From Collibacillus ludicampi (lineage in GTDB: Bacteria; Bacillota; Bacilli; Tumebacillales; BOQE01): DNA of 64,000 bases. This document shows, one piece after another, positions 1 to 64,000 of the stretch. Location of the stretch: positions 2,307,001 through 2,371,000 of the forward strand of contig NZ_BOQE01000001.1 in NCBI RefSeq assembly GCF_023705585.1, read 5' to 3'. The notes beneath the pieces are model-generated. The model made no database searches and was not told the DNA's origin. It was given only the letters and a program-made list of their open reading frames with translations. Made by a program: the position numbers and the translations under genes. How positions within the stretch are numbered: the first letter of the stretch is position 1; each line of letters opens with the position of its first letter.

Positions 1-2
1 AG

Positions 3-1091
3 GAAGAAGCTCGTTGGCAAGAGATGATGGCGAACTATAGGTCTGCTCACCCGGATTTGGCTCAACAGTTAGAGCTTGCCCTGAAGGGAGAATTGCCGCA
101 GGGGTGGGACGCCGACTTACCTGTTTACGAAGCGGGAAGTGCGAAAATGGCTACCCGTCAAGCATCGGGAGCCGCGATCAACGCACTGGCCAAAAGAGTT
201 CCGTTCCTTATCGGCGGCTCGGCCGATCTCGCATCTTCCAATAATACGACGATGAAAGGGATCCCCGTGTTCCATGCGGAAGATTACAGCGGGCGAAATC
301 TCTGGTTTGGCGTTCGCGAGCATGCGATGGGTGCTGCGATGAACGGCATGTCCTTGCACGGCGGACTGCGCGTATATGGAGGTACGTTCTTTGTTTTCTC
401 CGATTATTTGCGCCCAACTATGAGACTTGCGGCCTTGATGAAACAACCGGTGATTTATGTGTTCACACATGATAGCTTCGTCGTCGGGGAAGACGGTCCT
501 ACCCATGAGCCGATTGAACATCTCCCTTCTACGCGCGCGATTCCGGGCATGACTGTCATTCGACCGGCGGATGCCAACGAGACGATTGCCGCTTGGCGAT
601 ATGTCATCAGTCACCAGGAAGGTCCTTACGCGCTTGTGCTGTCTCGACAGGGATTGCCGATCCTTCCGGGAACGGCTGAGAAGAGCCGCGATTCTCTTCC
701 GCTCGGCGCGTATGTTCTGTCTGATCCTGCGGAAGGAAGTCCGGAAGCGATCCTGATTGCGACCGGATCAGAAGTGAGCTTGGCGATGGAAGCGCAGAAA
801 CAACTCGCAGAAAAAGGGATTCCCGTGCGCGTGGTCAGCATGCCAAGTTGGGAATTGTTCGAGAAACAACCGCAGGAGTACAAGGATTCTGTCTTGTTAC
901 CGCATGTCAAAGCGCGGGTGGCAATCGAGATGGCGAATCCTCTCGGCTGGGAACGTTACGTGGGCGAACAAGGGACGGTCATCGGCATCGCTCATTATGG
1001 CGCCTCCGCCCCGGGAGACCGCTTGATCAAAGAGTTCGGCTTCACTCCGGAACACGTAGTCACGGCAGTGGAAAATGTTTTGGGTAAGTGA
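3..1091 (+). CDS. tkt: Transketolase, C-terminal part (5' end outside window)
   Basis: This is the last ~360 codons of transketolase, the thiamine-diphosphate enzyme that moves two-carbon units between sugar phosphates in the pentose phosphate pathway. The frame is open from the first bases, so the start lies upstream of the window. The pyrimidine-binding domain is visible: a conserved GGSADLASSN stretch, then REHAMGAAMNG with the catalytic glutamate, then a substrate-binding stretch with HDSFVVGEDGPTHEP. A C-terminal transketolase domain follows (AILIATGSEVSLA). The protein ends at the usual place for the family. A hairpin with a T-run follows 35 bp downstream, so it is the last gene of its transcript. 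Confidence 0.96.
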   Translation, partial: EEARWQEMMANYRSAHPDLAQQLELALKGELPQGWDADLPVYEAGSAKMATRQASGAAINALAKRVPFLIGGSADLASSNNTTMKGIPVFHAEDYSGRNLWFGVREHAMGAAMNGMSLHGGLRVYGGTFFVFSDYLRPTMRLAALMKQPVIYVFTHDSFVVGEDGPTHEPIEHLPSTRAIPGMTVIRPADANETIAAWRYVISHQEGPYALVLSRQGLPILPGTAEKSRDSLPLGAYVLSDPAEGSPEAILIATGSEVSLAMEAQKQLAEKGIPVRVVSMPSWELFEKQPQEYKDSVLLPHVKARVAIEMANPLGWERYVGEQGTVIGIAHYGASAPGDRLIKEFGFTPEHVVTAVENVLGK

Positions 1092-1125
1092 GATCGTCTG
1101 TATAACGGAATACCGTTGATATTAT

Positions 1126-1176
1126 AAAGGGGACTCAAAAGGTCGATACCATGCGACTTGATGAGTCCCTTTTATT
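1126..1176 (+). terminator. Rho-independent terminator after transketolase
   Basis: The arm aaaggggactca (1126-1137) pairs with tgagtcccttt (1162-1172) with one bulged G, and a TTTTATT run follows. Confidence 0.7.
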
Positions 1177-1218
1177 ACTGGTGTTTTTAAACAAATAAAA
1201 TCAGCTTTATTGGTATGA

Positions 1219-1389
1219 ACGATCGACTGGAACCTCCGCGAGAGTGTCCGAGCGCAGATGCGTATCACCGTAAAACGACTGCTCAAGAAGTACGGCTACC
1301 CGCCGGATCTGGAAAAGATGGCAATTGAAACGGTGTTGAAACAGGCTGAATTGATGTATCAAAATGAGGTTGAAGAGTTTACATATTGA
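1219..1389 (+). pseudogene. hsdR: Remnant of type I restriction subunit HsdR (C-terminal 56 codons)
   Basis: The frame from 1219 to the stop at 1387-1389 reads [20 protein letters not shown], then a segment with [13 protein letters not shown] and a closing helix rich in E and Q. This matches my recollection of the C-terminal end of type I restriction endonuclease R subunits, where W..RESVRA.(M/L)R..VKRLL(R/K)KYGYPPD is strongly conserved. There is an in-frame stop at 1216-1218, no start codon, and no helicase or nuclease domain upstream, because transketolase sits there instead. It is therefore the tail left by a deletion. No hsdM or hsdS is nearby. The assignment rests on memory of the motif, not on an alignment. 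Confidence 0.6.
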
Positions 1390-1509
1390 TCAGTATCTGG
1401 CGTAGTGACAGGATGGGGAAAGTCTGTGTATTACGCCTTTTGCTAATTAGCTGTTTTTCACGGACTTCTATTATTTTTGCTTTAATTTCCAATTATCATA
1501 CAATTTATT

Positions 1510-1743
1510 CTATACAATGTCATACTCTTGTTTGCCCTTTACCATAATGAATTCTTCTACCGTTCCGCAGATATGGCATACAGCTTCGTACTTTCTGAAC
1601 ACTATCTCTTGATTGTTAGTAACAAATATCTCAAGCGAATCACCGACATCGATCTTGAATGTATCATGAAGTTTTTTCGGTAAAACAACTCTTCCTAAAT
1701 TATCGAATATAAATATCCCCACGATTGCCGATCGTTTCCACAA
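1510..1743 (-). CDS. AbrB/SpoVT-type swapped-hairpin DNA-binding protein, probably truncated
   Basis: This 77-residue product carries the AbrB-type core DNLGRVVLPKKLHDTFKI, then a VGDSLEIF strand and a CHICG element like the CxxC near the end of sporulation-era AbrB paralogues. Family members normally begin MKSTGIVRK-(I/V)D and continue past a second cysteine pair. Here the start is unusual and lies 44 bp inside the toxin gene, and the C-terminus stops at EYDIV, before the second cysteine pair. It may be translationally coupled to the toxin, or it may be an AbrB gene whose 5' end was replaced in a deletion. No clear ribosome site precedes the ATG. Confidence 0.55.
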   Translation of the reverse strand: MWKRSAIVGIFIFDNLGRVVLPKKLHDTFKIDVGDSLEIFVTNNQEIVFRKYEAVCHICGTVEEFIMVKGKQEYDIV

Positions 1744-1966
1744 TGATCAACTGTCGGTCATGATCGACAAAAAATAATACCCGAAAGGTTCCAATACGAA
1801 GCCGGAACAACCCTTGTTCACCCTTGAGCTTTTTTATATCACCTTGGGGTGGAACATTTTTTAGCCCTTCCAGTGATTCCAAAATGCGCATTTGCAATTT
1901 CTTGTCCTGCTTCTTGATAAACTTAATGGCTGGTGGCTTTAAGATGAGATTATAGATTAAGCTCAC
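1700..1966 (-). CDS. RelE/ParE-family toxin
   Basis: This 88-residue product is of the RelE/ParE fold: an N-terminal amphipathic helix pair (FIKKQDKKLQMRILESLEGL), then the strand-rich half with GLFRLRIGTFRVLFFVD and a closing IGNRGDIY. Members usually cleave mRNA on the ribosome (RelE) or poison gyrase (ParE); the sequence does not decide which. The start overlaps the end of the antitoxin gene by 17 bp, the standard antitoxin-first arrangement that couples translation. The IGNRGDIY ending is where the family normally ends, so this gene looks intact even though an AbrB-like ORF begins inside it. Confidence 0.82.
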   Translation of the reverse strand: MSLIYNLILKPPAIKFIKKQDKKLQMRILESLEGLKNVPPQGDIKKLKGEQGLFRLRIGTFRVLFFVDHDRQLIIVETIGNRGDIYIR

Positions 1967-2186
1967 TTTTTAAATCCTCCAAAGATATGGATTCGTCATC
2001 TTCTTTTGCACGAGCCAACTTTGCTTTCTCTTCATCGGTTAAAGGCTCATCCACCTCTGGAATATCATCCCATGCTTTTTTAGCTGCACGTGCAACCAGG
2101 TATTCCATGTAATCAAGTAAACTTTTTTTGTCCTGCTCAGGAAGCTGATTAAAAAGGTGATCAAATTGGTCCTTGGGAAGTGCCAT
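1950..2186 (-). CDS. Antitoxin of the RelE/ParE-type pair
   Basis: This 78-residue acidic protein starts MALPKDQFDHLFNQL and has a helical N-terminal half followed by a charged, probably disordered tail (DEPLTDEEKAKLARAKEDDE) suited to wrapping around the toxin. A clear aggagg ribosome site lies 7 bp upstream of the ATG on the minus strand. It is assigned as antitoxin mainly by position immediately before the toxin with a 17-bp overlap, and by size and charge. I do not recognise a specific antitoxin family; it resembles RelB/DUF2281-like proteins. Such antitoxins usually repress their own promoter, which would lie in the gene-free DNA upstream of 2186. Confidence 0.72.
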   Translation of the reverse strand: MALPKDQFDHLFNQLPEQDKKSLLDYMEYLVARAAKKAWDDIPEVDEPLTDEEKAKLARAKEDDESISLEDLKSELNL

Positions 2187-2436
2187 TTTTATGCCTCCTC
2201 ATATATCCGATAAGGTATTGGATAAGCTGAGAATACCCAACCACTGTCATACGGACAAAAATAACCCGTAGGTGTTTTTTCTATCGTTTTGTGTATAAGA
2301 CATTACCTTTCTCAGAAAAACATAACATATCAAGGGTTTATTCGCAAAACTTAGCTGCGAAAGTTGAATAACTCACCTGAATCATTTGACTTTCAGTAGA
2401 ATACACATTTTTCCATAAAAATAATTTCCGACGCTT

Positions 2437-2504
2437 TTCGACATAAAATTCTCCATAGCCCCAGTCCGATCAAGGATATTGTCGATTATTAACAAACTTC
2501 GACA
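2437..2504. promoter_or_regulatory. Two TTCGACA boxes resembling Spo0A (0A) sites
   Basis: TTCGACA occurs at 2437-2443 and 2498-2504, and each is the exact complement of the 0A box TGTCGAA. A 7-bp inverted pair (ttgtcga / tcgacaa) spans 2480-2505. This fits Spo0A control of the transcript starting near 2555, but short boxes occur by chance. Confidence 0.3.
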
Positions 2505-2519
2505 ACCGCGAAAGACATC

Positions 2520-2548
2520 TTGTGAGTCTGAAAGTTATGCTATAGAAT
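2520..2548 (+). promoter_or_regulatory. Candidate sigma-A promoter of an untranslated RNA
   Basis: TTGTGA (2520-2525) and TAGAAT (2543-2548) are spaced by 17 bp. This would start a transcript near 2555, too close to the ATG at 2560 for a normal ribosome site. Confidence 0.35.
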
Positions 2549-2620
2549 AAGAGAGGGAAATGTACAAGGGTAAATTATTCGTGTACGGAAACATAGTGGT
2601 AAATGAAAGTTTTGATTCTC

Positions 2621-2840
2621 GATACGCATCGAAAAAGAAATAAGAGATTGTGAGATAAAAAAAGCCCCCTGAAAAAGGGGGTACAATGGGATTCTATCTC
2701 CTCGTTTTCACGAGAAGAAGAAACAAGGGATATCTCTATTATACATATAAACATTAGGAATTTTTATAGAGAAAAATTGGTGAATATAGAGATCGTTGTA
2801 AGAGACTAGTTGAATATACATTCTTTTTTCGATGCGTATC
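2621..2840. repeat. Long-range inverted repeat
   Basis: GATACGCATCGAAAAAGAA (2621-2639) is repeated inverted at 2821-2840 with one extra base in the A-run. Each copy contains the near-palindrome TCGAT-4nt-ATCGA. It could be an RNA stem, the ends of a small element, or paired protein-binding sites. Confidence 0.75.
2657..2743 (-). ncRNA. Candidate ~75-nt small RNA, antisense to the plus-strand RNA
   Basis: On the minus strand a TATAAT (complement of 2738-2743) is followed ~70 nt later by a textbook terminator: cccccttttt-c-aggggg then seven T (2681 down to 2657). Between them lies a small hairpin, ctcgtgaaaacgag. No -35 box is evident and there is no ORF. It lies wholly inside the candidate plus-strand RNA, so the two would be complementary. 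Confidence 0.35.
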
Positions 2841-2905
2841 AAGGTGTCGATCAAACGAAACGAAAGTTAAACGATAATATCTTATGTGTATGGACACTTA
2901 CTGAT

Positions 2906-2957
2906 AACACCGGAATCCTTCTTGCCTGAAGGCATGGAGGATCCCGGTGTTTTTTAT
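2906..2957 (+). terminator. Strong terminator with no protein gene upstream
   Basis: aacaccgg-aatcc (2906-2918) pairs with ggatcccggtgtt (2939-2951), enclosing a small inner hairpin and followed by TTTTTTATTT. It implies a plus-strand transcript through 2.5-2.9 kb. Confidence 0.75.
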
Positions 2958-2967
2958 TTCCTTTTCG

Positions 2968-3016
2968 AAGCTACATCGAACCCAAGCGCAAAGCGATACA
3001 CCCACCCAAGCACTAG
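2968..3016. repeat. Interspersed palindromic repeat, single arm
   Basis: The stretch catcgaacccaagcgcaaag continuing to cacccaagcacta is nearly identical to 12053-12098, the right arm of the second module at the 12-kb locus. The left arm is absent here. See the entries at 11738 and 31622. Confidence 0.75.
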
Positions 3017-3160
3017 TTCTCAAGATAGATTCTTTCGTATAACGAGGCACTCTCAATAGGGCTGTTCTGAAATATGAGAAACACAATATTTATGTAACGA
3101 GGAGCAATCAGGGAAAGATTACTTGAGGGAGAGCGGTACTCATGAGTGAGGAGGGGAATT

Positions 3161-3250
3161 ATGGCTTGTAAAACAGGGGTTAGGTTTGACGCTCAAGTAA
3201 CGGACTATAACTGGTCATGGCGGTACTGGAAAATGGACGAAAAAACCTGA
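3161..3250 (+). CDS. Candidate 29-residue ORF ahead of the oxidase operon
   Basis: ATG at 3161 is preceded by a very strong gaggagggg ribosome site and encodes 29 residues beginning MACKTGVRF and containing DYNWSWRYW. It is hydrophilic but rich in tryptophan and tyrosine, with no membrane segment. It ends 70 bp before ctaC. I know no family for it. The ribosome site is the main support; it could be a leader peptide for the oxidase operon or chance. Confidence 0.35.
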   Translation: MACKTGVRFDAQVTDYNWSWRYWKMDEKT

Positions 3251-3320
3251 ATGTGAAAAAAACAGAACATATCTTACTTACGGATTTGACGCAATCACTT
3301 CTCGTTAGGAGGGGGAAGGT

Positions 3321-4244
3321 GTGGGAAGCAGCTTCTGGTTGCCGCAACCGATCACGGATCTGGCGAAAAGCGTGGATTCCCTTTTTTATATTATCACATG
3401 GGTCGCGGTCGTTATTTTTCTTTTAGTAGAGATTTTACTCGTCACTTTTGTCATTCGGTATCGCAGAAAACATCCAAAACAAGAGGGTCCCGCCATCCAT
3501 GGAAACCATCGATTGGAGATTATTTGGACGGCGATTCCCGCACTGATTCTGGTCGTCATTGCCGTGATCAGTTTTCCTCTAGTAAACAAGATTCAAACTC
3601 CGCCTAAAGACTCAATGGAAATACAAGTAACAGGGCGTATGTGGTCATGGGAATTCCGGTATCCGAATGGGGTGACCACATATAATGAACTGCGTCTTCC
3701 GGTAGGAAAAGATCTATTGTTCCGCATCACATCCAGCGATGTGATTCACAGCTTCTGGCTTCCGGAGTGGCGTATCAAGCAGGATGCAGTCCCAGGAAGG
3801 GAAACGCAAATATGGGCACGTATCGATAAACCGGGAACGTACGAGGTAAAGTGCGCGGAGTATTGCGGTACGAACCATTCACAAATGCTCGCCAAAGTGA
3901 TCACCATGAACGATTCCGAGTTCGATGCGTGGATGAATGAACAAAAGAAAAAAGCAGAATCTCAAGGAGTGAATGGTCAGCAATTGGTGCAGACACTCGG
4001 TTGTCTTTCCTGTCATTCGACGGACGGCAGCCAATCGGTCGGGCCCACGTGGAAAGGTTTATTTGGTTCGAAGGTGACTTTACAGGACGGAAGTACGGTG
4101 ACAGCAGATGAAGCGTACTTGAAAGAATCGATCGTACAACCGGGAGCAAAAGTCGTTCAAGGATATTCCAATATCATGACGCCCGCCCAACTGAATGATC
4201 AACAGGTGAAGGCGATTCTCGACTACTTAAAGTCTCTCAACTAA
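3321..4244 (+). CDS. ctaC: Cytochrome c oxidase subunit II with fused cytochrome c (caa3 type)
   Basis: This 307-residue membrane protein accepts electrons and passes them to subunit I of the terminal oxidase. It has two N-terminal membrane segments (about residues 22-45 and 68-90), then the extracellular cupredoxin domain. The CuA site is CAEYCGTNHSQM, with both cysteines, histidine and methionine. A C-terminal cytochrome c domain has CLSCH for covalent heme. The start is GTG at 3321, placed by aggaggggg at 3307-3315. There is no lipoprotein signal ahead of the first membrane segment, unlike Bacillus CtaC. ctaD follows 34 bp downstream. Confidence 0.96.
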   Translation: MGSSFWLPQPITDLAKSVDSLFYIITWVAVVIFLLVEILLVTFVIRYRRKHPKQEGPAIHGNHRLEIIWTAIPALILVVIAVISFPLVNKIQTPPKDSMEIQVTGRMWSWEFRYPNGVTTYNELRLPVGKDLLFRITSSDVIHSFWLPEWRIKQDAVPGRETQIWARIDKPGTYEVKCAEYCGTNHSQMLAKVITMNDSEFDAWMNEQKKKAESQGVNGQQLVQTLGCLSCHSTDGSQSVGPTWKGLFGSKVTLQDGSTVTADEAYLKESIVQPGAKVVQGYSNIMTPAQLNDQQVKAILDYLKSLN

Positions 4245-4278
4245 CAGTCAGATTGGGACGAGAGGAAGGAGTGAGAGT

Positions 4279-5898
4279 ATGAATACATCAATGTCCCGGC
4301 GCTCGGTTATTCGCGAATGGGTATTTACTGTCGATCACAAAAAGATCGGTATCATGTACGGAGTGACAGCGCTATTCTTCTTTTTGCTTGGAGGGCTCGC
4401 CGCTTTAATTATTCGCACCAAACTTTTAACGCCGGGTCCGGACGTGGTGAGTGCCGATACGTTTAATCAAACGTTTACATTACATGGAACGATCATGATT
4501 TTCCTGTTTATGATTCCTATGCTCACAGGGTTCTTTGGCAACTATTTGATCCCTCTGATGATCGGTGCGCGGGATATGGCATTTCCCCGCATGAACGCTC
4601 TCAGTTATTGGCTTTTTTTGTTAGGGGGACTCATATTGATCATCAGTCCCATATTTGGAGCGATCCCCGACGCGGGATGGACGGCGTATCCGCCTTACAG
4701 TGTACGCTCCCCCGGTGCGGGAATCGACCTCTGGATATCAAGTCTTCATATTTTGGGAATTTCGTCCATTCTCGGTGCCATTAACTTTATCGTTACCATA
4801 TGTACCATGAGGGCTCCTGGAATGACATGGAACAGACTTCCGCTCTTCGTCTGGTCATCCCTCGTTACCTCATTCATTCAATTGTTCGGTATACCTGCAC
4901 TTGCAGGAGCGATTACAACATTGTTAGCCGATCGGCATTGGGGTACGGTCTTCTCTGTCCCGTCGGCAGGCGGTGATCCCATGCTGTACGAACATCTTTT
5001 CTGGTTTTACTCCCATCCGGCCGTCTATGTGATGATCCTGCCTGCGATGGGGATTGTTTCTGAAATTATACCTGTTTTTGCGAGAAAACCGATTTTTGGA
5101 TATCGAGCGGTCGCTTATGCGAGTGTTGCGATCGGCTTCTTGGGATTTTTCGTCTGGGCACACCACATGTTTGTCGCGGGAATGAAGGTGGATGCAGGGA
5201 CTCCTTTCGAAATCTCTTCCATGGTGATCGCTGTACCCTCCGCCATCAAGATTTTTAACTGGCTGGCTACAATGTGGCGAGGAGCGAACGTCTATACGAC
5301 CCCCATGTTATTCGTCACGATTGGATTTTTGGGACTATTTACCATTGGTGGATTAAGCGGGGTCTATGCGGCAGCCGTACCTGTCGATATGCACGTGCAT
5401 GATACGTATTTTGTGGTCGCTCATTTCCATTATGTTCTATTCGGCGGAAGCATGATGGGGGTTCTCGGAGGGATCTATTATTGGTTTCCAAAAGTCTTTG
5501 GCAAGAAATATAACGAAACATTAGGAAAATGGATCTTCTGGCTGTACTTCATCGGTACCAACCTGACATTCATGCCGATGCATTTCTTAGGGCTGGCCGG
5601 CATGCCACGGCGCGTATACACGTACGACCCGCACTATACCCTGTTCAATCAGATTGCAACCTTAGGGGCGTACATGCTGGCGGTTGCTGTCCTGATGATG
5701 ATCTACAATTTTGTGCACTCGGCGTTGCGCGGAGAAGAGGCGGGGGCGAATCCGTGGGGCGATGCGCAGACATTGGAGTGGACGATTTCTTCACCGCCTC
5801 CTGCACATAATTTTGATACCATTCCTGTGGTCACCGCCAGCCCGTATGAATTCGGAGTATCGGAATGGGTAAAGAAGGAGCAGCATTCGATCCAGTAA
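4279..5898 (+). CDS. ctaD: Cytochrome c oxidase subunit I (A2-type, YSHP motif)
   Basis: This 539-residue polytopic protein is the catalytic subunit that reduces O2 to water and pumps protons. Heme a and a3 and CuB ligands are present: LHGTIMIF, YSHPAVY, HHMFVAGM and HDTYFVVAHFHYV. The sixth helix reads FYSHPAVYVM. In A1-type oxidases this position is GHPEVY with the proton-channel glutamate, whereas A2-type oxidases carry YSHPxVY, so this enzyme is the A2 type. It is shorter than Bacillus CtaD (about 620) because the C-terminal extension is missing. The last residues overlap the upstream ORF extension of ctaB. Confidence 0.96.
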   Translation: MNTSMSRRSVIREWVFTVDHKKIGIMYGVTALFFFLLGGLAALIIRTKLLTPGPDVVSADTFNQTFTLHGTIMIFLFMIPMLTGFFGNYLIPLMIGARDMAFPRMNALSYWLFLLGGLILIISPIFGAIPDAGWTAYPPYSVRSPGAGIDLWISSLHILGISSILGAINFIVTICTMRAPGMTWNRLPLFVWSSLVTSFIQLFGIPALAGAITTLLADRHWGTVFSVPSAGGDPMLYEHLFWFYSHPAVYVMILPAMGIVSEIIPVFARKPIFGYRAVAYASVAIGFLGFFVWAHHMFVAGMKVDAGTPFEISSMVIAVPSAIKIFNWLATMWRGANVYTTPMLFVTIGFLGLFTIGGLSGVYAAAVPVDMHVHDTYFVVAHFHYVLFGGSMMGVLGGIYYWFPKVFGKKYNETLGKWIFWLYFIGTNLTFMPMHFLGLAGMPRRVYTYDPHYTLFNQIATLGAYMLAVAVLMMIYNFVHSALRGEEAGANPWGDAQTLEWTISSPPPAHNFDTIPVVTASPYEFGVSEWVKKEQHSIQ

Positions 5899-5921
5899 CC
5901 GCTAATGAGGGAGGGCTTTCG

Positions 5922-6851
5922 GTGGAACGCTTGTGGCCTCATCTGGAATCACTCTCGGGAGAGAAGGATAACAGCAACACAGAGGTTTCCGTTAAACCGA
6001 CAACATGGAAAGATTATTTCCACATTACCAAAATCGGAATCACGCTTTCGAATTTGTTGAGTACGCTGACGGGAATCTCATTGGCATCAAGGGAGGGGTG
6101 GCAAACGGGGACAACAGTGCTCACGTTGGTGAGTACCGCGTTGGTCATCGCTTCGGGATGTACGCTCAATAATTATATCGATCGGGATATCGACTCACGG
6201 ATGGCTCGCACTCAGAAAAGGGCTTTGCCCGATGGCCGTATGCAACCACAGAAGGTGTTATGGATCGGAATCACACTTGGAGTTTTGGGAATTTCCCTAC
6301 TGGGACTCTTTGTGAATCTTCTCTCCGCGATGCTCGGGCTACTTGGGTTGTTCGTATACGTCTGGATCTATACCGCCTGGTTAAAACGAACCTCTACACT
6401 GAGTACGGTCATCGGCGGGATTTCGGGAGCGATTCCGCCCGTCATGGGGTATAGTGCGGTCTCGGGAACATTGGATTTGACCGCATGGATCCTCTTTATA
6501 TTTATGTTTCTGTGGCAACCGCCTCATTTTCTTGCACTTGCCATGCGCCGGATTGAAGAGTACCGTGCCGCAGGCATTCCATTGCTTCCCGTCGTTCGCG
6601 GGTTTACTGAGACCAAACAACAGATGCTTCGCTATACGACGGCGATGGTTCTGACATCCTTCTTGATCTTTGAGGTGCATGCGGCAGGCAAAGGATATCT
6701 GACCATCGCCATCGGGATGGGGATTCTCTACATGGCCTTTTGTGTCGCAGGATTCTTCGCAAAGGATAACATCGTATGGGCACAGAAGATGTTTCGTTAT
6801 TCATTGCTTTACTTAATCGCCATGTTTATCGGAATGATCGTGTCGAGATAG
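5922..6851 (+). CDS. ctaB: Protoheme IX farnesyltransferase (heme O synthase)
   Basis: The UbiA-type prenyltransferase adds a farnesyl group to protoheme IX to give heme O, the precursor of heme A in the oxidase. The first aspartate-rich motif NNYIDRDIDSRMARTQKRAL is clear, with YRAAGIPLLPVVRG later and about eight membrane segments. I chose GTG at 5922 because gagggaggg lies 7 bp before it, giving 309 residues; the frame is open further up into ctaD, but that extension has no ribosome site. It sits between subunit I and the subunit III-like gene in the same operon. Confidence 0.93.
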   Translation: MERLWPHLESLSGEKDNSNTEVSVKPTTWKDYFHITKIGITLSNLLSTLTGISLASREGWQTGTTVLTLVSTALVIASGCTLNNYIDRDIDSRMARTQKRALPDGRMQPQKVLWIGITLGVLGISLLGLFVNLLSAMLGLLGLFVYVWIYTAWLKRTSTLSTVIGGISGAIPPVMGYSAVSGTLDLTAWILFIFMFLWQPPHFLALAMRRIEEYRAAGIPLLPVVRGFTETKQQMLRYTTAMVLTSFLIFEVHAAGKGYLTIAIGMGILYMAFCVAGFFAKDNIVWAQKMFRYSLLYLIAMFIGMIVSR

Positions 6852-6866
6852 GAGGGGGGACGAGAT

Positions 6867-7508
6867 ATGTCATCAGAACATACGGTTCATGGGGTTATAC
6901 ATGAGCCCCTGGATCCGGAACTGATTCATCGCAACGCCAGACTCGCCGTGTGGTTGGGGCTCGTGTCATTTACCTTCTTTATTGCCACAGCTGTAGCATC
7001 CAATGTGTATTTGCGCAAATGGTCACCCGACAAATTCACCTTGCAACTAGCGGAAAGTCCAAAAGAAATGCTCTGGTTGAGTATCATCGTGTTGCTTGTT
7101 TGCGGAATTTTGCTCTTGTTGGCAGGCGGTTTTTTCCGCGCGGATAAATGGAGAAGTTTTAATGTGGCTATGTCGCTGATCACCCTTTGCTTTTTCGCAT
7201 ACGGGTTGCTTCAGATATGGTTCATCCGCTTTCTCGTGCAGCAGACTCCACAGATTTGGACCGCATATGTGGGAATTGCCGCCATTCAGGTTCTCCTGGC
7301 CGCTGTGAGCATCATCTTATTGATCTGGGCCGCGTTTTATACAGGATTTAAAAACAAACAACGGTTGCGAGCTTGGGTTCCCGTTGTTATGAACGTCTGG
7401 TTGTATACCGTGATCGTAGGAATCGTCGTGATTTTTCTGACCGATCTGATGACCGTGAGCGAGTTTGCTGATTATTGCGGAGTGAAGCTGAAACAATTGA
7501 TTCGCTAA
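6867..7508 (+). CDS. Divergent cytochrome c oxidase subunit III-like membrane protein
   Basis: This 213-residue protein has five predicted membrane segments (about 27-46, 71-90, 99-118, 133-156 and 172-193). Size, position after ctaD and ctaB, and the opening RNARLAVWLGLVSFTFFIAT resemble CtaE, the subunit III that stabilises proton pumping. The usual histidine- and glutamate-containing motifs of subunit III, such as HGLHV, are not visible, so the identity rests on context and topology. The ribosome site ggagggggac precedes the ATG. Fifteen bp separate it from ctaB. Confidence 0.7.
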   Translation: MSSEHTVHGVIHEPLDPELIHRNARLAVWLGLVSFTFFIATAVASNVYLRKWSPDKFTLQLAESPKEMLWLSIIVLLVCGILLLLAGGFFRADKWRSFNVAMSLITLCFFAYGLLQIWFIRFLVQQTPQIWTAYVGIAAIQVLLAAVSIILLIWAAFYTGFKNKQRLRAWVPVVMNVWLYTVIVGIVVIFLTDLMTVSEFADYCGVKLKQLIR

Positions 7509-7526
7509 AATGAGGGAGGGATCGCG

Positions 7527-7622
7527 TTGGCGTTTATTCTTTTTGCCTTCGGTGTTTTCGTGTTTGTAGGCCTTTTGTACGGATTGTACCGGTATACCCA
7601 TTATCTTTCTTCCGACAAATAA
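7527..7622 (+). CDS. 31-residue single-span membrane peptide, last gene of the oxidase operon
   Basis: TTG at 7527, with gagggaggg 6 bp upstream, encodes MAFILFAFGVFVFVGLLYGL and a short tail RYTHYLSSDK. It is one membrane helix with a polar C-terminus, the layout of tiny oxidase subunits such as CcoQ/subunit IIa-like peptides. It starts 18 bp after the subunit III-like gene and ends just before the operon terminator. Function is inferred from position only. Confidence 0.6.
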   Translation: MAFILFAFGVFVFVGLLYGLYRYTHYLSSDK

Positions 7623-7628
7623 AGATCT

Positions 7629-7661
7629 AAAATCCCCCTATTCGCGAAAGGGGGATTTTTT
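7629..7661 (+). terminator. Terminator of the oxidase operon
   Basis: aatccccc (7631-7638) pairs with gggggatt (7650-7657) and TTTTTT follows. It lies between convergent genes and may also act weakly on mntH. Confidence 0.85.
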
Positions 7662-7684
7662 GCGCACGTTATTCAGCAGAAGAG

Positions 7685-9034
7685 TTAATCAAAAATTGTC
7701 CCATACAACAGATAAGCATTGAGAACGGCGATCATGAAGGCAACTGTCCATGCCAGGAACTGCAGCCATCTCGGCGATACAAACTCTCCCATTTTACTTT
7801 TATCACTGGTGAATTGGACAAGCGGGATGACGGCGAAAGACAATTGCAAGGAAAGAATCACTTGGCTGAGAATCAGCAAACTCGTCGTTCCATGTTCCCC
7901 GTAGAGGCCAATGACGATCACGGCGGGAACGATCGCGATCAAGCGCGTAATGAGCCTGCGCAGCCACGGTTTTAAACGGATGTTAAGAAATCCTTCCATG
8001 ACAATTTGCCCAGCCAACGTGCCTGTCAATGTGGAATTTTGCCCTGAAGCGAGCAAAGCAACCGCAAACATCACACTGGCAATTCCTGACCCTAACAGCG
8101 GGTTCAGCAGTTGATAAGCATCCTGGATTTCCGCCACATCCGTATGCCCGGTCGAGTGAAAAGTAGCGGCAGATAAGATTAAAATGGCCGCATTCACAAA
8201 TAAGGCAAGCATGAGGGCAACGGTTGAGTCGATCGTAGCAAAAGTGATCGCTGATCTTTTGTCTGCGGATGTTTCATCATATCGGCGGGTTTGCACAATC
8301 GATGAATGGAGATAGAGATTGTGCGGCATAACGGTCGCTCCCAAGATCCCCAAACCGACATAAAGCATCTGCGGATTGGTGATCAATTGCGCGCTGGGAA
8401 CAAAACCGTGCAACACTTCACCCATGTTCGGTTTCGCCAAAAACAGTTCGAATCCGAAACAGATCATGATCATCGTAATCAAGGAAATCACGATCGCTTC
8501 GATATAACGAAATCCTTTCTTTTGAAGAAGCAAGAGGAGAAGGACATCCAGGGCGGTGATCAAAACACCGTAGATCAAAGGAATATGAAAAAGCAATTGT
8601 AACGCGATGGCCGATCCGATCACTTCCGCCAAATCACAAGCGGCGATCGCAAGCTCACAAAGCAGCCAGAGACTGATCACGACCGGCTTGCTGTAATGGT
8701 CTCGACAAGCTTGGGCCAAGTCACGCCCGGTAGCGATCCCTAATCGGGCAGACAAAGCTTGAAGCAAGATGGCCATCAAATTGGAAATCAGGATGACAGA
8801 TAAGAGTGAATATTGAAAAGATGAACCGCCAGCCAAATCGGTTGCCCAGTTCCCCGGATCCATATAACCAACAGCCACCAAGTAGCCGGGGCCAATAAAT
8901 GCCAGTAATTTTCTCAGAAAGCTTCCTTTTTGAGGAACATGTATCGTTTTATAAACTTCTTGCAAGCTTGGATTTGTACGATTCTGTTTCCATCCTCGAA
9001 GCTGAGTGAATTCTTCCTTAGCCTCGATGTTCAT
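7685..9034 (-). CDS. mntH: Nramp-family Mn2+/metal transporter
   Basis: This 449-residue secondary transporter imports Mn2+ (and often Fe2+) with protons. It has about eleven membrane segments. The metal-binding signature in the first helix is [13 protein letters not shown], and the sixth-helix [10 protein letters not shown] motif is intact. The N-terminal ~40 residues are a cytoplasmic extension. The start at 9034 is supported by aaagagaggg upstream. Two palindromes in the 170 bp upstream (9067-9080 and 9172-9199) look like MntR-type operators, which would repress the gene when Mn2+ is high. Confidence 0.95.
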
Positions 9035-9066
9035 GAGAGACCCTCTCTTTCCTTAGCGCAATATTT

Positions 9067-9080
9067 TTTCCTACAGGAAA
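9067..9080. promoter_or_regulatory. Proximal palindromic operator candidate of mntH
   Basis: TTTCCT-AC-AGGAAA is a perfect 6-bp dyad 33 bp upstream of the mntH start, where a metalloregulator would block transcription. Confidence 0.45.
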
Positions 9081-9171
9081 CATTCGGGTAAAATAAAAAG
9101 TACGGCTGTTCGATGAACCACATCTTTCTACCATACAATATGAGCATAATACAAAAATTGTGCATGAGCAA

Positions 9172-9199
9172 CAAAAATTTTCCCTAGGGAAAATTTTTG
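9172..9199. promoter_or_regulatory. 28-bp perfect palindrome upstream of mntH
   Basis: The dyad is centred on CCCTAGGG and flanked on both sides by A/T tracts (core TTTTCCCTAGGGAAAA). The core resembles MntR/DtxR-type operators. No T-run follows on either strand that would make it a simple terminator. Confidence 0.55.
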
Positions 9200-9331
9200 T
9201 TTTCTTAGATGATGAATTTTGCAAAACATATTGAGGGTTCGTTCGGTTCGATCTCCGACGTTCACTTAAAACCGGAACGGCGGAGAGGATCACAACGGTC
9301 TGATAAGAGGGACAGACCGCGATTCTGCACT

Positions 9332-10600
9332 TCACATCGTTGAATGCTGCCTGTCCCCAAAATACTTCAGAACCCCGTGATAAATTCCGGATGCAAGCTT
9401 TTCTTGATAAGCGGGGAGGATACTGTTTTCTACCTCATCAGGGTTTGAGAGGAAACATCCCTCAATAAGAATGGAAGGTTGTTGATTGTGATGGAGAACA
9501 TACAGTTCCTCCTGATTCATTTGCTCTTTTGATGCACGGCTTTGCAAGGAGGCAAGCGCCTGCTCTTCTATATCTTTCGCCAGTGCTTTTGATGAAGCCT
9601 CATCATAATAATAAGTGATCGTCCCTGTGACGGATCGATCTTCCGGATACATATTTTGGTGAATACTAATAAAGACGTCCGCATGATTGTCGTTCGAGAT
9701 TTTGACACGATCGGCCAAAGAAACGAATTGATCATTGGTTGTGCGTGTCAGAATCACATGTGCACCCGCTGCTTCCAGCTTGCTCGCCAGTACGCGAGCA
9801 ACAGCCAAGTTGATATCTCTCTCGTAAACCGGTAAAACTGTACCGATCGCTCCGGTATCGGCTCCTCCATGTCCAGGGTCGAGCACGATCGTCTTTCCCT
9901 GTAACGGTCGCTCTGTTTGCAAGGGTGGATCTGAGATGCTTGACGCTTGGATCGTAGGGATACTGACTGTACCATATCCCCAAACGACTGACTGGGCCGG
10001 CACCCAGACGGAACTTCCGGTATCTACGGTGAGTAAATGTACCCAATCCCCACATACTTCCCTGGGCAGATAGGTGAATGTAGGATTGGCAGTACCTGTT
10101 GAAGAAAAAGAAAGGTCTGGGCCTGCATACTTGGGTGTATTCCATTTCACGTCCACAAGTTGCAACTGTTGCGGGTTCTTTTGTTTTTGTACAATCCAAT
10201 CCGCAATCCAACCTGTCTGTTCATTTCCCAGTCGGATTTGATCCCACTGTCCTTCATGTCCCAAAACGGGAAACCATGATTGTGCAGGGACTTGTAAGAG
10301 AATCGGTGCCGTCAGAGAAGGCTCTGTACGGATGTTTGATACGGAGTTTGTCATGATCCACTGATCATAACTTCTTATCGCATCCTGTGGTATGGGGTTC
10401 GTTTTTGGTGTGTCAGCCGGAAGCGATGCGTCGGAAGATTGATTCGTGGATGGATTTTGTGTAACCTGTTTCTGTGTATTTTGCGGTTGAATGTTTTGAT
10501 TGGGAAAAACGATAAGTGAACCATGTACAGGAAAAATTGGATTGCCGAAGAAATGCAAGAGCATCGAGGATATCAATTCCATACCCGTCAACCATTTCAT
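9332..10600 (-). CDS. N-acetylmuramoyl-L-alanine amidase with SH3-type wall-binding domain
   Basis: This 422-residue enzyme cleaves the bond between MurNAc and the stem peptide of peptidoglycan. After a weakly hydrophobic N-terminus and a Q/N/P-rich linker, a bacterial SH3 domain runs at about residues 75-135 (SVSNIRTEPS to TGWIADWIV), a second, degenerate SH3-like stretch follows, and Amidase_3 spans about 230-415. Zinc ligands are in LDPGHGGADTGA, VYERDINLA and ISIHQN; the catalytic glutamate is in LIEGCFLSNP. ATG at 10600 was chosen over a TTG five codons upstream because gggagtgg lies 7-8 bp before it. Confidence 0.9.
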   Translation of the reverse strand: MKWLTGMELISSMLLHFFGNPIFPVHGSLIVFPNQNIQPQNTQKQVTQNPSTNQSSDASLPADTPKTNPIPQDAIRSYDQWIMTNSVSNIRTEPSLTAPILLQVPAQSWFPVLGHEGQWDQIRLGNEQTGWIADWIVQKQKNPQQLQLVDVKWNTPKYAGPDLSFSSTGTANPTFTYLPREVCGDWVHLLTVDTGSSVWVPAQSVVWGYGTVSIPTIQASSISDPPLQTERPLQGKTIVLDPGHGGADTGAIGTVLPVYERDINLAVARVLASKLEAAGAHVILTRTTNDQFVSLADRVKISNDNHADVFISIHQNMYPEDRSVTGTITYYYDEASSKALAKDIEEQALASLQSRASKEQMNQEELYVLHHNQQPSILIEGCFLSNPDEVENSILPAYQEKLASGIYHGVLKYFGDRQHSTM

Positions 10601-10795
10601 TTCAACCACTCCCAAAAAGACATAACTTCAATTCTAGATTTGACGAAAACTTCACTCGATAAACGTTCATGTTTCTCTTCTCCTCATTTTCATCGTGAAA
10701 ACAAAGAGGAAATCATTTACTCTTATAGAATCTATCATGAGCAGGAGAATTGTCTCAGGAGCGGCACTCATACTAGGGATCCCTTTTAGATTTGC

Positions 10796-10801
10796 TATAA
10801 T
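10796..10801 (+). promoter_or_regulatory. -10 box of the sulfurtransferase gene
   Basis: A consensus TATAAT lies 27 bp before the start codon. No good -35 hexamer is visible at 17 bp. Confidence 0.5.
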
Positions 10802-10827
10802 CAGCCTGGTAAAGGAGCGAAACGGAT

Positions 10828-11661
10828 ATGAAGCAATCCAATTTTGTCAGTAGAGAATGGCTGAAATCCCATCTTGAAGACCCGCAGGTCGTGATCGTTG
10901 ATTGTCGGTTTGAACTGGGGAAACCTGAAGCAGGGAGACACCAGTATGAAAAAGACCATATTCCCGGTGCCGTTTATATGGATCTGGAAGAAGATTTATC
11001 CGGCCCAAAAGGAACGCATGGAGGCAGGCATCCCTTACCGGATTTGAATGAATTCGTCGAAAAAATCGGGAAAAAGGGAATTGATGAGACGGTAACAGTG
11101 ATTGCATACGATGATGGCGGCGAAATGGCCGCAAGATTTTGGTGGATGTTACGCTTTCTCGGCCATTCGAACGTCAAGGTGCTCGATGGAGGATACCAAA
11201 ACTGGGTAAAAAACGGCTTGCCCGTCACAGACGAAATCAGCGAACGGGCTCCGCGCAAATTTGTCCCGAATATTCAGAGCCATATGCTTGTAGATATGGA
11301 GTATGTGAAAAAGCGCGATCCAAAAAGCGTGCTCATCGATGCGCGTGCCGGCGAACGTTTTCGCGGTGACGTGGAACCGATCGATCCCGTAGCGGGACAC
11401 ATTCCCGGCGCCGTGAACTACTTCTGGAAAGAAGGTCTTCGTCCCGACGGAACATGGAAGACGAAGAAAGAACAGCAAGAACGCTTTCGCGATGTCGCGG
11501 CCGCTGATGAATTGATTGTCTATTGCGGTTCCGGCGTTACCGCATGTGCGAATGTCCTCGCATTGGAAGAGGCGGGATTGGAGAACATCAAACTATATCT
11601 TGGCAGTTGGAGCGATTGGTGTTCATACTCCGATAATCCGGTAGCGAAAGGTGAGAAGTAA
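10828..11661 (+). CDS. Thiosulfate/3-mercaptopyruvate sulfurtransferase (tandem rhodanese)
   Basis: This 277-residue protein has two rhodanese domains. The N-terminal one (about 5-125) is non-catalytic and contains VIVDCRFELGKPEAGR and HIPGAVYMDLEEDLS. The C-terminal one (about 150-270) carries the active cysteine in VYCGSGVTACAN. The CGSGVTA loop is the form shared by thiosulfate and 3-mercaptopyruvate sulfurtransferases, so the donor cannot be decided. Ribosome site aaaggagcg precedes ATG. It is monocistronic; the palindromic repeat locus follows. Confidence 0.93.
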   Translation: MKQSNFVSREWLKSHLEDPQVVIVDCRFELGKPEAGRHQYEKDHIPGAVYMDLEEDLSGPKGTHGGRHPLPDLNEFVEKIGKKGIDETVTVIAYDDGGEMAARFWWMLRFLGHSNVKVLDGGYQNWVKNGLPVTDEISERAPRKFVPNIQSHMLVDMEYVKKRDPKSVLIDARAGERFRGDVEPIDPVAGHIPGAVNYFWKEGLRPDGTWKTKKEQQERFRDVAAADELIVYCGSGVTACANVLALEEAGLENIKLYLGSWSDWCSYSDNPVAKGEK

Positions 11662-11737
11662 AAAGATCAAGCGTAACGAGGAATGTCCACAAATCCTCAA
11701 GACTTTCTAGGAATCACCCTGCCGCTAGCAGTGCAGT

Positions 11738-12098
11738 TTTACGAGTGCGTAATGCTTTGCATGAGAAAGCGACTTTGAAGGTCGTCTCACAACAATTGTT
11801 TATTATTCCATGCGAGACGACCTCCACGGAGCGCGAACACAAAGCATACGCCCACCTAACACACATTTTCAACATAGCCCTTCAAGCCGCAAGCGGCGCC
11901 ATCGAAGGATGAAAAGTTACTTGTACGGGAAGAGAGATTTAAGCTGCCTAATGCAACGAAGTGTCTTTTGGGTGGGTTGTATCGCTTTGCAGCGCAGAGG
12001 TGAGTTGAAGGTCGTTCCGCAACCTCTGTTAAGAATCCGGGCGGGACGACCTTCATCGAACCCAAGCGCAAAGCGATACGTCCACCCAAGCACTATCG
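11738..12098. repeat. Interspersed palindromic repeat locus: two hairpin modules around a conserved tail
   Basis: Module 1: the arm at 11742-11786 (..ATGCTTTGC..GACTTTGAAGGTCGTCTC) pairs imperfectly with 11809-11856 (GCGAGACGACCTC..CAAAGCATACGCCCACC) across a ~20-nt loop. Tail: 11886-11968, containing GAAGGATGAAAAGTTACTTG. Module 2: 11969-12021 pairs with 12037-12093 (both TTGGGTGG..GTATCGCTTTGC..GAAGGTCGT in the same sense after reversal). Tail plus the first arm of module 2 recurs collinearly, reversed, at 31895-32034. Short ORFs across it are by-products of the repeats. It fills the whole gap between the sulfurtransferase and carboxypeptidase genes. Confidence 0.85.
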
Positions 12099-12119
12099 TC
12101 TTAGAAGGAGGTTCATGAT

Positions 12120-13640
12120 ATGAAATCGCTGGAAACATTGGTGAACGAATTCAAGGAATACGTCAAGAAAATGGTTCATTATAATGAAGCGCTCTCTCTC
12201 ATGTTCTGGGATCTGCGCACAGGGGCACCGAAAAAAGGTGTTGCTGCACGGGCAGAAGCGATCGGTACCCTTTCGACAGAAGTCTTCAAAATGGCTACAT
12301 CCCCGCAAATGGAAGAATACCTCACGGCCCTTTCAGAACCAGGTGTCTATGAACAGTTAGATCGGATCACCCGGGGAATCGTGCGCGAATGCAAAAAAGA
12401 GTTTGACCGCAGCAAAAAAATTCCGCAGGATCGTTATCAAGAATACGTAGTATTGACGTCACAAGCTGAATCCGTTTGGGAGGAAGCGAAACATACGTCC
12501 GATTTCGCAATGTTTCAACCCTATCTCGAAAAAATCGTGGCCATGAATATCGAATTTATCGGCTACTGGGGTTATAAAGAGCACAAGTACGATACTCTAC
12601 TGGATCAATACGAGCCGGGCATGACCGTTAAGAAACTGGATGCGATCTTCGGTGAGTTGAGACGCAATACGGTCGATCTGGTGCAAGCCATCGTCCATTC
12701 TTCGACAAGCAAACCGGACGTCCAACCGTTCCTCAAATTTTACGATCCGTTAAAACAGCGCGAATTCAGCCGATACATCCTCGAAAAAATGGGATACGAC
12801 TTTCAGGCCGGACGGCTTGATGAAACGGTGCATCCGTTTGAGATCACATTGAATCAAGGAGATGTTCGTGTCACCACCAAATTCGATCCGCATGACCTGC
12901 GTTCCGCATTGTTCAGCACCATCCATGAAGGCGGCCATGCCCTCTATGAACAAAATGTGTCGCCGGAATTGGCGGGAACGCCGCTGAGTTCGGGAACTTC
13001 CATGGGCATTCATGAATCACAGTCCCGTTTTTGGGAGAATATCATCGGCCGCAGTTACGAGTTCTGGCAATGTTTTTACCGGGATCTTGTTCGCGCATTT
13101 CCCGCGCAGTTATCGGATGTCTCATTGGATGCGTTCTATCGCGGGATCAATGTCGTGGAGCCCTCTTTGATCCGCATCGAAGCCGATGAAGTCACTTACA
13201 ATTTGCATATCATGATCCGATACGAGATCGAGAAAGGACTGATTCAGGGAGACATTCGCGTGGCCGATCTGCCTGAGATCTGGGCGGATAAGATGAAAGA
13301 CTATCTCGGAATTGTCCCTAAGAACGACGCAGAAGGCGTCCTTCAGGACGTACATTGGTCGGGCGGCAGCTTCGGATACTTCCCGTCCTATTCGTTGGGG
13401 AATATTTACGCGGCTCAGTTTACACATGCGTTGGAAAAAGAAATGCCCGATTTCAAAGAACGGATCAAAAACGGTGATTTGCGGAGCATCAAAGAATGGT
13501 TGAGCGAAAAGATCCATAAGCATGGGAAACTCTTGACGCCATCCGAGATCATCCAAGCCGTCACCGGCGAGGAAATCAATGCGACGTATCTCGTCCGTTA
13601 CCTCGAAAACAAGTTCAAGCCTTTGTACCATCTGAACTAG
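12120..13640 (+). CDS. M32-family metallocarboxypeptidase (carboxypeptidase Taq type)
   Basis: This 506-residue cytoplasmic zinc carboxypeptidase trims C-terminal residues from peptides. The zinc motif HEGGH at about residue 268 (TIHEGGHALYEQN) is intact, with the downstream glutamate region HESQSRFWENIIGRS and DEVTYNLHIMIRYEIEKGLI typical of the family. Length matches the usual ~500. Ribosome site agaaggagg (12103-12111) directly fixes the start. It is followed by a strong terminator at 13674, so probably monocistronic. The upstream ~450 bp is the palindromic repeat locus, which must contain or precede its promoter. Confidence 0.95.
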   Translation: MKSLETLVNEFKEYVKKMVHYNEALSLMFWDLRTGAPKKGVAARAEAIGTLSTEVFKMATSPQMEEYLTALSEPGVYEQLDRITRGIVRECKKEFDRSKKIPQDRYQEYVVLTSQAESVWEEAKHTSDFAMFQPYLEKIVAMNIEFIGYWGYKEHKYDTLLDQYEPGMTVKKLDAIFGELRRNTVDLVQAIVHSSTSKPDVQPFLKFYDPLKQREFSRYILEKMGYDFQAGRLDETVHPFEITLNQGDVRVTTKFDPHDLRSALFSTIHEGGHALYEQNVSPELAGTPLSSGTSMGIHESQSRFWENIIGRSYEFWQCFYRDLVRAFPAQLSDVSLDAFYRGINVVEPSLIRIEADEVTYNLHIMIRYEIEKGLIQGDIRVADLPEIWADKMKDYLGIVPKNDAEGVLQDVHWSGGSFGYFPSYSLGNIYAAQFTHALEKEMPDFKERIKNGDLRSIKEWLSEKIHKHGKLLTPSEIIQAVTGEEINATYLVRYLENKFKPLYHLN

Positions 13641-13673
13641 AGCGAAGAAGATTTTGCGCTCCCGTTGAGAAAG

Positions 13674-13706
13674 AAAAGCTTTCGCCGTTTCGGCGAAAGC
13701 TTTTTT
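13674..13706 (+). terminator. Terminator after carboxypeptidase
   Basis: A perfect 13-bp stem aaaagctttcgcc / ggcgaaagctttt encloses a five-base loop, and the run continues into TTTTTT. Confidence 0.95.
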
Positions 13707-13782
13707 CCTTTCTATTTTTTTCATATAATCAAAGTGTTTTCGCTTTCCACACATCATTTGTACATCAAGGAGGTTTTCATTT

Positions 13783-15765
13783 TTGAAAAGAGGGGTAAAG
13801 GGTTTATTTTCGTTCAATGTGAAAACAAGATTGATGCTATCTTTTGCCATCATCTTGGTGATCCCAAGCTTGGTGCTTGGATGGTTCTCTTATTACACGG
13901 CGAAAAATAAAATAGCGACACAGATACAACAATCAGCCGATGAAAATGTCAAATTAATCAATCAGACGTTGGATCAAATGATCAATGCGAAAATCCAGGA
14001 TGTCAATTTCTTTTCCCAGAGGATCAAGGGGAATGAATTCAATGGACAGGAAAGCCCGCTTGTCCGCGAACAATTAAATGCCTATCAAAAGCTTCATCCT
14101 GAATTGCTTTCTACATATGTGGGGACGTCTACCGGTTTAATGATCCAGTCTCCCAAAATGGAGATCCCCAGTGGGTACGATCCCAGAAAAAGGCCTTGGT
14201 ACCAAGAGGCGATGAAGCAAAAAGGGAGCGTTATCATAACAGAACCTTACGTGGATGCGATGACCGGTCAGATCGTGGTTACGATCGCCAAATCGCTTGA
14301 GGACGGATCGGGCGTCGCGGCGGTTGATCTCGAACTTCAACATTTGTCCGAGTTGGTCAAACAGGTGAAAATCGGGCAGAATGGATACGCTTTTATCTTG
14401 GACAAGATGAGCAAAGTGATCGTGCATCCGACCATGAAACCGGGAACCCAAGCTACGGGCAATCAGTCAGATGTAATGTACAAACAGGATTCCGGTGTGT
14501 TCGATTATCTTTATGAGGGTCAACAGAAATACATGGATTTCGTCACAAACCAAACGACGGGCTGGAAGATCGCTACCACATGGTTTGCGGACGAAATTAC
14601 CGCAGCCTCATCGTCGATCCTGTACACGACACAGGCTGTCATACTTGTTTCGCTGTTGGCCGGTGCTTTGATTGTCTGGCTGATCATTCGCTCGATTTCG
14701 CGCCGCTTTAAAGAATTGAACGAAGCTGCCGAGAAAATCAGTCAAGGGGATCTTACAGAAACGATCCATGTCAAGGCGAATCATGAGTTTGACAAACTGG
14801 CCATGAGCTTCAATCACATGATCGCATCTCTCCGCGAGATTATCGCCCAAGTAAGGGAAACGGCTGACCATGTGGCTTCTTCTTCCGGCGAGTTGAGAGC
14901 GAGCGCCGAACAAACGAGCAAGGCGACGGAACAGGTCGCCATGGCGATTCAAGAGGTAGCCAACGGCACGGAGAATCAGACGCACAGTGCCGAAGAGAGC
15001 GCCAAAGCGATGGGGGAAATGGCCGCAGGAATCAGCAGGATCGCTGAAAGTTCATCGATCGTTTCAGAGGTAGCGTCTGAGGCGATGCTGCAGGCGGAAG
15101 AAGGTAACCGTTTTGTTCAAAACACGGTTAAGCAGATGAATTCGATCAGCACCTCCGTGAAACAGTCGGAAGAATCGATTTTGTTATTGGCGGAACGTGC
15201 GCAAGCGATTGGAAAGATCGTCGAGATGATCACGAACATCGCTGATCAGACCAGTTTGCTCGCACTCAATGCGGCGATTGAGGCGGCAAGAGCAGGAGAA
15301 TCGGGCCGCGGATTCGCCGTCGTCGCCGACGAGGTGAGAAAACTCGCTGAACAGACGGCAGAATCGACGAGACAGATCACCCATTTAATTGAAGAAACGC
15401 AAAAAGACACGAAAGCCTCAGTGGAATACATGGGACAAGTGAAAAAAGAAGTCGAATCGGGTCTCTCTGTGGCACAGGAAACGGAACAAAAATTCTCACT
15501 CATCTTCGAATCGATGAACCGAATCGCCGAACAAATTCAGGAGGTTTCCACTACCGCGCAACAACTTTCGGCCGGATCGCAACAAGTTGCCGCTTCCGTG
15601 GAAGAGATGGCACGCGTATCGCAAGAAACGGCGGCACATTCGCAAAATGTAGCGGCGATCACGGAAGAACAGTTGGCTTCGATGGAGGAAATCGGTTCCG
15701 CAGCCGAAAGTTTGGAAACCATCGTGGAAGAACTACAAAACCTCATGCAGAAGTTCAAATTGTAA
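13783..15765 (+). CDS. Methyl-accepting chemotaxis protein (Cache sensor, HAMP)
   Basis: This 660-residue chemoreceptor starts at TTG 13783, fixed by aaggagg at 13767-13773. It has a first membrane helix at about 18-38, an extracytoplasmic double-Cache-like sensor at 40-280 ([13 protein letters not shown] and [19 protein letters not shown] are the classic Cache motif), a second helix at about 283-305, HAMP to about 360, and a long coiled-coil signalling domain. The hairpin tip reads [38 protein letters not shown]. This motif family often senses amino or carboxylic acids, and the next operon is a cystine transporter, but the ligand is unknown. Confidence 0.95.
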
Positions 15766-15768
15766 ACA

Positions 15769-15799
15769 GGCGGGTATGTAACCCGCCGAACATATTTTT
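15769..15799 (+). terminator. Weak terminator after chemoreceptor
   Basis: ggcgggt (15769-15775) pairs with acccgcc (15781-15787). The T-run begins a few bases later (ATATTTTT). Confidence 0.55.
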
Positions 15800-15865
15800 C
15801 AGAAAATAAAGATAAATGAGTCGCATCCTGTTTACGTATAAAAGGAAGAGGTAGGAAACAAGGTA

Positions 15866-15894
15866 TTGACAAGGATACAATCTTGCCTTAGCAT
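15866..15894 (+). promoter_or_regulatory. Promoter of the cystine ABC operon
   Basis: A consensus TTGACA (15866-15871) and TAGCAT (15889-15894) are spaced by 17 bp, 46 bp before the start codon. Confidence 0.5.
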
Positions 15895-15939
15895 CACTTA
15901 TGTTAAAAGTCCAATCAGGAAACTAGGAGATGGAGAAAC

Positions 15940-16746
15940 ATGAAGAAAACGTTCATGAAATTCGTTTTACCTTTGGCATTATTATTTACGTTAACCGCTT
16001 GTGGAACAAATAATCAAGCGGCACCCAAAGAGGATACGGGTAAAAATTTGCTTGAACAAATTCGTGCGGAAGGGACCATTCGCGTAGGTACGGAAGGTAC
16101 GTATGCGCCGTTCACTTTTCATGATAAGGACGGTAAATTGACCGGTTTCGATGTCGATCTGATGACGGAAGTGGCCAAACGCATTGGTGTTAAGCCTCAA
16201 TTTGTCGAGACGCAATGGGACGGCATGTTTGCCGGATTGGATTCCAAACGTTTCGATGTCGTAGCCAATGAAGTAGGGATTCGCCCGGATCGCCAACAAA
16301 AATACGATTTCTCCGAACCCTATATCGTTTCCAAAGCGGTCGTTCTCGTAGCGAAAGACAACAATACGATCCATTCGTTTGCCGATCTGAAAGGAAAAAA
16401 AGCGGCACAATCGTTAACCAGTAACTACGCGGACATCGCACGGAAAAACGGGGCGGAAATCGTAGGGACGGAAGGATTCAACCAGGCGATCGATTTGATT
16501 CTTTCCAAACGGGCGGATGCCACAGTGAATGACAGCCTGTCTTATCTTGATTTGAAGAAACAAAAACCGGATGTGCCTGTCAAAGTTGTAGCTGAACAAA
16601 GTGATGGCTCAAAAAGCGGTTTCCTCTTCCGGAAAGGGAACAAAGAACTCGTGGATGCTGTAAACAAAGCGTTGGAGGATATGAAGAAAGACGGCACGTA
16701 TCTTAAGATCTCCGAGAAATGGTTTGGTACGGACGTATCAAAATAA
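15940..16746 (+). CDS. tcyA: Cystine-type ABC transporter, substrate-binding lipoprotein
   Basis: This 268-residue family 3 solute-binding protein has a lipoprotein signal (LFTLTAC with the lipidated cysteine near residue 21) and a mature domain that closely follows the TcyA/FliY pattern: IRVGTEGTYAPFTFHD, GKLTGFDVDLM, then FVETQWDGMFAGLDSKRFDVVANEVGI. The aspartate and arginine that grip the amino-acid ligand lie in GIRPDRQQKYDFSEPY. It is the first gene of a three-gene operon with permease and ATPase, each separated by 11-15 bp. Cystine is inferred from family resemblance. Confidence 0.9.
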   Translation: MKKTFMKFVLPLALLFTLTACGTNNQAAPKEDTGKNLLEQIRAEGTIRVGTEGTYAPFTFHDKDGKLTGFDVDLMTEVAKRIGVKPQFVETQWDGMFAGLDSKRFDVVANEVGIRPDRQQKYDFSEPYIVSKAVVLVAKDNNTIHSFADLKGKKAAQSLTSNYADIARKNGAEIVGTEGFNQAIDLILSKRADATVNDSLSYLDLKKQKPDVPVKVVAEQSDGSKSGFLFRKGNKELVDAVNKALEDMKKDGTYLKISEKWFGTDVSK

Positions 16747-16757
16747 GGGTGAACTAG

Positions 16758-17438
16758 ATGTTTAGCGATGATCGGTCACAACGAATCATTGAAATTCTCA
16801 CTCAATCGTTTGTTCCTTTATTGCAAGCGTTTGTCGAAGTTACCGTGCCCTTAACAATCATCTCGTTTGCTTTGGGATTGCTTCTCGCGCTATTTACGGC
16901 ACTGGCTCGATTATCGAACATTAAACCGCTTGTAGGTATCATGCGGTTTTATGTTTGGATCATTCGGGGGACTCCATTGCTCGTCCAATTGTTCATTATC
17001 TTTTACGGACTCCCGAGTGTAGGAATCACCATCAATGCGTTCCCGGCTGCCGTGATCGGTTTTGTACTGAGTGTGGGGGCGTACAATTCGGAAATCATCC
17101 GTGCGGCCATCCTTTCGATCCCGAAAGGACAATGGGAAGCCGCGTACTCGATGGGCATGACGTACGCACAGGCATTGCGCCGGATCATTTTGCCGCAGGC
17201 CGCTCGGGTATCCATCCCGCCCCTGGCTAACAGTTTTATCAGTCTGGTGAAAGATACCTCTTTGGCCGCAACGATCACCGTGACCGAGATGTTCCGCGTG
17301 GCTCAGCAGATTACCGCCGTCACGTATGAGCCGCTGGTTCTGTATTGCGAGGCAGCCTTTGTCTATTTGATTTTCTGTACGATTCTTTCATCCGTACAGG
17401 CCCGGTTGGAAAAACGATTCGACCGCTATGTCGCGTAA
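16758..17438 (+). CDS. tcyB: Cystine-type ABC transporter, permease
   Basis: This 226-residue polar amino acid permease has five membrane segments. The start region reads SFVPLLQAFVEVTVPLTIISF and the EAA loop that contacts the ATPase is EAAYSMGMTYAQALRRIILPQ. It forms the membrane channel between TcyA-like and TcyC-like partners. Ribosome site agggtg precedes ATG. Length is usual for HisM/TcyB proteins. Confidence 0.92.
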   Translation: MFSDDRSQRIIEILTQSFVPLLQAFVEVTVPLTIISFALGLLLALFTALARLSNIKPLVGIMRFYVWIIRGTPLLVQLFIIFYGLPSVGITINAFPAAVIGFVLSVGAYNSEIIRAAILSIPKGQWEAAYSMGMTYAQALRRIILPQAARVSIPPLANSFISLVKDTSLAATITVTEMFRVAQQITAVTYEPLVLYCEAAFVYLIFCTILSSVQARLEKRFDRYVA

Positions 17439-17453
17439 CGGGACGGAGGAATC

Positions 17454-18200
17454 ATGATGATTACGATTCGCAATCTGCATAAACGATTCGATGATCGGGA
17501 AGTGCTCAGAGGGATCGACTTGCATGTCGAGGCGGGAAGCACGGTGGTGATAATCGGACCGTCGGGATCCGGGAAGACAACGCTTTTGCGGTGCATCAAT
17601 CTTTTGGAGACCCCAACGAGCGGGACGATTACGCTTGGTGAGCATACGATCTCCTTTGATGAGAATCAAACGGTGAAGAAAGACGTTGTGATCGCTTTGC
17701 GCAAACAAACGGGAATGGTCTTTCAAAACTATCATCTGTTCCCGCATATGACCGCGCTGGAAAATGTGATGGAAGGCCAGGTCACTGTTCTCAAACGATC
17801 GAAAGAGTTTGCCCGTGAAAAAGCTCTTCAATTGTTGGACAAAGTCGGTTTGAAAGATCGCGCAGATATGTATCCCCATCAACTCTCCGGCGGACAGCAA
17901 CAACGCGTGGGGATTGCTCGCGCGATGGCCATGGATCCTGCAGTACTCTTGTTTGATGAGCCAACATCCGCACTGGATCCGGAGCTCGTCGGCGAAGTAT
18001 TAAAAGTGATGAAAGAATTGGCGCGTGAAGGCATGACGATGGTCGTTGTCACACATGAGATGAACTTCGCTCGCGAAGTTGCCGATCAAGTCGTATTTGT
18101 GGATCAAGGCGTCATCGTTGAACAAGGGACGCCGGAGCAGATCTTTCTTCACTCCAATAACGAACGTACGTTGCAGTTTCTAAACAAACTGAAACATTAA
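17454..18200 (+). CDS. tcyC: Cystine-type ABC transporter, ATP-binding protein
   Basis: This 248-residue ABC ATPase powers the cystine importer. Walker A is GPSGSGKTT, the Q-loop lies in [12 protein letters not shown], the signature is LSGGQQQRV, Walker B is [13 protein letters not shown] and the H-loop is VVVTHEM. Two ATGs occur in tandem at the start, behind gggacggagg. The operon ends at a strong terminator at 18212-18243. Confidence 0.93.
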
Positions 18201-18211
18201 AGTAATGGAAG

Positions 18212-18243
18212 AACGCTTGGGCTTAGGCCCAGGCGTTTTCTTT
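18212..18243 (+). terminator. Terminator of the cystine operon
   Basis: aacgcttgggc (18212-18222) pairs with gcccaggcgtt (18227-18237), followed by TTTCTTTTC. Confidence 0.9.
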
Positions 18244-18378
18244 TCTCGTGACCCTTGCTGATGGGAAACGTTCATTTTTACCTGGGTTTATTTATCAAAT
18301 CATTTGCTATATTATTAAACTTGCACTCGCTCATGAGAGAAAGGGATAGAATACCTGAGAAGGAAGGGGGAGTCCAGA

Positions 18379-19350
18379 ATGCGTCAAACGATCGTTTTTA
18401 TTGCCGCACTCGTTCTATTCGTTCTACTTATTGTACTATTATTTTTCTTTGGTCGAACCATTAACAAAATGACATTGACCACACGGACGGTTGATCAAGA
18501 GAACGTGAAACCCAACGCTTATCATTTCGTCTTGATTTCGGAACAGTTTGACAACCCTTACTGGCGGTCTGTGGAACAAGGGGCTCAAGATGCCGCCAAG
18601 GAAAGGCATGTCACCTTGGAATACATGGGTCCTTTTCGCAGCAACATTGACGACCACTTGAAGATTCTCGATCAGGCGATCGCGGCGAAAGTGGACGGCA
18701 TTCTCGTCCAAGGATTGAACGACTCGCTGTACGCACCGGTGATTAATAAAGCGATCGAGCGGGGGATTCCCGTAATTACCGTCGATACGGATGCACCGAG
18801 CAGCAGAAGACTGTCATATGTAGGCACCGATAATTATCAGGCAGGTCTCGATCTAGGAAAGGAAGTGGTACGAATCTTGCGGGGAAAAGGACGTATCGCC
18901 ATCATAACGGGGACGTTTGGCACTACCAATCAAGAGATGCGCGTGAAAGGAATTAAGGACGCGGTGAGAGATGCGGATATACAAATCGTCAGCATTCGTT
19001 CTTCTCAGATTTCACGGATTCAGGCGACCGAACAAACGAACCAGATTTTGTCTGCTTATCCGGATCTTGATGCGATCGTCGGTACGAGCGCGACGGATGC
19101 TTTGGGTATCTATGATGCGGTGAAAGAGAGAAGCAATACGCACCTGAAAATCATCGGTTTCGATGATCTGACACAGACATTAACATTGTTGAACGAAGGC
19201 AAGATCGCTGCTACGATCATTCAGAAACCTTACTGGATGGGGTATCGGGCGGTGAACCTTCTCGCGGATGTGAAAGAAGGGAAGACGATTCAACCCAGGG
19301 TTTATACAGGCACGCAAATTTTAGAAAGAAAAGATGTGATTGGACGGTGA
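18379..19350 (+). CDS. Membrane-anchored sugar-binding sensor (XylFII-like) of a three-component system
   Basis: This 323-residue periplasmic-binding-fold protein (RbsB/XylF-like, DQAIAAKVDGILVQG and ERGIPVITVDTDAPSSRR) is tethered by one N-terminal helix (about 4-27) and has no lipobox, so it is a fixed extracellular sensor and not a transport subunit. It overlaps the histidine kinase gene by 4 bp. Clostridial XylFII-LytS-YesN systems use such a protein to present xylose to the kinase and switch on xylFGH, and xylFGH follows here. The link to xylose is by analogy and context. Ribosome site aaggaaggggg. Confidence 0.82.
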   Translation: MRQTIVFIAALVLFVLLIVLLFFFGRTINKMTLTTRTVDQENVKPNAYHFVLISEQFDNPYWRSVEQGAQDAAKERHVTLEYMGPFRSNIDDHLKILDQAIAAKVDGILVQGLNDSLYAPVINKAIERGIPVITVDTDAPSSRRLSYVGTDNYQAGLDLGKEVVRILRGKGRIAIITGTFGTTNQEMRVKGIKDAVRDADIQIVSIRSSQISRIQATEQTNQILSAYPDLDAIVGTSATDALGIYDAVKERSNTHLKIIGFDDLTQTLTLLNEGKIAATIIQKPYWMGYRAVNLLADVKEGKTIQPRVYTGTQILERKDVIGR

Positions 19351-20831
19351 ATATTCGCACGAAACTGTTGGTATTTATCCTATTGCTCGTGATCCTGTTA
19401 AACAGCGTATCTCTATTTCTGTATCAAAATGCGCGTTCGATTCAAAACGGATATAGCGAAATCATGGAACGGTTCGTCTTATTGAATCAAATTAGCAAAT
19501 ACGTAGATAATAATTTGCGAATATTGAATCTTTATGTTATTGAACGGAGCCAATCGGATCTTGTCCAATTCAAGACCAGCCAGGACCAATTGATCAATGC
19601 GCTGAAAGATCTGGATCGAATTGTGGAACGAAGTGACAATCAGCTGGCATTGGCAAACTTACGCCACATGATTGAGACTTTTATCCAAGAAGAGAATCGG
19701 ACATTGCAGGCGATCATGAATAAACAAAACGAGTACACGATCCATTTTGAAGAAGCGGAAAAAGTGTCCGGCTACATACGCGAACAATCACAAAAGCTGT
19801 TGATGATCGAACTGGATGCGTATCACCCGATTTTCCAGACAATTGTCCAAAGCAATCTGCAATTGAACCGGATCGGTATCGGAATCTTTTTTGTGTCAAC
19901 CATCCTTTCGATATTATTTGCCGTCTGGTTTTCCAAGGGAATCACCGATCCGATTCACCGCTTGGTCAAGGCGGCAAACCGCATCTCACGCGGTGAGCTT
20001 GAGTTCATCGACATGGATTTCAAGATCACGGCGAAAGATGAGGTGGGACGGCTCGCGGATGCTTTTCAGCGCATGCAGCGCAATATTCACGATTTGGTCA
20101 TCGAGATCCAACACAAGGCGAACATTGAAAAAGAATTGAAGGAACAGGCACTCAAACATGCGGAAGTGGATCGCATGATTAAAGAGTTGGAGCTCAAAAC
20201 GTTACAAAGCCAGATCAATCCCCATTTTCTGTTCAATACATTAAACTCTTTGGCAAAATTGGCTTATATTGAGGGGGCTGAACAAACCAGCGAGTTGACG
20301 ACATCCGTGGCGAATCTGTTGCGTTACAACTTGCGCAAACTTGACCGTCCCGTGACCCTGCGGGAAGAAGTGCAGCATGTCAAAGAGTATCTTGCCATCC
20401 AGAAAGCGCGGTTCCGTGATCGGGTGACCTATGAAATCGACATCGACGAACGTTTTCTCGATGTGTTGATCCCTAGTCTTACACTTCAGCCCATTGTGGA
20501 GAACGCGTTTATTCACGGAATCGAAAGCCTTGAGCAGGGAGCCCGTATCCGTCTCGTGGTCACAGGCGGGGATGACAAGGTCGAGATGCGGGTGGAAGAT
20601 AACGGGATCGGCATGGAAGAAGATGTGGTAAACCGCCTTCTTACGGATGTTGAAATCCAAAAACGTCATGGTCATTCCACTGGCCTTGGTTTGCAGAATG
20701 TATGGAAGCGTCTGCAGCTTTTTTATCAGCAGGAACCTTTCATTCGAATTGTAAGCAAAAGGGGAATGGGTACAAGTGTACAGATTACGATTCCGTACTC
20801 CAGAACAGGTGAGGTGATGGAACATGCTTAA
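19347..20831 (+). CDS. LytS/YesM-type sensor histidine kinase
   Basis: This 494-residue kinase starts at a GTG that overlaps the stop of the sensor gene. Membrane helices lie at about 6-26 and 174-197, enclosing an all-helical extracytoplasmic domain. A HAMP linker follows, then the His_kinase domain with QSQINPHFLFNTLNSLAKLA (phospho-histidine near 292) and an ATPase domain with VENAFIHGIE, VEDNGIGM and GLGLQNVWKRL. The extracytoplasmic part probably docks the sugar-binding partner. It overlaps the response regulator by 8 bp, giving a tightly coupled trio. Confidence 0.93.
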   Translation: MNIRTKLLVFILLLVILLNSVSLFLYQNARSIQNGYSEIMERFVLLNQISKYVDNNLRILNLYVIERSQSDLVQFKTSQDQLINALKDLDRIVERSDNQLALANLRHMIETFIQEENRTLQAIMNKQNEYTIHFEEAEKVSGYIREQSQKLLMIELDAYHPIFQTIVQSNLQLNRIGIGIFFVSTILSILFAVWFSKGITDPIHRLVKAANRISRGELEFIDMDFKITAKDEVGRLADAFQRMQRNIHDLVIEIQHKANIEKELKEQALKHAEVDRMIKELELKTLQSQINPHFLFNTLNSLAKLAYIEGAEQTSELTTSVANLLRYNLRKLDRPVTLREEVQHVKEYLAIQKARFRDRVTYEIDIDERFLDVLIPSLTLQPIVENAFIHGIESLEQGARIRLVVTGGDDKVEMRVEDNGIGMEEDVVNRLLTDVEIQKRHGHSTGLGLQNVWKRLQLFYQQEPFIRIVSKRGMGTSVQITIPYSRTGEVMEHA

Positions 20832-22386
20832 ACTTTTGCTTGTCGATGATGAACCATTGGAACGGGAAGGCTTGGAAATGATGATTAACAGGGAACTGCC
20901 GGGGGTATGGCAGTGCATTCACGCGGAGAACGGCAGGAGGGCCGTCGAATTGGCGGAAATACACCAGCCGGACGTGATTTTTATGGATATCCGCATGCCG
21001 GGTGTATCCGGTTTGGAAGCCTTGAAGTTCATCAAACAAAAATGTCCGGATGCGCGAATGGTACTGGTGACTGCGTATGAACAGTTTGAGTACGCACGTG
21101 AAGCGATTCGTATGGGGGTGAAAGAGTATCTCTTAAAACCGGCGAGAAAAGAGCAGGTATTGAGTCTTTTGCAGCGTTTGCGAGAGGAACTGTCTGAAGA
21201 GAGGCAGAGGCGCGATTCCGAACAACAAATGAAACAAAAACTAACGAATTTCATACAACTCGCGGAAAGTGAAATTGCATATGCGCTCATTTTTGACCCG
21301 TTGCAAGAAGAAAGAGGAAAGGAGCTTTTTGCTTATTTGGACCTTCCCGTTGCCGGCGGTTATGCGTTAACCTTGTCATTTCCCGCTACTCAAGGCGAAT
21401 CGATGAGCTTCTTGAACGAAAAAAGGAAGCGCGTGTATCACAGTATAAAGAATTTTGTGAAAACGATGCATCAGGCAGTGGTCAGCCCGTTTGTCGGTAA
21501 TCATGTGAGCTGTTTTGTTCTGGAACCTAACCTTCCCTACAGCGATTACCGTTCTCAATCGACGTACCTCGCCCGCGTCTTGTTGAATCGTTTGAAAACC
21601 GATTTCAACGTAACGGTCAATGTGGGAATCGGCAGACAAGCGACATCATACGAGGAATTGAGACGTTCTTATCTGGAATCGTTCGCTGCCTCTCAAGGGA
21701 ATGTGAGCGGGCGTATTCGTTATTATGAGGCGATGGGAGCGCAGGATAAAGAGGCGATTCTTCCCGTAGAGGACATTCGACCTCTTGTGGATGCCTTGTT
21801 GCAAGGTGAACAGCAAAAGGCTGTCGACATCCTGTTAGACGTTTGGCATCGTCTCGGTTTCGATGAAATCCTTCATGCAGATAACGGATTGCGTTTTTTT
21901 ATTGAGCTGTTTGCTATTCTGCAATGGCATTTATTCGAAATGGGAATCGTGATTGAGAAACCCCCGGTGTTCTCCCAAACAATGTCATCCGAACAATGGC
22001 TGATGATTGCGTGCCGGGAGATTCATGCATGGTGTCGTCTGATTCGATTGAAGAAGGAGGAGAAGCAGACCGATTGTATCGCGCGTATGAAAGAATACTT
22101 GGCCGAGAGCTATATGAAAGACCTTACGCTTGAACAAGCGGCCGAGTATGTGAATCTCAGTCCATACTATTTTAGCAAGCTGTTCAAACAACATACGGGA
22201 GAAACGTTCATCGACTATCTTACCCGTTTGCGCATCGAGAAGGCGAAAGAACTGATTCGCAATCCCGAAAAGAGTTTGAAAGAAATCTGTTATCTCGTGG
22301 GATACCGCAACCCGGCTTATTTCAGCCGTGTGTTTAAAAAATGGGTGGGGCAAACACCGAGTGAATACCGCGCCCGTTTTGAGTGA
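20824..22386 (+). CDS. YesN-type response regulator with AraC DNA-binding domain
   Basis: This 520-residue regulator has an N-terminal receiver with the acidic pair LLVDDEPLEREG and the phosphoacceptor aspartate in DVIFMDIRMPG (about residue 54-55), a long linker with a degenerate middle domain (about 140-400), and a C-terminal AraC-type double helix-turn-helix (about 415-518) ending FKKWVGQTPSEYRARFE. Once phosphorylated by the adjacent kinase it should activate transcription; the nearest target is xylFGH, which begins 124 bp downstream. Confidence 0.93.
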   Translation: MLKLLLVDDEPLEREGLEMMINRELPGVWQCIHAENGRRAVELAEIHQPDVIFMDIRMPGVSGLEALKFIKQKCPDARMVLVTAYEQFEYAREAIRMGVKEYLLKPARKEQVLSLLQRLREELSEERQRRDSEQQMKQKLTNFIQLAESEIAYALIFDPLQEERGKELFAYLDLPVAGGYALTLSFPATQGESMSFLNEKRKRVYHSIKNFVKTMHQAVVSPFVGNHVSCFVLEPNLPYSDYRSQSTYLARVLLNRLKTDFNVTVNVGIGRQATSYEELRRSYLESFAASQGNVSGRIRYYEAMGAQDKEAILPVEDIRPLVDALLQGEQQKAVDILLDVWHRLGFDEILHADNGLRFFIELFAILQWHLFEMGIVIEKPPVFSQTMSSEQWLMIACREIHAWCRLIRLKKEEKQTDCIARMKEYLAESYMKDLTLEQAAEYVNLSPYYFSKLFKQHTGETFIDYLTRLRIEKAKELIRNPEKSLKEICYLVGYRNPAYFSRVFKKWVGQTPSEYRARFE

Positions 22387-22422
22387 TTAAAAAACAAAAT
22401 AGTACAACACATCGCAAGATAA

Positions 22423-22436
22423 TGTAAGCGTTTTAA
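22423..22436. promoter_or_regulatory. cre-like site 1 upstream of xylF
   Basis: TGTAAGCGTTTTAA has one mismatch to the catabolite-response consensus TGWAANCGNTNWCA. Confidence 0.5.
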
Positions 22437-22469
22437 AGTCAACGCCCTCACATTCGTTGATAGGATACA

Positions 22470-22483
22470 AGTAAGCGTTATCA
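22470..22483. promoter_or_regulatory. cre-like site 2 upstream of xylF
   Basis: AGTAAGCGTTATCA has one mismatch to the CcpA-site consensus. It shares GTAAGCGTT with site 1, 46 bp away, so the pair could instead be YesN-type activator repeats. Confidence 0.5.
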
Positions 22484-22509
22484 AAACGAAAATATGGGGG
22501 CGAAAACAC

Positions 22510-23604
22510 ATGAACAACTGGAAGAAAAGGGCAACAAACGTTGTATTGACCACGATTTTAGCCGGAGGGTTGACGGCATGTTCGGTCGTAAATTCGGGTT
22601 CCAACGCGAAACCTGCCGATGCTCCGAAAGGCGATAACAAGAAAATTGTTGTCGGTTTTTCTATGGATACGCTGAAAGAGGAGCGCTGGCAAAAAGACAA
22701 AGAACTGTTTGAGAAAAAAGTGAAGGAACTTGGCGGGGAAGTGAAAACGCTCGCAGCTAACAGTGACAGTGCCACTCAATTGAGTCAGGCAGAACAATTG
22801 ATAAGTGAAGGCGTCAACGTATTGGTCGTCGTACCTTATAATGCGGAAGCGGCGGCACAGATCGTCAAGAAAGCGCATGATGCGGGGATCAAAGTATTGT
22901 CGTATGACCGCTTGATCAAAAATGCGGATGTCGATCTCTATGTATCGTTCGACAACGTTCGCGTGGGTGAGATGCAGGCGAAAGCGATCGTGGAGAAAGC
23001 GCCGAAAGGGAACTACGTATACATCGGTGGAGCGGATACGGATAATAACGCAATCCTTTTCCGCCAGGGCGCGATGAACGTATTGAAGCCTCTGGAACAA
23101 AAAGGAGATATCAAGATCGTATATGATCAGTATTCGAAAGATTGGAAACCGGAAGAAGCGCTCAAAAATATGGAAAATGCTTTGACCGCCAATAAAAACA
23201 ATATACAAGCGGTCGTCGCGGCTAATGACGGCACGGCAGGCGGCGTCGTTCAAGCGCTTAAAGAACAGAACCTTGCCGGAAAAGTTCCCGTTTCCGGTCA
23301 GGATGCCGAACTGGCAGCCCTCCAGCGTATCCTCGAAGGCACACAAACCATGACCATCTATAAACCGATCTCCAAAGAAGCGACATTAGCGGCAGAACTG
23401 GCAATGAAGATGGGGAAAGGAGAACCGGTGAATGAGGCGAATCAGAAGGTGAATAACGGCAAAACCGACGTACCTTCCGTGCTGCTTGATCCGATCGTTG
23501 TGACGAAAGATAACATTGTCGATACGGTAATCAAAGATGGCTATCAGAGATTGGAAGAAGTATACAAATATGTACCGAAGGATCAGTGGCCGAAGACGAA
23601 CTGA
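22510..23604 (+). CDS. xylF: D-xylose ABC transporter, substrate-binding lipoprotein
   Basis: This 364-residue protein captures D-xylose outside the membrane. A lipoprotein signal ends at LTAC (cysteine near 24), followed by a disordered linker and a type I periplasmic-binding fold. It is closer to XylF than to RbsB: IVVGFSMDTLKEERWQKD, VLSYDRLIKNADVDLYVSFD, VAANDGTAGG and VSGQDAELAALQRI are xylose-type signatures. Two cre-like sites precede it. The 3' end overlaps an upstream open extension of xylG. Confidence 0.93.
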   Translation: MNNWKKRATNVVLTTILAGGLTACSVVNSGSNAKPADAPKGDNKKIVVGFSMDTLKEERWQKDKELFEKKVKELGGEVKTLAANSDSATQLSQAEQLISEGVNVLVVVPYNAEAAAQIVKKAHDAGIKVLSYDRLIKNADVDLYVSFDNVRVGEMQAKAIVEKAPKGNYVYIGGADTDNNAILFRQGAMNVLKPLEQKGDIKIVYDQYSKDWKPEEALKNMENALTANKNNIQAVVAANDGTAGGVVQALKEQNLAGKVPVSGQDAELAALQRILEGTQTMTIYKPISKEATLAAELAMKMGKGEPVNEANQKVNNGKTDVPSVLLDPIVVTKDNIVDTVIKDGYQRLEEVYKYVPKDQWPKTN

Positions 23605-23645
23605 TGAGGCTTTCTTCAAGACCTATAAGGCGGGTGATGGGGGAC

Positions 23646-25157
23646 ATGTATGCACTGGAAATGAACGGGATAACGAAAGAGTTCCCCGGGGTGAAAGCGC
23701 TCAATCAGGTAAGCTTTAAAGTGCGTCCGGGGGAAATCCACGCATTATGCGGCGAGAATGGAGCGGGCAAATCGACATTGATGAAGGTGCTTTCCGGTTT
23801 ATATCCGGCCGGAACGTACGAAGGGGATATCTATGTCTTTGGCGAACGCAAGGAGTTTCAATCAATCAAAGATGCGGAAGATGCCGGAATTGTCATTATC
23901 CATCAGGAATTGGCGCTCGTCAAAGAATTGACGGTAGGAGAGAATCTGTTCCTTGGCGCTGAACCTGGAAAATACGGACTCGTAGATTGGAATGAAATGT
24001 ACGTCCAAACGAAGAAATGGCTTGAGCGCGTGGGGTTGCAAGTGAGTCCCGATACGAAAGCGGGAAGACTGGGCATCGGGCAACAGCAGCTTGTTGAGAT
24101 CGCCAAAGCACTTGCCAAGAATGCGAGGATTCTCATCCTGGACGAGCCGACAGCCGCCTTGACTGAGAGTGAAGTGGAAACGCTGGTGCATATTCTTGAC
24201 CAACTGCGCCAATCGGGTGTGGCGTGCATCTACATTTCTCACAAATTAAACGAAGTCTTTCGCCTGGCAGACACGATCACCGTCCTGCGGGATGGTCAAT
24301 CGGTGGCGACCCATCCGGCTTCGGAACTTAACGAAGATCGGGTGATCGCCCTGATGGTCGGCCGTGAATTAACGGAGCGCTACCCGTATGTGCAAAGGAA
24401 AGCGGGGGACGTGGTACTCGAAGTCAGCGATTATGTCGTCTATGATGAACATGATCCGACAAAAAAACGGATCGATGGTGTCTCGTTCCGCCTCCATAAG
24501 GGGGAAATCTTGGGGATTGCCGGCCTCATGGGGGCCGGTAGAACGGAACTGGCTATGAGTCTCTTCGGTGCGTACGGGGGACAGAAGGAAGGCTCTGTCA
24601 AGGTTGAGAACCAATCGGTACGCATACACACGGTTTCCGATGCGATTCGTGCGGGCATCGCGTATGTGTCGGAAGACCGCAAACGGTTCGGCCTTGTTCT
24701 GGGTATGGATGTGAAGACGAATATCACGCTTCCGAACATGGATGAGATCAGCTACGCCGGAGTGGTCAACCATAACGAGGAGATCAAACATGCGCAACAG
24801 TACCGAGAAGATTTGCGCATAAAAACCGCTTCATTGGAAACGGCTGTAGGTACATTGTCAGGAGGAAACCAACAGAAAGTGGTTCTCAGTAAATGGCTGA
24901 TGGCCAATCCAAAGATTCTCATATTGGATGAGCCTACACGCGGGATCGATGTGGGTGCCAAATACGAAATCTATAACCTGATGAATCAACTGGTAGAACA
25001 AGGTGTGGCTGTGATTATGATTTCTTCGGAACTTCCGGAAATTTTAGGAATGAGCGATCGGATTCTGGTGATGCATGAAGGAAAAATCACGGCAGAATTC
25101 TCGCGCGAAGAGGCCTCACAAGAAGCGATCATGGTGGCAGCAACGGGAGGGAGGTAA
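23646..25157 (+). CDS. xylG: D-xylose ABC transporter, duplicated ATP-binding protein
   Basis: This 503-residue protein has two ABC domains. The first has GENGAGKSTL, an IGQQQLVEIAKAL signature and ILILDEPTAAL. The second has the degenerate P-loop GLMGAGRTEL typical of sugar ABC tandem ATPases, then LSGGNQQKVVLSKWL and ILDEPTRGIDVGAK. The frame is open from 23586, inside xylF. I favour ATG 23646 (MYALEMNGITKEFPG); ATG 23637, nine bases earlier, is equally possible because the only ribosome-like site, aaggcgg, lies at 23627. Confidence 0.92.
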   Translation: MYALEMNGITKEFPGVKALNQVSFKVRPGEIHALCGENGAGKSTLMKVLSGLYPAGTYEGDIYVFGERKEFQSIKDAEDAGIVIIHQELALVKELTVGENLFLGAEPGKYGLVDWNEMYVQTKKWLERVGLQVSPDTKAGRLGIGQQQLVEIAKALAKNARILILDEPTAALTESEVETLVHILDQLRQSGVACIYISHKLNEVFRLADTITVLRDGQSVATHPASELNEDRVIALMVGRELTERYPYVQRKAGDVVLEVSDYVVYDEHDPTKKRIDGVSFRLHKGEILGIAGLMGAGRTELAMSLFGAYGGQKEGSVKVENQSVRIHTVSDAIRAGIAYVSEDRKRFGLVLGMDVKTNITLPNMDEISYAGVVNHNEEIKHAQQYREDLRIKTASLETAVGTLSGGNQQKVVLSKWLMANPKILILDEPTRGIDVGAKYEIYNLMNQLVEQGVAVIMISSELPEILGMSDRILVMHEGKITAEFSREEASQEAIMVAATGGR

Positions 25158-26354
25158 ATGAAATCCATGAAAAACGCGGCGCAGACTGTCAACGTGGAGA
25201 CAGTCCATGAGAATCGCTTCAGGTTTCAATTGGGCAAAATTGATATACGTGCATATACCATGGTTGCCGCATTATTGGTAATCTGGATATTTTTTGATTT
25301 GGTCGACAGTACGTTTTTGACGGCAAGAAATATGTCGAATCTCTTTACACAGATGTCCGTCACATCGATCCTGGCGATCGGTATGGTCTTGATCATAGTC
25401 GCAGGTCATATCGATTTGTCTGTAGGCTCTGTCGTCGGTTTGACAGGCGGCGTGGCTGCCATCCTGAGTACGTGGTTAGGGTGTTCTACACCCGTTGTCA
25501 TCTTGGGTACTCTGGCAACAGGGTTGCTGATTGGTCTGTTGCAAGGCTCGCTGATCGCTTACCGGGGGATCCCCGCATTCATTGTTACGCTGGGGGGTAT
25601 GCTCGCGTTTCGCGGTGTTCTCATGGGGGTTACGAAAAGTACGACGATCGCTGTTTCCGATCCCGCATTTCTCATGATCGGAAGCGCTTATTTTTCCCAA
25701 GGATTCGGTTTGGTGCTCGGTTTGATCGCGATCGCCGTCATCATTTATAGCATCTGGCGGAAGCGCACAGTCCGAAGCAAATATGGGTTTGCAGTATCCC
25801 CGCTTGCTTCCGATCTTTTGAGAATGTTGCTTTACAGCGGACTCGTACTTGCTTTTGTATTGACGATGAACGCTTACAAGGGAATTCCTTTTCCGATCAC
25901 GTTTGTCATCATCGTTGCTCTGCTCTTTTCTTTCATCGCCAATCGCACCAAGTTTGGTCGTCATGTCTATGCGATCGGCGGAAATCCGGAAGCAGCGCGT
26001 CTTTCAGGGATTCATATCCAATCAAGAGTCCTCGTTCTCTTTCTTTTCATGGGGCTCTTATCTGCTGTCGCCGCGTTGATCCTGACTTCCCGCTTGGGAT
26101 CCGCCACGATTACTGCCGGACAAAACTACGAATTGGATGCAATCGCCGCAGCGGTGATTGGCGGAACCAGCCTCATGGGCGGTTCGGGAACGATCGTCGG
26201 TGCCATTATCGGTGCGTTGATTATGTCCAGCCTTGACAACGGCATGAGCTTAATGGGACTTGAAACCTTTTGGCAATATATCGTGAAGGGGACGATTCTC
26301 GTAATTGCCGTATGGTTCGATATCGCCAGCCGGAGAAAGAACAGTGTACGGTAG
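25158..26354 (+). CDS. xylH: D-xylose ABC transporter, permease
   Basis: This 398-residue permease of the ribose/xylose (BPD_transp_2) class starts one base after the xylG stop, behind gggaggtaa. About ten to eleven membrane segments are predicted. Family motifs are GHIDLSVGSVVGLTGG, IPAFIVTLGGMLAFRG, GRHVYAIGGNPEAARLSGI and AAVIGGTSLMGGSGTIVGAIIG. A long loop near residues 195-220 is typical of XylH compared with RbsC. A 17-bp hairpin follows the gene. Confidence 0.94.
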   Translation: MKSMKNAAQTVNVETVHENRFRFQLGKIDIRAYTMVAALLVIWIFFDLVDSTFLTARNMSNLFTQMSVTSILAIGMVLIIVAGHIDLSVGSVVGLTGGVAAILSTWLGCSTPVVILGTLATGLLIGLLQGSLIAYRGIPAFIVTLGGMLAFRGVLMGVTKSTTIAVSDPAFLMIGSAYFSQGFGLVLGLIAIAVIIYSIWRKRTVRSKYGFAVSPLASDLLRMLLYSGLVLAFVLTMNAYKGIPFPITFVIIVALLFSFIANRTKFGRHVYAIGGNPEAARLSGIHIQSRVLVLFLFMGLLSAVAALILTSRLGSATITAGQNYELDAIAAAVIGGTSLMGGSGTIVGAIIGALIMSSLDNGMSLMGLETFWQYIVKGTILVIAVWFDIASRRKNSVR

Positions 26355-26379
26355 ATGTAAAATATCTTTGAAAAAATGT

Positions 26380-26420
26380 GCCCTATAAAGATGTTCCGAT
26401 GACGAACATCTTTATAGGGC
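26380..26420 (+). terminator. Hairpin terminator after xylH
   Basis: A perfect 17-bp stem gccctataaagatgttc / gaacatctttatagggc has a 7-nt loop. The tail is ATTATTATT and not a pure T-run. Confidence 0.7.
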
Positions 26421-26446
26421 ATTATTATTCGGCTGAGAAATGCTTT

Positions 26447-26481
26447 CACATAAATGTTCTACACATAAACGTTTTGATAAC
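26447..26481. repeat. Tandem 15-bp repeat and inverted GTTATCAAAACG motif
   Basis: CACATAAATGTT (26447-26458) and CACATAAACGTT (26462-26473) are direct repeats with a 15-bp period. The following CGTTTTGATAAC (26470-26481) is the exact complement of a 12-mer at 22477-22488 upstream of xylF. Confidence 0.45.
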
Positions 26482-26620
26482 TTTATTATATATGTTTTTA
26501 TCTATTTCGCAACTCTAAAATTTTGTCGAAAAACAAAAGTGCAAGAATGATAGACGTGGAAATACGGAGGATGAACGTGTCCGGTGAGTTCCCATGTGAA
26601 TTCATGCTTTTTGAGGAGTG

Positions 26621-28447
26621 CTACATCAACTTCTTCAATTTCCGATACAACGTATTGCGCCCAATCCCAAGGATTCTTGCAGCTTGCGCTACGTTCCCTT
26701 CCGTTCTTTGCAAAGTCTCAAGAATCGCTTGGTATTCGATTTGTTTCAGGGAATCGCCCGTGAGGGGTGTTTGCGGTTTGCCATTCGAAAGAATGTAGCT
26801 TGGAAAATGGTGAACATCGATGGTTTCGCTGGTAGTTACAAAAGCCGCGTGGCGTAAGGCGGCGTTGAGTTCTCGGATATTGCCCGGCCATGAGTATGTT
26901 TCGATCAATTGTTGCGCATTGGGAGAAAGCGTGAAAGCGTTCTTGCCCAATTCGTGACGAATCTTCTTCAGAAGATGAACCGCCAGGTTCAACCGGTCTT
27001 CTCGTTCCCGCAGCGGTGGGATTTTAATCTGCACGCCTTGCAGGCGGAAAAATAAATCGGCACGGAAGCGGCCTTCTTGCACTTCTTGCCAGAGATCTTT
27101 GTGTGTAGCGGCAATGATACGGACATCGACAGGGATCGGCCGACTACCGCTTATTCGGGTGACAGTGAACTCCTGCAACACACGCAAAAGAGCGACCTGC
27201 ATATCGAGCGGCATTTCTGCAATTTCATCGAGGAACAATGTGCCTCCGTGCGCCAATTCGATCTTTCCTGCATGGCCCGACTGTTTGGCTCCCGTAAAAG
27301 CCCCAGCCTCGTAACCGAAAAGTTCACTTTCTAATAATGTTTTCGTAATCGCCCCGCAATTGAGTGCAATGAAGGGACGATCCGCCCTCTTGCTTGCGTG
27401 ATGGATCGCCTGGCTTACCATTTCCTTGCCTGTCCCGCTTTCTCCTGTCACTAAGATCGCATAGTCGGTAGCAGCCGCCCGTTTTGCAAACTCGAGAACA
27501 GAAAGGAAATATTTATCGTTCCCGAAAATATCGGAAAACGTATAGCGAACGGAATGGATCTGTTTTGCCTGTTTGCTTTTTGTCTCAGAAGGACTTACAG
27601 GAAAAACGGGAGGGCGCATATCCATCCATACCGACGCAAGCAACTTTCCTCGTCCATTCTTTTTTTTATGTACGGAATAATCCCGATGCTTACCGTGTGA
27701 TCTCTGGATCAAGGGTTCTACGCCGGAGAGCAGGTCGGTAAGAGCGATTGGCTCTGCGGGATTCCATTCCAGCAATGAACGCGCTTCCCGATTCACTCCA
27801 GTTATGATCCCTTCTTCATCAACAGCGATGAGTGCACGGTGTGCTCTTTCTTCTTCAGCGTAGAGAGAGAGGATCAGTCGTTTTTCATTGTTGCGTATCA
27901 GGAGAGAATCTTCGATGGAACGAGCGATCACATCTACCATTCCAAGCAGCAACGGGTGGTGTTTTTCATGATAACCGCTAACGTCGAGGACGGCGACCAA
28001 GTCACCGAGGGGATTGAAAATAGGCGAAGCAGCACAGAAAAGAATGTGGTTCACTTCCAAATAATGCTCTTTTCCCATAACTTCCAGAGGATGTCGTTCC
28101 GCGATCACGGTTCCGATGGCATTCGTACCTCTCGCTTGTTCAGACCAGCAAGCGCCTTGATGTAAATGGATTTTCTCAACATCATGCAGAAACTCCGGGT
28201 CGCCCATGGATTCCAGGATATAACCTTGCGGATCTGCAAGCAATGCGATGGAACCGCTCGATTTCAGACCGTGAAACATCCTTTCGATCGTGGGCTTAAC
28301 TTCTTGAAGGAACGATTGTTTTTGTTCGCGGTATTTCTTGAATTCGTCTGCTCCCAAAATTGCGTCTTTTGCGATTTGTGGATCAACACCATACATGGAA
28401 CTGCGTTCCCAAGACTTTTTCAAAAAATCTTTGGTTGATCCCCGCAT
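26621..28447 (-). CDS. Sigma-54-dependent transcriptional activator (AcoR-like)
   Basis: This 608-residue enhancer-binding protein has, in order, a GAF sensor (about 50-190), a PAS-like segment (about 200-260), a central AAA+ domain (about 310-540) and a C-terminal Fis-type helix-turn-helix (about 565-605, GNVAQAARILGIGRNTLYRKL). Walker A is GESGTGKE, and the sigma-54 contact loop GAFTGA is intact (FGYEAGAFTGAKQSG), so it should drive open-complex formation with RpoN. It is divergent from an aldehyde dehydrogenase gene that has a matching -24/-12 promoter. The GAF ligand is unknown; AcoR relatives respond to acetoin or aldehydes. Confidence 0.94.
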   Translation of the reverse strand: MRGSTKDFLKKSWERSSMYGVDPQIAKDAILGADEFKKYREQKQSFLQEVKPTIERMFHGLKSSGSIALLADPQGYILESMGDPEFLHDVEKIHLHQGACWSEQARGTNAIGTVIAERHPLEVMGKEHYLEVNHILFCAASPIFNPLGDLVAVLDVSGYHEKHHPLLLGMVDVIARSIEDSLLIRNNEKRLILSLYAEEERAHRALIAVDEEGIITGVNREARSLLEWNPAEPIALTDLLSGVEPLIQRSHGKHRDYSVHKKKNGRGKLLASVWMDMRPPVFPVSPSETKSKQAKQIHSVRYTFSDIFGNDKYFLSVLEFAKRAAATDYAILVTGESGTGKEMVSQAIHHASKRADRPFIALNCGAITKTLLESELFGYEAGAFTGAKQSGHAGKIELAHGGTLFLDEIAEMPLDMQVALLRVLQEFTVTRISGSRPIPVDVRIIAATHKDLWQEVQEGRFRADLFFRLQGVQIKIPPLREREDRLNLAVHLLKKIRHELGKNAFTLSPNAQQLIETYSWPGNIRELNAALRHAAFVTTSETIDVHHFPSYILSNGKPQTPLTGDSLKQIEYQAILETLQRTEGNVAQAARILGIGRNTLYRKLKKLM

Positions 28448-28546
28448 TCAACCACCCCAGTCTCAACGATTATTTCGAACTATTATGTTTGAATCATATG
28501 AAATTGAAACAATATTCATGAAAATAATACTCTTATTACTATACTA

Positions 28547-28589
28547 TCCGAAATGGATGTATTTGTCCATGGAATTGTTCCGAATTGGA
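28547..28589. promoter_or_regulatory. Two enhancer-like sites for the sigma-54 activator
   Basis: TCCGAAATGGA (28547-28557) and TCCGAATTGGA (28579-28589) are near-identical dyads 32 bp apart, about three helical turns, and ~75-130 bp upstream of the -24/-12 promoter. Confidence 0.5.
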
Positions 28590-28663
28590 ATACATGTATC
28601 ACTTTGGAACGGTATTTCTGTAAAACGATCAGCGAAAGAGCGCATCTGTCAAGGTTCAACTGA

Positions 28664-28680
28664 TTGGCATGGTTGTTGCT
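28664..28680 (+). promoter_or_regulatory. Sigma-54 (-24/-12) promoter of aldehyde dehydrogenase
   Basis: TTGGCAT-GGTTG-TTGCT matches TTGGCAC-N5-TTGCW with one mismatch and exact spacing. Transcription would start near 28692 and leave a ~200-nt leader with a potential stem (atcccc near 28701, ggggat near 28731). Confidence 0.65.
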
Positions 28681-28893
28681 ATATAAAGACGGCGGAATAT
28701 ACATCCCCACCTGCCATGTCGGTACCGGACGGGGATACACATCCTTCGAAGGGGGAGGGATCAACTCGTACAACTCCATGTAGGTGAACGGTAAAATCGC
28801 ATGTTTTCACCGGCCTAGGACAACGGGCGCAATGAACTCGTCTCATCGGTTTCACAAATGATTGAAACAAATTCGCAAAGGAGGCTTTCTGTT

Positions 28894-30390
28894 ATGCAAA
28901 CACCGGTAGCCGTTCAACCCAGCGTATCTGCTTTCTTAAACAAACCGAAGAAATTGTTGATCGGAGGAGAGTGGGTCGAAGCGGCGTCAGGAAAGACGTT
29001 TGCCACATTAAACCCGGCAACGAGTGAAGTCCTGGCAGTGGTAGCGGAAGGTGACAAGGAAGATATCGACCGCGCCGTACGTGCAGCAAGAAAGGCGTTT
29101 GAAGAAGGACCATGGCCGAAGATGACACCATCCGAACGCGGTCGTCTCCTTTACAATCTGGCCGACTTGATCGAACGCAATGCAACCGAATTGGCGCAAT
29201 TGGAAACACTCGATAACGGAAAGCCCATACGCGAGAGCCTGAATGCGGATATTCCGCTGGCAGTTGATCATTTCCGCTATTATGCGGGTTGGGCAACGAA
29301 AATCACGGGAGATACGATTCCCGTTTCCGTTCCAGGAAACTATTTCAACTACACGCGCCGTGAGCCTGTCGGTGTCGTCGGACAAATTATTCCATGGAAC
29401 TTCCCGTTGCTCATGGCCGCATGGAAACTGGGCGCTGCCCTTGCATGCGGGAATACGGTCGTGTTGAAACCGGCAGAGCAGACACCTTTAACGGCATTGC
29501 GTCTGGGTGAGTTGATCCAGGAAGCGGGATTCCCCGATGGTGTCGTCAATATCGTCACTGGCTACGGAGAAACAGCGGGTGCCGCGCTTGCGCAGCATAT
29601 GGATGTTGACAAGGTCGCTTTCACCGGTTCGACGGAAGTAGGGAAGAAAATCATGCAAGCGGCTTCCGGGAACCTGAAAAAGATCTCGCTTGAACTTGGA
29701 GGTAAGTCGCCAAATATTATTTTCCCCGACGCAGATTTCAGCAAAGCGATCCCGGGTGCTCTGATGGGGATTTTCTTCAATCAAGGACAGGTATGCTGTG
29801 CAGGATCCCGGTTGTATATCGAAAAGAGCGTATATGATCGCGTCGTCAGCGACATGGTCGATCATGCGACGAAGATCAAGCAGGGACCGGGAATCGATCC
29901 TTCCACACAGATGGGGCCACTTGTATCGAAGGAACAACTGGATCGTGTCACCGGATACCTGGAAAAAGGCGTTACCGAAGGAGCGGAAATATTGGTAGGC
30001 GGTGAGACTGCAGGCGGGGATTTGGAGAAAGGGTATTTTGTCAAGCCGACCGTTTTTGCGAATGTAACGGATCAGATGACGATCGCTCAGGAGGAAATTT
30101 TCGGTCCAGTGGTTGCAGCGATGCCGTTTGAAGATATCGATGAAGTCATCCGCCGTGCGAATCTGACTACATACGGACTGGCGGCTGGCGTATGGACAAC
30201 TGATATCCGAAAAGCGCATCGCGTAGCCAATGCGGTCAAAGTAGGTACCGTGTGGGTGAACTGCTACAACGTATTCGACGCTGCATCTCCATTCGGAGGA
30301 TACAAGCAAAGCGGTATCGGACGAGAAATGGGCAGCTACGCGCCTGAATTGTATACCCAAGTGAAAAGCGTATGGGTGAATTTGGACTAA
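28894..30390 (+). CDS. NAD(P)-dependent aldehyde dehydrogenase
   Basis: This 498-residue enzyme oxidises an aldehyde to the acid. The catalytic cysteine is in NQGQVCCAGSRLYIEKS and the general-base glutamate in LELGGKSPNII; the cofactor loop is FTGSTEVGKKIMQAA. ATG 28894 is fixed by aaaggagg upstream; the frame extends 12 codons further without a ribosome site. The divergent sigma-54 activator and the -24/-12 promoter suggest induction by the aldehyde or its precursor alcohol. Closest group by eye is the broad ALDH1/2-type (betaine, phenylacetaldehyde, acetaldehyde), so the substrate is open. A strong terminator follows. Confidence 0.94.
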   Translation: MQTPVAVQPSVSAFLNKPKKLLIGGEWVEAASGKTFATLNPATSEVLAVVAEGDKEDIDRAVRAARKAFEEGPWPKMTPSERGRLLYNLADLIERNATELAQLETLDNGKPIRESLNADIPLAVDHFRYYAGWATKITGDTIPVSVPGNYFNYTRREPVGVVGQIIPWNFPLLMAAWKLGAALACGNTVVLKPAEQTPLTALRLGELIQEAGFPDGVVNIVTGYGETAGAALAQHMDVDKVAFTGSTEVGKKIMQAASGNLKKISLELGGKSPNIIFPDADFSKAIPGALMGIFFNQGQVCCAGSRLYIEKSVYDRVVSDMVDHATKIKQGPGIDPSTQMGPLVSKEQLDRVTGYLEKGVTEGAEILVGGETAGGDLEKGYFVKPTVFANVTDQMTIAQEEIFGPVVAAMPFEDIDEVIRRANLTTYGLAAGVWTTDIRKAHRVANAVKVGTVWVNCYNVFDAASPFGGYKQSGIGREMGSYAPELYTQVKSVWVNLD

Positions 30391-30425
30391 AAAAGAATGA
30401 AACGATTGAAATAGAGGAGTATACA

Positions 30426-30464
30426 AAAAGGGACTCGCAGTTTTAAATTGCGAGTCCCTTTTTC
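30426..30464 (+). terminator. Terminator after aldehyde dehydrogenase
   Basis: aaaagggactcgca (30426-30439) pairs perfectly with tgcgagtccctttt (30449-30462) and TTT follows. Confidence 0.95.
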
Positions 30465-30577
30465 AGAGTTTCGTAAAAAGCACTTCGACAAAGCTTTTTT
30501 TGCTTCCAATTGCTCCTTAGCTTTTGATGATGCTTCACGAAAAGTTAGCCTCTGCTCATTTTGTTTGTAATCACGCT

Positions 30578-31024
30578 TTAAAAAGAAACCGTTTCCACTT
30601 GAGGTTCCACATGAAAAAGAACATTTCCCCTCATGGCATTGGAAACCATGCAGTTGATTTCCGCATCTTTCGCCAGAGCAAGCGCAAGCCCCGATTGCTC
30701 GTTAGTCGGATTTTGAAGAATGATTTTCGGCCGATGAATAATGCGGTCATAACGGAGAACCGGATCGACCACGGCAATTCCTTCCGACTCCAGATGGATC
30801 GTTTGTACGGGCAGATTTCTCTTTTTCAACAAGATTCCTAATGTAATGAGGTAGCAACTGGCGGCTGCAGAAAGCAACAATTCTTCTGGATTCGTACCTT
30901 CACCCGGGCCTCTCATGTTTGCAGGGATAGAGATCGTTGACGAAAAACCGGTTGTTTGAATCGAGCCAGTGCCTTCACGTCCTCCCTGCCAAGTACCTTG
31001 AAGTGTAAAATGATGTTCGCTCAT
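30578..31024 (-). CDS. OsmC/Ohr-family peroxiredoxin-like protein
   Basis: This 148-residue protein is of the OsmC fold, which reduces organic hydroperoxides with a two-cysteine centre. The peroxidatic cysteine is in AAASCYLITLG, within the central helix, and the resolving cysteine in INCMVSNAM, where most members have CPVSNAL. It begins MSEHHFTLQGTWQGGREGTG. The start at 31024 is favoured by ggaaggatg upstream; the frame is open for 41 more codons with no ribosome site. It belongs to the YhfA/SACOL1771-like side of the family, so the actual substrate is uncertain. Confidence 0.88.
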   Translation of the reverse strand: MSEHHFTLQGTWQGGREGTGSIQTTGFSSTISIPANMRGPGEGTNPEELLLSAAASCYLITLGILLKKRNLPVQTIHLESEGIAVVDPVLRYDRIIHRPKIILQNPTNEQSGLALALAKDAEINCMVSNAMRGNVLFHVEPQVETVSF

Positions 31025-31154
31025 CGTAAACATCCTTCCGTTAATTTGTCTGCTTTTTATTGTACATGAATTAGGAAAATTGAAAAAGTACTTGACCTTA
31101 AGATTCGCTTTACGGTTACGTCCCGGAAAACGGATGTCAGGACGCAAGAATTGA

Positions 31155-31295
31155 TATCAGTGCTTGAGATATTCTGCTTTATTTGAAGGAGAGACCAGGA
31201 ATGATCCGCTTGTTGCGCGCAATCAAGATACGGTACCGATGGAATTATATTCGGGTGTTTTAGGTAGATTTGAAAGGACTAAATTTTCGGAGTAG
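31155..31295 (+). pseudogene. Possible gene-end fragment, 46 codons, family unknown
   Basis: Between stops at 31152 and 31293 one frame reads LRYSALFEGETRNDPLVARN then QDTVPMELYSGVLGRFERTK. It looks protein-like in composition but has no start codon in context. It may be the remnant of a deleted gene. I do not recognise the family. Confidence 0.25.
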
Positions 31296-31621
31296 GATGG
31301 GGGGATTGACTTTATGGAGTATCAAGGTAAAACACTTCTCTGCTAAGAATTAATTAATAAAGGGGAAAACACAGACATTGAATAATTATTATCTTAAGAA
31401 GTTTAATATCAGATAAGGGAGCACGAATTATGGATGACAATCATTTTTTATGGAAATTGTTCAAAATTTGGCTTTTAATCCCAAGGAGCATCCGTAGGGC
31501 TGTTTTGTGGTCATTCATACTTGGATGTTCATATTTGGGATGGATAAAACTAATAGGGAAATTATCCCTTAATAATGACCAGTAGCGAAACCGTGAAAAT
31601 AAATCGCTGCTTTCAAGAAGG

Positions 31622-32034
31622 GGCTTGGGCGGGTGTATCTTTTTGCGCTTGGGTTCGATGAACGTCCAGCGGTCATTTACTTTGCGTTCATGCTCCGGGG
31701 AGATCGTCTCAGTGGGTATATGCTTTGCGCTCATGTTCCGTGAATGTCGTCTCGCATGGAAATATAATCAAATGCTGCGAGACGACATTCAAAGTCGCTA
31801 TTACGCGCAAAGTATATACCCCATACCAAAAAGGAAGCGAGACGATCTCCAAAGTCGCTATCTCACACAAAGTATCGGACCACTTAACGGTTGGAAACGG
31901 AGCGATCTTCCACTCACCTCTGCGCTGCAGAGCGATACACCCAACCAAAAGCCACTTCGTGTCTGGTGGAAGACTCAAACTTTCTTTCCGCACAAGAAAC
32001 TTTTCATCCTCTGATGGTGCCTTTTGCGGCATGA
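31622..32034. repeat. Three-layer nested palindrome of the interspersed repeat family plus tail
   Basis: From the centre (31760-31771) outwards three arm pairs are nested: 31712-31759 with 31772-31822, 31668-31710 with 31837-31881, and 31622-31667 with 31898-31950. Each arm carries a CTTTGCG-like box and a GTCGTCTC-like box. The right flank 31951-32034 is the tail seen at 11886-11968, here reversed (GATGAAAAGTTTCTTGTGCG on the minus strand). Tail plus outer arm align collinearly with the 12-kb locus for ~135 bp. Several open frames cross it but none has a ribosome site. Confidence 0.85.
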
Positions 32035-32053
32035 GTAACTATCATTAATACGG

Positions 32054-33190
32054 CTATACAGCAGAACAGTTTTTTAGCAATCGCGCAATGTTTCGGGCAG
32101 CAAGGAATAAATAGTGTTCCGCATTCTCCATCGCTTCTTCCAGGCTTATGGGTGCATGAACGATGGAATGGCAACTGATGAAATCTTCATACAGCGCTTC
32201 AAACCCTTTTCCCAATCCTCCCGAAAGCAGGAGAGTTTTGGCATTATATTTTTTTGCCAGTTTCGCAACATACGAAGGGACTTTGCCGTACAGTGTTTGA
32301 AAATCGCTTTGTCCTTCTCCTGTGATCACCCAGTCGGCTTGCCGGATTCTTTCCTCCAAGCTGGTCGCTTTGGCGATGACATGCGATCCTGAAACGATGG
32401 TTCCCCCAAGTACGAGCAAAGCGAAACCGAGTCCTCCTGCTGCACCGCTTCCCGGTATCTTTTGAAAACTGCGGTTGAGATTAGCTTCGATGAGCGTAGC
32501 GTATTTTTGCAAAGCGAGATCCAGGATTTTGATTTGCTCTTCAGTAGCTCCTTTCTGCCGCCCGAAGACGTAGGAAGATCCATTCGGACCGCATAATGGA
32601 TTTTGTACATCGCTGGCGATCAGGATCTCACAATCAAAAATCCTTGGATCAATCGTACTGAGATCAACGGAAGCGACACTTAACAATGCGGCTCCGCACG
32701 TATCTGTAATCAGATTTCCTTCCTCATCCCAAAAACGTCCTCCCAATGCCTGCAGCATCCCCATGCCCCCGTCGTTTGTGGCACTGCCTCCGATTCCAGT
32801 GATAAATTTTTTGTATCCCCGATCGAGAGCATGCAGCAACAGTTCGCCAACCCCATAAGTGGTCGTGTTCATCGGGTTTCTTTTTTCTCTCGGAACCATG
32901 GGGAGCCCTGCCACATTGGCCATTTCAATCAAGATGGTTTCATCATCTCCCAGGATACCGTAGGATGTCTGGACACGCTCACCGAGAGGCCCGGTGGCCA
33001 TTACTTTCACTTCTTTTCCTCCGGTTGCAAAAAGTAACGTTTCAAGTGTCCCTTCACCGCCATCCGCCATGGGAACCACCTCGATTTTCGCGTCGGGGAT
33101 CTCCGATAAGAACGCATCGCGAATGGTAAGACCGACTTTCGTTGCCGATAAACTTCCTTTAAACGAATCGGGAGCAATGACGATGTTCAT
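32054..33190 (-). CDS. glxK: Glycerate kinase (GlxK/GarK family)
   Basis: This 378-residue kinase phosphorylates D-glycerate, in this family usually to 2-phosphoglycerate. The opening MNIVIAPDSFKGSLSATKVG and the VPMADGGEGTLETL, GIGGSATNDGGMGMLQALGG and ITGEGQSDFQTLYGK motifs define the family. Length fits. Ribosome site caggaggcac (complement strand) fixes the start. It is alone on its strand, between the nested palindrome and the AT-rich island, so its pathway partners are not visible here. Confidence 0.95.
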   Translation of the reverse strand: MNIVIAPDSFKGSLSATKVGLTIRDAFLSEIPDAKIEVVPMADGGEGTLETLLFATGGKEVKVMATGPLGERVQTSYGILGDDETILIEMANVAGLPMVPREKRNPMNTTTYGVGELLLHALDRGYKKFITGIGGSATNDGGMGMLQALGGRFWDEEGNLITDTCGAALLSVASVDLSTIDPRIFDCEILIASDVQNPLCGPNGSSYVFGRQKGATEEQIKILDLALQKYATLIEANLNRSFQKIPGSGAAGGLGFALLVLGGTIVSGSHVIAKATSLEERIRQADWVITGEGQSDFQTLYGKVPSYVAKLAKKYNAKTLLLSGGLGKGFEALYEDFISCHSIVHAPISLEEAMENAEHYLFLAARNIARLLKNCSAV

Positions 33191-33344
33191 AAGTGCCTCC
33201 TGTATAAATTGTAGCGTTTGTTTAACCAGCCTTTCTTAAATATCAATTAGTCAAGTATTTTCATATCCCTTCTCAGAAAAAATTTTTAAAGAAGATTCCA
33301 TAAATTTATAAACTGATATCTTTTTTTATTTGGCAATGAATATA

Positions 33345-33375
33345 TTGACAAATATACTATATATTATAATATAAA
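33345..33375 (+). promoter_or_regulatory. Promoter region of the YiiX-like gene
   Basis: A consensus TTGACA (33345-33350) is followed by TATAAT at 33365 (14-bp spacing) and TATAAA at 33370 (19-bp spacing). The DNA is very AT-rich here, so the exact -10 is uncertain. Confidence 0.4.
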
Positions 33376-33406
33376 AATTAAATACTATCTGGATAGTATT
33401 TAATTT
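33375..33406. promoter_or_regulatory. 32-bp palindrome in the leader of the YiiX-like gene
   Basis: Perfect 15-bp arms AAATTAAATACTATC / GATAGTATTTAATTT are separated by TG, just downstream of the promoter. This is the position of an operator or of an attenuator hairpin (it is followed by TTACA, not a long T-run). Confidence 0.55.
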
Positions 33407-33511
33407 TACATTCGGAGAAATTGTTGGGTGTACACCTTTTTTAAATCAATGCATTTGTTAATTTCAATAATAAAATGTAGTGTTTTGTTTTTACAATGTG
33501 GGGGGATTTAG

Positions 33512-34264
33512 ATGAAGAAGAAAAAAGCTCTCTTGAAAGCATTCACTGTACCTATATTTGTTTCGGCTTTTTCTTTCACTTCTTTAGCTTCCGCCAATCA
33601 AAGCGATACGAATGTGCAAATAACCCAAGAACAAAAAGATGAGTGGAAGAAGAATCATAATATTCCCAAGACGCCACTTCCGCAAGACCCTAGAGGTCCT
33701 ATTCCCAACTTTCAATCTCTCGCTGAATATGAACAATGGGCCAAGACCCATCCCGATATAAGCGTGAAAAGTCAAATCAATACTGTATCTGCGCAATCAC
33801 AGAAAAAATTTCCGATGTCTTCACTTAGTGATGGTGACCTAGTATTCGGTGCAAAGCCGTATGATCTTTCGAGCGGTAGCAGTATTCCATATGGCTACTT
33901 CCGTCACGCCGGAATGTATGTGAATGATAGAGGTAAATTCATATCTGCAATGCCTGGGAAAGGCGTGCGATGGGAAACTGTAGACTGGTGGGAGACAAAC
34001 TATGCCGATGTATCGCTGAACTGGGTTCCATCTACTACATCTTCTCAAAGAACATCGGTTGTACAAAATGCATCCTATCATATTGGAGAACCCTATGACT
34101 GGGGGACTAATAAATATAAAACGAACAAATGGTATTGCTCCAAATTGCCTTGGTTTGAATATAATAAATGGGCCCAAATTGACCTTGATTCTAATGGAGG
34201 ATATTGGGTTACACCTGATGACATTTATAACTCAAACTATGTCAAACAATATTGGAGAGGATGA
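33512..34264 (+). CDS. Secreted YiiX/YebB-like papain-fold (permuted NlpC/P60) protein
   Basis: This 250-residue protein has a signal peptide (MKKKKALLKAF to SLASA, about residues 1-28), a charged linker, then a permuted NlpC/P60-type domain. It begins LSDGDLVFGAK, with the catalytic histidine probable in YFRHAGMYV and the cysteine in KWYCSKLPW. Members are amidases or lipid-modifying hydrolases; the substrate is unknown. Codon use and base composition are distinctly AT-rich compared with the flanking metabolic genes, pointing to acquisition. The start follows gtggggggat. Confidence 0.75.
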   Translation: MKKKKALLKAFTVPIFVSAFSFTSLASANQSDTNVQITQEQKDEWKKNHNIPKTPLPQDPRGPIPNFQSLAEYEQWAKTHPDISVKSQINTVSAQSQKKFPMSSLSDGDLVFGAKPYDLSSGSSIPYGYFRHAGMYVNDRGKFISAMPGKGVRWETVDWWETNYADVSLNWVPSTTSSQRTSVVQNASYHIGEPYDWGTNKYKTNKWYCSKLPWFEYNKWAQIDLDSNGGYWVTPDDIYNSNYVKQYWRG

Positions 34265-34269
34265 GCAAT

Positions 34270-34310
34270 AACAAATAAGGGGGGAGTTTTCCTCCCTTAT
34301 TTGTTGAAAA
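34270..34310 (+). terminator. Terminator after the YiiX-like gene
   Basis: aacaaataagg-ggggag (34270-34286) and cctcccttatttgtt (34291-34305) form a stem around a TTTT loop. The tail is GAAAAA, so some read-through into the lipoprotein gene is likely. Confidence 0.6.
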
Positions 34311-34325
34311 AGGGGGAATAAAGGA

Positions 34326-35691
34326 ATGAGGAGACTATGGCGTATTTATTTAATATTTCTACTAATGGGGATCGTCCTTATTGGCTGTTCAAATTCAAAA
34401 ACACCAATAAACTCGAATACGACTCTAGATCCAGACAAGATATTGATCAGCGATGGTCATAAAGTAGAAGTATTCGACCTTAGTAATGATCATCATATCA
34501 CATGTTTGTGGCGGAATCATTTTGCAGGATGTGGCGGCAACGATTTATACACAAAAACTGAGTAAATATACCGAGCTTGATATGGAGAAGCGGGCATGTT
34601 AGGCTGGCTCATTGCCAAAGGTGTCCCGTACTGGCCCTATGAACCTGTTACATGCCCGTAGAGGCTCCATGTCAAGCGACCTTCATTGTTTGCATAAGCA
34701 TCCATGTGGCGGTATATTTTGTGGCCGCCATACTCTGTATTTCTCGACCGCCAAAAACATCACATCCATAAACAACAAAATTTCTCTGGAAAGCTTAAAT
34801 TATGATAAAAGCCGTAAACAAATTGTTTGTACAGGGTATTCGCCCGAATCCGGATTTTCTGGATTACTTATTTTTAATGGAAATCATACAGAAAGAGATG
34901 AAATAAAAGAATCTAGTTTTTCCCCAATTCAACTTTATCAATATGAAAATACTTATTTAATGAACTCAGCTCAAGTACTGAGTGACGGGCAGTCGTATTT
35001 AACTGAGTTGGGTTTCTATGATACAAATCAAAAGAAAATAATAAAAACGGTACGTATTCCCGGGGGGGTGGAATATATTTCGGGAAACGGGCCGAAAGCG
35101 TATGTATCCAGCTATCAGTTTCCAAATAAGGGTCAAGATAGTATACTAAAAAAATCCAATATTTATGAATTTGATCTTGTTACAAAGGAATATCGAAAAA
35201 TATTTTCAGAAGATCAAGATTATGTCCCTTTCTCGGTTGAGTATCATGATGGTTACTTATATGGGGTGTATCAAAGTGCGCTGAATGTACCGAAGGATGC
35301 ACCACAGAATCTTTTTGTAAAAATTGACCTTAAAACAGGAAACATTGTTAAGAAAGTACAATTATCGGAGTATGCGAGGGATCTCGTCTTTTCTGCAGAC
35401 GGAAACTATGCATACGTAACACACTTTTACGGATTGTTTCAGGACATAACCATGAAAAATCCGATCACCCGAATCGATCTACATACATTCGAAGCGAAAG
35501 ATTACCCCGGTGACTATCGTGCAGTGTCCATTCTCGAACAAAACGGAAAGCTCTGCATCGGAGACGATTTAACCTCTAAATTAACAGTACTTAACGAACA
35601 AACATTAGAGGTCGAAAAAACGATTCAACTCGATATCGCTCCAATATTTTTGGCGAACGAATCCCGCAGCGGGAAGGAGCATGTGCAGTAA
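34326..35691 (+). pseudogene. Lipoprotein (beta-propeller-like) split by a 255-bp insertion
   Basis: The 5' part (34326-34503) encodes a lipoprotein signal with lipobox LIGC (cysteine about residue 21) and DPDKILISDGHKVEVFDLSN. The 3' part (34766-35691) encodes repeated strand motifs such as SNIYEFDLVTKEYRKIF, FVKIDLKTGNIVKKV and ITRIDLHTFEAKDY, typical of YncE-like propellers. Deleting 34504-34765 (the element plus one target copy) joins them in frame to give 367 residues, reading HHITSINNKISLE across the joint. As it stands, translation stops at 34563-34565. Ribosome site gggggaataaagg. Confidence 0.8.
34504..34758. mobile_element. 255-bp non-autonomous insertion element (MITE-like)
   Basis: The left end GTTTGTGGCGG and the inverted right end GTTTTTGGCGG match at 10 of 11 positions. 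The flanking direct repeat ATCACAT (34497-34503 and 34759-34765) is a 7-bp target duplication. The element has no transposase ORF and contains a further inverted pair cgggcatgt / acatgcccg (~34594 and ~34650) and two internal TGTGGCGG copies. I do not recognise the parental insertion sequence. Confidence 0.8.
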
Positions 35692-35730
35692 TTTCGTTTT
35701 CACCTGTCATCCAATGAAGATAAACCACTT

Positions 35731-35773
35731 GTTCTCTCATTCCTTTGTTTTTCCATCAAAGGAATGAGAGAAC
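35731..35773. terminator. 16-bp perfect hairpin downstream of the split lipoprotein
   Basis: gttctctcattccttt / aaaggaatgagagaac has an 11-nt loop. No T-run follows on the plus strand, so its role as a terminator is doubtful. Confidence 0.45.
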
Positions 35774-36588
35774 GATTGTACCCTTGACGTAATAAAAGGA
35801 AGGGGATCAGGTTTAAGTATCATCCGCTCCGATGTTAATGAGAACGATGAAATGATGCTATAGTCTTGGTTTGACGGTAAGAACATCGGGCGTATCTGAC
35901 CTGCTTTACTATGTTCCAGACGTACCGCGCGGGAGATAACATCCGTAAAGGGATTGCCTATCTAAATTTAAACGGTACAATTTTTTAGGCAATGCAGTGA
36001 TAAATTTAGGGAATATTGGTACATCCCATCATGCAGTAGAGGAGCTTTCCATAATGAGGGCAATTCCGAATACAATTTCTGAAAATCCAATGCCCGGTTA
36101 AACTATAAGATGACAAAATACCCAATCCCAGTAGTTTACACAGGGCAAGAATCATTCGATATTGACATTCCAAGTGAATCGGGCACTTGTAAAACTTATC
36201 AAAATCAACTGGCAGAACGCGTGAACGCAATGTAACAGTTTTCCCCGTGCATGCATATTTCATGTATGCGCGGGGAAAAGTACTTGTATCATCCAGTACC
36301 ACACAAGACACAAAAGCAGGAATTTGATGTTTGATCGAGAAATAATCATACGACATATGTCGAACAAATGTGTTCATAAAAGCTCACGAGCTAATTGGTT
36401 TTTTATCGTATCTACAGACGATTAAAAAAGTTTTTCGGGGAGCCTTGAGATGACCGATTCTTCATTTTCGAGTCTATCCCCCTTTTTGAAACAAATTAGT
36501 AATCCTCGAAAAAATCACTTATTCATACCGCGGACAGAATTCATGCATCCCGCACCTCGCTTGAGTTTTACCCTCGTCTGCGAATGCG
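35774..36588. other. Gene-free AT-rich stretch ahead of the CRISPR array, including the probable leader
   Basis: I see no gene with a ribosome site here. The 123-codon minus-strand ORF at 36006-36377 has no ribosome site or recognisable motif. An imperfect palindrome lies at 36243-36276 (cccgtgcatgc / gcgcgggg). The ~170 bp before 36589 would be the array leader if transcription runs left to right. Confidence 0.4.
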
Positions 36589-36922
36589 GTAACATTGATG
36601 ACCCGAGTAACTAGGGGACTGAAAGGTCCGTTACGATCCTTGAGGCCGGTGTATTGCATGAGTAACATTGATGACCCGAGTAACTAGGGGACTGAAAGAA
36701 AAAGGTACAACACCTTTTGGACAGCGGCTTTTTTGAGTAACATTGATGACCCGAGTAACTAGGGGACTGAAAGATGAGCAGATATGAAACATGAATTGTG
36801 AATTATAACAGTAACATTGATGACCCGAGTAACTAGGGGACTGAAAGTGTCTTTTTCTCGTAATTGGTCAGATTGACTTTGGGGTCGTAACATTAATGAC
36901 CCGAGTAACTAATGACTAAAAG
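36589..36922 (+). CRISPR. CRISPR array, five 37-nt repeats, four spacers, no cas genes nearby
   Basis: Four identical repeats at 36589-36625, 36662-36698, 36737-36773 and 36811-36847 begin GTAACATTGATGACCCGAG and end GGGGACTGAAAG. A fifth at 36887-36922 is degenerate in its 3' third. Spacers are 36, 38, 37 and 39 nt (36626-36661, 36699-36736, 36774-36810, 36848-36886). The degenerate last repeat and the GAAAG 3' end suggest transcription left to right, with the leader to the left. No Cas protein is encoded within the window. Confidence 0.95.
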
Positions 36923-37067
36923 CCTATACATTACTGTTCAGAGAATTTAAAGATTTAAACTTGAAAATAAAGAATCAGACTGAGGGCAAGGTTTATTTGA
37001 ACAAAAGGTAAATTTGCACAATTGTTGAAATCTTACAATAGATCGCGTTTTTTGGATCGGGGGAGAA

Positions 37068-37766
37068 ATGATGCAGAAAGAATTTGAAATTATTAATGGA
37101 ATCAAAAGCTTTATCCGTTCAGATGAAATAAACGGGAATAACAAAAAGTATTAAAAGATGTACGATAAGATTGCTCCTTTTTATAATTTCTCGAACAAAA
37201 TATACTTTTGGTTGAAGTTTGGCGGGGAGGCTAACTATCGTAATCAGTTTTTAAGTGAATTGGAAGTAAAAGAAGGGGATAAAGTATTAGAAGTCTCTTG
37301 TGGTACGGGTGATAACTTTCCTTTTCTACCCAAAAACGTTGAATTGCATGGTTTAGATATTTCAATGGGTATGTTAAAACGTTGTCAAAAACATTTGAAA
37401 AAATGGGGAATTGATGCTTCTCTTTATCATGCTTCTGCCGAGGAACTACCTTTTGACAATGCGACGTTTGATGTGGTCTATCATGTAGGAGGGATTAACT
37501 TTTTTAATAACAAGAAACAAGCGATAGAAGAAATGATTAGGGTGGCAAAAAAGGGAACAAAGATTGTGATTGTCGATGAAACGGAAAAATTAGCAAAAGG
37601 GACTTATGAAAAAACACCGTTAGTAGGCCGTAGCATCAAAAATCGAGATACGATTCATATCCCAATTGACCTTATTCCGGAAGGAATGCAAGACATTCGA
37701 GTGAAAGAGGTATGCGATGGACTCATGTACTGTTTAAGTTTTAGAATTCCTTATGAAAAAATTTAA
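37068..37766 (+). pseudogene. Class I SAM-dependent methyltransferase with an in-frame stop
   Basis: The strong site gggggag precedes ATG 37068, and the frame reads MMQKEFEIINGIKSFIRSDE.. to NNKKY, then TAA (37152-37154), then KMYDKIAPFYN and a full methyltransferase domain with VLEVSCGTGDN (SAM motif I), GLDISMGML and AEELPFDNATFDVVYHVG. The sense of the frame continues through the stop, so CAA to TAA is the likely lesion. ATG 37158 could restart a 202-residue protein but has no ribosome site. Substrate is unknown; the domain resembles the UbiE/type 11 group. AT-rich like the rest of the island. Confidence 0.7.
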
Positions 37767-37919
37767 AGTTTTGGCTCTTTGAAACTATAGTATACATGTT
37801 TTCAAATATTGAATTTGAAACTTTAACAGTGAGTCGTCTTGGATTGCCGGATCTTATCCAAAAGATTTTAATCATCCAACCTCATTGTATCTACCCATAT
37901 CACATTGTGATGGATGTCG

Positions 37920-37947
37920 AACCGCCGAATCGGGCGGTTATTTGTTT
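37920..37947 (+). terminator. Terminator after the methyltransferase
   Basis: aaccgcc (37920-37926) pairs with ggcggtt (37933-37939), followed by ATTTGTTT. It overlaps the end of the convergent patatin-like gene. Confidence 0.65.
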
Positions 37948-38821
37948 ACGGTGTACAGACGGCCTCTTTCTCTATGGGCTTCTTCTCCATCTGCAACTTG
38001 GTAACGATTTCAGGCAATCGCTCTTTCGTATAATGATATCCTACCTCTACACAATGGACGGATTGGCGGAATGAAAGCGCACCGACTTGACCGACATCCG
38101 GGTGCAAGACGATGTCGGCATGTTTATGTTCCCGTTTCATTTGTTGGTAAAGATTCAAATTGATCACATGAAACAAAATGGACAGACTCGATTGAAACCG
38201 ATTCTCTCTGTTTTCCACAAACGGGGTGATCGTATCCACCGTGATGACGTGAGTGGCTCCGAGATTTTTAACGATCTGTACCGGACAGTTACAGCTGATT
38301 CCCCCGTCGACGAGTAGATAGGAACCATACGGCACCGGTTGAAAGATGAATGGAATCGAGAAACTGGCTTGTACGGCTGTCGCGATCGGTATGTCATGGA
38401 GACAGGTTTGATGGGGTAAAGCATAGGGTGTGCAAACGACCGCTTCCCCGTTTTTCAGATCGGTGGCGATGATCCCGCAGGGAATGCGAAAACGGGAAAC
38501 GGAAGCGCCGTCCGTCAATTCCTCGATCCATCCGTGAAGCCGTTTTCCCTTGATCCAACCATTCCATGTACTCTTTCGCAAGAACAAACGGGAGAAAAAT
38601 GAAAAGAAATCATAGTCCAAATTTCTCCAAGTTAATTGTGGAAGCAAATTGCATAGTTCTGCAGGAGTATAACCATAACCGTACAAGGCAGCCACTACGG
38701 CGCCTGAGCTCGCTCCAGCGATATGAGTGATTTCAATGCCTGCTTCTTCTAAAGCCTGAATCACTCCGATCGCCGCAAACCCCGATACGCCTCCACCTGC
38801 GAGCGCAAGACCTGTCTTCAT
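37946..38821 (-). CDS. Patatin-like phospholipase family protein
   Basis: This 291-residue serine acyl-hydrolase of the RssA/YlbK group has the oxyanion-hole glycines at LALAGGGVSGFAAIGV, the nucleophile elbow GASSG near residue 40, and the catalytic aspartate in LVDGGISCNCPV. No signal peptide or membrane helix is present, so it is cytoplasmic or peripheral. Bacterial relatives cleave phospholipids or lysophospholipids; the true substrate is unknown. Ribosome site aaaaaggaggtaccc on the minus strand fixes the start. Confidence 0.92.
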   Translation of the reverse strand: MKTGLALAGGGVSGFAAIGVIQALEEAGIEITHIAGASSGAVVAALYGYGYTPAELCNLLPQLTWRNLDYDFFSFFSRLFLRKSTWNGWIKGKRLHGWIEELTDGASVSRFRIPCGIIATDLKNGEAVVCTPYALPHQTCLHDIPIATAVQASFSIPFIFQPVPYGSYLLVDGGISCNCPVQIVKNLGATHVITVDTITPFVENRENRFQSSLSILFHVINLNLYQQMKREHKHADIVLHPDVGQVGALSFRQSVHCVEVGYHYTKERLPEIVTKLQMEKKPIEKEAVCTP

Positions 38822-38919
38822 GGGTACCTCCTTTTTTATCTTTCTAGTTTATAGACTCTTCCTTCATCTCTCGATGCTAAGTATAATGAAAAGAATATGA
38901 TAGAGGTGAGGGGTGCTAG

Positions 38920-40761
38920 ATGGAGACATTTCGTGAATATCTCGAACACCACATCGTGATTGGCGACGGCGCGATGGCGACATTGTTGTATCAACACGGG
39001 ATTCCAGTAAATTCTTGTTATGAACATTTGAACGTCACGCGTCCCGATGTTGTGCAACAGATTCACCGATCGTATTTGGATGCGGGAGCAACGCTTCTGA
39101 CGACGAATACGTTCGGCGCGCATCGCGACAAACTGAGCCGTTACGGTCTTACGGATCAGTTGGATGCGATCAATCGGCACGGTGTTCGTCTGGCTAGGGA
39201 AGTTGCACAGGGACGCGCTTATGTGGTAGGGAGTATCGGACCGATCCGTGCGGGCCGTCAAATGTATATGGATGAAGAGACGCTTCGCAAACAGTTTTCT
39301 GAACAGGCAACAGCACTTCTTACGGAAAATCCGGACGGATTGATCCTCGAAACCTTTTTGGAAGCGGAAGAACTGTTCATCGCGTTGGATGTGATACGTC
39401 CCTTAACCGATATTCCGATGATCTGTCAACTGAGCATTCAGGAACGAGACACGACCCTGGACGGATACCGACTTGACGAAGCATTTCGCCATCTCATGGA
39501 CGCAGGAGCGGATGTCATCGGTTTAAATTGTCGAGTAGGTCCTTATGGGATACTCCGAGCGCTTGAACAGGTGCATGTATCTGAAGATGCGATCCTGTCC
39601 GCTTTTCCAAATGCAGGTTTGCCCGAACTTGTCGATGGTGAGTATGTATATCAATCCACTCCGGAGTATTTCGGTGACAGCGCGCGTATATTCCAGAAAA
39701 ACGGCGTGCGTGTGATTGGTGGTTGTTGCGGAACCACGCCTGCACACATCTCCGCAATTGCCAAGGCGGTGGGGGGATTAACCCCGGCACCTATTGTACC
39801 GTCTGTGCAGCAACAAAAGGAGACTTCGACCATCATTGTGGAAGAACCTCCTACTGAGGAAACGCTCGTCGATCTGGTCAAAAAACGCCATACGGTGATC
39901 GTCGAATTGGATCCTCCCAAAGATTTGAATATCGAGCCATTTATAGAAGGAGCCAAAGCACTGAAGCAAGCGGGAGCCGATGCTATAACATTGGCCGATA
40001 ATTCGCTGGCAACCACCAGAATGAGCAACATGGCTCTCGGAAGACTTATCAAGGAACAGATACAGATCCGACCTCTCTTGCATATGGCGTGCCGGGACAG
40101 AAACCTGATCGGCCAACAATCCCATTTGATGGGACTTTATGCATTGGGACTGGATCATGTGCTTGCGGTAACCGGCGATCCATCGCGTTTCGGCGATACC
40201 CCGGGGGCAAGTTCCGTTTTTGATCATACTTCGTTTGATCTGATTCGCATGATTAAACAATTGAATGAAGGCATCTCTTATTCCGGCAAACCGTTGCAAC
40301 GAAAAGCGAATTTTGTTGTAGGTGCCGCTTTTAACCCAAACGTCCGCCATCTGGATGCCGCAATCAGACGGCTGGAGAAAAAGGTTGAGGCCGGTGCGGA
40401 TTTTATCATGACACAACCCGTCTATGATATGAACTTAATTGAGGAGATCTATCAAGCGACCAAGCATCTCCCGATTCCGATCTTCATTGGTATTATGCCG
40501 CTCGTCAGTGCACGCAATGCAGAGTTTTTGCATAACGAAGTGCCAGGGATCTCTCTGCCTCTCGAGGTACGTCAGCGCATGGCCGCTTATGAGGGGGAAC
40601 GTGCACGGGAGGAAGGGATCGCTATCGCTTCCGAGTTATTGGAACAAGGGATGCGATTTTTCCATGGTATCTATTTAATGACTCCCTTCATGCGTTATGA
40701 GATGACGGTGGAACTTTGCAAACGGGCGGTTGAAAGAGCATATGCGGCTGAAAAAATGTAG
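38920..40761 (+). CDS. yitJ: Bifunctional homocysteine S-methyltransferase / methylenetetrahydrofolate reductase
   Basis: This 613-residue fusion has a homocysteine methyltransferase domain (about 1-290), with zinc cysteines in GLNCRVGP and GGCCGTTPAHI, followed by a MetF-type flavin reductase domain (about 315-605; LHMACRDRNLIGQQSHLMGL, TGDPSRFGDTPGASSVFDHTS). It makes methyl-tetrahydrofolate and methylates homocysteine to methionine. Length matches Bacillus YitJ. There is no S-box riboswitch in the 98 bp between it and the divergent patatin gene, unlike B. subtilis. Ribosome site gaggtgagggg. Confidence 0.95.
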   Translation: METFREYLEHHIVIGDGAMATLLYQHGIPVNSCYEHLNVTRPDVVQQIHRSYLDAGATLLTTNTFGAHRDKLSRYGLTDQLDAINRHGVRLAREVAQGRAYVVGSIGPIRAGRQMYMDEETLRKQFSEQATALLTENPDGLILETFLEAEELFIALDVIRPLTDIPMICQLSIQERDTTLDGYRLDEAFRHLMDAGADVIGLNCRVGPYGILRALEQVHVSEDAILSAFPNAGLPELVDGEYVYQSTPEYFGDSARIFQKNGVRVIGGCCGTTPAHISAIAKAVGGLTPAPIVPSVQQQKETSTIIVEEPPTEETLVDLVKKRHTVIVELDPPKDLNIEPFIEGAKALKQAGADAITLADNSLATTRMSNMALGRLIKEQIQIRPLLHMACRDRNLIGQQSHLMGLYALGLDHVLAVTGDPSRFGDTPGASSVFDHTSFDLIRMIKQLNEGISYSGKPLQRKANFVVGAAFNPNVRHLDAAIRRLEKKVEAGADFIMTQPVYDMNLIEEIYQATKHLPIPIFIGIMPLVSARNAEFLHNEVPGISLPLEVRQRMAAYEGERAREEGIAIASELLEQGMRFFHGIYLMTPFMRYEMTVELCKRAVERAYAAEKM

Positions 40762-40833
40762 GGCAAGACAACGTATTTGTTAAAAACATCAAGGAGTACG
40801 TGATTATAAGTATATGGCAACATGATTATGATT

Positions 40834-40876
40834 TCTCCTATATTCATATAATTTTGGATATAGGAGATTTTTATTT
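40834..40876 (+). terminator. Terminator after yitJ
   Basis: tctcctata (40834-40842) pairs with tataggaga (40859-40867), followed by TTTTTATTTT. Confidence 0.85.
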
Positions 40877-40986
40877 TGGACAAACACAATTTATATAATT
40901 TTTACAAATCTTTAATAAGGCGATCACATTTCTGCTGTGAAGCAGGAGTATACTCATCTGCAGCTACATAGGTAGAGGTGGACAAT

Positions 40987-42327
40987 GTGAGTAGTATCAT
41001 GTGGAATGGGTTTCGTGATTTCGCCTGGAAATTGTTCAATCATATAACGGATGATTTGCATTTGGGTGTCATCTATATAGATTTAATGGGATTCAGCCAA
41101 TTGGAACGCACCTATGGCATGTCTTCTGCGCAAAAGATCCTGCAACTGACCAGACATCATCTGCAACAAGTGACTGGAGTGTTTGCCGAACGAAACGGGT
41201 TGAAGGCTTCTTCCTATTATGTTTGGGATGATTGTTTCGCTGTTCTTCTTACCTGTTCACAAGCGGGAAGATTGTCCGCGCTTTCTCATCTGGCTGCAAA
41301 AATTGTATACGAACTGGAACAAGAATTGGCGAAACGGAAAAGGGAACTTCCAATTGTTCAGGAACTTTGTTTTCGCGTGGGGATACAAGTGTTTCAACGA
41401 GGGGAAGAAGAAGACCTGGAACAAGTCTCCTTACGCTTTTATGAAGCATTTGTACGAGCCTCGCGTCAGGCGAAACAAGCGGCCGGCGCTGTTCCTTATT
41501 TTGACATAATCGAGTTTGAGCAGATCTTACAGGAGAAGTCAGTCACCTCTCTGTTTCAGCCGATCGTGGATTTGAAAGATGGCACGGTTTTTGGTTGGGA
41601 GGCTCTTTCCCGTGGGCCGGAGGGCAGTCGTCTACATTCACCCGCCCGTCTTTTTGCTACGGCTGAAAAGTTAGGGCAGTTATTTGTCCTAGAGCGGATT
41701 TGCCGTGAATCGGGAATCAAGTCTTTTGGCAAGGAAATCAATAAAAATCCGCTGTTTCCCCCTGATGACAGGCCTCACCTATTTATAAACGTGCATCCTC
41801 AAACGATTCATGATCCTAACTTTATCTCTGGACAAACGATGAAGATGGTACAACGGAACGGTCTTCAGCCTTCACAAATCGTTATCGAGATCACGGAACA
41901 TCAGGCGATTCAGGACTATCCGACTTTTCTGGAGTCGATCAACCATTACCGTCAACAAGGGTACCGGATCGCTATTGATGATACAGGTGCGGGGTATGCC
42001 GGTTTGCAGACGATCGTTGAATTGATGCCTGATTTCATCAAGCTGGATATGCATCTGGTACGCCATGTGGATAGGGACGAGAGAAAGCGGATCATGGGAG
42101 AGACCATCGTGAATTTGGCCAATAAACTGGGGGCACAGGTTATTGCAGAGGGGATTGAGACGCCTGAAGAACTGGAGATGATGAAATCGTTGGGAGCCCA
42201 CTATGGACAAGGGTATCTCTGGGGGAAACCGGATTCGGTCATTGATCCGTTTTGTGCTTGGACAAGCCCAGCTGTTCGTCTGGAAAGGTGCTCTTTGTTT
42301 CAGTCTTTAAAGGAATATCATTTGTAA
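40987..42327 (+). CDS. EAL-domain protein with degenerate GGDEF-like N-terminus
   Basis: The product is about 446 residues. The N-terminal half (10-175) has GGDEF topology (GVIYIDLMGFSQLERTYG) but the signature site reads WDDCF, so it cannot make cyclic di-GMP. The C-terminal EAL domain keeps EALSR, INVHPQT, IEITEHQ, DDTGAGYAG and AEGIET, the residues that bind metal and cyclic di-GMP, so phosphodiesterase activity is plausible. No membrane segment. GTG 40987 follows agaggtgg; a GTG three codons earlier is also open. The next gene is a GGDEF protein. Confidence 0.88.
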   Translation: MSSIMWNGFRDFAWKLFNHITDDLHLGVIYIDLMGFSQLERTYGMSSAQKILQLTRHHLQQVTGVFAERNGLKASSYYVWDDCFAVLLTCSQAGRLSALSHLAAKIVYELEQELAKRKRELPIVQELCFRVGIQVFQRGEEEDLEQVSLRFYEAFVRASRQAKQAAGAVPYFDIIEFEQILQEKSVTSLFQPIVDLKDGTVFGWEALSRGPEGSRLHSPARLFATAEKLGQLFVLERICRESGIKSFGKEINKNPLFPPDDRPHLFINVHPQTIHDPNFISGQTMKMVQRNGLQPSQIVIEITEHQAIQDYPTFLESINHYRQQGYRIAIDDTGAGYAGLQTIVELMPDFIKLDMHLVRHVDRDERKRIMGETIVNLANKLGAQVIAEGIETPEELEMMKSLGAHYGQGYLWGKPDSVIDPFCAWTSPAVRLERCSLFQSLKEYHL

Positions 42328-42329
42328 CA

Positions 42330-43373
42330 TTGCGTTGGAGAAAGGTTTCAATAAAGGGGAATCAGAGGGGGAGGGTATATGAAGGGGATCCATACATCAC
42401 GCGTTTGTGTGATCTGCATTTGCAACCGGGCTATACCGTCCATGCGGATGAACGGGTTGAAAATCTTATGCAAATGATCAAATCGCAAAAGTCAACTCAT
42501 CATACATTTGTCGTGATGGAAAGATCTCGTCCCGTGGGTATTATTCGCAGCAGTGACATGTTTCGCATCCTGGGGACACGATACGGGGTCGCTCTGAATT
42601 ATAAGAAACGTTTGCGTGAAGTGATGGATCCGGATTTTCTTGTCGTAGATGGGTCAACACCGGTTGAAGATGCATCCAGAAAAGCATTGGCACGGTCTTA
42701 TAAGTCGATCTACGACGACATCGTTGTTACAAATGAAGGGAACTATGCAGGTGTATTGCCCGTTTATGTTTTGTTTACATTTATGACCGAATGGAAAGTG
42801 CGGGAAGCCGCCCAAAGTAATCCGTTGACTGGTCTCCCCGGAAATGAACGGATCAGGGAAGTACTGGATCGTAAGATAAAAAGTCTAAAACCTTTCACGA
42901 TGATTTATACCGATATTGATCATTTTAAGTCGTATAATGATGTATACGGCTTTAAAAACGGGGATGATGTATTGAAATGGATCAGTGGACTTTTACAAGA
43001 ACCTTCTGTCCCTGATCTTTTTGTTGGACATATTGGCGGGGATGATTTTATTACCTGTCTTTTGCCCGATGAACCCATCTCCTACTGCCAGCATGTCATC
43101 AGTCGTTTCGAACATGGCAAAAGCACATTTTACACAGAGGAAGATGCGGCGAGGGGGGTTCTCGTATCTCTCGATCGTGATCACCAATTGAAAAAATTCC
43201 CGTTGATTTCCTTGTCGATGGCGATTGTTGATATCCATCCCTCGGAACGTATGAATGTCGATGAAGTTTCAGTAATGGCTGCTGGAATCAAGAAACGGGC
43301 CAAACAGATACAAGGTAGTATTTATTATCGGGAATGCTTGAACGATTGCTTTTCAGAAAAGAAGACAAGATAA
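42330..43373 (+). CDS. CBS-pair and GGDEF-domain protein, start region probably frameshifted
   Basis: The frame from a TTG at 42330 carries two CBS motifs (about 45-165; HTFVVMERSRPVGIIRSSDM and DIVVTNEGNYAGVLPVYVL) and a GGDEF domain (about 170-335) with NPLTGLPGNERI, YTDIDHFKSYND and active-site HIGGDDF, so diguanylate cyclase activity is possible. The best ribosome site, gggggaggg, leads to ATG 42379, which is out of frame. Adding one G to the GGGG run at 42384-42387 would make it read MKGDPYITRLCDLHLQPGY, a natural N-terminus. A one-base loss, a sequencing error or slippage are all possible. The TTG has only a distant aaagga. Confidence 0.72.
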   Translation: MRWRKVSIKGNQRGRVYEGDPYITRLCDLHLQPGYTVHADERVENLMQMIKSQKSTHHTFVVMERSRPVGIIRSSDMFRILGTRYGVALNYKKRLREVMDPDFLVVDGSTPVEDASRKALARSYKSIYDDIVVTNEGNYAGVLPVYVLFTFMTEWKVREAAQSNPLTGLPGNERIREVLDRKIKSLKPFTMIYTDIDHFKSYNDVYGFKNGDDVLKWISGLLQEPSVPDLFVGHIGGDDFITCLLPDEPISYCQHVISRFEHGKSTFYTEEDAARGVLVSLDRDHQLKKFPLISLSMAIVDIHPSERMNVDEVSVMAAGIKKRAKQIQGSIYYRECLNDCFSEKKTR

Positions 43374-43426
43374 AAAAGCGTAGCCAAAAAGAAAGAAAAA
43401 AATTCCAAAATCGTTGATGGAGGCGT

Positions 43427-43516
43427 ATGTGGCAGGTTAGGGATGGAATAGGTGATTGTACGATGCGAGATTCGAGGAAGTTTGATACGATAATAAAAAA
43501 GTCAAGGGATGGATAG
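43427..43516 (+). CDS. Candidate 29-residue ORF between the GGDEF and DeoR genes
   Basis: ATG 43427 follows gatggagg and encodes a short basic peptide starting MWQVRDGIGDC. No membrane span or family is recognised. It precedes the terminator at 43539. It may be chance. Confidence 0.2.
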   Translation: MWQVRDGIGDCTMRDSRKFDTIIKKSRDG

Positions 43517-43538
43517 CATCGTTTAGGGATACAGTCAG

Positions 43539-43566
43539 CCACCTGTGATGGGTGGTTTTTGTTTTG
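43539..43566 (+). terminator. Terminator downstream of the cyclic-di-GMP genes
   Basis: ccacc (43539-43543) pairs with ggtgg (43551-43555), followed by TTTTTGTTTT. Confidence 0.65.
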
Positions 43567-43751
43567 TGTGTGGGTGGATCGTTCCCACCTGCGCACGTTT
43601 TTATAGTCTGTATATCCATTTATACCTGACTGAATTTGCGTAATTATGCTCAGTTATGGATACAAATGTAGCATTGGTGATAGTCCCTTTTCCTCTGTGT
43701 TCATAAGTGCTTTTACAGGCGATTAGGGTTCAATGAGATATATTTTTGATC

Positions 43752-43793
43752 AATATCAAACTTTTTTACCTATTGAAATATCAGAAAATATCA
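43752..43793. promoter_or_regulatory. AATATCA direct repeats, candidate DeoR-type operator
   Basis: AATATCA occurs at 43752, 43777 and 43787. The last two lie one helical turn apart within the promoter spacer, as expected for autorepression by the adjacent DeoR-family protein. Confidence 0.45.
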
Positions 43794-43801
43794 AATATAA
43801 T
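43773..43801 (+). promoter_or_regulatory. Sigma-A promoter of the deoR-type gene
   Basis: TTGAAA (43773-43778) and TATAAT (43796-43801) are separated by exactly 17 bp. Confidence 0.7.
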
Positions 43802-43840
43802 CATGAATGAGCATAATCAATCAGAAATGACGGCAAGTGG

Positions 43841-44629
43841 GTGAATGATTTGAGTAATGTTTTGTTTGGCGAAGAAAGAAAGATGATGATTCTTAAATAC
43901 ATACAACAGCACTCGAGAGCATCCGTTCAGGAACTGAGTCGGGTTCTTAATGTTTCAGAATCGACTGTGCGAAGAGACCTCAAGGAGTTAGAAGATGAAA
44001 AAATGCTTCATAGAACCCATGGGGGAGCCGTTTCTCTTCAGGGTGTAAATTTTGAGCCCACTTTTATGGAAAAGGGCGTTAAGTATCAGAGAGAAAAGGT
44101 AGCCATTGCAAAAAAAGCTGCGGAGTTAATTGATGATGGGGATACCATTTTGTTGGATTCCGGTACTACAACGTTTCATCTACTTTCCGAGCTTCATAGA
44201 TTTTCCGAGCTTACAATTGTTACAAATTGTCCGTTGTTTGTTGAATATATCCAAGATCGCCCTACTATAGAATTGATTGTAGTTGGAGGAATATATAGGA
44301 GGGGGACGGCGGCATTAGTGGGTCCCATTACCGAGCAGTTGATTCGCTCTGTCAAAGTGGACAAAGCTTTTATCGGAATGAATGGTATAGATTTGCATGA
44401 TGGTTTAACAACCCCCAATATTATGGAAGCGTCCACAAAAAGGCAAATGATCAAATCTGCCAAACAGGTAATTCTATTAACTGATCATAGTAAGGTAGGA
44501 AAAGTATCGTTCGCTAAGGTTGCCGAAATCAGTGATATTGATATATGTGTTATCGATAACGGAGTGCCTCTAGAATTTGTTAAAGGACTGGAGGAACAAG
44601 GTGTAGAGGTCCATGTAGTCGATCCGTAG
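43841..44629 (+). CDS. DeoR/GlpR-family transcriptional regulator
   Basis: This 262-residue sugar-phosphate-responsive regulator has an N-terminal winged helix (VQELSRVLNVSESTVRRDLK, then RTHGGAV) and a C-terminal DeoRC effector domain with DSGTTTFHLL, TNCPLFVEYI, GGIYRRGTAALVGP and LTDHSKVG. The start GTG 43841 has only a weak ribosome site; TTG 43850 is an alternative. It probably represses the ABC transporter that begins 265 bp downstream and itself, using the AATATCA repeats. The inducer is unknown. Confidence 0.92.
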   Translation: MNDLSNVLFGEERKMMILKYIQQHSRASVQELSRVLNVSESTVRRDLKELEDEKMLHRTHGGAVSLQGVNFEPTFMEKGVKYQREKVAIAKKAAELIDDGDTILLDSGTTTFHLLSELHRFSELTIVTNCPLFVEYIQDRPTIELIVVGGIYRRGTAALVGPITEQLIRSVKVDKAFIGMNGIDLHDGLTTPNIMEASTKRQMIKSAKQVILLTDHSKVGKVSFAKVAEISDIDICVIDNGVPLEFVKGLEEQGVEVHVVDP

Positions 44630-44894
44630 TTCCGCCGAATTTTCTAATTAGGACCTACTTTCATGATAAACACAAAGATAACTTGAAAGGGGGGATGTCA
44701 TCGAGTGCTGAATGCGCTTGTGATTTGTATGGTTTCTGATTCATCTTGAGAATTGGCATCAAATAGACGTTTAGTAAGAGTGAGCGATTGAGGTGAGTGA
44801 AGGTTCCGTTAACCGTGTATGAAAAGAAAATCCATATGTATTTTTCTAAAATTTAACTCGTGAACAAAATACGAATCAATCGGAGGGAAATGAA

Positions 44895-45875
44895 ATGAAA
44901 AAAGGAAGCAAAATGATTGCTTGTTTAGCAATGGGCTTGACAGTATTCGCATTATCGGCTTGCGGAAGTAGCGGAACGCAACAAGTTTCAAACGGAAGTG
45001 GGGGCTCATCTGAAGGACAGACCGCGAAGAAGATTAAAATTGGCTTAACGGTCGGCACCCTAAGCAACCCGTTCTTTGTCTCTATGGGAAAAGGGGCGGA
45101 AGAGGCAGCCAAGAAATACAATGCCGAAGTGTATACAGTGAGTGCGGATTACGACTTAGCCAAACAAACGTCACAGATCGAAGATTTTATCACCAAAAAA
45201 GTGGATCTCATTCTCCTCAATGCCGTTGATTCCAAGGGAATTGCCGGAGCTGTACAGGAAGCAAAAGCTGCCCACATCCCAATAATTGCCCTTGATGTAG
45301 CGGCTGAAGGCGGTGTAGATGCTACCGTTACTTCTGATAATGTACAGGCGGGGAAAATTGTGGGTGAATATCTGGTCAAACGATTAAACGGAAAAGGGAA
45401 CATTGCGATTCTTGACGGTCCTCCTGTAAGCGCTGTCACCGATCGTATACAAGGTTTTGAAGAAGCGATTAAAGGAACGGGAATCAATGTTGTGGCCAAA
45501 CAGAATGGAGAAGGAAACAAGGAAAAGGCATTAAGTGTGATGGAGAACATTCTGCAAGCCAAGCAAAAAGGACAACTGGATGCCGTGTTTGCCATTAACG
45601 ACCCGGAGGGACTCGGGGCTAAAATTGCTGCTGAACAAGCCGGACGTGATAAAGATTTGTTTATTGTGGGAGTGGATGGATCTCCCCAGGCTACGGATGC
45701 GTTAAAAGAAAAAAAGAGCTTTGCTGCAACGGCTGCTCAACATCCGGATGAAATGGTGAAGACGGCGGTAGATCTTGGGGTGAAAATTATTAAAGGAGAA
45801 AAAGTGGATCCGGTGGTGAAGGTACCCGTTGAATTAGTTACCCAAGATAATGTCAACAGCTACAGAGGTTGGTAA
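44895..45875 (+). CDS. Ribose-type sugar ABC transporter, substrate-binding lipoprotein
   Basis: This 326-residue lipoprotein (lipobox ALSAC, cysteine near 23) has a Gly/Ser-rich linker and an RbsB-like type I binding fold: KKIKIGLTVGTLSNPFFVSM, KKVDLILLNAVDSKGI, IPIIALDVAAEGGVDATVTS, FAINDPEGLG and VGVDGSPQATDAL. The sugar is unknown: no ribokinase, isomerase or mutarotase gene accompanies it. Ribosome site cggaggg. The stop is followed after 46 bp by the ATPase start. Confidence 0.9.
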   Translation: MKKGSKMIACLAMGLTVFALSACGSSGTQQVSNGSGGSSEGQTAKKIKIGLTVGTLSNPFFVSMGKGAEEAAKKYNAEVYTVSADYDLAKQTSQIEDFITKKVDLILLNAVDSKGIAGAVQEAKAAHIPIIALDVAAEGGVDATVTSDNVQAGKIVGEYLVKRLNGKGNIAILDGPPVSAVTDRIQGFEEAIKGTGINVVAKQNGEGNKEKALSVMENILQAKQKGQLDAVFAINDPEGLGAKIAAEQAGRDKDLFIVGVDGSPQATDALKEKKSFAATAAQHPDEMVKTAVDLGVKIIKGEKVDPVVKVPVELVTQDNVNSYRGW

Positions 45876-45921
45876 GCGGGAAGGGATCATGACAACTTTC
45901 CAGAAGGAGGGGAGAAAGTCC

Positions 45922-47466
45922 ATGCAACAACAAGTGGAGCATAAGGAGCTTGACCATTCAACGGTTATTCTTCGAATGGAAGGGATCAGCAAGCAATTTC
46001 CCGGTGTGAAAGCCCTTGAACGCGTACAGCTTACTTTGCATCGAGGGGAAGTACATGCCCTTATGGGGGAAAATGGGGCGGGTAAATCCACGCTCATGAA
46101 AATTTTATGCGGTGTTCATCGGCCGGATGAGGGGACGATTCTATACAAGGGTAAACCTGTCGTTTGGACAAACCCGCTGGAAGCCAGAGAAAATGGAATC
46201 AGCGTTATTCATCAGGAACTAAATCTATCTCCCAATTTGACCATCGGAGAAAATATCTTTATGGGAAGCAAGCTGCCTCGCAATCGATTGGGGATGGTGA
46301 AATGGAATGAAATTTTTGAAAGTGCCGCTAAGATTTTAAAGTCCATTGGCTCAGATCTGGATCCGCGTGCATCGGTATCAACATTGAGTGTAGCTCAACA
46401 GCAGATGGTCGAAATTGCCCGTGCCCTCTCTTTTCATGCCGAAGTATTGATCATGGATGAACCGACGGCGGCGTTAACAGATAAGGAAATTGATAAACTC
46501 TTCTCGATCATAAAAAATCTCAAAGAAAAGGGAGTTGCGATTATCTATATTTCCCATCGGATGGATGAAATATTTAAAATCTCCGATCGTTGTACGGTTT
46601 TTCGGGATGGAAACTGGGTGGCGAGCATGCCGATTCGGGAAACAAATCCTGAGCACTTAGTACAGTTGATGGTGGGTAGAGAATTGAAGGATCTTTTTCA
46701 GCGGCCGAAGGAGACGAGTGTAAACCTTAAGGGGAAGACACCCGTCCTTGAGGTAAAGGGACTCACGGACAAGAAAATACTCAAAAATGTAAATCTGAAA
46801 GTGTATCCCGGAGAAATCGTCGGGGTTGCCGGCCTCGTTGGAGCAGGAAGGTCGGAATTGGTTCGAGCGATTTTTGGAGTTTCAGAGCTTATTCAAGGGG
46901 AGATCAGGATAGAGGGAAAAAAGGTTGCGATCACTTCCCCCATTCACGCGATTGCGCAAGGTATCGCTTTAGTTCCTGAAAGTCGAAAAGAGCAAGGTTT
47001 ATTTTTGGATCTGTCGGTAAAAGAAAATCTTTTGATGGCTGTGCTCCAAAACTATCGGAAATCGGGGGTCTTGCAGTGGAAGAAAATCGATCAAGGAGCG
47101 GAGGGGTATATTCAAAAATTGGGGATCAAAGTATCTTCACCTGATCAAAAAGTGGTCAACCTGAGTGGCGGGAATCAACAGAAGGTCGTTCTCGCTCGTT
47201 GGTTATCGATCCAACCCAAAGTTCTGATGCTCGATGAACCTACACGCGGAGTAGATGTGGGGGCAAAGACGGAGATTCATAAAATCATCCATGAATTGTC
47301 CCAAACCGGTCTTGGTGTTCTGGTTATTTCGTCGGAACTTCCCGAAATTCTGGCCGTGAGTGATCGAATCCTTGTCATGCATGAGGGAAGGATTAAGGCT
47401 GAATTATCAAGCAAGGAAGCAACACAAGAAAAGATTATGTACTATGCAACGGGGGGAAAGGCATGA
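45922..47466 (+). CDS. Ribose-type sugar ABC transporter, duplicated ATP-binding protein
   Basis: This 514-residue tandem ATPase has GENGAGKSTL, LSVAQQQMVEIARAL and LIMDEPTAALT in the first half, and GLVGAGRSEL (the degenerate second P-loop), LSGGNQQKVVLARWL and LMLDEPTRGVDVGAK in the second. ATG 45922 was chosen because of the strong aaggaggggag before it; the frame is open from 45850 and an ATG at 45889 has a weaker site. It overlaps the permease gene by 4 bp. Confidence 0.92.
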   Translation: MQQQVEHKELDHSTVILRMEGISKQFPGVKALERVQLTLHRGEVHALMGENGAGKSTLMKILCGVHRPDEGTILYKGKPVVWTNPLEARENGISVIHQELNLSPNLTIGENIFMGSKLPRNRLGMVKWNEIFESAAKILKSIGSDLDPRASVSTLSVAQQQMVEIARALSFHAEVLIMDEPTAALTDKEIDKLFSIIKNLKEKGVAIIYISHRMDEIFKISDRCTVFRDGNWVASMPIRETNPEHLVQLMVGRELKDLFQRPKETSVNLKGKTPVLEVKGLTDKKILKNVNLKVYPGEIVGVAGLVGAGRSELVRAIFGVSELIQGEIRIEGKKVAITSPIHAIAQGIALVPESRKEQGLFLDLSVKENLLMAVLQNYRKSGVLQWKKIDQGAEGYIQKLGIKVSSPDQKVVNLSGGNQQKVVLARWLSIQPKVLMLDEPTRGVDVGAKTEIHKIIHELSQTGLGVLVISSELPEILAVSDRILVMHEGRIKAELSSKEATQEKIMYYATGGKA

Positions 47467-48437
47467 GAACAAGAATACAAGCTTCGAACCGAGTTGAATT
47501 CAGGTGGAGTACAGGTAGTTTGAAAACGTTATGGAACCGTTTAGGGATGTTCTTGATCTTAGCTCTTCTTTGTATCGTTCTCTCTTTTCTTTCCCACAAC
47601 TTTTTAGAAACGACCAATCTTTTAAACGTGTTAAAACAAATCTCCATTATTGCCATTTTGGCCGCTGGGATGACGTTCATTATTCTTACGGGAGGGATTG
47701 ATCTCTCCGTAGGATCGACGTTGGCCTTATCCGGGGTGATTTCAGTCATGCTAATTGGGAAAGGGGTGAATTCAGTTCTCGGACTATTGATAGGAATGGG
47801 CGTGGGAATTATGGTCGGAGTCCTGAATGGATTCTTAACGGCAAAAACCAAACTACCCCCTTTTATCGTCACATTAGGGAGTTACACGTATGTTCGCGGA
47901 TTGGCCTATGTCATTAGCGGAGGATATCCGATTGTATTGAATTCGCAATTTATTAAATTTTTGGGATCAGGGAATATCGCAGGGATTCCAACGCCGATTT
48001 ACATAATGATCCTGATCTACGGAATTTCCTATTTTGTCTTGAAATACACGATGTTTGGACGTCACGTATATGCGATTGGCGGAAACGAAGAGGCAGCCAG
48101 ATTAACGGGCATTAAAGTGGAAAGAACGCTCATCTGTGTATATGCGATCAGTGGGTTGCTATCCGGTCTGGCGGGCGTGGTCTTAGCGGGACGTTTATTT
48201 TCCGGACAGCCGACAGCCGGAATCGGTTTTGAATTGGATGCCATCGCAGCGGTTATCTTAGGCGGTACGAGTTTTACCGGTGGAGTCGGAACCATTCAAG
48301 GAACGATTATTGGGGCACTCATCATGGGAGTATTAAGCAACGGTCTGACCTTATTGGATGTTAGCTATTACTGGCAGTTGGTCGTCAAGGGCGTCGTGAT
48401 TATTATTGCGGTTCTCCTCGACTATTTACGTAAATAA
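47463..48437 (+). CDS. Ribose-type sugar ABC transporter, permease
   Basis: This 324-residue BPD_transp_2 permease has nine to ten membrane segments and motifs TGGIDLSVGSTLALSGV, LPPFIVTLGSYTYVRGLAY, GRHVYAIGGNEEAARLTGI and AAVILGGTSFTGGVGTIQG. It starts within the ATPase stop (ATGA overlap). The operon ends here, at the terminator at 48492. Confidence 0.93.
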   Translation: MRTRIQASNRVEFRWSTGSLKTLWNRLGMFLILALLCIVLSFLSHNFLETTNLLNVLKQISIIAILAAGMTFIILTGGIDLSVGSTLALSGVISVMLIGKGVNSVLGLLIGMGVGIMVGVLNGFLTAKTKLPPFIVTLGSYTYVRGLAYVISGGYPIVLNSQFIKFLGSGNIAGIPTPIYIMILIYGISYFVLKYTMFGRHVYAIGGNEEAARLTGIKVERTLICVYAISGLLSGLAGVVLAGRLFSGQPTAGIGFELDAIAAVILGGTSFTGGVGTIQGTIIGALIMGVLSNGLTLLDVSYYWQLVVKGVVIIIAVLLDYLRK

Positions 48438-48491
48438 ATCCGGATCTACATGTCTTTCAGGTGATAGTGGGAAATAGTAAAATGTGACGGA

Positions 48492-48534
48492 GGCAGTCCA
48501 GAACTTTATTTTTACGTTCTGGACTGCCCTTTTG
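48492..48534 (+). terminator. Terminator of the ribose-type ABC operon
   Basis: ggcagtccagaac (48492-48504) pairs perfectly with gttctggactgcc (48516-48528), followed by CTTTTG. Confidence 0.85.
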
Positions 48535-48548
48535 CTATGTAGCTACCG

Positions 48549-48660
48549 ATGCCTCGGGCGGCGTATAAGAGGATGAAAAGTTTCATGTGTGGAAAAGAAG
48601 TTTGAGGCTGTCACAGATATCGGAATGGCTTTCGGATGTGTTGTATCGCTATACTGCTTA
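48549..48660. repeat. Degenerate copy of the palindromic repeat tail and first arm
   Basis: AGAGGATGAAAAGTTTCATG and the following ~80 bp, to TGTTGTATCGCTATACTGC, align collinearly with 11886-11985 (GAAGGATGAAAAGTTACTTG to GGTTGTATCGCTTTGCAGC). No matching second arm is present. Confidence 0.65.
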
Positions 48661-48839
48661 CCAACATGAATACATATATCATAAGTTGAAATGAGCAGTT
48701 CATAGCCCACTGCCTATCAATCCTCGCATGCGTTTGACTAGTGAACTATGCGAAAGGATGTTGTTTTGTCCCGATTGTTCGTCATGTACCATACGTGCTA
48801 CACTTGGAAATATGCGATGAGACGGAAGAGGGGTTTATC

Positions 48840-49727
48840 ATGAACATTGGGTATATTTATGCCATTTTGGCGTATACGGCTTGGGGCGTGTTGCCGATTT
48901 ATTGGAAAGTATTCTCAAGTGTAGGAGCATGGGAGATCTTGTCTCACCGGATTCTTTGGTCCGCTCTATTTGTTTTGGTATTGATCGTATGCAAGAAGAG
49001 AGGACGTGAAATCAAACAACTTTTATCAGATAAGAAAAATCGATTCACATTGACGATCAGTTCACTCCTTATCAGCGCAAACTGGGTGACTTATATTTGG
49101 GCGGTGAATAACGGATACGTGATTGAAGCAAGTCTCGGTTATTATATAAATCCTCTCGTCAATGTCATGCTCGGTGTTTTGTTTTTACGAGAACGGTTAA
49201 AAGGCCTGCAGTGGGGAGCCGTTACGTTAGCAATGATCGGCGTGATGATCCTTACGATAAGCTACGGACACTTTCCATGGATTTCGATTTCCTTGGCCAT
49301 TTCGTTTGGATTGTATGGACTCGCCAAAAAGAAAGTTCATGTAGATACTACTGTGGGATTAGCGGTTGAAACGTTACTGGTTCTTCCTATTGCTCTCATA
49401 TACTTGATCGTGTTCGAGCAAGGCGGTCAGGCATGGCACATGTTATCTGGATGGAGACTCTTCGTACTTTGCCTCTCGGGGGTGGCTACAGCCCTACCCT
49501 TATTGTGGTTTACGGAGGCCGCGAAGCGTCTGCCATTGTCCGTTTTGGGATTTATTCAATACCTTGCACCGACAATCATGTTAATCCTGGGGGTAGTTGT
49601 GTATCATGAACCGTTTACAGACATGGGAATCATCAGTTTTGGTTTCATTTGGAGTGCATTGATCGTTTATACGATTCATTTGACAAAAAACCGGGAAAGC
49701 CAAAACAAACGTGCCGTACAAACATGA
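48840..49727 (+). CDS. rarD: RarD/EamA-family transporter
   Basis: This 295-residue protein has ten predicted membrane helices in two EamA halves. The start MNIGYIYAILAYTAWGVLPIYWK and SANWVTYIWAVNNGYVIEASLGYYINPL are RarD signatures. E. coli RarD is annotated as chloramphenicol-sensitivity protein but its substrate is not established. ATG 48840 follows agagggg; the frame is open 33 codons further up without a ribosome site. The 3' end overlaps an open extension of the next gene. Confidence 0.92.
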   Translation: MNIGYIYAILAYTAWGVLPIYWKVFSSVGAWEILSHRILWSALFVLVLIVCKKRGREIKQLLSDKKNRFTLTISSLLISANWVTYIWAVNNGYVIEASLGYYINPLVNVMLGVLFLRERLKGLQWGAVTLAMIGVMILTISYGHFPWISISLAISFGLYGLAKKKVHVDTTVGLAVETLLVLPIALIYLIVFEQGGQAWHMLSGWRLFVLCLSGVATALPLLWFTEAAKRLPLSVLGFIQYLAPTIMLILGVVVYHEPFTDMGIISFGFIWSALIVYTIHLTKNRESQNKRAVQT

Positions 49728-49809
49728 CCTACGAATTGCTACTTTAAGAAATAATGGGGCCGTTTCTGGGCAACTTAGAGTAAAAGCTTCTTTTGTGAGG
49801 TGGAATCAA

Positions 49810-50064
49810 GTGAAGGAGCATGAAGAAAGAGACTATATAACAATTGAAGATGAAGAAGGAAAAGAAAAGGCGTATGCAGTCGAAGCATTATTCGACATGG
49901 ATGATCGCTCCTATGTACTCCTGTCGTCAGAGCATGAGACCCTTCTTATGCGTGTGGAAGGGAACGGTGGAGATCAATATCTTGTCGGCATCACAGACCC
50001 CGTGGAACGAGAATCGATCCTAAATGCCTACGAGATTGCGGTTGATGCCGCACCGGCAGATTAG
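49810..50064 (+). CDS. DUF1292-family protein (YrzB-like)
   Basis: This 84-residue acidic protein begins at GTG 49810, with gaggtgg upstream, reading MKEHEERDYITIEDEEGKEK and later DMDDRSYVLLSSEHE. This is the DUF1292 pattern found in Firmicutes, usually near alaS/yrzL/yrrK. Here it follows rarD. Function is unknown. Confidence 0.8.
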   Translation: MKEHEERDYITIEDEEGKEKAYAVEALFDMDDRSYVLLSSEHETLLMRVEGNGGDQYLVGITDPVERESILNAYEIAVDAAPAD

Positions 50065-50322
50065 GATGAAACTTTCTATCTTCAATAACGTTTGAGAGTA
50101 AGTTATGAATTTGGTCATTATCAGTATCCTTTCAATTTGAGGGAGCTGACAATGACTTTTTTTGTTTTTATCTTATGTTGCATACATAGAACCTTCTTCC
50201 TGAGGTAACCGCTTTTTTGCAATTCCCTTTCTACTCGATTGACCAGGAATCTGTTTCGGTCATCTTTTACCGTCTTCAAACATAGGGTTTGGTTAAGGGA
50301 GGCAAGAAAAGGGGGTTCACTC

Positions 50323-50826
50323 GTGAAGCTGATTCGTCAACGACAGGCTGCACCGATTCTCATCGTTGGAGTTATCTTCCTTGTGGTTGCTCTGTTCTTT
50401 TCCGTTCAAGTGTTTCGTGCGCTATTGCCTTTTTATACATGGAACCCGTTTGTGAACATGATCACCATTGGACAAGATGTCATCGGAAAATGGCAATACG
50501 GGGGAGTGGACGATCAAGGAAGGATGCAATTTTACAACGGCTTCCAAACGGTGAAAATCCCCGGCACTTCTCCCACTTTTGATGCGGAAGGGAGCTATGT
50601 CGTTATCAAGGATCATACGCCGAATACACTCACCATCCAGTATCCGAGGGCGGTGATCCTTCAATGGGTGATCATCTTCATCGCGATCACCGTTTTTTTA
50701 CTTGGTACGATTAAACTGATTGTTCTAGCGAAGTGGCCGTCTGGAAAAACGGGAATCTCTAGACGAAGATGGAAAAAACGAATGCGTATTCCCATGAGAG
50801 TGAGGCGTATGTTTTGGCGGAGATAG
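50323..50826 (+). CDS. Two-span membrane protein of unknown function
   Basis: This 167-residue protein has membrane helices at about 10-32 and 110-132 (AVILQWVIIFIAITVFLLG), an extracytoplasmic domain of ~75 residues with WQYGGVDDQGRMQFYNGFQT, and a very basic C-terminal tail (RRRWKKRMRIPMRVRRMFWR) that could bind nucleic acid or acidic lipid. GTG 50323 follows aaaaggggg. I recognise no family. It lies 143 bp upstream of the NfeD/SPFH pair and may share membrane-organising work. Confidence 0.65.
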   Translation: MKLIRQRQAAPILIVGVIFLVVALFFSVQVFRALLPFYTWNPFVNMITIGQDVIGKWQYGGVDDQGRMQFYNGFQTVKIPGTSPTFDAEGSYVVIKDHTPNTLTIQYPRAVILQWVIIFIAITVFLLGTIKLIVLAKWPSGKTGISRRRWKKRMRIPMRVRRMFWRR

Positions 50827-50969
50827 AGAAGTAAAAAGATGGAATCTTCTATTTGATCGTTCTTTCTTAGAACTTAGGACAAGCTACTTGAATAGTATTT
50901 TTTAGGTTGAAATAACATAGATTGGTATGCAATACTTATCTTATACATCTTGGGGAGGGGGGATGTGCA

Positions 50970-51401
50970 GTGAGTTGGTGGATCTGGTTGATCATTGCTG
51001 TCTTTGCTGGAATCGTAGAAATCATGTCTTTAACATTTTTTCTTTTGTGGGTAGCAATCGGTTCCCTGATCGGTATGATCTTATCTCTTTTCCAGGTTTC
51101 CTGGCTCTGGCAAATCATTTGTGCGAGTGTGGCAACGGTAGGCTTGTCTTTTTTCATAAAACCGCTTTTAAAAAATTGGAAACAGCGAAAAACGTATGTG
51201 TCTCGTGTAGAGACGATTGTTGGACGCCGAGGAATAGCGGTATCGATCATTGAACCGGGGCGCATGGGGATGGTGCGCATCGATGGGGAAACATGGAGTG
51301 CTGTCGCGGATACAACGGTGAAAACGGGAACGCCGATTCTTGTCCGGGAAGTGAGAAGTTCGATTCTCGTTGTCGAACCTGATCTCAAGGAGGAGAGATG
51401 A
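50970..51401 (+). CDS. NfeD-family membrane protein
   Basis: This 143-residue protein has two to three membrane helices (WWIWLIIAVFAGIVEIMSLT, then LWVAIGSLIGMILSL and IICASVATVGLSFF) followed by an OB-fold domain (VGRRGIAVSIIEPGRMGMVR to WSAVAD). NfeD proteins are co-encoded with SPFH proteins and are thought to act on their assembly. GTG 50970 follows ggggaggggg. The SPFH gene starts one base after this stop. Confidence 0.9.
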   Translation: MSWWIWLIIAVFAGIVEIMSLTFFLLWVAIGSLIGMILSLFQVSWLWQIICASVATVGLSFFIKPLLKNWKQRKTYVSRVETIVGRRGIAVSIIEPGRMGMVRIDGETWSAVADTTVKTGTPILVREVRSSILVVEPDLKEER

Positions 51402-51402
51402 G

Positions 51403-52362
51403 ATGTTGTTTTCTTTGATTTTTGCAGTGTTGCTGATCGTTTTGGTGCTCATTACCATAGCGAAAATGATTCGTATCATTCCACAGCAACGTGTGGCGAT
51501 CGTGGAACGATTGGGGAAGTACCATTCGACATTGACGGCAGGTGTGAATATTATTGTACCATTTATCGACAATGTGAAAAGCATTCTCGATTTACGTACG
51601 CAACAAGCGGAAGTTCCTCCTCAGATGGTCATTACCAAAGATAATGTGCAGATCCAAATCGACACGATTTTCTTTTATACAGTGATTGATCCGAAACAAG
51701 CCACATATGGAATCCAAAATTTCGTACAGGGAATCCAAAACATCACGGCGGCAAACATCCGCCAGGTCGTCGGTAAAATGGAACTCGATGAAACATTGTC
51801 AGGACGTGACAAGATCAGTATGGAATTGCGTAACGCTCTGGATGAGGTAACCGAAACTTGGGGGGTACGCATCGATCGAGTGGAAGTGATCGATATCAAA
51901 CCACCTAAGGAAATTCAGGATGCCATGGAAAAACAGATGAAAGCGGAACGGGAAAAACGGGCGGCGATTCTGCAAGCGGAAGGTGCAAGACAAGCGGCGA
52001 TCTTGCGTGCCGATGGCGAAAAGCAGGCGATGATCTTACGCGCAGAAGCGGAGAAAGAAGCGAACATTCGCATCGCGGAAGGGAAAAAAGAATCGCTCGA
52101 GCTCGAGGCCAAAGGAAAAGCGGAAGCGATCCGCCTGGTCGCCGAAGCGGAAAAAACGAGGATCGAGGCGCTTCGGGAGGCAGGGCTCGACGCGCAAGTG
52201 TTAGCTTATAAATCGTTTGAAGCGCTCGGTGAGGTTGCCAACGGTCAAGCGACGACGATCATACTTCCGTCCGATGTGGCGAATGTGCTCGGGAGTGTCG
52301 GAGCGATCGCGAAAGTGTTTGAGACACCAAAAGAGAAAAGTCAATCTATTCGTCAAACATAA
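51403..52362 (+). CDS. SPFH/Band 7 domain protein (stomatin/QmcA-like)
   Basis: This 319-residue protein has one N-terminal helix (1-20), an SPFH domain (about 22-185; IIPQQRVAIVERLGKYHSTL, VDTIFFYTVIDPKQATYGIQ-type region and GVRIDRVEVIDIKPP) and a long Ala/Glu/Lys coiled coil made of near-heptad repeats (AAILRADGEKQAMILRAEAE). Such proteins form membrane-attached rings or scaffolds that organise microdomains or proteases. ATG 51403 follows aaggaggaga. It is translationally coupled to nfeD, and a terminator follows. Confidence 0.92.
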   Translation: MLFSLIFAVLLIVLVLITIAKMIRIIPQQRVAIVERLGKYHSTLTAGVNIIVPFIDNVKSILDLRTQQAEVPPQMVITKDNVQIQIDTIFFYTVIDPKQATYGIQNFVQGIQNITAANIRQVVGKMELDETLSGRDKISMELRNALDEVTETWGVRIDRVEVIDIKPPKEIQDAMEKQMKAEREKRAAILQAEGARQAAILRADGEKQAMILRAEAEKEANIRIAEGKKESLELEAKGKAEAIRLVAEAEKTRIEALREAGLDAQVLAYKSFEALGEVANGQATTIILPSDVANVLGSVGAIAKVFETPKEKSQSIRQT

Positions 52363-52377
52363 CAGCAGGCTGTCATC

Positions 52378-52412
52378 AGGCGGGGGTTCAACATCCCCGC
52401 CTAAGCTTGTTT
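52378..52412 (+). terminator. Terminator after the SPFH gene
   Basis: aggcgggg (52378-52385) pairs with ccccgcct (52395-52402), followed by AAGCTTGTTT. Confidence 0.7.
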
Positions 52413-52486
52413 ATATGGTGAAGAGAATCTCACATGAAATACTGAGAGCAATTATCTATCTATGTACTCAGGTTTGTCAGGAACTT

Positions 52487-52518
52487 ATTAAGCGTTGTCA
52501 TGAAATCAAATATGACAA
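52487..52518. promoter_or_regulatory. Overlapping cre-like site and dyad upstream of the polyol operon
   Basis: ATTAAGCGTTGTCA (52487-52500) has two mismatches to the CcpA consensus. TTGTCAT (52495-52501) and ATGACAA (52512-52518) form a 7-bp dyad with a 10-bp spacer, a candidate activator or repressor site. Confidence 0.45.
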
Positions 52519-52558
52519 ATTTGAGCAAGTAGTCACACTATTTCGTATACTAACCAGG

Positions 52559-52564
52559 TATAAT
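52559..52564 (+). promoter_or_regulatory. -10 box of the polyol operon
   Basis: A consensus TATAAT occurs with no good -35 at 17 bp, as expected for a promoter needing an activator such as MtlR. Confidence 0.5.
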
Positions 52565-52566
52565 GG

Positions 52567-52627
52567 ACATCAGAAAGTCCAAATTTATATTTGTCCTGAT
52601 GTAAGTGGTGTCGTAAAGGCTTACATC
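52567..52627 (+). promoter_or_regulatory. Structured leader of the polyol operon
   Basis: Two overlapping inverted repeats compete: acatcag (52567-52573) with ctgatgt (52596-52602), and gatgtaag (52598-52605) with cttacatc (52620-52627). They are mutually exclusive hairpins 25 bp before the ribosome site. Confidence 0.4.
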
Positions 52628-52654
52628 CGAACGGAATTTAAAGGGGGGTTATGA

Positions 52655-54058
52655 ATGAAGATGAAAAAGAGATGGTTGAATGTTTTAAGCGCACTAACCT
52701 TAACTACTCTGGCGCTGACGGGGTGCGGATCTTCCGGTTCATCAGCTAATAATGCTGCACCAGCGAACGGAGGTGGATCCGGTGGCGATGGGGGGAAGGG
52801 ATCCATTACCATTGCTACTGTAAACAATCCAGACATGATGATCATGAAAAAATTGTCGCCGGAATTTGAAAAAGAAACCGGCATTAAAGTCAACTGGGTG
52901 GTTCTTCCTGAAAACGATCTTCGGAAAAAGGTAACTGAGGATGTGGCCCTCGGGGCTGGAAAATTCGACATTGTGACTGTCGGGATGTATGATACCCCAA
53001 TTTGGGCGAAAAACAAGTGGTTGGAGCCGTTGACTCCATATTTGGACAAGATGTCCGCGGATGAAAAAGCAAAATATGATCTGAATGATATATTCCCAGC
53101 TTTAAGAGATGCTCTCTCCTATAACAATCAGTTGTATGCAGCACCATTTAATGCTGAAAGCAGCATTCTCTATTATAACAAGGATATGCTAGCGAAAGCA
53201 GGCGTTACCATGCCTGAGAACCCAACTTGGGATCAAGTGGCCGAGATCGCGAAGAAAGTAAAGGCAGCGAATAATGTTCCGGGCATCGTGCTTCGCGGAC
53301 TGCCGGGTTGGGGTGAAATTCTGGCACCCCTCGATACGGTCATAAATGCTTTCGGCGGTTCTTGGTACGATATGAATTGGAATGCCAAATTGAACAGTCC
53401 GGAAACAGTGAAAGCGGTTAAATTCTATGTTGATCTTTTGAAAGAGGCTGGCGAACCAGGGGCGACCAGCACAGGGTTTACCGAAGCCCTCACTTTGATG
53501 CAACAGGGTAAAGCCGCGATGTGGTATGATGCGACAACAGCAGCTGGATTCCTGAATGACCCGAAGAATTCTAAGGTAGCTGGTAAGATCGGATACGCTT
53601 TAGCGCCCAAAGAAGTGAAGGATAACAATGGTTGGCTGTGGTCTTGGGCTTTAGGCATGGAAAGTTCGAGTAAACATAAGGAAGAAGCCTTTAAATTTAT
53701 TACATGGGCTACTAGCAAGCAATATATAGAAGAGGTTGGAGAAAAAGAAGGTTGGGTGGTTGCTCCAGCCGGAACACGGAAATCAACTTATGAGAACCCG
53801 AAATATAAACAAGCGGCACCTTTTGCAGACATCACATTGCAGTCGATGGAACATGCAGATTATAAGCATCCGACTAAGGATCCAGTTCCTTATCAGGGAA
53901 TTCAATATGTGGCGATCCCTGAGTTCCAACAGCTTGGAACAGAAGTGAGCCAGGAAATCGCTGCAGCTATTGCCGGGCAGAAAACAGTAGAAGATGCAAT
54001 GAACACGGCACAACAAAAAGCAGAAAAAGTGGCTCAAGAGGGCGGATACAAAAAATAA
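52655..54058 (+). CDS. Polyol/sugar ABC transporter, substrate-binding lipoprotein
   Basis: This 467-residue family 1 extracellular binding protein has a lipobox ALTGC (cysteine near 24), a Gly/Ser/Asn linker, then KGSITIATVNNPDMMIMKKL and a mature domain resembling SmoE/MtlE-type sorbitol/mannitol binding proteins (VTVGMYDTPIWAKNKWLEPL, YAAPFNAESSILYYNKDML). The polyol assignment relies on resemblance plus the dehydrogenases downstream. Ribosome site aaaggggggtt. First gene of a long operon. Confidence 0.88.
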   Translation: MKMKKRWLNVLSALTLTTLALTGCGSSGSSANNAAPANGGGSGGDGGKGSITIATVNNPDMMIMKKLSPEFEKETGIKVNWVVLPENDLRKKVTEDVALGAGKFDIVTVGMYDTPIWAKNKWLEPLTPYLDKMSADEKAKYDLNDIFPALRDALSYNNQLYAAPFNAESSILYYNKDMLAKAGVTMPENPTWDQVAEIAKKVKAANNVPGIVLRGLPGWGEILAPLDTVINAFGGSWYDMNWNAKLNSPETVKAVKFYVDLLKEAGEPGATSTGFTEALTLMQQGKAAMWYDATTAAGFLNDPKNSKVAGKIGYALAPKEVKDNNGWLWSWALGMESSSKHKEEAFKFITWATSKQYIEEVGEKEGWVVAPAGTRKSTYENPKYKQAAPFADITLQSMEHADYKHPTKDPVPYQGIQYVAIPEFQQLGTEVSQEIAAAIAGQKTVEDAMNTAQQKAEKVAQEGGYKK

Positions 54059-54122
54059 AGTTTGTGAGGGGGAGGGCCGCAAGCTCTCTCCTCCTAATTA
54101 CATCAATCGAGAGGAGAGGCGT

Positions 54123-55061
54123 ATGAAAACAGTTGAAGTTATCGAGCCTGTGCAGACCAACATCAAACGAACGCCACGCAAGAAAAGTATTTCCACCCCT
54201 CCTGTGAAAAGGTTATTATGGCCAAGCCTTATTTTTGTAGGCATTGTTACCCAAATTCCTTTCATATTCACTGTTTATTACAGTTTTCATGAATGGAATT
54301 TGATGAGACCTGATAAAGGTATTTCGTTTGCAGGCTTCTCCAATTTCAGAAATATTATAAAAGACCCTGCATTTGGAGAGATTCTTAAAAATACGTTTCT
54401 GCTGACTGTTGTTCCTTTGCTGTTATGTTTGATTTTAGGAATGGCGTTAGCGTTGTTATTGAACCGAAATTTTTTCGGCAAAGGATTCATCAGAACGATG
54501 CTTGTCTCCCCGTTCTTTGTGATGCCAGCGGTATCGGGGATCGTTTGGAAGACAATGATTTTAAACCCAAACTTCGGCTTCTCTTCATATCTAGCCAGTG
54601 TTTTGGGAACCCAACCTGCGGATTGGTTAGCCAAATATCCGCTAGAAATGATCATGCTTATGGTTTCATGGCAGTGGACACCTTTTTTTATGTTGGTTCT
54701 TCTTGCAGGTCTCCAATCGGTGCCAGGTGAATTGCTCGAGGCATCTTTGCTGGACGGTGCAAGCAGAATACATCAATTTTTCTATGTCATAGTTCCTCAT
54801 TTATTAAGATATATCGAAGTGGTTGCTCTATTAGGTCTTATCTTCATCATGCAGACGTTTGGTGAAATCTATGTAAGTACAGCGGGTGGGCCAGGATATA
54901 CTTCAACAAACTTGCCATTCTATGTATACCGTATTGGCTTTCAGGGCTGGGATGTTGGAGGAGCTTCGGCGGTAGGTGTCATCATTGTAATCATCACAAC
55001 GATTTTCATGACGTTATTATTTAAATTTTTGCGTAGAACGTTTGGAGGCGAATTGTCATGA
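54123..55061 (+). CDS. Polyol/sugar ABC transporter, permease 1
   Basis: This 312-residue MalF-type permease has six membrane helices and a charged N-terminal tail. The EAA loop is ELLEASLLDGASRIHQFFYVIVPHL. LLWPSLIFVGIVTQIPFIF and GGPGYTSTNLPFYVYRIGF are usual for SmoF/MtlF-like proteins. It overlaps the second permease by 4 bp. No ATPase gene is present in the operon, so it should work with a shared MsmX/UgpC-type ATPase. Confidence 0.92.
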   Translation: MKTVEVIEPVQTNIKRTPRKKSISTPPVKRLLWPSLIFVGIVTQIPFIFTVYYSFHEWNLMRPDKGISFAGFSNFRNIIKDPAFGEILKNTFLLTVVPLLLCLILGMALALLLNRNFFGKGFIRTMLVSPFFVMPAVSGIVWKTMILNPNFGFSSYLASVLGTQPADWLAKYPLEMIMLMVSWQWTPFFMLVLLAGLQSVPGELLEASLLDGASRIHQFFYVIVPHLLRYIEVVALLGLIFIMQTFGEIYVSTAGGPGYTSTNLPFYVYRIGFQGWDVGGASAVGVIIVIITTIFMTLLFKFLRRTFGGELS

Positions 55062-55873
55062 AAAAGGCGCTATCCTTCATTCTCACCCTGTTTACCTATG
55101 CATTGGCGCTCCTGTTTTTCTTTCCGATTCTTTGGATGATCATTACAGGATTTAAGCTCGAAGGGGATGCTGTAAAAATGCCGCCTTCCCTGATTTTTAC
55201 ACCGACATTAGAAAATTATCAACAGATTTGGGACTCTGGTGTCGTTTTATACCTTAAAAATTCCGCCATGATTTCCCTAACTTCGACGTTATTGGCACTG
55301 ATCTTGGGAGTTCCTGCAGCCTATGCATTGGCCATGTTCAAGATGAAGAAAGGGGACGATATTCTTTTCTGGTTTATTTCAACAAAAATGCTGCCAGCTG
55401 TAGGAGTGATTGTTCCTGTCTATTTGGTTTTTAAATATTTAAATCTGTTAGATACGCCCATTTCCTTGATCATTCTATATACAGCCATGAATGTGCCGTT
55501 AGTTGTCTGGATGATGCGCTCCTTCTTTAAGGATATACCCTATGAATTAATTGAGGCCTATCAAGTCGATGGAGCAACCGGATGGCAAGGTTTCTTCAAG
55601 GTGACACTTCCTCTTGTCAGACCTGGTATTATTTCTACATCTTTACTTTGCCTGGTTTTTGCTTGGAATGAATTCTTTTTTGGAGTCACTTTGACTTATA
55701 CGCATGCCGCGACGATGCCTATTTTTATGGCTTCCTTCATGACACAGGAAGGGCTGTTCTGGGCAAAAATGTCTGCCGTTGCCACACTGGCTATACTTCC
55801 TGCCTTGATTTTAGGTTGGTTCACGCAAAAGCAACTCGTCCGTGGTTTAACGATGGGAGCCGTAAAAGGTTGA
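55058..55873 (+). CDS. Polyol/sugar ABC transporter, permease 2
   Basis: This 271-residue MalG-type permease has six helices. The EAA loop reads ELIEAYQVDGATGWQGFFKVTLPLVRPG. Its opening SFILTLFTYALALLFFFPIL and WMIITGFK follow the SmoG pattern. It begins at ATGA overlapping the first permease stop, and ends 37 bp before the first dehydrogenase. Confidence 0.92.
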   Translation: MKKALSFILTLFTYALALLFFFPILWMIITGFKLEGDAVKMPPSLIFTPTLENYQQIWDSGVVLYLKNSAMISLTSTLLALILGVPAAYALAMFKMKKGDDILFWFISTKMLPAVGVIVPVYLVFKYLNLLDTPISLIILYTAMNVPLVVWMMRSFFKDIPYELIEAYQVDGATGWQGFFKVTLPLVRPGIISTSLLCLVFAWNEFFFGVTLTYTHAATMPIFMASFMTQEGLFWAKMSAVATLAILPALILGWFTQKQLVRGLTMGAVKG

Positions 55874-55910
55874 TATTTAATTATACCATTTGAATGATGG
55901 GGGAAAAAGT

Positions 55911-56975
55911 ATGAGTCCAGCAGTTATGTCTGCAGCTGTAATGGATAAACCCTTATCCATCGAGGTAAAAAAAGTAAACCGGCCTGAACCGGGACCCGAC
56001 GAAGCGCTGATCAAAGTTCATTGTATCGGGATATGCGGTTCGGATGTGCATTACTATGAACATGGTAGAATCGGGCGTTATGTAGTAGAAAAACCGATCA
56101 TTTTAGGACATGAATTAGCCGGTGAGGTCGTACAAGTCGGGGAAAAGGTGACAAATGTTTCTATAGGGGATCGTGTAGCCGTTGAACCTGGGATTACGTG
56201 TGGCCGCTGTGAATATTGTAAATCGGGGCGTTATAATCTTTGTCCGGATGTAGTTTTTATGGCCACACCTCCAGTAGACGGAGCATGGGCGGAATATGTC
56301 ACGGTACGAAGCGATTTTCTTTATAAGCTACCTGATGAAATGAGTTTTGAAGATGGGGCGCTCCTGGAGCCCTTGTCTGTTGGCTTCCACGCGATGCGGC
56401 GCGGAAAGGTGGGACCGGGTGACCGCGTTTTAGTAGTTGGATTAGGCCCGATCGGGCTTCTTGCCATCCAGGCAGCCAAATTGTTTGGCGTTACTGAAAT
56501 CTATGGCAGTGATGTGGTTCCATTTCGACGTGAATTGGCTTTGGAAATGGGGGCTACCGGAGTTGTGAATCCTTTGGATGGGGATGTGCAGGGACAGCTT
56601 TCCCAATTGACGGAAGAAAAAGGAATCGATGTTATTATTGAAACTTCCGGTAACAGCAAAGCGATTTCGGATACGATTCATCTGGTGAAGCGTGGGGGGC
56701 GTATTGTTTTCGTAGGATTGCCTGCGACGAACGAAATTCCCTTGGATATTCCTCAATTAGTAGATTCTGAGTTAAATGTTTATGGAGTCTTTCGATATGC
56801 CAACACGTATCCGGACGCTATTCAGGCGCTGAGTCGCAGTCAATTGGATATGGGTAAGATTATCACCCACAAATATCCACTGAGCCGAATCAAAGAAGCT
56901 CTGGAAGTAGCAAGAACACAAAAAGATACGAGCATTAAAGTAATGATCTATCCACATGGAGGCGAAAATAAATGA
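55911..56975 (+). CDS. Zinc-dependent polyol (sorbitol/xylitol-type) dehydrogenase
   Basis: This 354-residue medium-chain dehydrogenase oxidises a polyol to a ketose with NAD. The catalytic zinc site is CGSDVHYYEHG with GHELAGEV; the structural zinc loop has four cysteines in GITCGRCEYCKSGRYNLC; the cofactor fold begins GLGPIGLLAIQAAKLFG. It is closest to the sorbitol/xylitol dehydrogenase (GutB) type. ATG 55911 follows tgggggaaa; the frame is open seven codons further up. It overlaps the next dehydrogenase by 4 bp. Confidence 0.9.
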   Translation: MSPAVMSAAVMDKPLSIEVKKVNRPEPGPDEALIKVHCIGICGSDVHYYEHGRIGRYVVEKPIILGHELAGEVVQVGEKVTNVSIGDRVAVEPGITCGRCEYCKSGRYNLCPDVVFMATPPVDGAWAEYVTVRSDFLYKLPDEMSFEDGALLEPLSVGFHAMRRGKVGPGDRVLVVGLGPIGLLAIQAAKLFGVTEIYGSDVVPFRRELALEMGATGVVNPLDGDVQGQLSQLTEEKGIDVIIETSGNSKAISDTIHLVKRGGRIVFVGLPATNEIPLDIPQLVDSELNVYGVFRYANTYPDAIQALSRSQLDMGKIITHKYPLSRIKEALEVARTQKDTSIKVMIYPHGGENK

Positions 56976-57979
56976 AAGCATTAGTCATTGAGGCACCGCA
57001 TCAAGCAGTAGTCAAGGAGGTTCCTTACCCGAAACCTGGTTCGGGTGAAGTCACCATAAAAGTCGAAAATGTAGGGATTTGTGGAACCGATTTTCATATC
57101 TATGAAGGTGAATTCATTACACCCTATCCAATTATTCCGGGCCATGAGTTTTCCGGTGTCATTTATGAGATCGGGGAAGGGGTTACCGGGTTGCAAGTAG
57201 GGGACAGGGTAAGTGCCGATCCATCTATATTCTGTGGATCTTGTAAGTTCTGTCTCACCAATAGGGGGAATCATTGTGAGAATTGGAATGCATTAGGTAA
57301 TACTGTGAACGGAAGTATGGCGGAATATGTGGCTGTTCCCGCAAAAAATGTAATTCGATTGCCGGATACGATGTCTTTTGAAGAGGCAGCTTTTATTGAA
57401 CCGATGGCTTGTGTCGTTCATGGCATGAACCGTTTACATCTTCAGGTCGGAGACCGGGTCATTCTGTTTGGAGCAGGTGCCATGGGACAACAGCTTGTGC
57501 AGGCCATATCCAGAGCAGGGGCATCTGAACTGGTTGTGGTAGATGTTTCTGAAGGGAAACTCGATTTGGCCAAGAAGTTCGGAGCCACCAAGGGCGTTCT
57601 AAGCAAGGACATGGATGTGGAATTAAACCGTGAGCGATATCCATATGGTTTTGATGTCGTTGTCGATGTAACCGGAATCCCCGCAGTGATTGAAAAGGCC
57701 TTTGAGTTTTTGGGTCCCACGGGAAAATTCCTGCAGTTCGGCGTCACACCCGAAAATGCCAAAATCCAATTGAACCCTTTTAAAATTTATCACAAGGACT
57801 GGACTATACTTGGGTCGATGGCAATCAATCATACGTTCTTGCCGGCTTTCCACTGGCTCAAAGAAGGAAGAATTGATGTGAAGCCATTGATTTCTAAAGT
57901 GATCTCTCTAGAAGAAACGGTAGATTTCTTATCAAAGCCGAAGGATCCAGATCTTCTAAAAGTACAAATTAAATTATAA
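56972..57979 (+). CDS. Zinc-dependent alcohol/polyol dehydrogenase (arabitol-type)
   Basis: This 335-residue medium-chain dehydrogenase has catalytic zinc CGTDFHIYEGEF with GHEFSGVI, four structural cysteines in SIFCGSCKFCLTNRGNHC, and cofactor motif GAGAMGQQLVQAI. NALGNTVNGSMAEYVAVP is reminiscent of D-arabitol and arabitol-phosphate dehydrogenases. It differs clearly from its upstream neighbour, so the operon likely handles more than one polyol. A hairpin at 57985-58014 separates it from the kinase genes. Confidence 0.88.
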   Translation: MKALVIEAPHQAVVKEVPYPKPGSGEVTIKVENVGICGTDFHIYEGEFITPYPIIPGHEFSGVIYEIGEGVTGLQVGDRVSADPSIFCGSCKFCLTNRGNHCENWNALGNTVNGSMAEYVAVPAKNVIRLPDTMSFEEAAFIEPMACVVHGMNRLHLQVGDRVILFGAGAMGQQLVQAISRAGASELVVVDVSEGKLDLAKKFGATKGVLSKDMDVELNRERYPYGFDVVVDVTGIPAVIEKAFEFLGPTGKFLQFGVTPENAKIQLNPFKIYHKDWTILGSMAINHTFLPAFHWLKEGRIDVKPLISKVISLEETVDFLSKPKDPDLLKVQIKL

Positions 57980-57984
57980 AAATC

Positions 57985-58018
57985 GAAAGTAGTCACTTCA
58001 TAGTGGCTACTTTCTTTC
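57985..58018 (+). terminator. Intra-operon hairpin before the xylulokinase gene
   Basis: gaaagtagtcac (57985-57996) pairs with gtggctactttc (58003-58014) with one mismatch, followed by TTTCC. It would lower, or process, the transcript before the kinase genes. Confidence 0.55.
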
Positions 58019-58042
58019 CACAAAAAATTGGATGTGAGGACT

Positions 58043-59557
58043 ATGGATACTCTGTTAGGAATTGATCTTGGGTCTTCTTCAATCAAATTGATTTTGGTAG
58101 ACCGACATGGAAAAGTGGTAGACGCCACTGCAAAAGAATATGTCATTCATTCACGCAGTATGGGTTGGGCAGAACAGAATCCAGAAGATTGGTTGGCGGC
58201 ATTAAAAGAAGGTATAGAAGAATTGCGATCCCATCACCCGGAATGGATCAGTCATTTGAAAGGAATAGGAATAACCGGGCAAATGCACGGACTTGTTCCT
58301 GTCGGTCAAGATGGAAAACCGGTCTCTTACGCTATGATCTGGGCTGATCGACGCTGTGAAGAGGAGGTTCAGGAACTTGAAAATCGCATCCCTTTAGAAA
58401 CTTGGGTGGAAATCACCGGTAGCCGTCCTCATGTCAGTTTCACACTTCCCAAAATATTATGGATGCGACGCAACCAACCCGATCTTTTCGCCAAAACATC
58501 CTATTATTTACTTCCCAAGGATTACATAAGATACGTTCTAACAGGGATCTTTGCCACGGATGTGACAGATGCTTCAGCCACGTTAATGTTTGATATCAAA
58601 AAAAGACAATGGTCTCAAACCATTTTACAATCGTTTGATCTTGATGTTCAAAAATTACCGAAGACATATCCATCGATAAGCCAAGTGGGTCGTTTAACAG
58701 TCAGTGCAGCTGAATGGTTAGGGCTTAATCCCGGAATTCCCGTGATATGTGGGGCAGGAGATGCTGAAGCCCAGGCCATCGGAAACGGAGTGGTCAATCC
58801 GGGAACATGGTTATGCACCATTGGTACGGGTGGACAAATATTCACCCCAGTTACAACAGAAGTTACAGATAGGCAAGGACGAATCCATACTTTCTGCCAT
58901 GGAGTGGAGGGAGTGTGGCATTTGATGGGGGCTACGCTGTCAGCCGGAATGTCTCTGCAGTGGATAGCCCGCCATATTCTGAATCTGGAAGGACAGGATG
59001 CATATGGAGAATTGATGAAACTTGTCCAATCGGTGAGCCCAGGTTCAAAGGGATTGATTTATTTGCCTTATTTATTTGGGGAACGTACTCCTTATATGGA
59101 TAACAAGGCAAAAGGAGCGTTTATTGGACTCGGATTCCACCATACCCGCAAGGAAATGGTCAGGGCTGTCCTTGAAGGTGTTCTATTTTCCTTGCGTCAA
59201 TCCATAGATGTCATCCAGGAAATCGGAATATCGCCGCCTGCTTCGATGATCCTGACAGGTGGGGCGGCGGAAAGTTCAATTTGGAGACAGATGGCGGCAG
59301 ATATCTTTGGCATCCCAGTGTCCCGTTGTACAAGTCGTAGTGGCTCTGCATATGGTGCAGTCATATTGGCCGCCGTTGGTCTGGGGTGGTTTCCTGATGT
59401 GCAATCGGCTGCAGATTCCTGGATCCATATCACGGATACCACATATCCTGACAGAGCTGTTCATCAGAGGTATCAATCCTTTTATTCGATTTTTAGAGAG
59501 TCATATAGAGACCTAAGAAATACGTTTTTAAAGATCGATGCTCTAATGAATGACTGA
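58043..59557 (+). CDS. xylB: Xylulokinase
   Basis: This 504-residue FGGY kinase phosphorylates D-xylulose to xylulose 5-phosphate. The ATPase motif is LLGIDLGSSSIKLILVD, and the substrate loop reads GITGQMHGLVPVGQDG, the QMHG form specific for xylulokinases. Other motifs are MIWADRRCEEEV, CGAGDAEAQAIGNGV and LTGGAAESSIWRQMAADIFG. ATG 58043 is preceded by gtgagga; an in-frame TTG lies five codons upstream. It makes sense with both arabitol- and xylitol-type dehydrogenases, whose products include xylulose. The xylFGH transporter at 22.5-26.4 kb has no kinase of its own, so this gene could serve both. Confidence 0.93.
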   Translation: MDTLLGIDLGSSSIKLILVDRHGKVVDATAKEYVIHSRSMGWAEQNPEDWLAALKEGIEELRSHHPEWISHLKGIGITGQMHGLVPVGQDGKPVSYAMIWADRRCEEEVQELENRIPLETWVEITGSRPHVSFTLPKILWMRRNQPDLFAKTSYYLLPKDYIRYVLTGIFATDVTDASATLMFDIKKRQWSQTILQSFDLDVQKLPKTYPSISQVGRLTVSAAEWLGLNPGIPVICGAGDAEAQAIGNGVVNPGTWLCTIGTGGQIFTPVTTEVTDRQGRIHTFCHGVEGVWHLMGATLSAGMSLQWIARHILNLEGQDAYGELMKLVQSVSPGSKGLIYLPYLFGERTPYMDNKAKGAFIGLGFHHTRKEMVRAVLEGVLFSLRQSIDVIQEIGISPPASMILTGGAAESSIWRQMAADIFGIPVSRCTSRSGSAYGAVILAAVGLGWFPDVQSAADSWIHITDTTYPDRAVHQRYQSFYSIFRESYRDLRNTFLKIDALMND

Positions 59558-59606
59558 AAAGAAGAGGTTTTCATTCAGCCATGTGAGAGGTCTAGGAGAG
59601 AACGTT

Positions 59607-61130
59607 ATGGTTAACGAATATTTGCTCGGGATTGATATAGGAACTTCCGGATGTAAGGTGGCTGCCTTTACCAAAGAGGGGAGGGTCGTTTTTCAGCGGA
59701 CAGAGCATTATGAAACGTTATATCCCGCGTTAGACTATGTCGAGCAGAACCCTGAGTCTTGGTGGAAGGCGGTTTGTCGGGCCACAAGGCAAATGTTTGT
59801 GGAAACGAATATTCGACCGGATGAAATTAAAGGAATCGGAGTGGATGGCCAAAGTGGTGCCGCCATTCCGGTTGATAGAAACGGCAATGTATTGCGAAAT
59901 GCGATTATATGGCTGGATCGAAGATCGGCCAAACAATGTGATGAGTTGAATCGTACCATAGGTGAAGATCGAATCTTTTCTGTTTCCGGTAATCCTTTGG
60001 CTCCTACCTATACAACAGGCAAGATATTATGGATAAAAGAATATGAACCAGATCTTTATAAAGAAACCTATAAGTTTTTACAGTGTAACAGCTTTATTGT
60101 GTATAAGCTAACTGGAAAATTCACTCATGACTTTTCCCAGGGAAACAGTATCCATGCTTTCGACATTGAACGCAGAAAATGGGATGATCACCTCTGTGAA
60201 GAAATAGGGATAGACCCCCGCTTGCTCCCCGATCTTTACGAGTGCAGCGAAGTGGTTGGAGTAGTGACAAGCCGCGCTTCAGAAGAGAGTGGATTAGCTA
60301 AAGGGATTCCCGTTGTTGCAGGCGGATTAGACGCCGCTTGCGGAACATTGGGAGCGGGAGCCATTCATCAAGGTCAAACGCAGGAGCAAGGCGGCCAAGC
60401 CGGCGGCATGAGTATTGTTTTAGACCAAGCGGTTAAAAATGAAAAATTGATTCTTAGCTGTCATGTCGTCAAAGGGAAATGGATTTTGCAAGGCGGTACG
60501 GTCGGAGGCGGCAGTTTGAATTGGTTTAAAAGAGAGTTTGCCGATAAATATGGGAACATCAAGGATCAAGATTTCTTCAGGACTATGAATGAAGAAGCAG
60601 AACGTATACCAGCCGGCAGTGAAGGGCTTATCTTTTTACCTTATATGGCAGGGGAAAGATCTCCTATCTGGGATGTCTATGCCAAGGGGGTATTTCTGGG
60701 ACTCTCTTTCGAGAAAACGCGGGCACATATGGTTCGGGCTATCATGGAAGGCTGTGCTTATGCCCTCCATCATAATCTGCAAACGGCTGAGATGAAAGGA
60801 GTCACCGTTCGTGAACTTCACAGTATGGGTGGAGCTGCCAATAGCTTGGTATGGACACAGATAAAGGCCGATGTCACTGGAAAAGTCATTAAGATTCCCT
60901 CTTCCGATACCGCAACGACCTTAGGAGCGGCTATCCTTGCAGGGGTCGGGATCGGTATGTATCGAGACTTTGAGGAAGCCGTCAATCAAACCCTTCACAT
61001 TCAGCGAGTCCATGAACCCAATAGAACTCTATATGAAGAATACCAAAGAAACTATGAAATTTACCTTGAAACGTACCGCAGGCTAAAAGATATATTTCCA
61101 AAACTGGGATATAAGGAGAGGAACGCATGA
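59607..61130 (+). CDS. FGGY-family carbohydrate kinase, substrate uncertain
   Basis: This 507-residue FGGY kinase is a second, distinct paralogue: YLLGIDIGTSGCKVAAFTKE, GVDGQSGAAIPVDRNG in the substrate loop (no QMHG), IIWLDRRSAKQCDEL, VAGGLDAACGTLGAG and MGGAANSLVWTQIKADVTG. The substrate loop suggests a sugar other than xylulose, for instance ribulose, erythrulose or a tagatose-type ketose; I cannot decide. ATG 59607 follows ctaggagagaa; the frame opens at 59550 overlapping the xylB stop. Confidence 0.85.
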   Translation: MVNEYLLGIDIGTSGCKVAAFTKEGRVVFQRTEHYETLYPALDYVEQNPESWWKAVCRATRQMFVETNIRPDEIKGIGVDGQSGAAIPVDRNGNVLRNAIIWLDRRSAKQCDELNRTIGEDRIFSVSGNPLAPTYTTGKILWIKEYEPDLYKETYKFLQCNSFIVYKLTGKFTHDFSQGNSIHAFDIERRKWDDHLCEEIGIDPRLLPDLYECSEVVGVVTSRASEESGLAKGIPVVAGGLDAACGTLGAGAIHQGQTQEQGGQAGGMSIVLDQAVKNEKLILSCHVVKGKWILQGGTVGGGSLNWFKREFADKYGNIKDQDFFRTMNEEAERIPAGSEGLIFLPYMAGERSPIWDVYAKGVFLGLSFEKTRAHMVRAIMEGCAYALHHNLQTAEMKGVTVRELHSMGGAANSLVWTQIKADVTGKVIKIPSSDTATTLGAAILAGVGIGMYRDFEEAVNQTLHIQRVHEPNRTLYEEYQRNYEIYLETYRRLKDIFPKLGYKERNA

Positions 61131-62170
61131 AGGCGGCAGTCTTATATGCGAAAGACGACTTGAGAGTGGAAGATATACCACTGCCGGAGATTAATGACCA
61201 TGAAGTCTTGGTCAAGGTAAAGGCCACCGGTATCTGTGGGTCCGACTTGCCTAGAGTACTGGGGGATGGGGCCCACTATTATCCGATTGTTCTCGGCCAT
61301 GAATTTTCGGGGATAGTGGATAAAATAGGAAAAAAGGTGACAAAGGTACAGGTGGGAGATAAGGTGGCTGGAGCGCCGCTCGTGCCCTGTCACGAATGTT
61401 GGGATTGTCAGAAAGGAAATTACGCGCAATGTAAGAATTATACTTTTATCGGGTCCAGAATCAATGGCAGCTGGGCAGAATATGTGAAATTACCAGAAGT
61501 GAATGCTATTAAAGTGGATGAGAGTGTGAGCTTCGAAGAGGCCGCATTCTTTGAACCTTCGGCTGTAGCCCTTCACGCTCTTCATCATATCCAATTCCAA
61601 GGTGGAGAAGATGTGGCCATTTTGGGGGGAGGGAATATTGGACTCCTCATTTTACAATGGGTAAAGATATTAGGAGCGAAAACTGTCACTGTGTTTGATA
61701 TTGATGATGAAAAATTGGAACTGGCTAAAAAACTTGGAGCCGATCATGTCATCAATACATTACATGAAGGATTTAAAGAGGAATGTTTCGTTATAACTAA
61801 AGGAAAGGGCTTTGGAGTCGTGCTGGAAACGGCGGGGTCGAACATAACGATGAATCTGAGCTTTGACCTGGCTGCTAATAAGGCAAAGGTATGCTTTGTT
61901 GGCACTCCTACAAGAGATATTACATTCGATTTTAAACGCTTTGAGCAGATGAATCGTAAAGAATTCATCCTAACAGGTTCCTGGATGTCATACAGTGCAC
62001 CATATCCAGGAAGAGAATGGGAACTTACCGCATATTTTCTGGAAAAGAAAAAATTGAATTTTAAAGATATGATATATAAAGTTTTTCCACTAGACAGAAT
62101 AGGGGATGCTTTTGATTTATATCGAGCACCTGGATTCGTAAAAGGAAAAATTATTTTATTAAATGAATAA
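61127..62170 (+). CDS. gatD: Galactitol-1-phosphate 5-dehydrogenase-like enzyme
   Basis: This 347-residue zinc dehydrogenase has TGICGSDLPRVLGDGAHYYP, GHEFSGIV, a structural loop VPCHECWDCQKGNYAQC, the FIGSRINGSWAEYV stretch and TGSWMSYSAPYPGREWE. The last two are hallmarks of GatD, the oxidiser of galactitol 1-phosphate to tagatose 6-phosphate. No PTS galactitol components are visible, so it may act on a free or differently phosphorylated polyol. It starts by ATGA overlap with the kinase stop; the ribosome site is aaggagagga. Confidence 0.85.
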   Translation: MKAAVLYAKDDLRVEDIPLPEINDHEVLVKVKATGICGSDLPRVLGDGAHYYPIVLGHEFSGIVDKIGKKVTKVQVGDKVAGAPLVPCHECWDCQKGNYAQCKNYTFIGSRINGSWAEYVKLPEVNAIKVDESVSFEEAAFFEPSAVALHALHHIQFQGGEDVAILGGGNIGLLILQWVKILGAKTVTVFDIDDEKLELAKKLGADHVINTLHEGFKEECFVITKGKGFGVVLETAGSNITMNLSFDLAANKAKVCFVGTPTRDITFDFKRFEQMNRKEFILTGSWMSYSAPYPGREWELTAYFLEKKKLNFKDMIYKVFPLDRIGDAFDLYRAPGFVKGKIILLNE

Positions 62171-62340
62171 AACAAAATTATTAAATTTTAAAATGTAAGT
62201 GTCCAAGTAAAATGGGCCATGAATACATATTCGTGGTCTTTGTGTTTATATATGAAAATAAAAATAAACATGAGAGTATTTAAAATTCATCTGATTTATA
62301 TAACGTGAAACTAAGTTCCTATTACAGGAGGAATCTAAGG

Positions 62341-63360
62341 TTGAAAATGAAAAGGATTATCTCGTTAGGAGAGGCCCTTATCGATTTTGTATCGATTCAG
62401 TCTGGATGTGGATTAGAGGAATCTCCAGGATTCGAAAAAACTCCTGGTGGGGCTCCAGCGAATGTTGCTGCTGCAGTCGCGAAACTCGGTGGGGAAGCTG
62501 GATTTATAGGGAAGACAGGTGATGATCCCTTCGGTTATTTTTTAAGGGATACCCTTCAAAGCGTGGGGGTCGATACATCACAACTTGTTCATACAGTAGC
62601 AGCGAAAACAGCTTTGGCTTTTGTGTCTTTGCGAGAAAATGGAGAGAGAGATTTTATGTTTTACCGGGATCCAAGCGCGGATATGCTTCTTGAACCCAAT
62701 GACATTCATGAAGAGTATATCAGAGATTCATTTATTTTCCATTTTGGCTCTATATCCCTCATTACAGAACCTGTTCGATCGGCGACTTTAAAAGCTTTAC
62801 ATGTAGCGAAGAAGGGGGATGTTGTTATTTCATTTGATCCGAACTGGCGCCCGAGTTTGTGGGGCTCTCCAGAACAGGCACGAAAAGAAATCGAACATGT
62901 TTTGCCTTTTGTGGATATCTTAAAAATCAATGAAGAAGAAATGGTTGTTTTTACCGGTACAACCGAAGTCATGAAGGCTGCTGAATATTACCATACTAGG
63001 GGAATTCCGATGATCATCATTACCTTGGGAAAGGAAGGATGTTATTACTCTTATCTTCAGGATGAAACGAAGGTATCAGGCTTTTGTAAGGGGCTTCAAG
63101 TTGAAGTTATTGATACGACCGGTGCTGGAGATGCGTTTGTAGGTGGGTTATTAAACCGGTTAACGGAATTATCCAACGAGAATTTTCATGAGATTTCTAT
63201 TGGGAAAATGCGATGTTTAAAAAGCCATCTACAGGAAGCTGTTACCTTTGCTGTGGCGACAAGCGCACTTGCGGTCACAAAAAAAGGAGCGATTTCTGCT
63301 TTGCCTGATCGTGAACAGGTAGAAAGTTTATTGCGCAAAAATGGAGGGGAAATAATTTAA
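62341..63360 (+). CDS. PfkB-family carbohydrate kinase, fructokinase-like
   Basis: This 339-residue ribokinase-fold kinase has the N-terminal signature GGAPANVAAAVAKLGGEAGF and the catalytic DTTGAGDAFVGGLLNRL. Motifs IISLGEALIDFVSI and FMFYRDPSADMLL match ScrK-type fructokinases, which fits mannitol or sorbitol oxidation to fructose. TTG 62341 lies 9 bp after aggagg (62326-62331); ATG 62347, two codons on, is an alternative. The 170-bp gap from gatD has no clear terminator, so the gene may have its own promoter. Confidence 0.88.
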   Translation: MKMKRIISLGEALIDFVSIQSGCGLEESPGFEKTPGGAPANVAAAVAKLGGEAGFIGKTGDDPFGYFLRDTLQSVGVDTSQLVHTVAAKTALAFVSLRENGERDFMFYRDPSADMLLEPNDIHEEYIRDSFIFHFGSISLITEPVRSATLKALHVAKKGDVVISFDPNWRPSLWGSPEQARKEIEHVLPFVDILKINEEEMVVFTGTTEVMKAAEYYHTRGIPMIIITLGKEGCYYSYLQDETKVSGFCKGLQVEVIDTTGAGDAFVGGLLNRLTELSNENFHEISIGKMRCLKSHLQEAVTFAVATSALAVTKKGAISALPDREQVESLLRKNGGEII

Positions 63361-63441
63361 TAAAATCGGAAAATTTGATAGAAAGACGTGTATAATAGTT
63401 ATGAATCTCATAAATATTAAAAAACATGAGGAGTGATTGAT

Positions 63442-64000
63442 ATGTTAGTGCAGGGGAGTACACCATTGAATTCTAGACAACAGCAAATTCTACTGCTCCT
63501 CCTGCAATCCTCTTGTTTCACTACATTAAAATCTATATCCGATGAGCTTCAGATCAGTATTCGAACTGTTCAAAGAGAGCTGTCTGGACTGAAGGAGATA
63601 CTGAATGAATACGGTCTTCGATTGAATAAGAAAAGTGGGGTCGGCTTATCAATCGAAGGTGACGAAGAGGCGAAGCAGAGCTTGTTTCAGCAGTTATCCA
63701 TCAGTAAATCCATTAAGATATTTTCACCGGAAGAGCGTCAGTATTTTTTGATGCAGCTACTGCTAACTCTGAAGGAACCGACTAAGCTGTATTATTTTAG
63801 CCGTAAATTTAACGTTACAGAATCCACGATCAGTAATGACCTGATGAAGATAGAGCCTTGGTTTGAGAAGCATCATATCAAGTTAATTCGTAAACCCGGA
63901 TTAGGTGTGTATATTGAGGGCAGTGAAAAGAACATTCGTGCAGCGATTATCGATTTGTTATATCAGCATCTTTCGCACGAGCAATTAATGGACATTCTTT
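63442..64000 (+). CDS. mtlR: MtlR/BglG-type PRD transcriptional activator, N-terminal part (runs off the window)
   Basis: ATG 63442 follows gaggagtg and the frame stays open to the end of the window (186 residues). Two helix-turn-helix segments are visible: LKSISDELQISIRTVQRELS (about 32-52) and FSRKFNVTESTISNDLMKIE (about 118-140), with the intervening GVGLSIEGDE typical of the BglG/MtlR antiterminator-like activators. The PRD and EIIA/B-like domains would lie beyond the window. By family and position it should activate the polyol operon. A TATAAT lies at 63391-63396. Confidence 0.85.
   Translation, partial: MLVQGSTPLNSRQQQILLLLLQSSCFTTLKSISDELQISIRTVQRELSGLKEILNEYGLRLNKKSGVGLSIEGDEEAKQSLFQQLSISKSIKIFSPEERQYFLMQLLLTLKEPTKLYYFSRKFNVTESTISNDLMKIEPWFEKHHIKLIRKPGLGVYIEGSEKNIRAAIIDLLYQHLSHEQLMDIL

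Follow-up and report, generated by a model that had tools for sequence, protein, structure and literature searches.

The locus at 2520-2957 of the window, by which we mean the whole 64,000-nucleotide stretch analysed here, is more than a product of chance, but it differs from what the earlier note had described. Where that note saw a possible pair of non-coding RNAs, computation yields a paralogous family in the same genome, better conservation of one frame, a predicted hairpin over the Shine-Dalgarno sequence (SD), a long-range stem, and terminators. We tentatively favour the reading, at somewhat less than even confidence, that a small peptide gene lies here, controlled at the RNA level and belonging to a four-copy, lineage-restricted family. 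The non-coding reading of the plus strand is probably wrong because it is a short coding frame that is conserved; the sign that the note itself had named against its proposal was a conserved protein in one of the frames, and a 23-codon plus-strand frame is the best conserved. If real, the locus would extend the catalogue of small proteins by an orphan peptide family.

The 23-codon frame and the signals around it

The window starts with a transketolase gene, which is followed by small minus-strand genes at 1510-2186 and, from 3321 onward, by cytochrome oxidase genes. The longest listed ORF lying wholly within the gap at 2187-3320 has 62 codons. The minus-strand group is made up of an AbrB/MazE-like protein, a ParE-like toxin, and the toxin's partner. 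The last two form a pair at 1700-2186 (minus strand) that adjoins the studied locus, followed by the AbrB/MazE-like ORF at 1510-1743; the toxin is ParE/RelE-like (PF05016, E 2.8e-6), and its upstream partner has only a DUF2281 match below the cut-off. An adjoining toxin-antitoxin system, to which attention had been drawn earlier, is thus present as a type II pair, but it is no evidence in itself, and the three paralogues of the locus lie far away. A 43-codon ORF at 1258-1386 (plus strand) matches PF11867, a type I restriction HindI endonuclease-like C-terminal domain (E 5.1e-11); the match covers only positions 294-328 of 329, so the ORF is probably a gene remnant.

The sense RNA would start at a promoter-like pair, TTGTGA-N17-TAGAAT, at 2520-2548 (plus strand). 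The sequence is there, with 9 of 12 consensus positions, but its strength is no better than that of shuffled DNA: sites of scan quality number 10 in 4 kb compared with 8.2 +/- 2.4 in shuffles, and the promoter taken alone is therefore at chance level. The strong plus-strand terminator at 2906-2957 is real, with arms at 2906-2927 and 2930-2951 that are 86% complementary and lead into a T-run; its stem at 2906-2951 has internal mismatches in the fold and is missing from the list of the terminator scan. The 404-nt plus-strand RNA folds with a z of -5.5. Soon after the terminator, at 2968-3028, a dispersed repeat (CTACATCGAACCCAAGCGCAAAGCGATACACCCACCCAAGCACTAG...) starts. At least 38 further places in the genome match the 28-33 nt of it that lie inside the query (40 of 141 candidates scored), and several of the copies inspected have an inverted partial copy nearby.

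A 27-codon ORF at 2560-2643 (plus strand), which had been taken for the only short ORF, carries no sign of conservation. One paralogue, L002, lacks an ATG where this ORF begins (alignment A6), which is weak evidence against it because the alignment has no significance there. It is also not the only one, as a 23-codon ORF with its own SD lies at 2686-2757 on the plus strand. This ORF reads ATG GGA TTC TAT CTC CTC GTT TTC ACG AGA AGA AGA AAC AAG GGA TAT CTC TAT TAT ACA TAT AAA CAT TAG and encodes MGFYLLVFTRRRNKGYLYYTYKH. The SD, AAGGGGGT, is found at 2675-2682 (plus strand), with its G-run at 2677-2681, 4 nt ahead of the ATG. Type I toxin genes are recognized in part by a short ORF (<60 codons) with a ribosome-binding site, and the predicted ORF at 2686-2757 is of this kind.

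The 23-residue peptide is cationic and aromatic, with a pI of 10.1, a charge of about +5, and no Trp. Its GRAVY is -0.59 and its best 19-residue mean hydropathy is -0.24. PMC8309996 describes the membrane-associated toxins of type I systems as hydrophobic peptides that form a transmembrane (TM) helix. The window peptide fails this usual test because it is cationic and aromatic rather than hydrophobic, and a hydrophobic tail (best 19-residue mean 1.54) is seen only in the frame of another paralogue, L003. The peptide could act other than as a membrane toxin, or be no toxin. The string "RRRNKGY" had no occurrence in a literature text search.

The G-run of the SD sits inside a CCCCC-loop-GGGGG hairpin at 2665-2681, which on the minus strand is the terminator of the putative antisense unit. 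This terminator (2681-2665, with its T-run at 2663-2657) had been described before and is detected by the terminator scan. The TATAAT of the antisense unit, 2743-2738 on the minus strand (2738-2743 in plus-strand order), is likewise present, where the plus strand reads as the Tyr-Tyr codons TAT TAT A. Such a motif is easy to obtain by chance, however, as 336 of 1000 dinucleotide shuffles also hold a TATAAT somewhere in the region, and the promoter scan lists none at this site. With a third of the shuffles holding one, the minus-strand TATAAT is weak evidence. A start placed 7 nt past it gives a predicted antisense RNA of about 75 nt (2657-2731, minus strand), which would be a perfect complement of the SD and the first 46 of the 72 nt of the ORF. 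A 77-nt minus-strand RNA folds with a z of -3.9.

The ORF is enclosed by a long-range stem, with 24-nt arms at 2618-2641 and 2820-2843 (both plus strand) that are 88% complementary. The stem is real; its longest perfect part is 16 bp, whereas none of 100 dinucleotide shuffles exceeded 11. The L002 paralogue, too, has the arm sequence, TACGCATCGA, on both sides, and the stem there, of 11 bp, is longer than in all 100 shuffles of L002. The partner arm lies after the ORF core in both places. L003 and L084, the two other paralogues, are without arms of the window type, and L003 has a different 13-nt pair that is 85% complementary. A third, imperfect copy of the arm (GATACGCATTGA) occurs at 1697-1708 of L002, some 95 nt outside the L002 unit, so the arm sequence may recur as a site of binding or processing.

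From this layout we infer that both strands are transcribed, that the ORF is translated under antisense control, and that the product may be toxic. A plus-strand mRNA of about 400 nt would carry the 23-codon ORF at 2686, with the SD paired to CCCCC in the local hairpin and the ORF region closed by the stem between the 5' and 3' parts. For these two reasons a fresh transcript would be poorly translated. The opposite-strand RNA of about 75 nt would start within the ORF and stop at the hairpin over the SD, and it would either block translation or bring about cleavage of the duplex, acting as a type I antitoxin (cf. AapA3/IsoA3).

The four-copy family

A search of the genome with 2480-3000 found two more places that match the middle of the region only, with 80% identity over 80 nt and 90% over 51 nt. 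A 34-nt pattern built from the three closest cores (up to 3 mismatches) finds those three only, and its reversed control finds none. A covariance model of the three copies brought in the fourth, L084 at C1:3525699 (E 0.0075), with the next match at 1.5. The 23-residue peptide as a single query also retrieves the three paralogues (E 4.9e-5, 0.0016, and 0.16). In a four-member profile the members score E <= 1.6e-11, as is expected of its own members, and nothing else in the genome falls below 0.21. The copies lie at 1.21, 1.31, 2.31, and 3.53 Mb of C1 in unrelated surroundings. Reading from the translations, we take L002 to stand beside a surface protein (418-codon ORF), L003 between a 126-codon ORF with a presumed signal-peptide-like start and an 82-codon ORF, and L084 between ORFs that are presumably transporter-like and alcohol-dehydrogenase-like.

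The same frame is found in each paralogue, as NIYLRVFTRRRNKGYLYYIQ in L003, MFDLLVLTRRRNKGYVFDAYT in L002, and (GTG)STSGVFTGRRSKGYLYNIYIK in L084. All four copies have AAGGGG ahead of the frame, and two have a good start codon; L003 has no ATG, GTG, or TTG between the SD and the conserved codons, and in L084 a GTG follows one base after the G-run. A hairpin containing, and thus sequestering, the SD is predicted in the window, L003, and L002, with differing stem sequences. L084 is without this hairpin and without the antisense terminator, and keeps the peptide core. On the minus strand, the SD hairpin and the adjoining A-tract form an intrinsic terminator that is strong in the window and L003 and weak in L002; the scan finds no minus-strand terminator in L002 or L084. 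The minus-strand TATAAT stands at an equal distance in the window and L003 and is absent from L002, so that among the paralogues the combination of TATAAT and terminator seen in the window is clear only in L003. The promoter scan of L003 gave none on either strand. The minus-strand folds are stable, with z from -3.2 to -4.8. Downstream, a plus-strand terminator 3' of the ORF is present in the window and L084. In L003 a scan as far as 1750 gave none 3' of the frame, and for L002 the scan gave no equivalent, with only a hairpin followed by GTTTATTAT visible by eye.

Similarity between the window and L002 is continuous from the 5' arm, GATACGCATCGA, across the hairpin and on into the coding frame. 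For the part between the start of the arm and the ATG, none of 2000 shuffles was as good, and with the arm left out only 1 of 2000 was. Conservation of the sense promoter was considered and rejected: alignment A6 places a good-looking TTGTAT-N17-TACAAT of L002 opposite the window promoter, but the similarity upstream of the arm failed the shuffle test (246 of 2000 as good), so a matching promoter is not claimed, and the scan lists no sense-strand promoter in L002. In the 200 nt ahead of the frame, the A-tract and hairpin are all that L003 has in common with the window (21 of 500 shuffles as good), and L084 has no similarity (345 of 500).

This uneven completeness is the basis of the main rival to the small peptide gene, to which we give a lower but still substantial probability. 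The four copies may be the decaying fragments of a unit that was formerly mobile or duplicated and contained a gene start, with the arms as its ends and no product active today. It is a real rival because two of the four copies lack a proper start and the antisense signals are clear in two only. Completeness does vary as such decay would have it, with arms in two copies (window and L002), the hairpin in three, and a good ATG in two; the significant similarity between the window and L002 starts at the 5' arm, and another dispersed repeat is abundant in this genome. On the other hand, the synonymous and conservative differences between the copies suggest that the frame was once under selection. 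The profile picks up no longer protein that carries the motif in this genome (next E 0.21), and the window copy has every part, although its promoters are weak. Nor does the locus look like a miniature transposable element (MITE) or other mobile element with terminal inverted repeats and target-site duplications, as arms are present in two of the four copies and no duplication, or any direct repeat, is visible by eye in the 15-16 nt beyond the arms. We also rejected GATACGCATCGA as a transposon end: TACGCATCGA occurs 19 times in the genome, in two pairs at the window and L002 and at 15 further sites, read in 14 stretches, with no other close flanking pair. Two of the occurrences lie about 1.4 kb apart within one long ORF.

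The family appears to be confined to one lineage, as the searches gave no convincing homologue beyond its own genome among the genomes sampled. The relatives searched are of the same order or more distant, and none is of the same genus or family. No convincing relative came from a DNA search of 60 other relatives, in which four matches of 28-31 nt in three genomes (E 2.5e-4 to 0.0087) fell outside the conserved core, or from a pattern search of 13 other genomes of the order. Across 398 genomes of the class, its own included, the covariance model found one other match (E 0.0077). This site, L088 (G347:C10:642516-642554), belongs to another family of the class and lies a short way ahead of a 342-codon ORF; 19 nt there are identical to GATATCCCTTGTTTCTTCT, and by eye a different short hairpin comes next. 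It is without SD or ATG, and an exact 19-nt match would be expected by chance at an estimated 0.02 over the sample. With up to 2 mismatches, the 19-nt pattern occurs in 105 of the 398 class genomes including its own, and its reversed control in fewer. Profile A5 matched 12 other genomes of the same 398 at E 0.0085-0.044, and some 20 are expected by chance at E <= 0.05. In a phylum sample of 398, again including its own genome, that genome alone reached E <= 0.005. An exact 18-nt pattern occurred in 39 stretches of the genome contigs, none by eye with the ACGNGGAGA hairpin arm, and these were taken as chance; a crude pair count gave no separation, with 4 of the 39 reaching 7 of 9 pairs, the same as the window.

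Searches of other collections were similarly empty. Viral contigs held no exact pattern match, and the two candidates from a profile scan of them were not confirmed. Searches of phages and plasmids by tblastn gave none and one E 7 match. The peptide had no match in Pfam or NCBIfam at E <= 10, no match in a PDB profile search at E 10, and no convincing homologue in PHROGs. PADLOC, given five proteins that were neighbours or early candidates (the 23-residue ORF excluded), returned one weak match (E 0.016).

The strand probably under selection

Changes between the copies are often third-position or conservative. Over 16 codons, six differ between the window and L003, four of them synonymously, and ten differ between the window and L084, again with four synonymous, including CTC to TTA (both Leu). 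Among the six possible frames, the plus frame of 2686 has the top BLOSUM score in five of six pairs of copies; in the exception, L003 with L002, the plus frame scores 51 and a minus frame 52. A null of random substitutions reaches the observed similarity in 0.5-10% of trials per pair over the 16 codons and in 0.2-16% over three other codon ranges. These tests are modest and the pairs non-independent; for frames 1 and 2 the comparison spans 15 codons. The minus-strand hairpin has, across three sequences, no pair changed on both sides and one one-sided change, and 2 of its 12 pairs are broken, in one copy each. The frame tests, the want of compensatory change in the hairpin, and the loss of the hairpin from L084 together lead us to regard past selection on the plus frame as quite probable.

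These same observations bear on a minus-strand family of trans-acting small RNAs, with a single-stranded CCCUUGUUUCUUCU, hairpin, and terminator as the functional product and the plus frame incidental to it. This was a candidate for the main reading until it was demoted by L084, the codon comparison, and the lack of any compensatory hairpin pair, and we now consider it improbable. It would account for the 34-nt pattern that finds the three closest copies alone, for the stable folds, and for the two copies that have a TATAAT and strong terminators of unrelated sequence. It is opposed by a hairpin whose pairs break without being restored and by a fourth copy that loses hairpin and terminator while keeping the peptide core. 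Weak matches to the Rfam small RNA anti-hemB in the window (E 0.0087, 21.7 bits) and L003 (E 0.001, 23.7 bits) lend it something, but they are far under the gathering score of 49.5; the scan for weak matches covered the window and L003, and no Rfam family matches the window at its gathering score. The core is also nearly complementary to AGGAGGAGAAACAAGGGTTATG at C1:1252666 (E 3, covariance model). This site (C1:1252666-1252702) resembles a ribosome site with start codon, and no ORF of 100 codons or more begins there; it is a possible trans target if the minus-strand RNA is made. If the peptide reading is right, the case also shows that a supposed antisense small RNA family deserves a search for a short open frame on the opposite strand before it is called non-coding.

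We think it very unlikely that the ORF encodes a leader peptide and that its translation governs termination at 2906-2957, and hence cytochrome oxidase subunit II at 3321, since, for all that a short ORF with consecutive AGA codons is followed by a terminator and a co-oriented gene, and that L084 also has downstream terminators and a co-oriented gene, the next ORF in L003 is convergent with no plus-strand terminator found between, and the conserved part is the frame with its SD hairpin and not the terminator.

Comparison with known systems

The small peptide gene invites comparison with three kinds of system. Multi-copy trans-acting small RNAs such as LhrC are short, pyrimidine-rich RNAs with a hairpin, a terminator, and sibling copies. 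The predicted minus-strand RNA of the window has all of these features, but its score against the Rfam LhrC family is 17.3 bits compared with a gathering score of 110, and the evidence for the plus frame is stronger than that for the RNA structure.

In the Fst/Ldr systems (par of pAD1), as PMC7472228 describes them, sense and antisense units are convergent, the product is a small peptide, and the SD is sequestered in the mRNA, much as is predicted here. The likeness ends with the terminators and the toxin. The sense and antisense terminators of the window are separate where Fst/Ldr share a bidirectional one, the putative antisense RNA lies over the SD and 46 nt at the start of the ORF, and the peptide is without the hydrophobic signature of TM segment, Trp, and charged tail. 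It has no Pfam match at E 10.

The suggestion of a type I toxin-antitoxin system, made in the earlier note, would fit the layout of a short ORF, SD hairpin, 5'-3' stem, and putative antisense unit, but the peptide has no hydrophobic segment of the kind typical of such toxins. A stronger version, that this is a new lineage-restricted type I-like family whose toxin is a polar, Arg/Tyr-rich peptide with the core VFTRRRNKGYLYY and no membrane helix, silenced by the long-range stem and by a hairpin with the dual role of SD mask and antisense terminator, strikes us as unlikely, though worth stating. If real, it would be a type I-like module with a non-hydrophobic product, in which a single palindrome masks the SD on one strand and terminates transcription on the opposite strand. 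The closest counterpart is AapA/IsoA of Helicobacter pylori. The host, to judge by gene content, is probably Bacillota-like and so of another lineage, the window peptide is a different one with no hydrophobic segment, and the long-range stem leaves the SD itself uncovered. According to PMC6733600, an 80-nt antisense RNA lies opposite the 30-residue ORF of AapA3/IsoA3; while the mRNA is being made, its SD is masked by hairpins, one of which draws on the ORF, and the complete mRNA is closed by an interaction between its 5' and 3' parts. With that system, so described, the window locus would share several chromosomal copies, a putative antisense RNA over a short ORF, a hairpin at the SD, and an interaction between the 5' and 3' parts of the mRNA.
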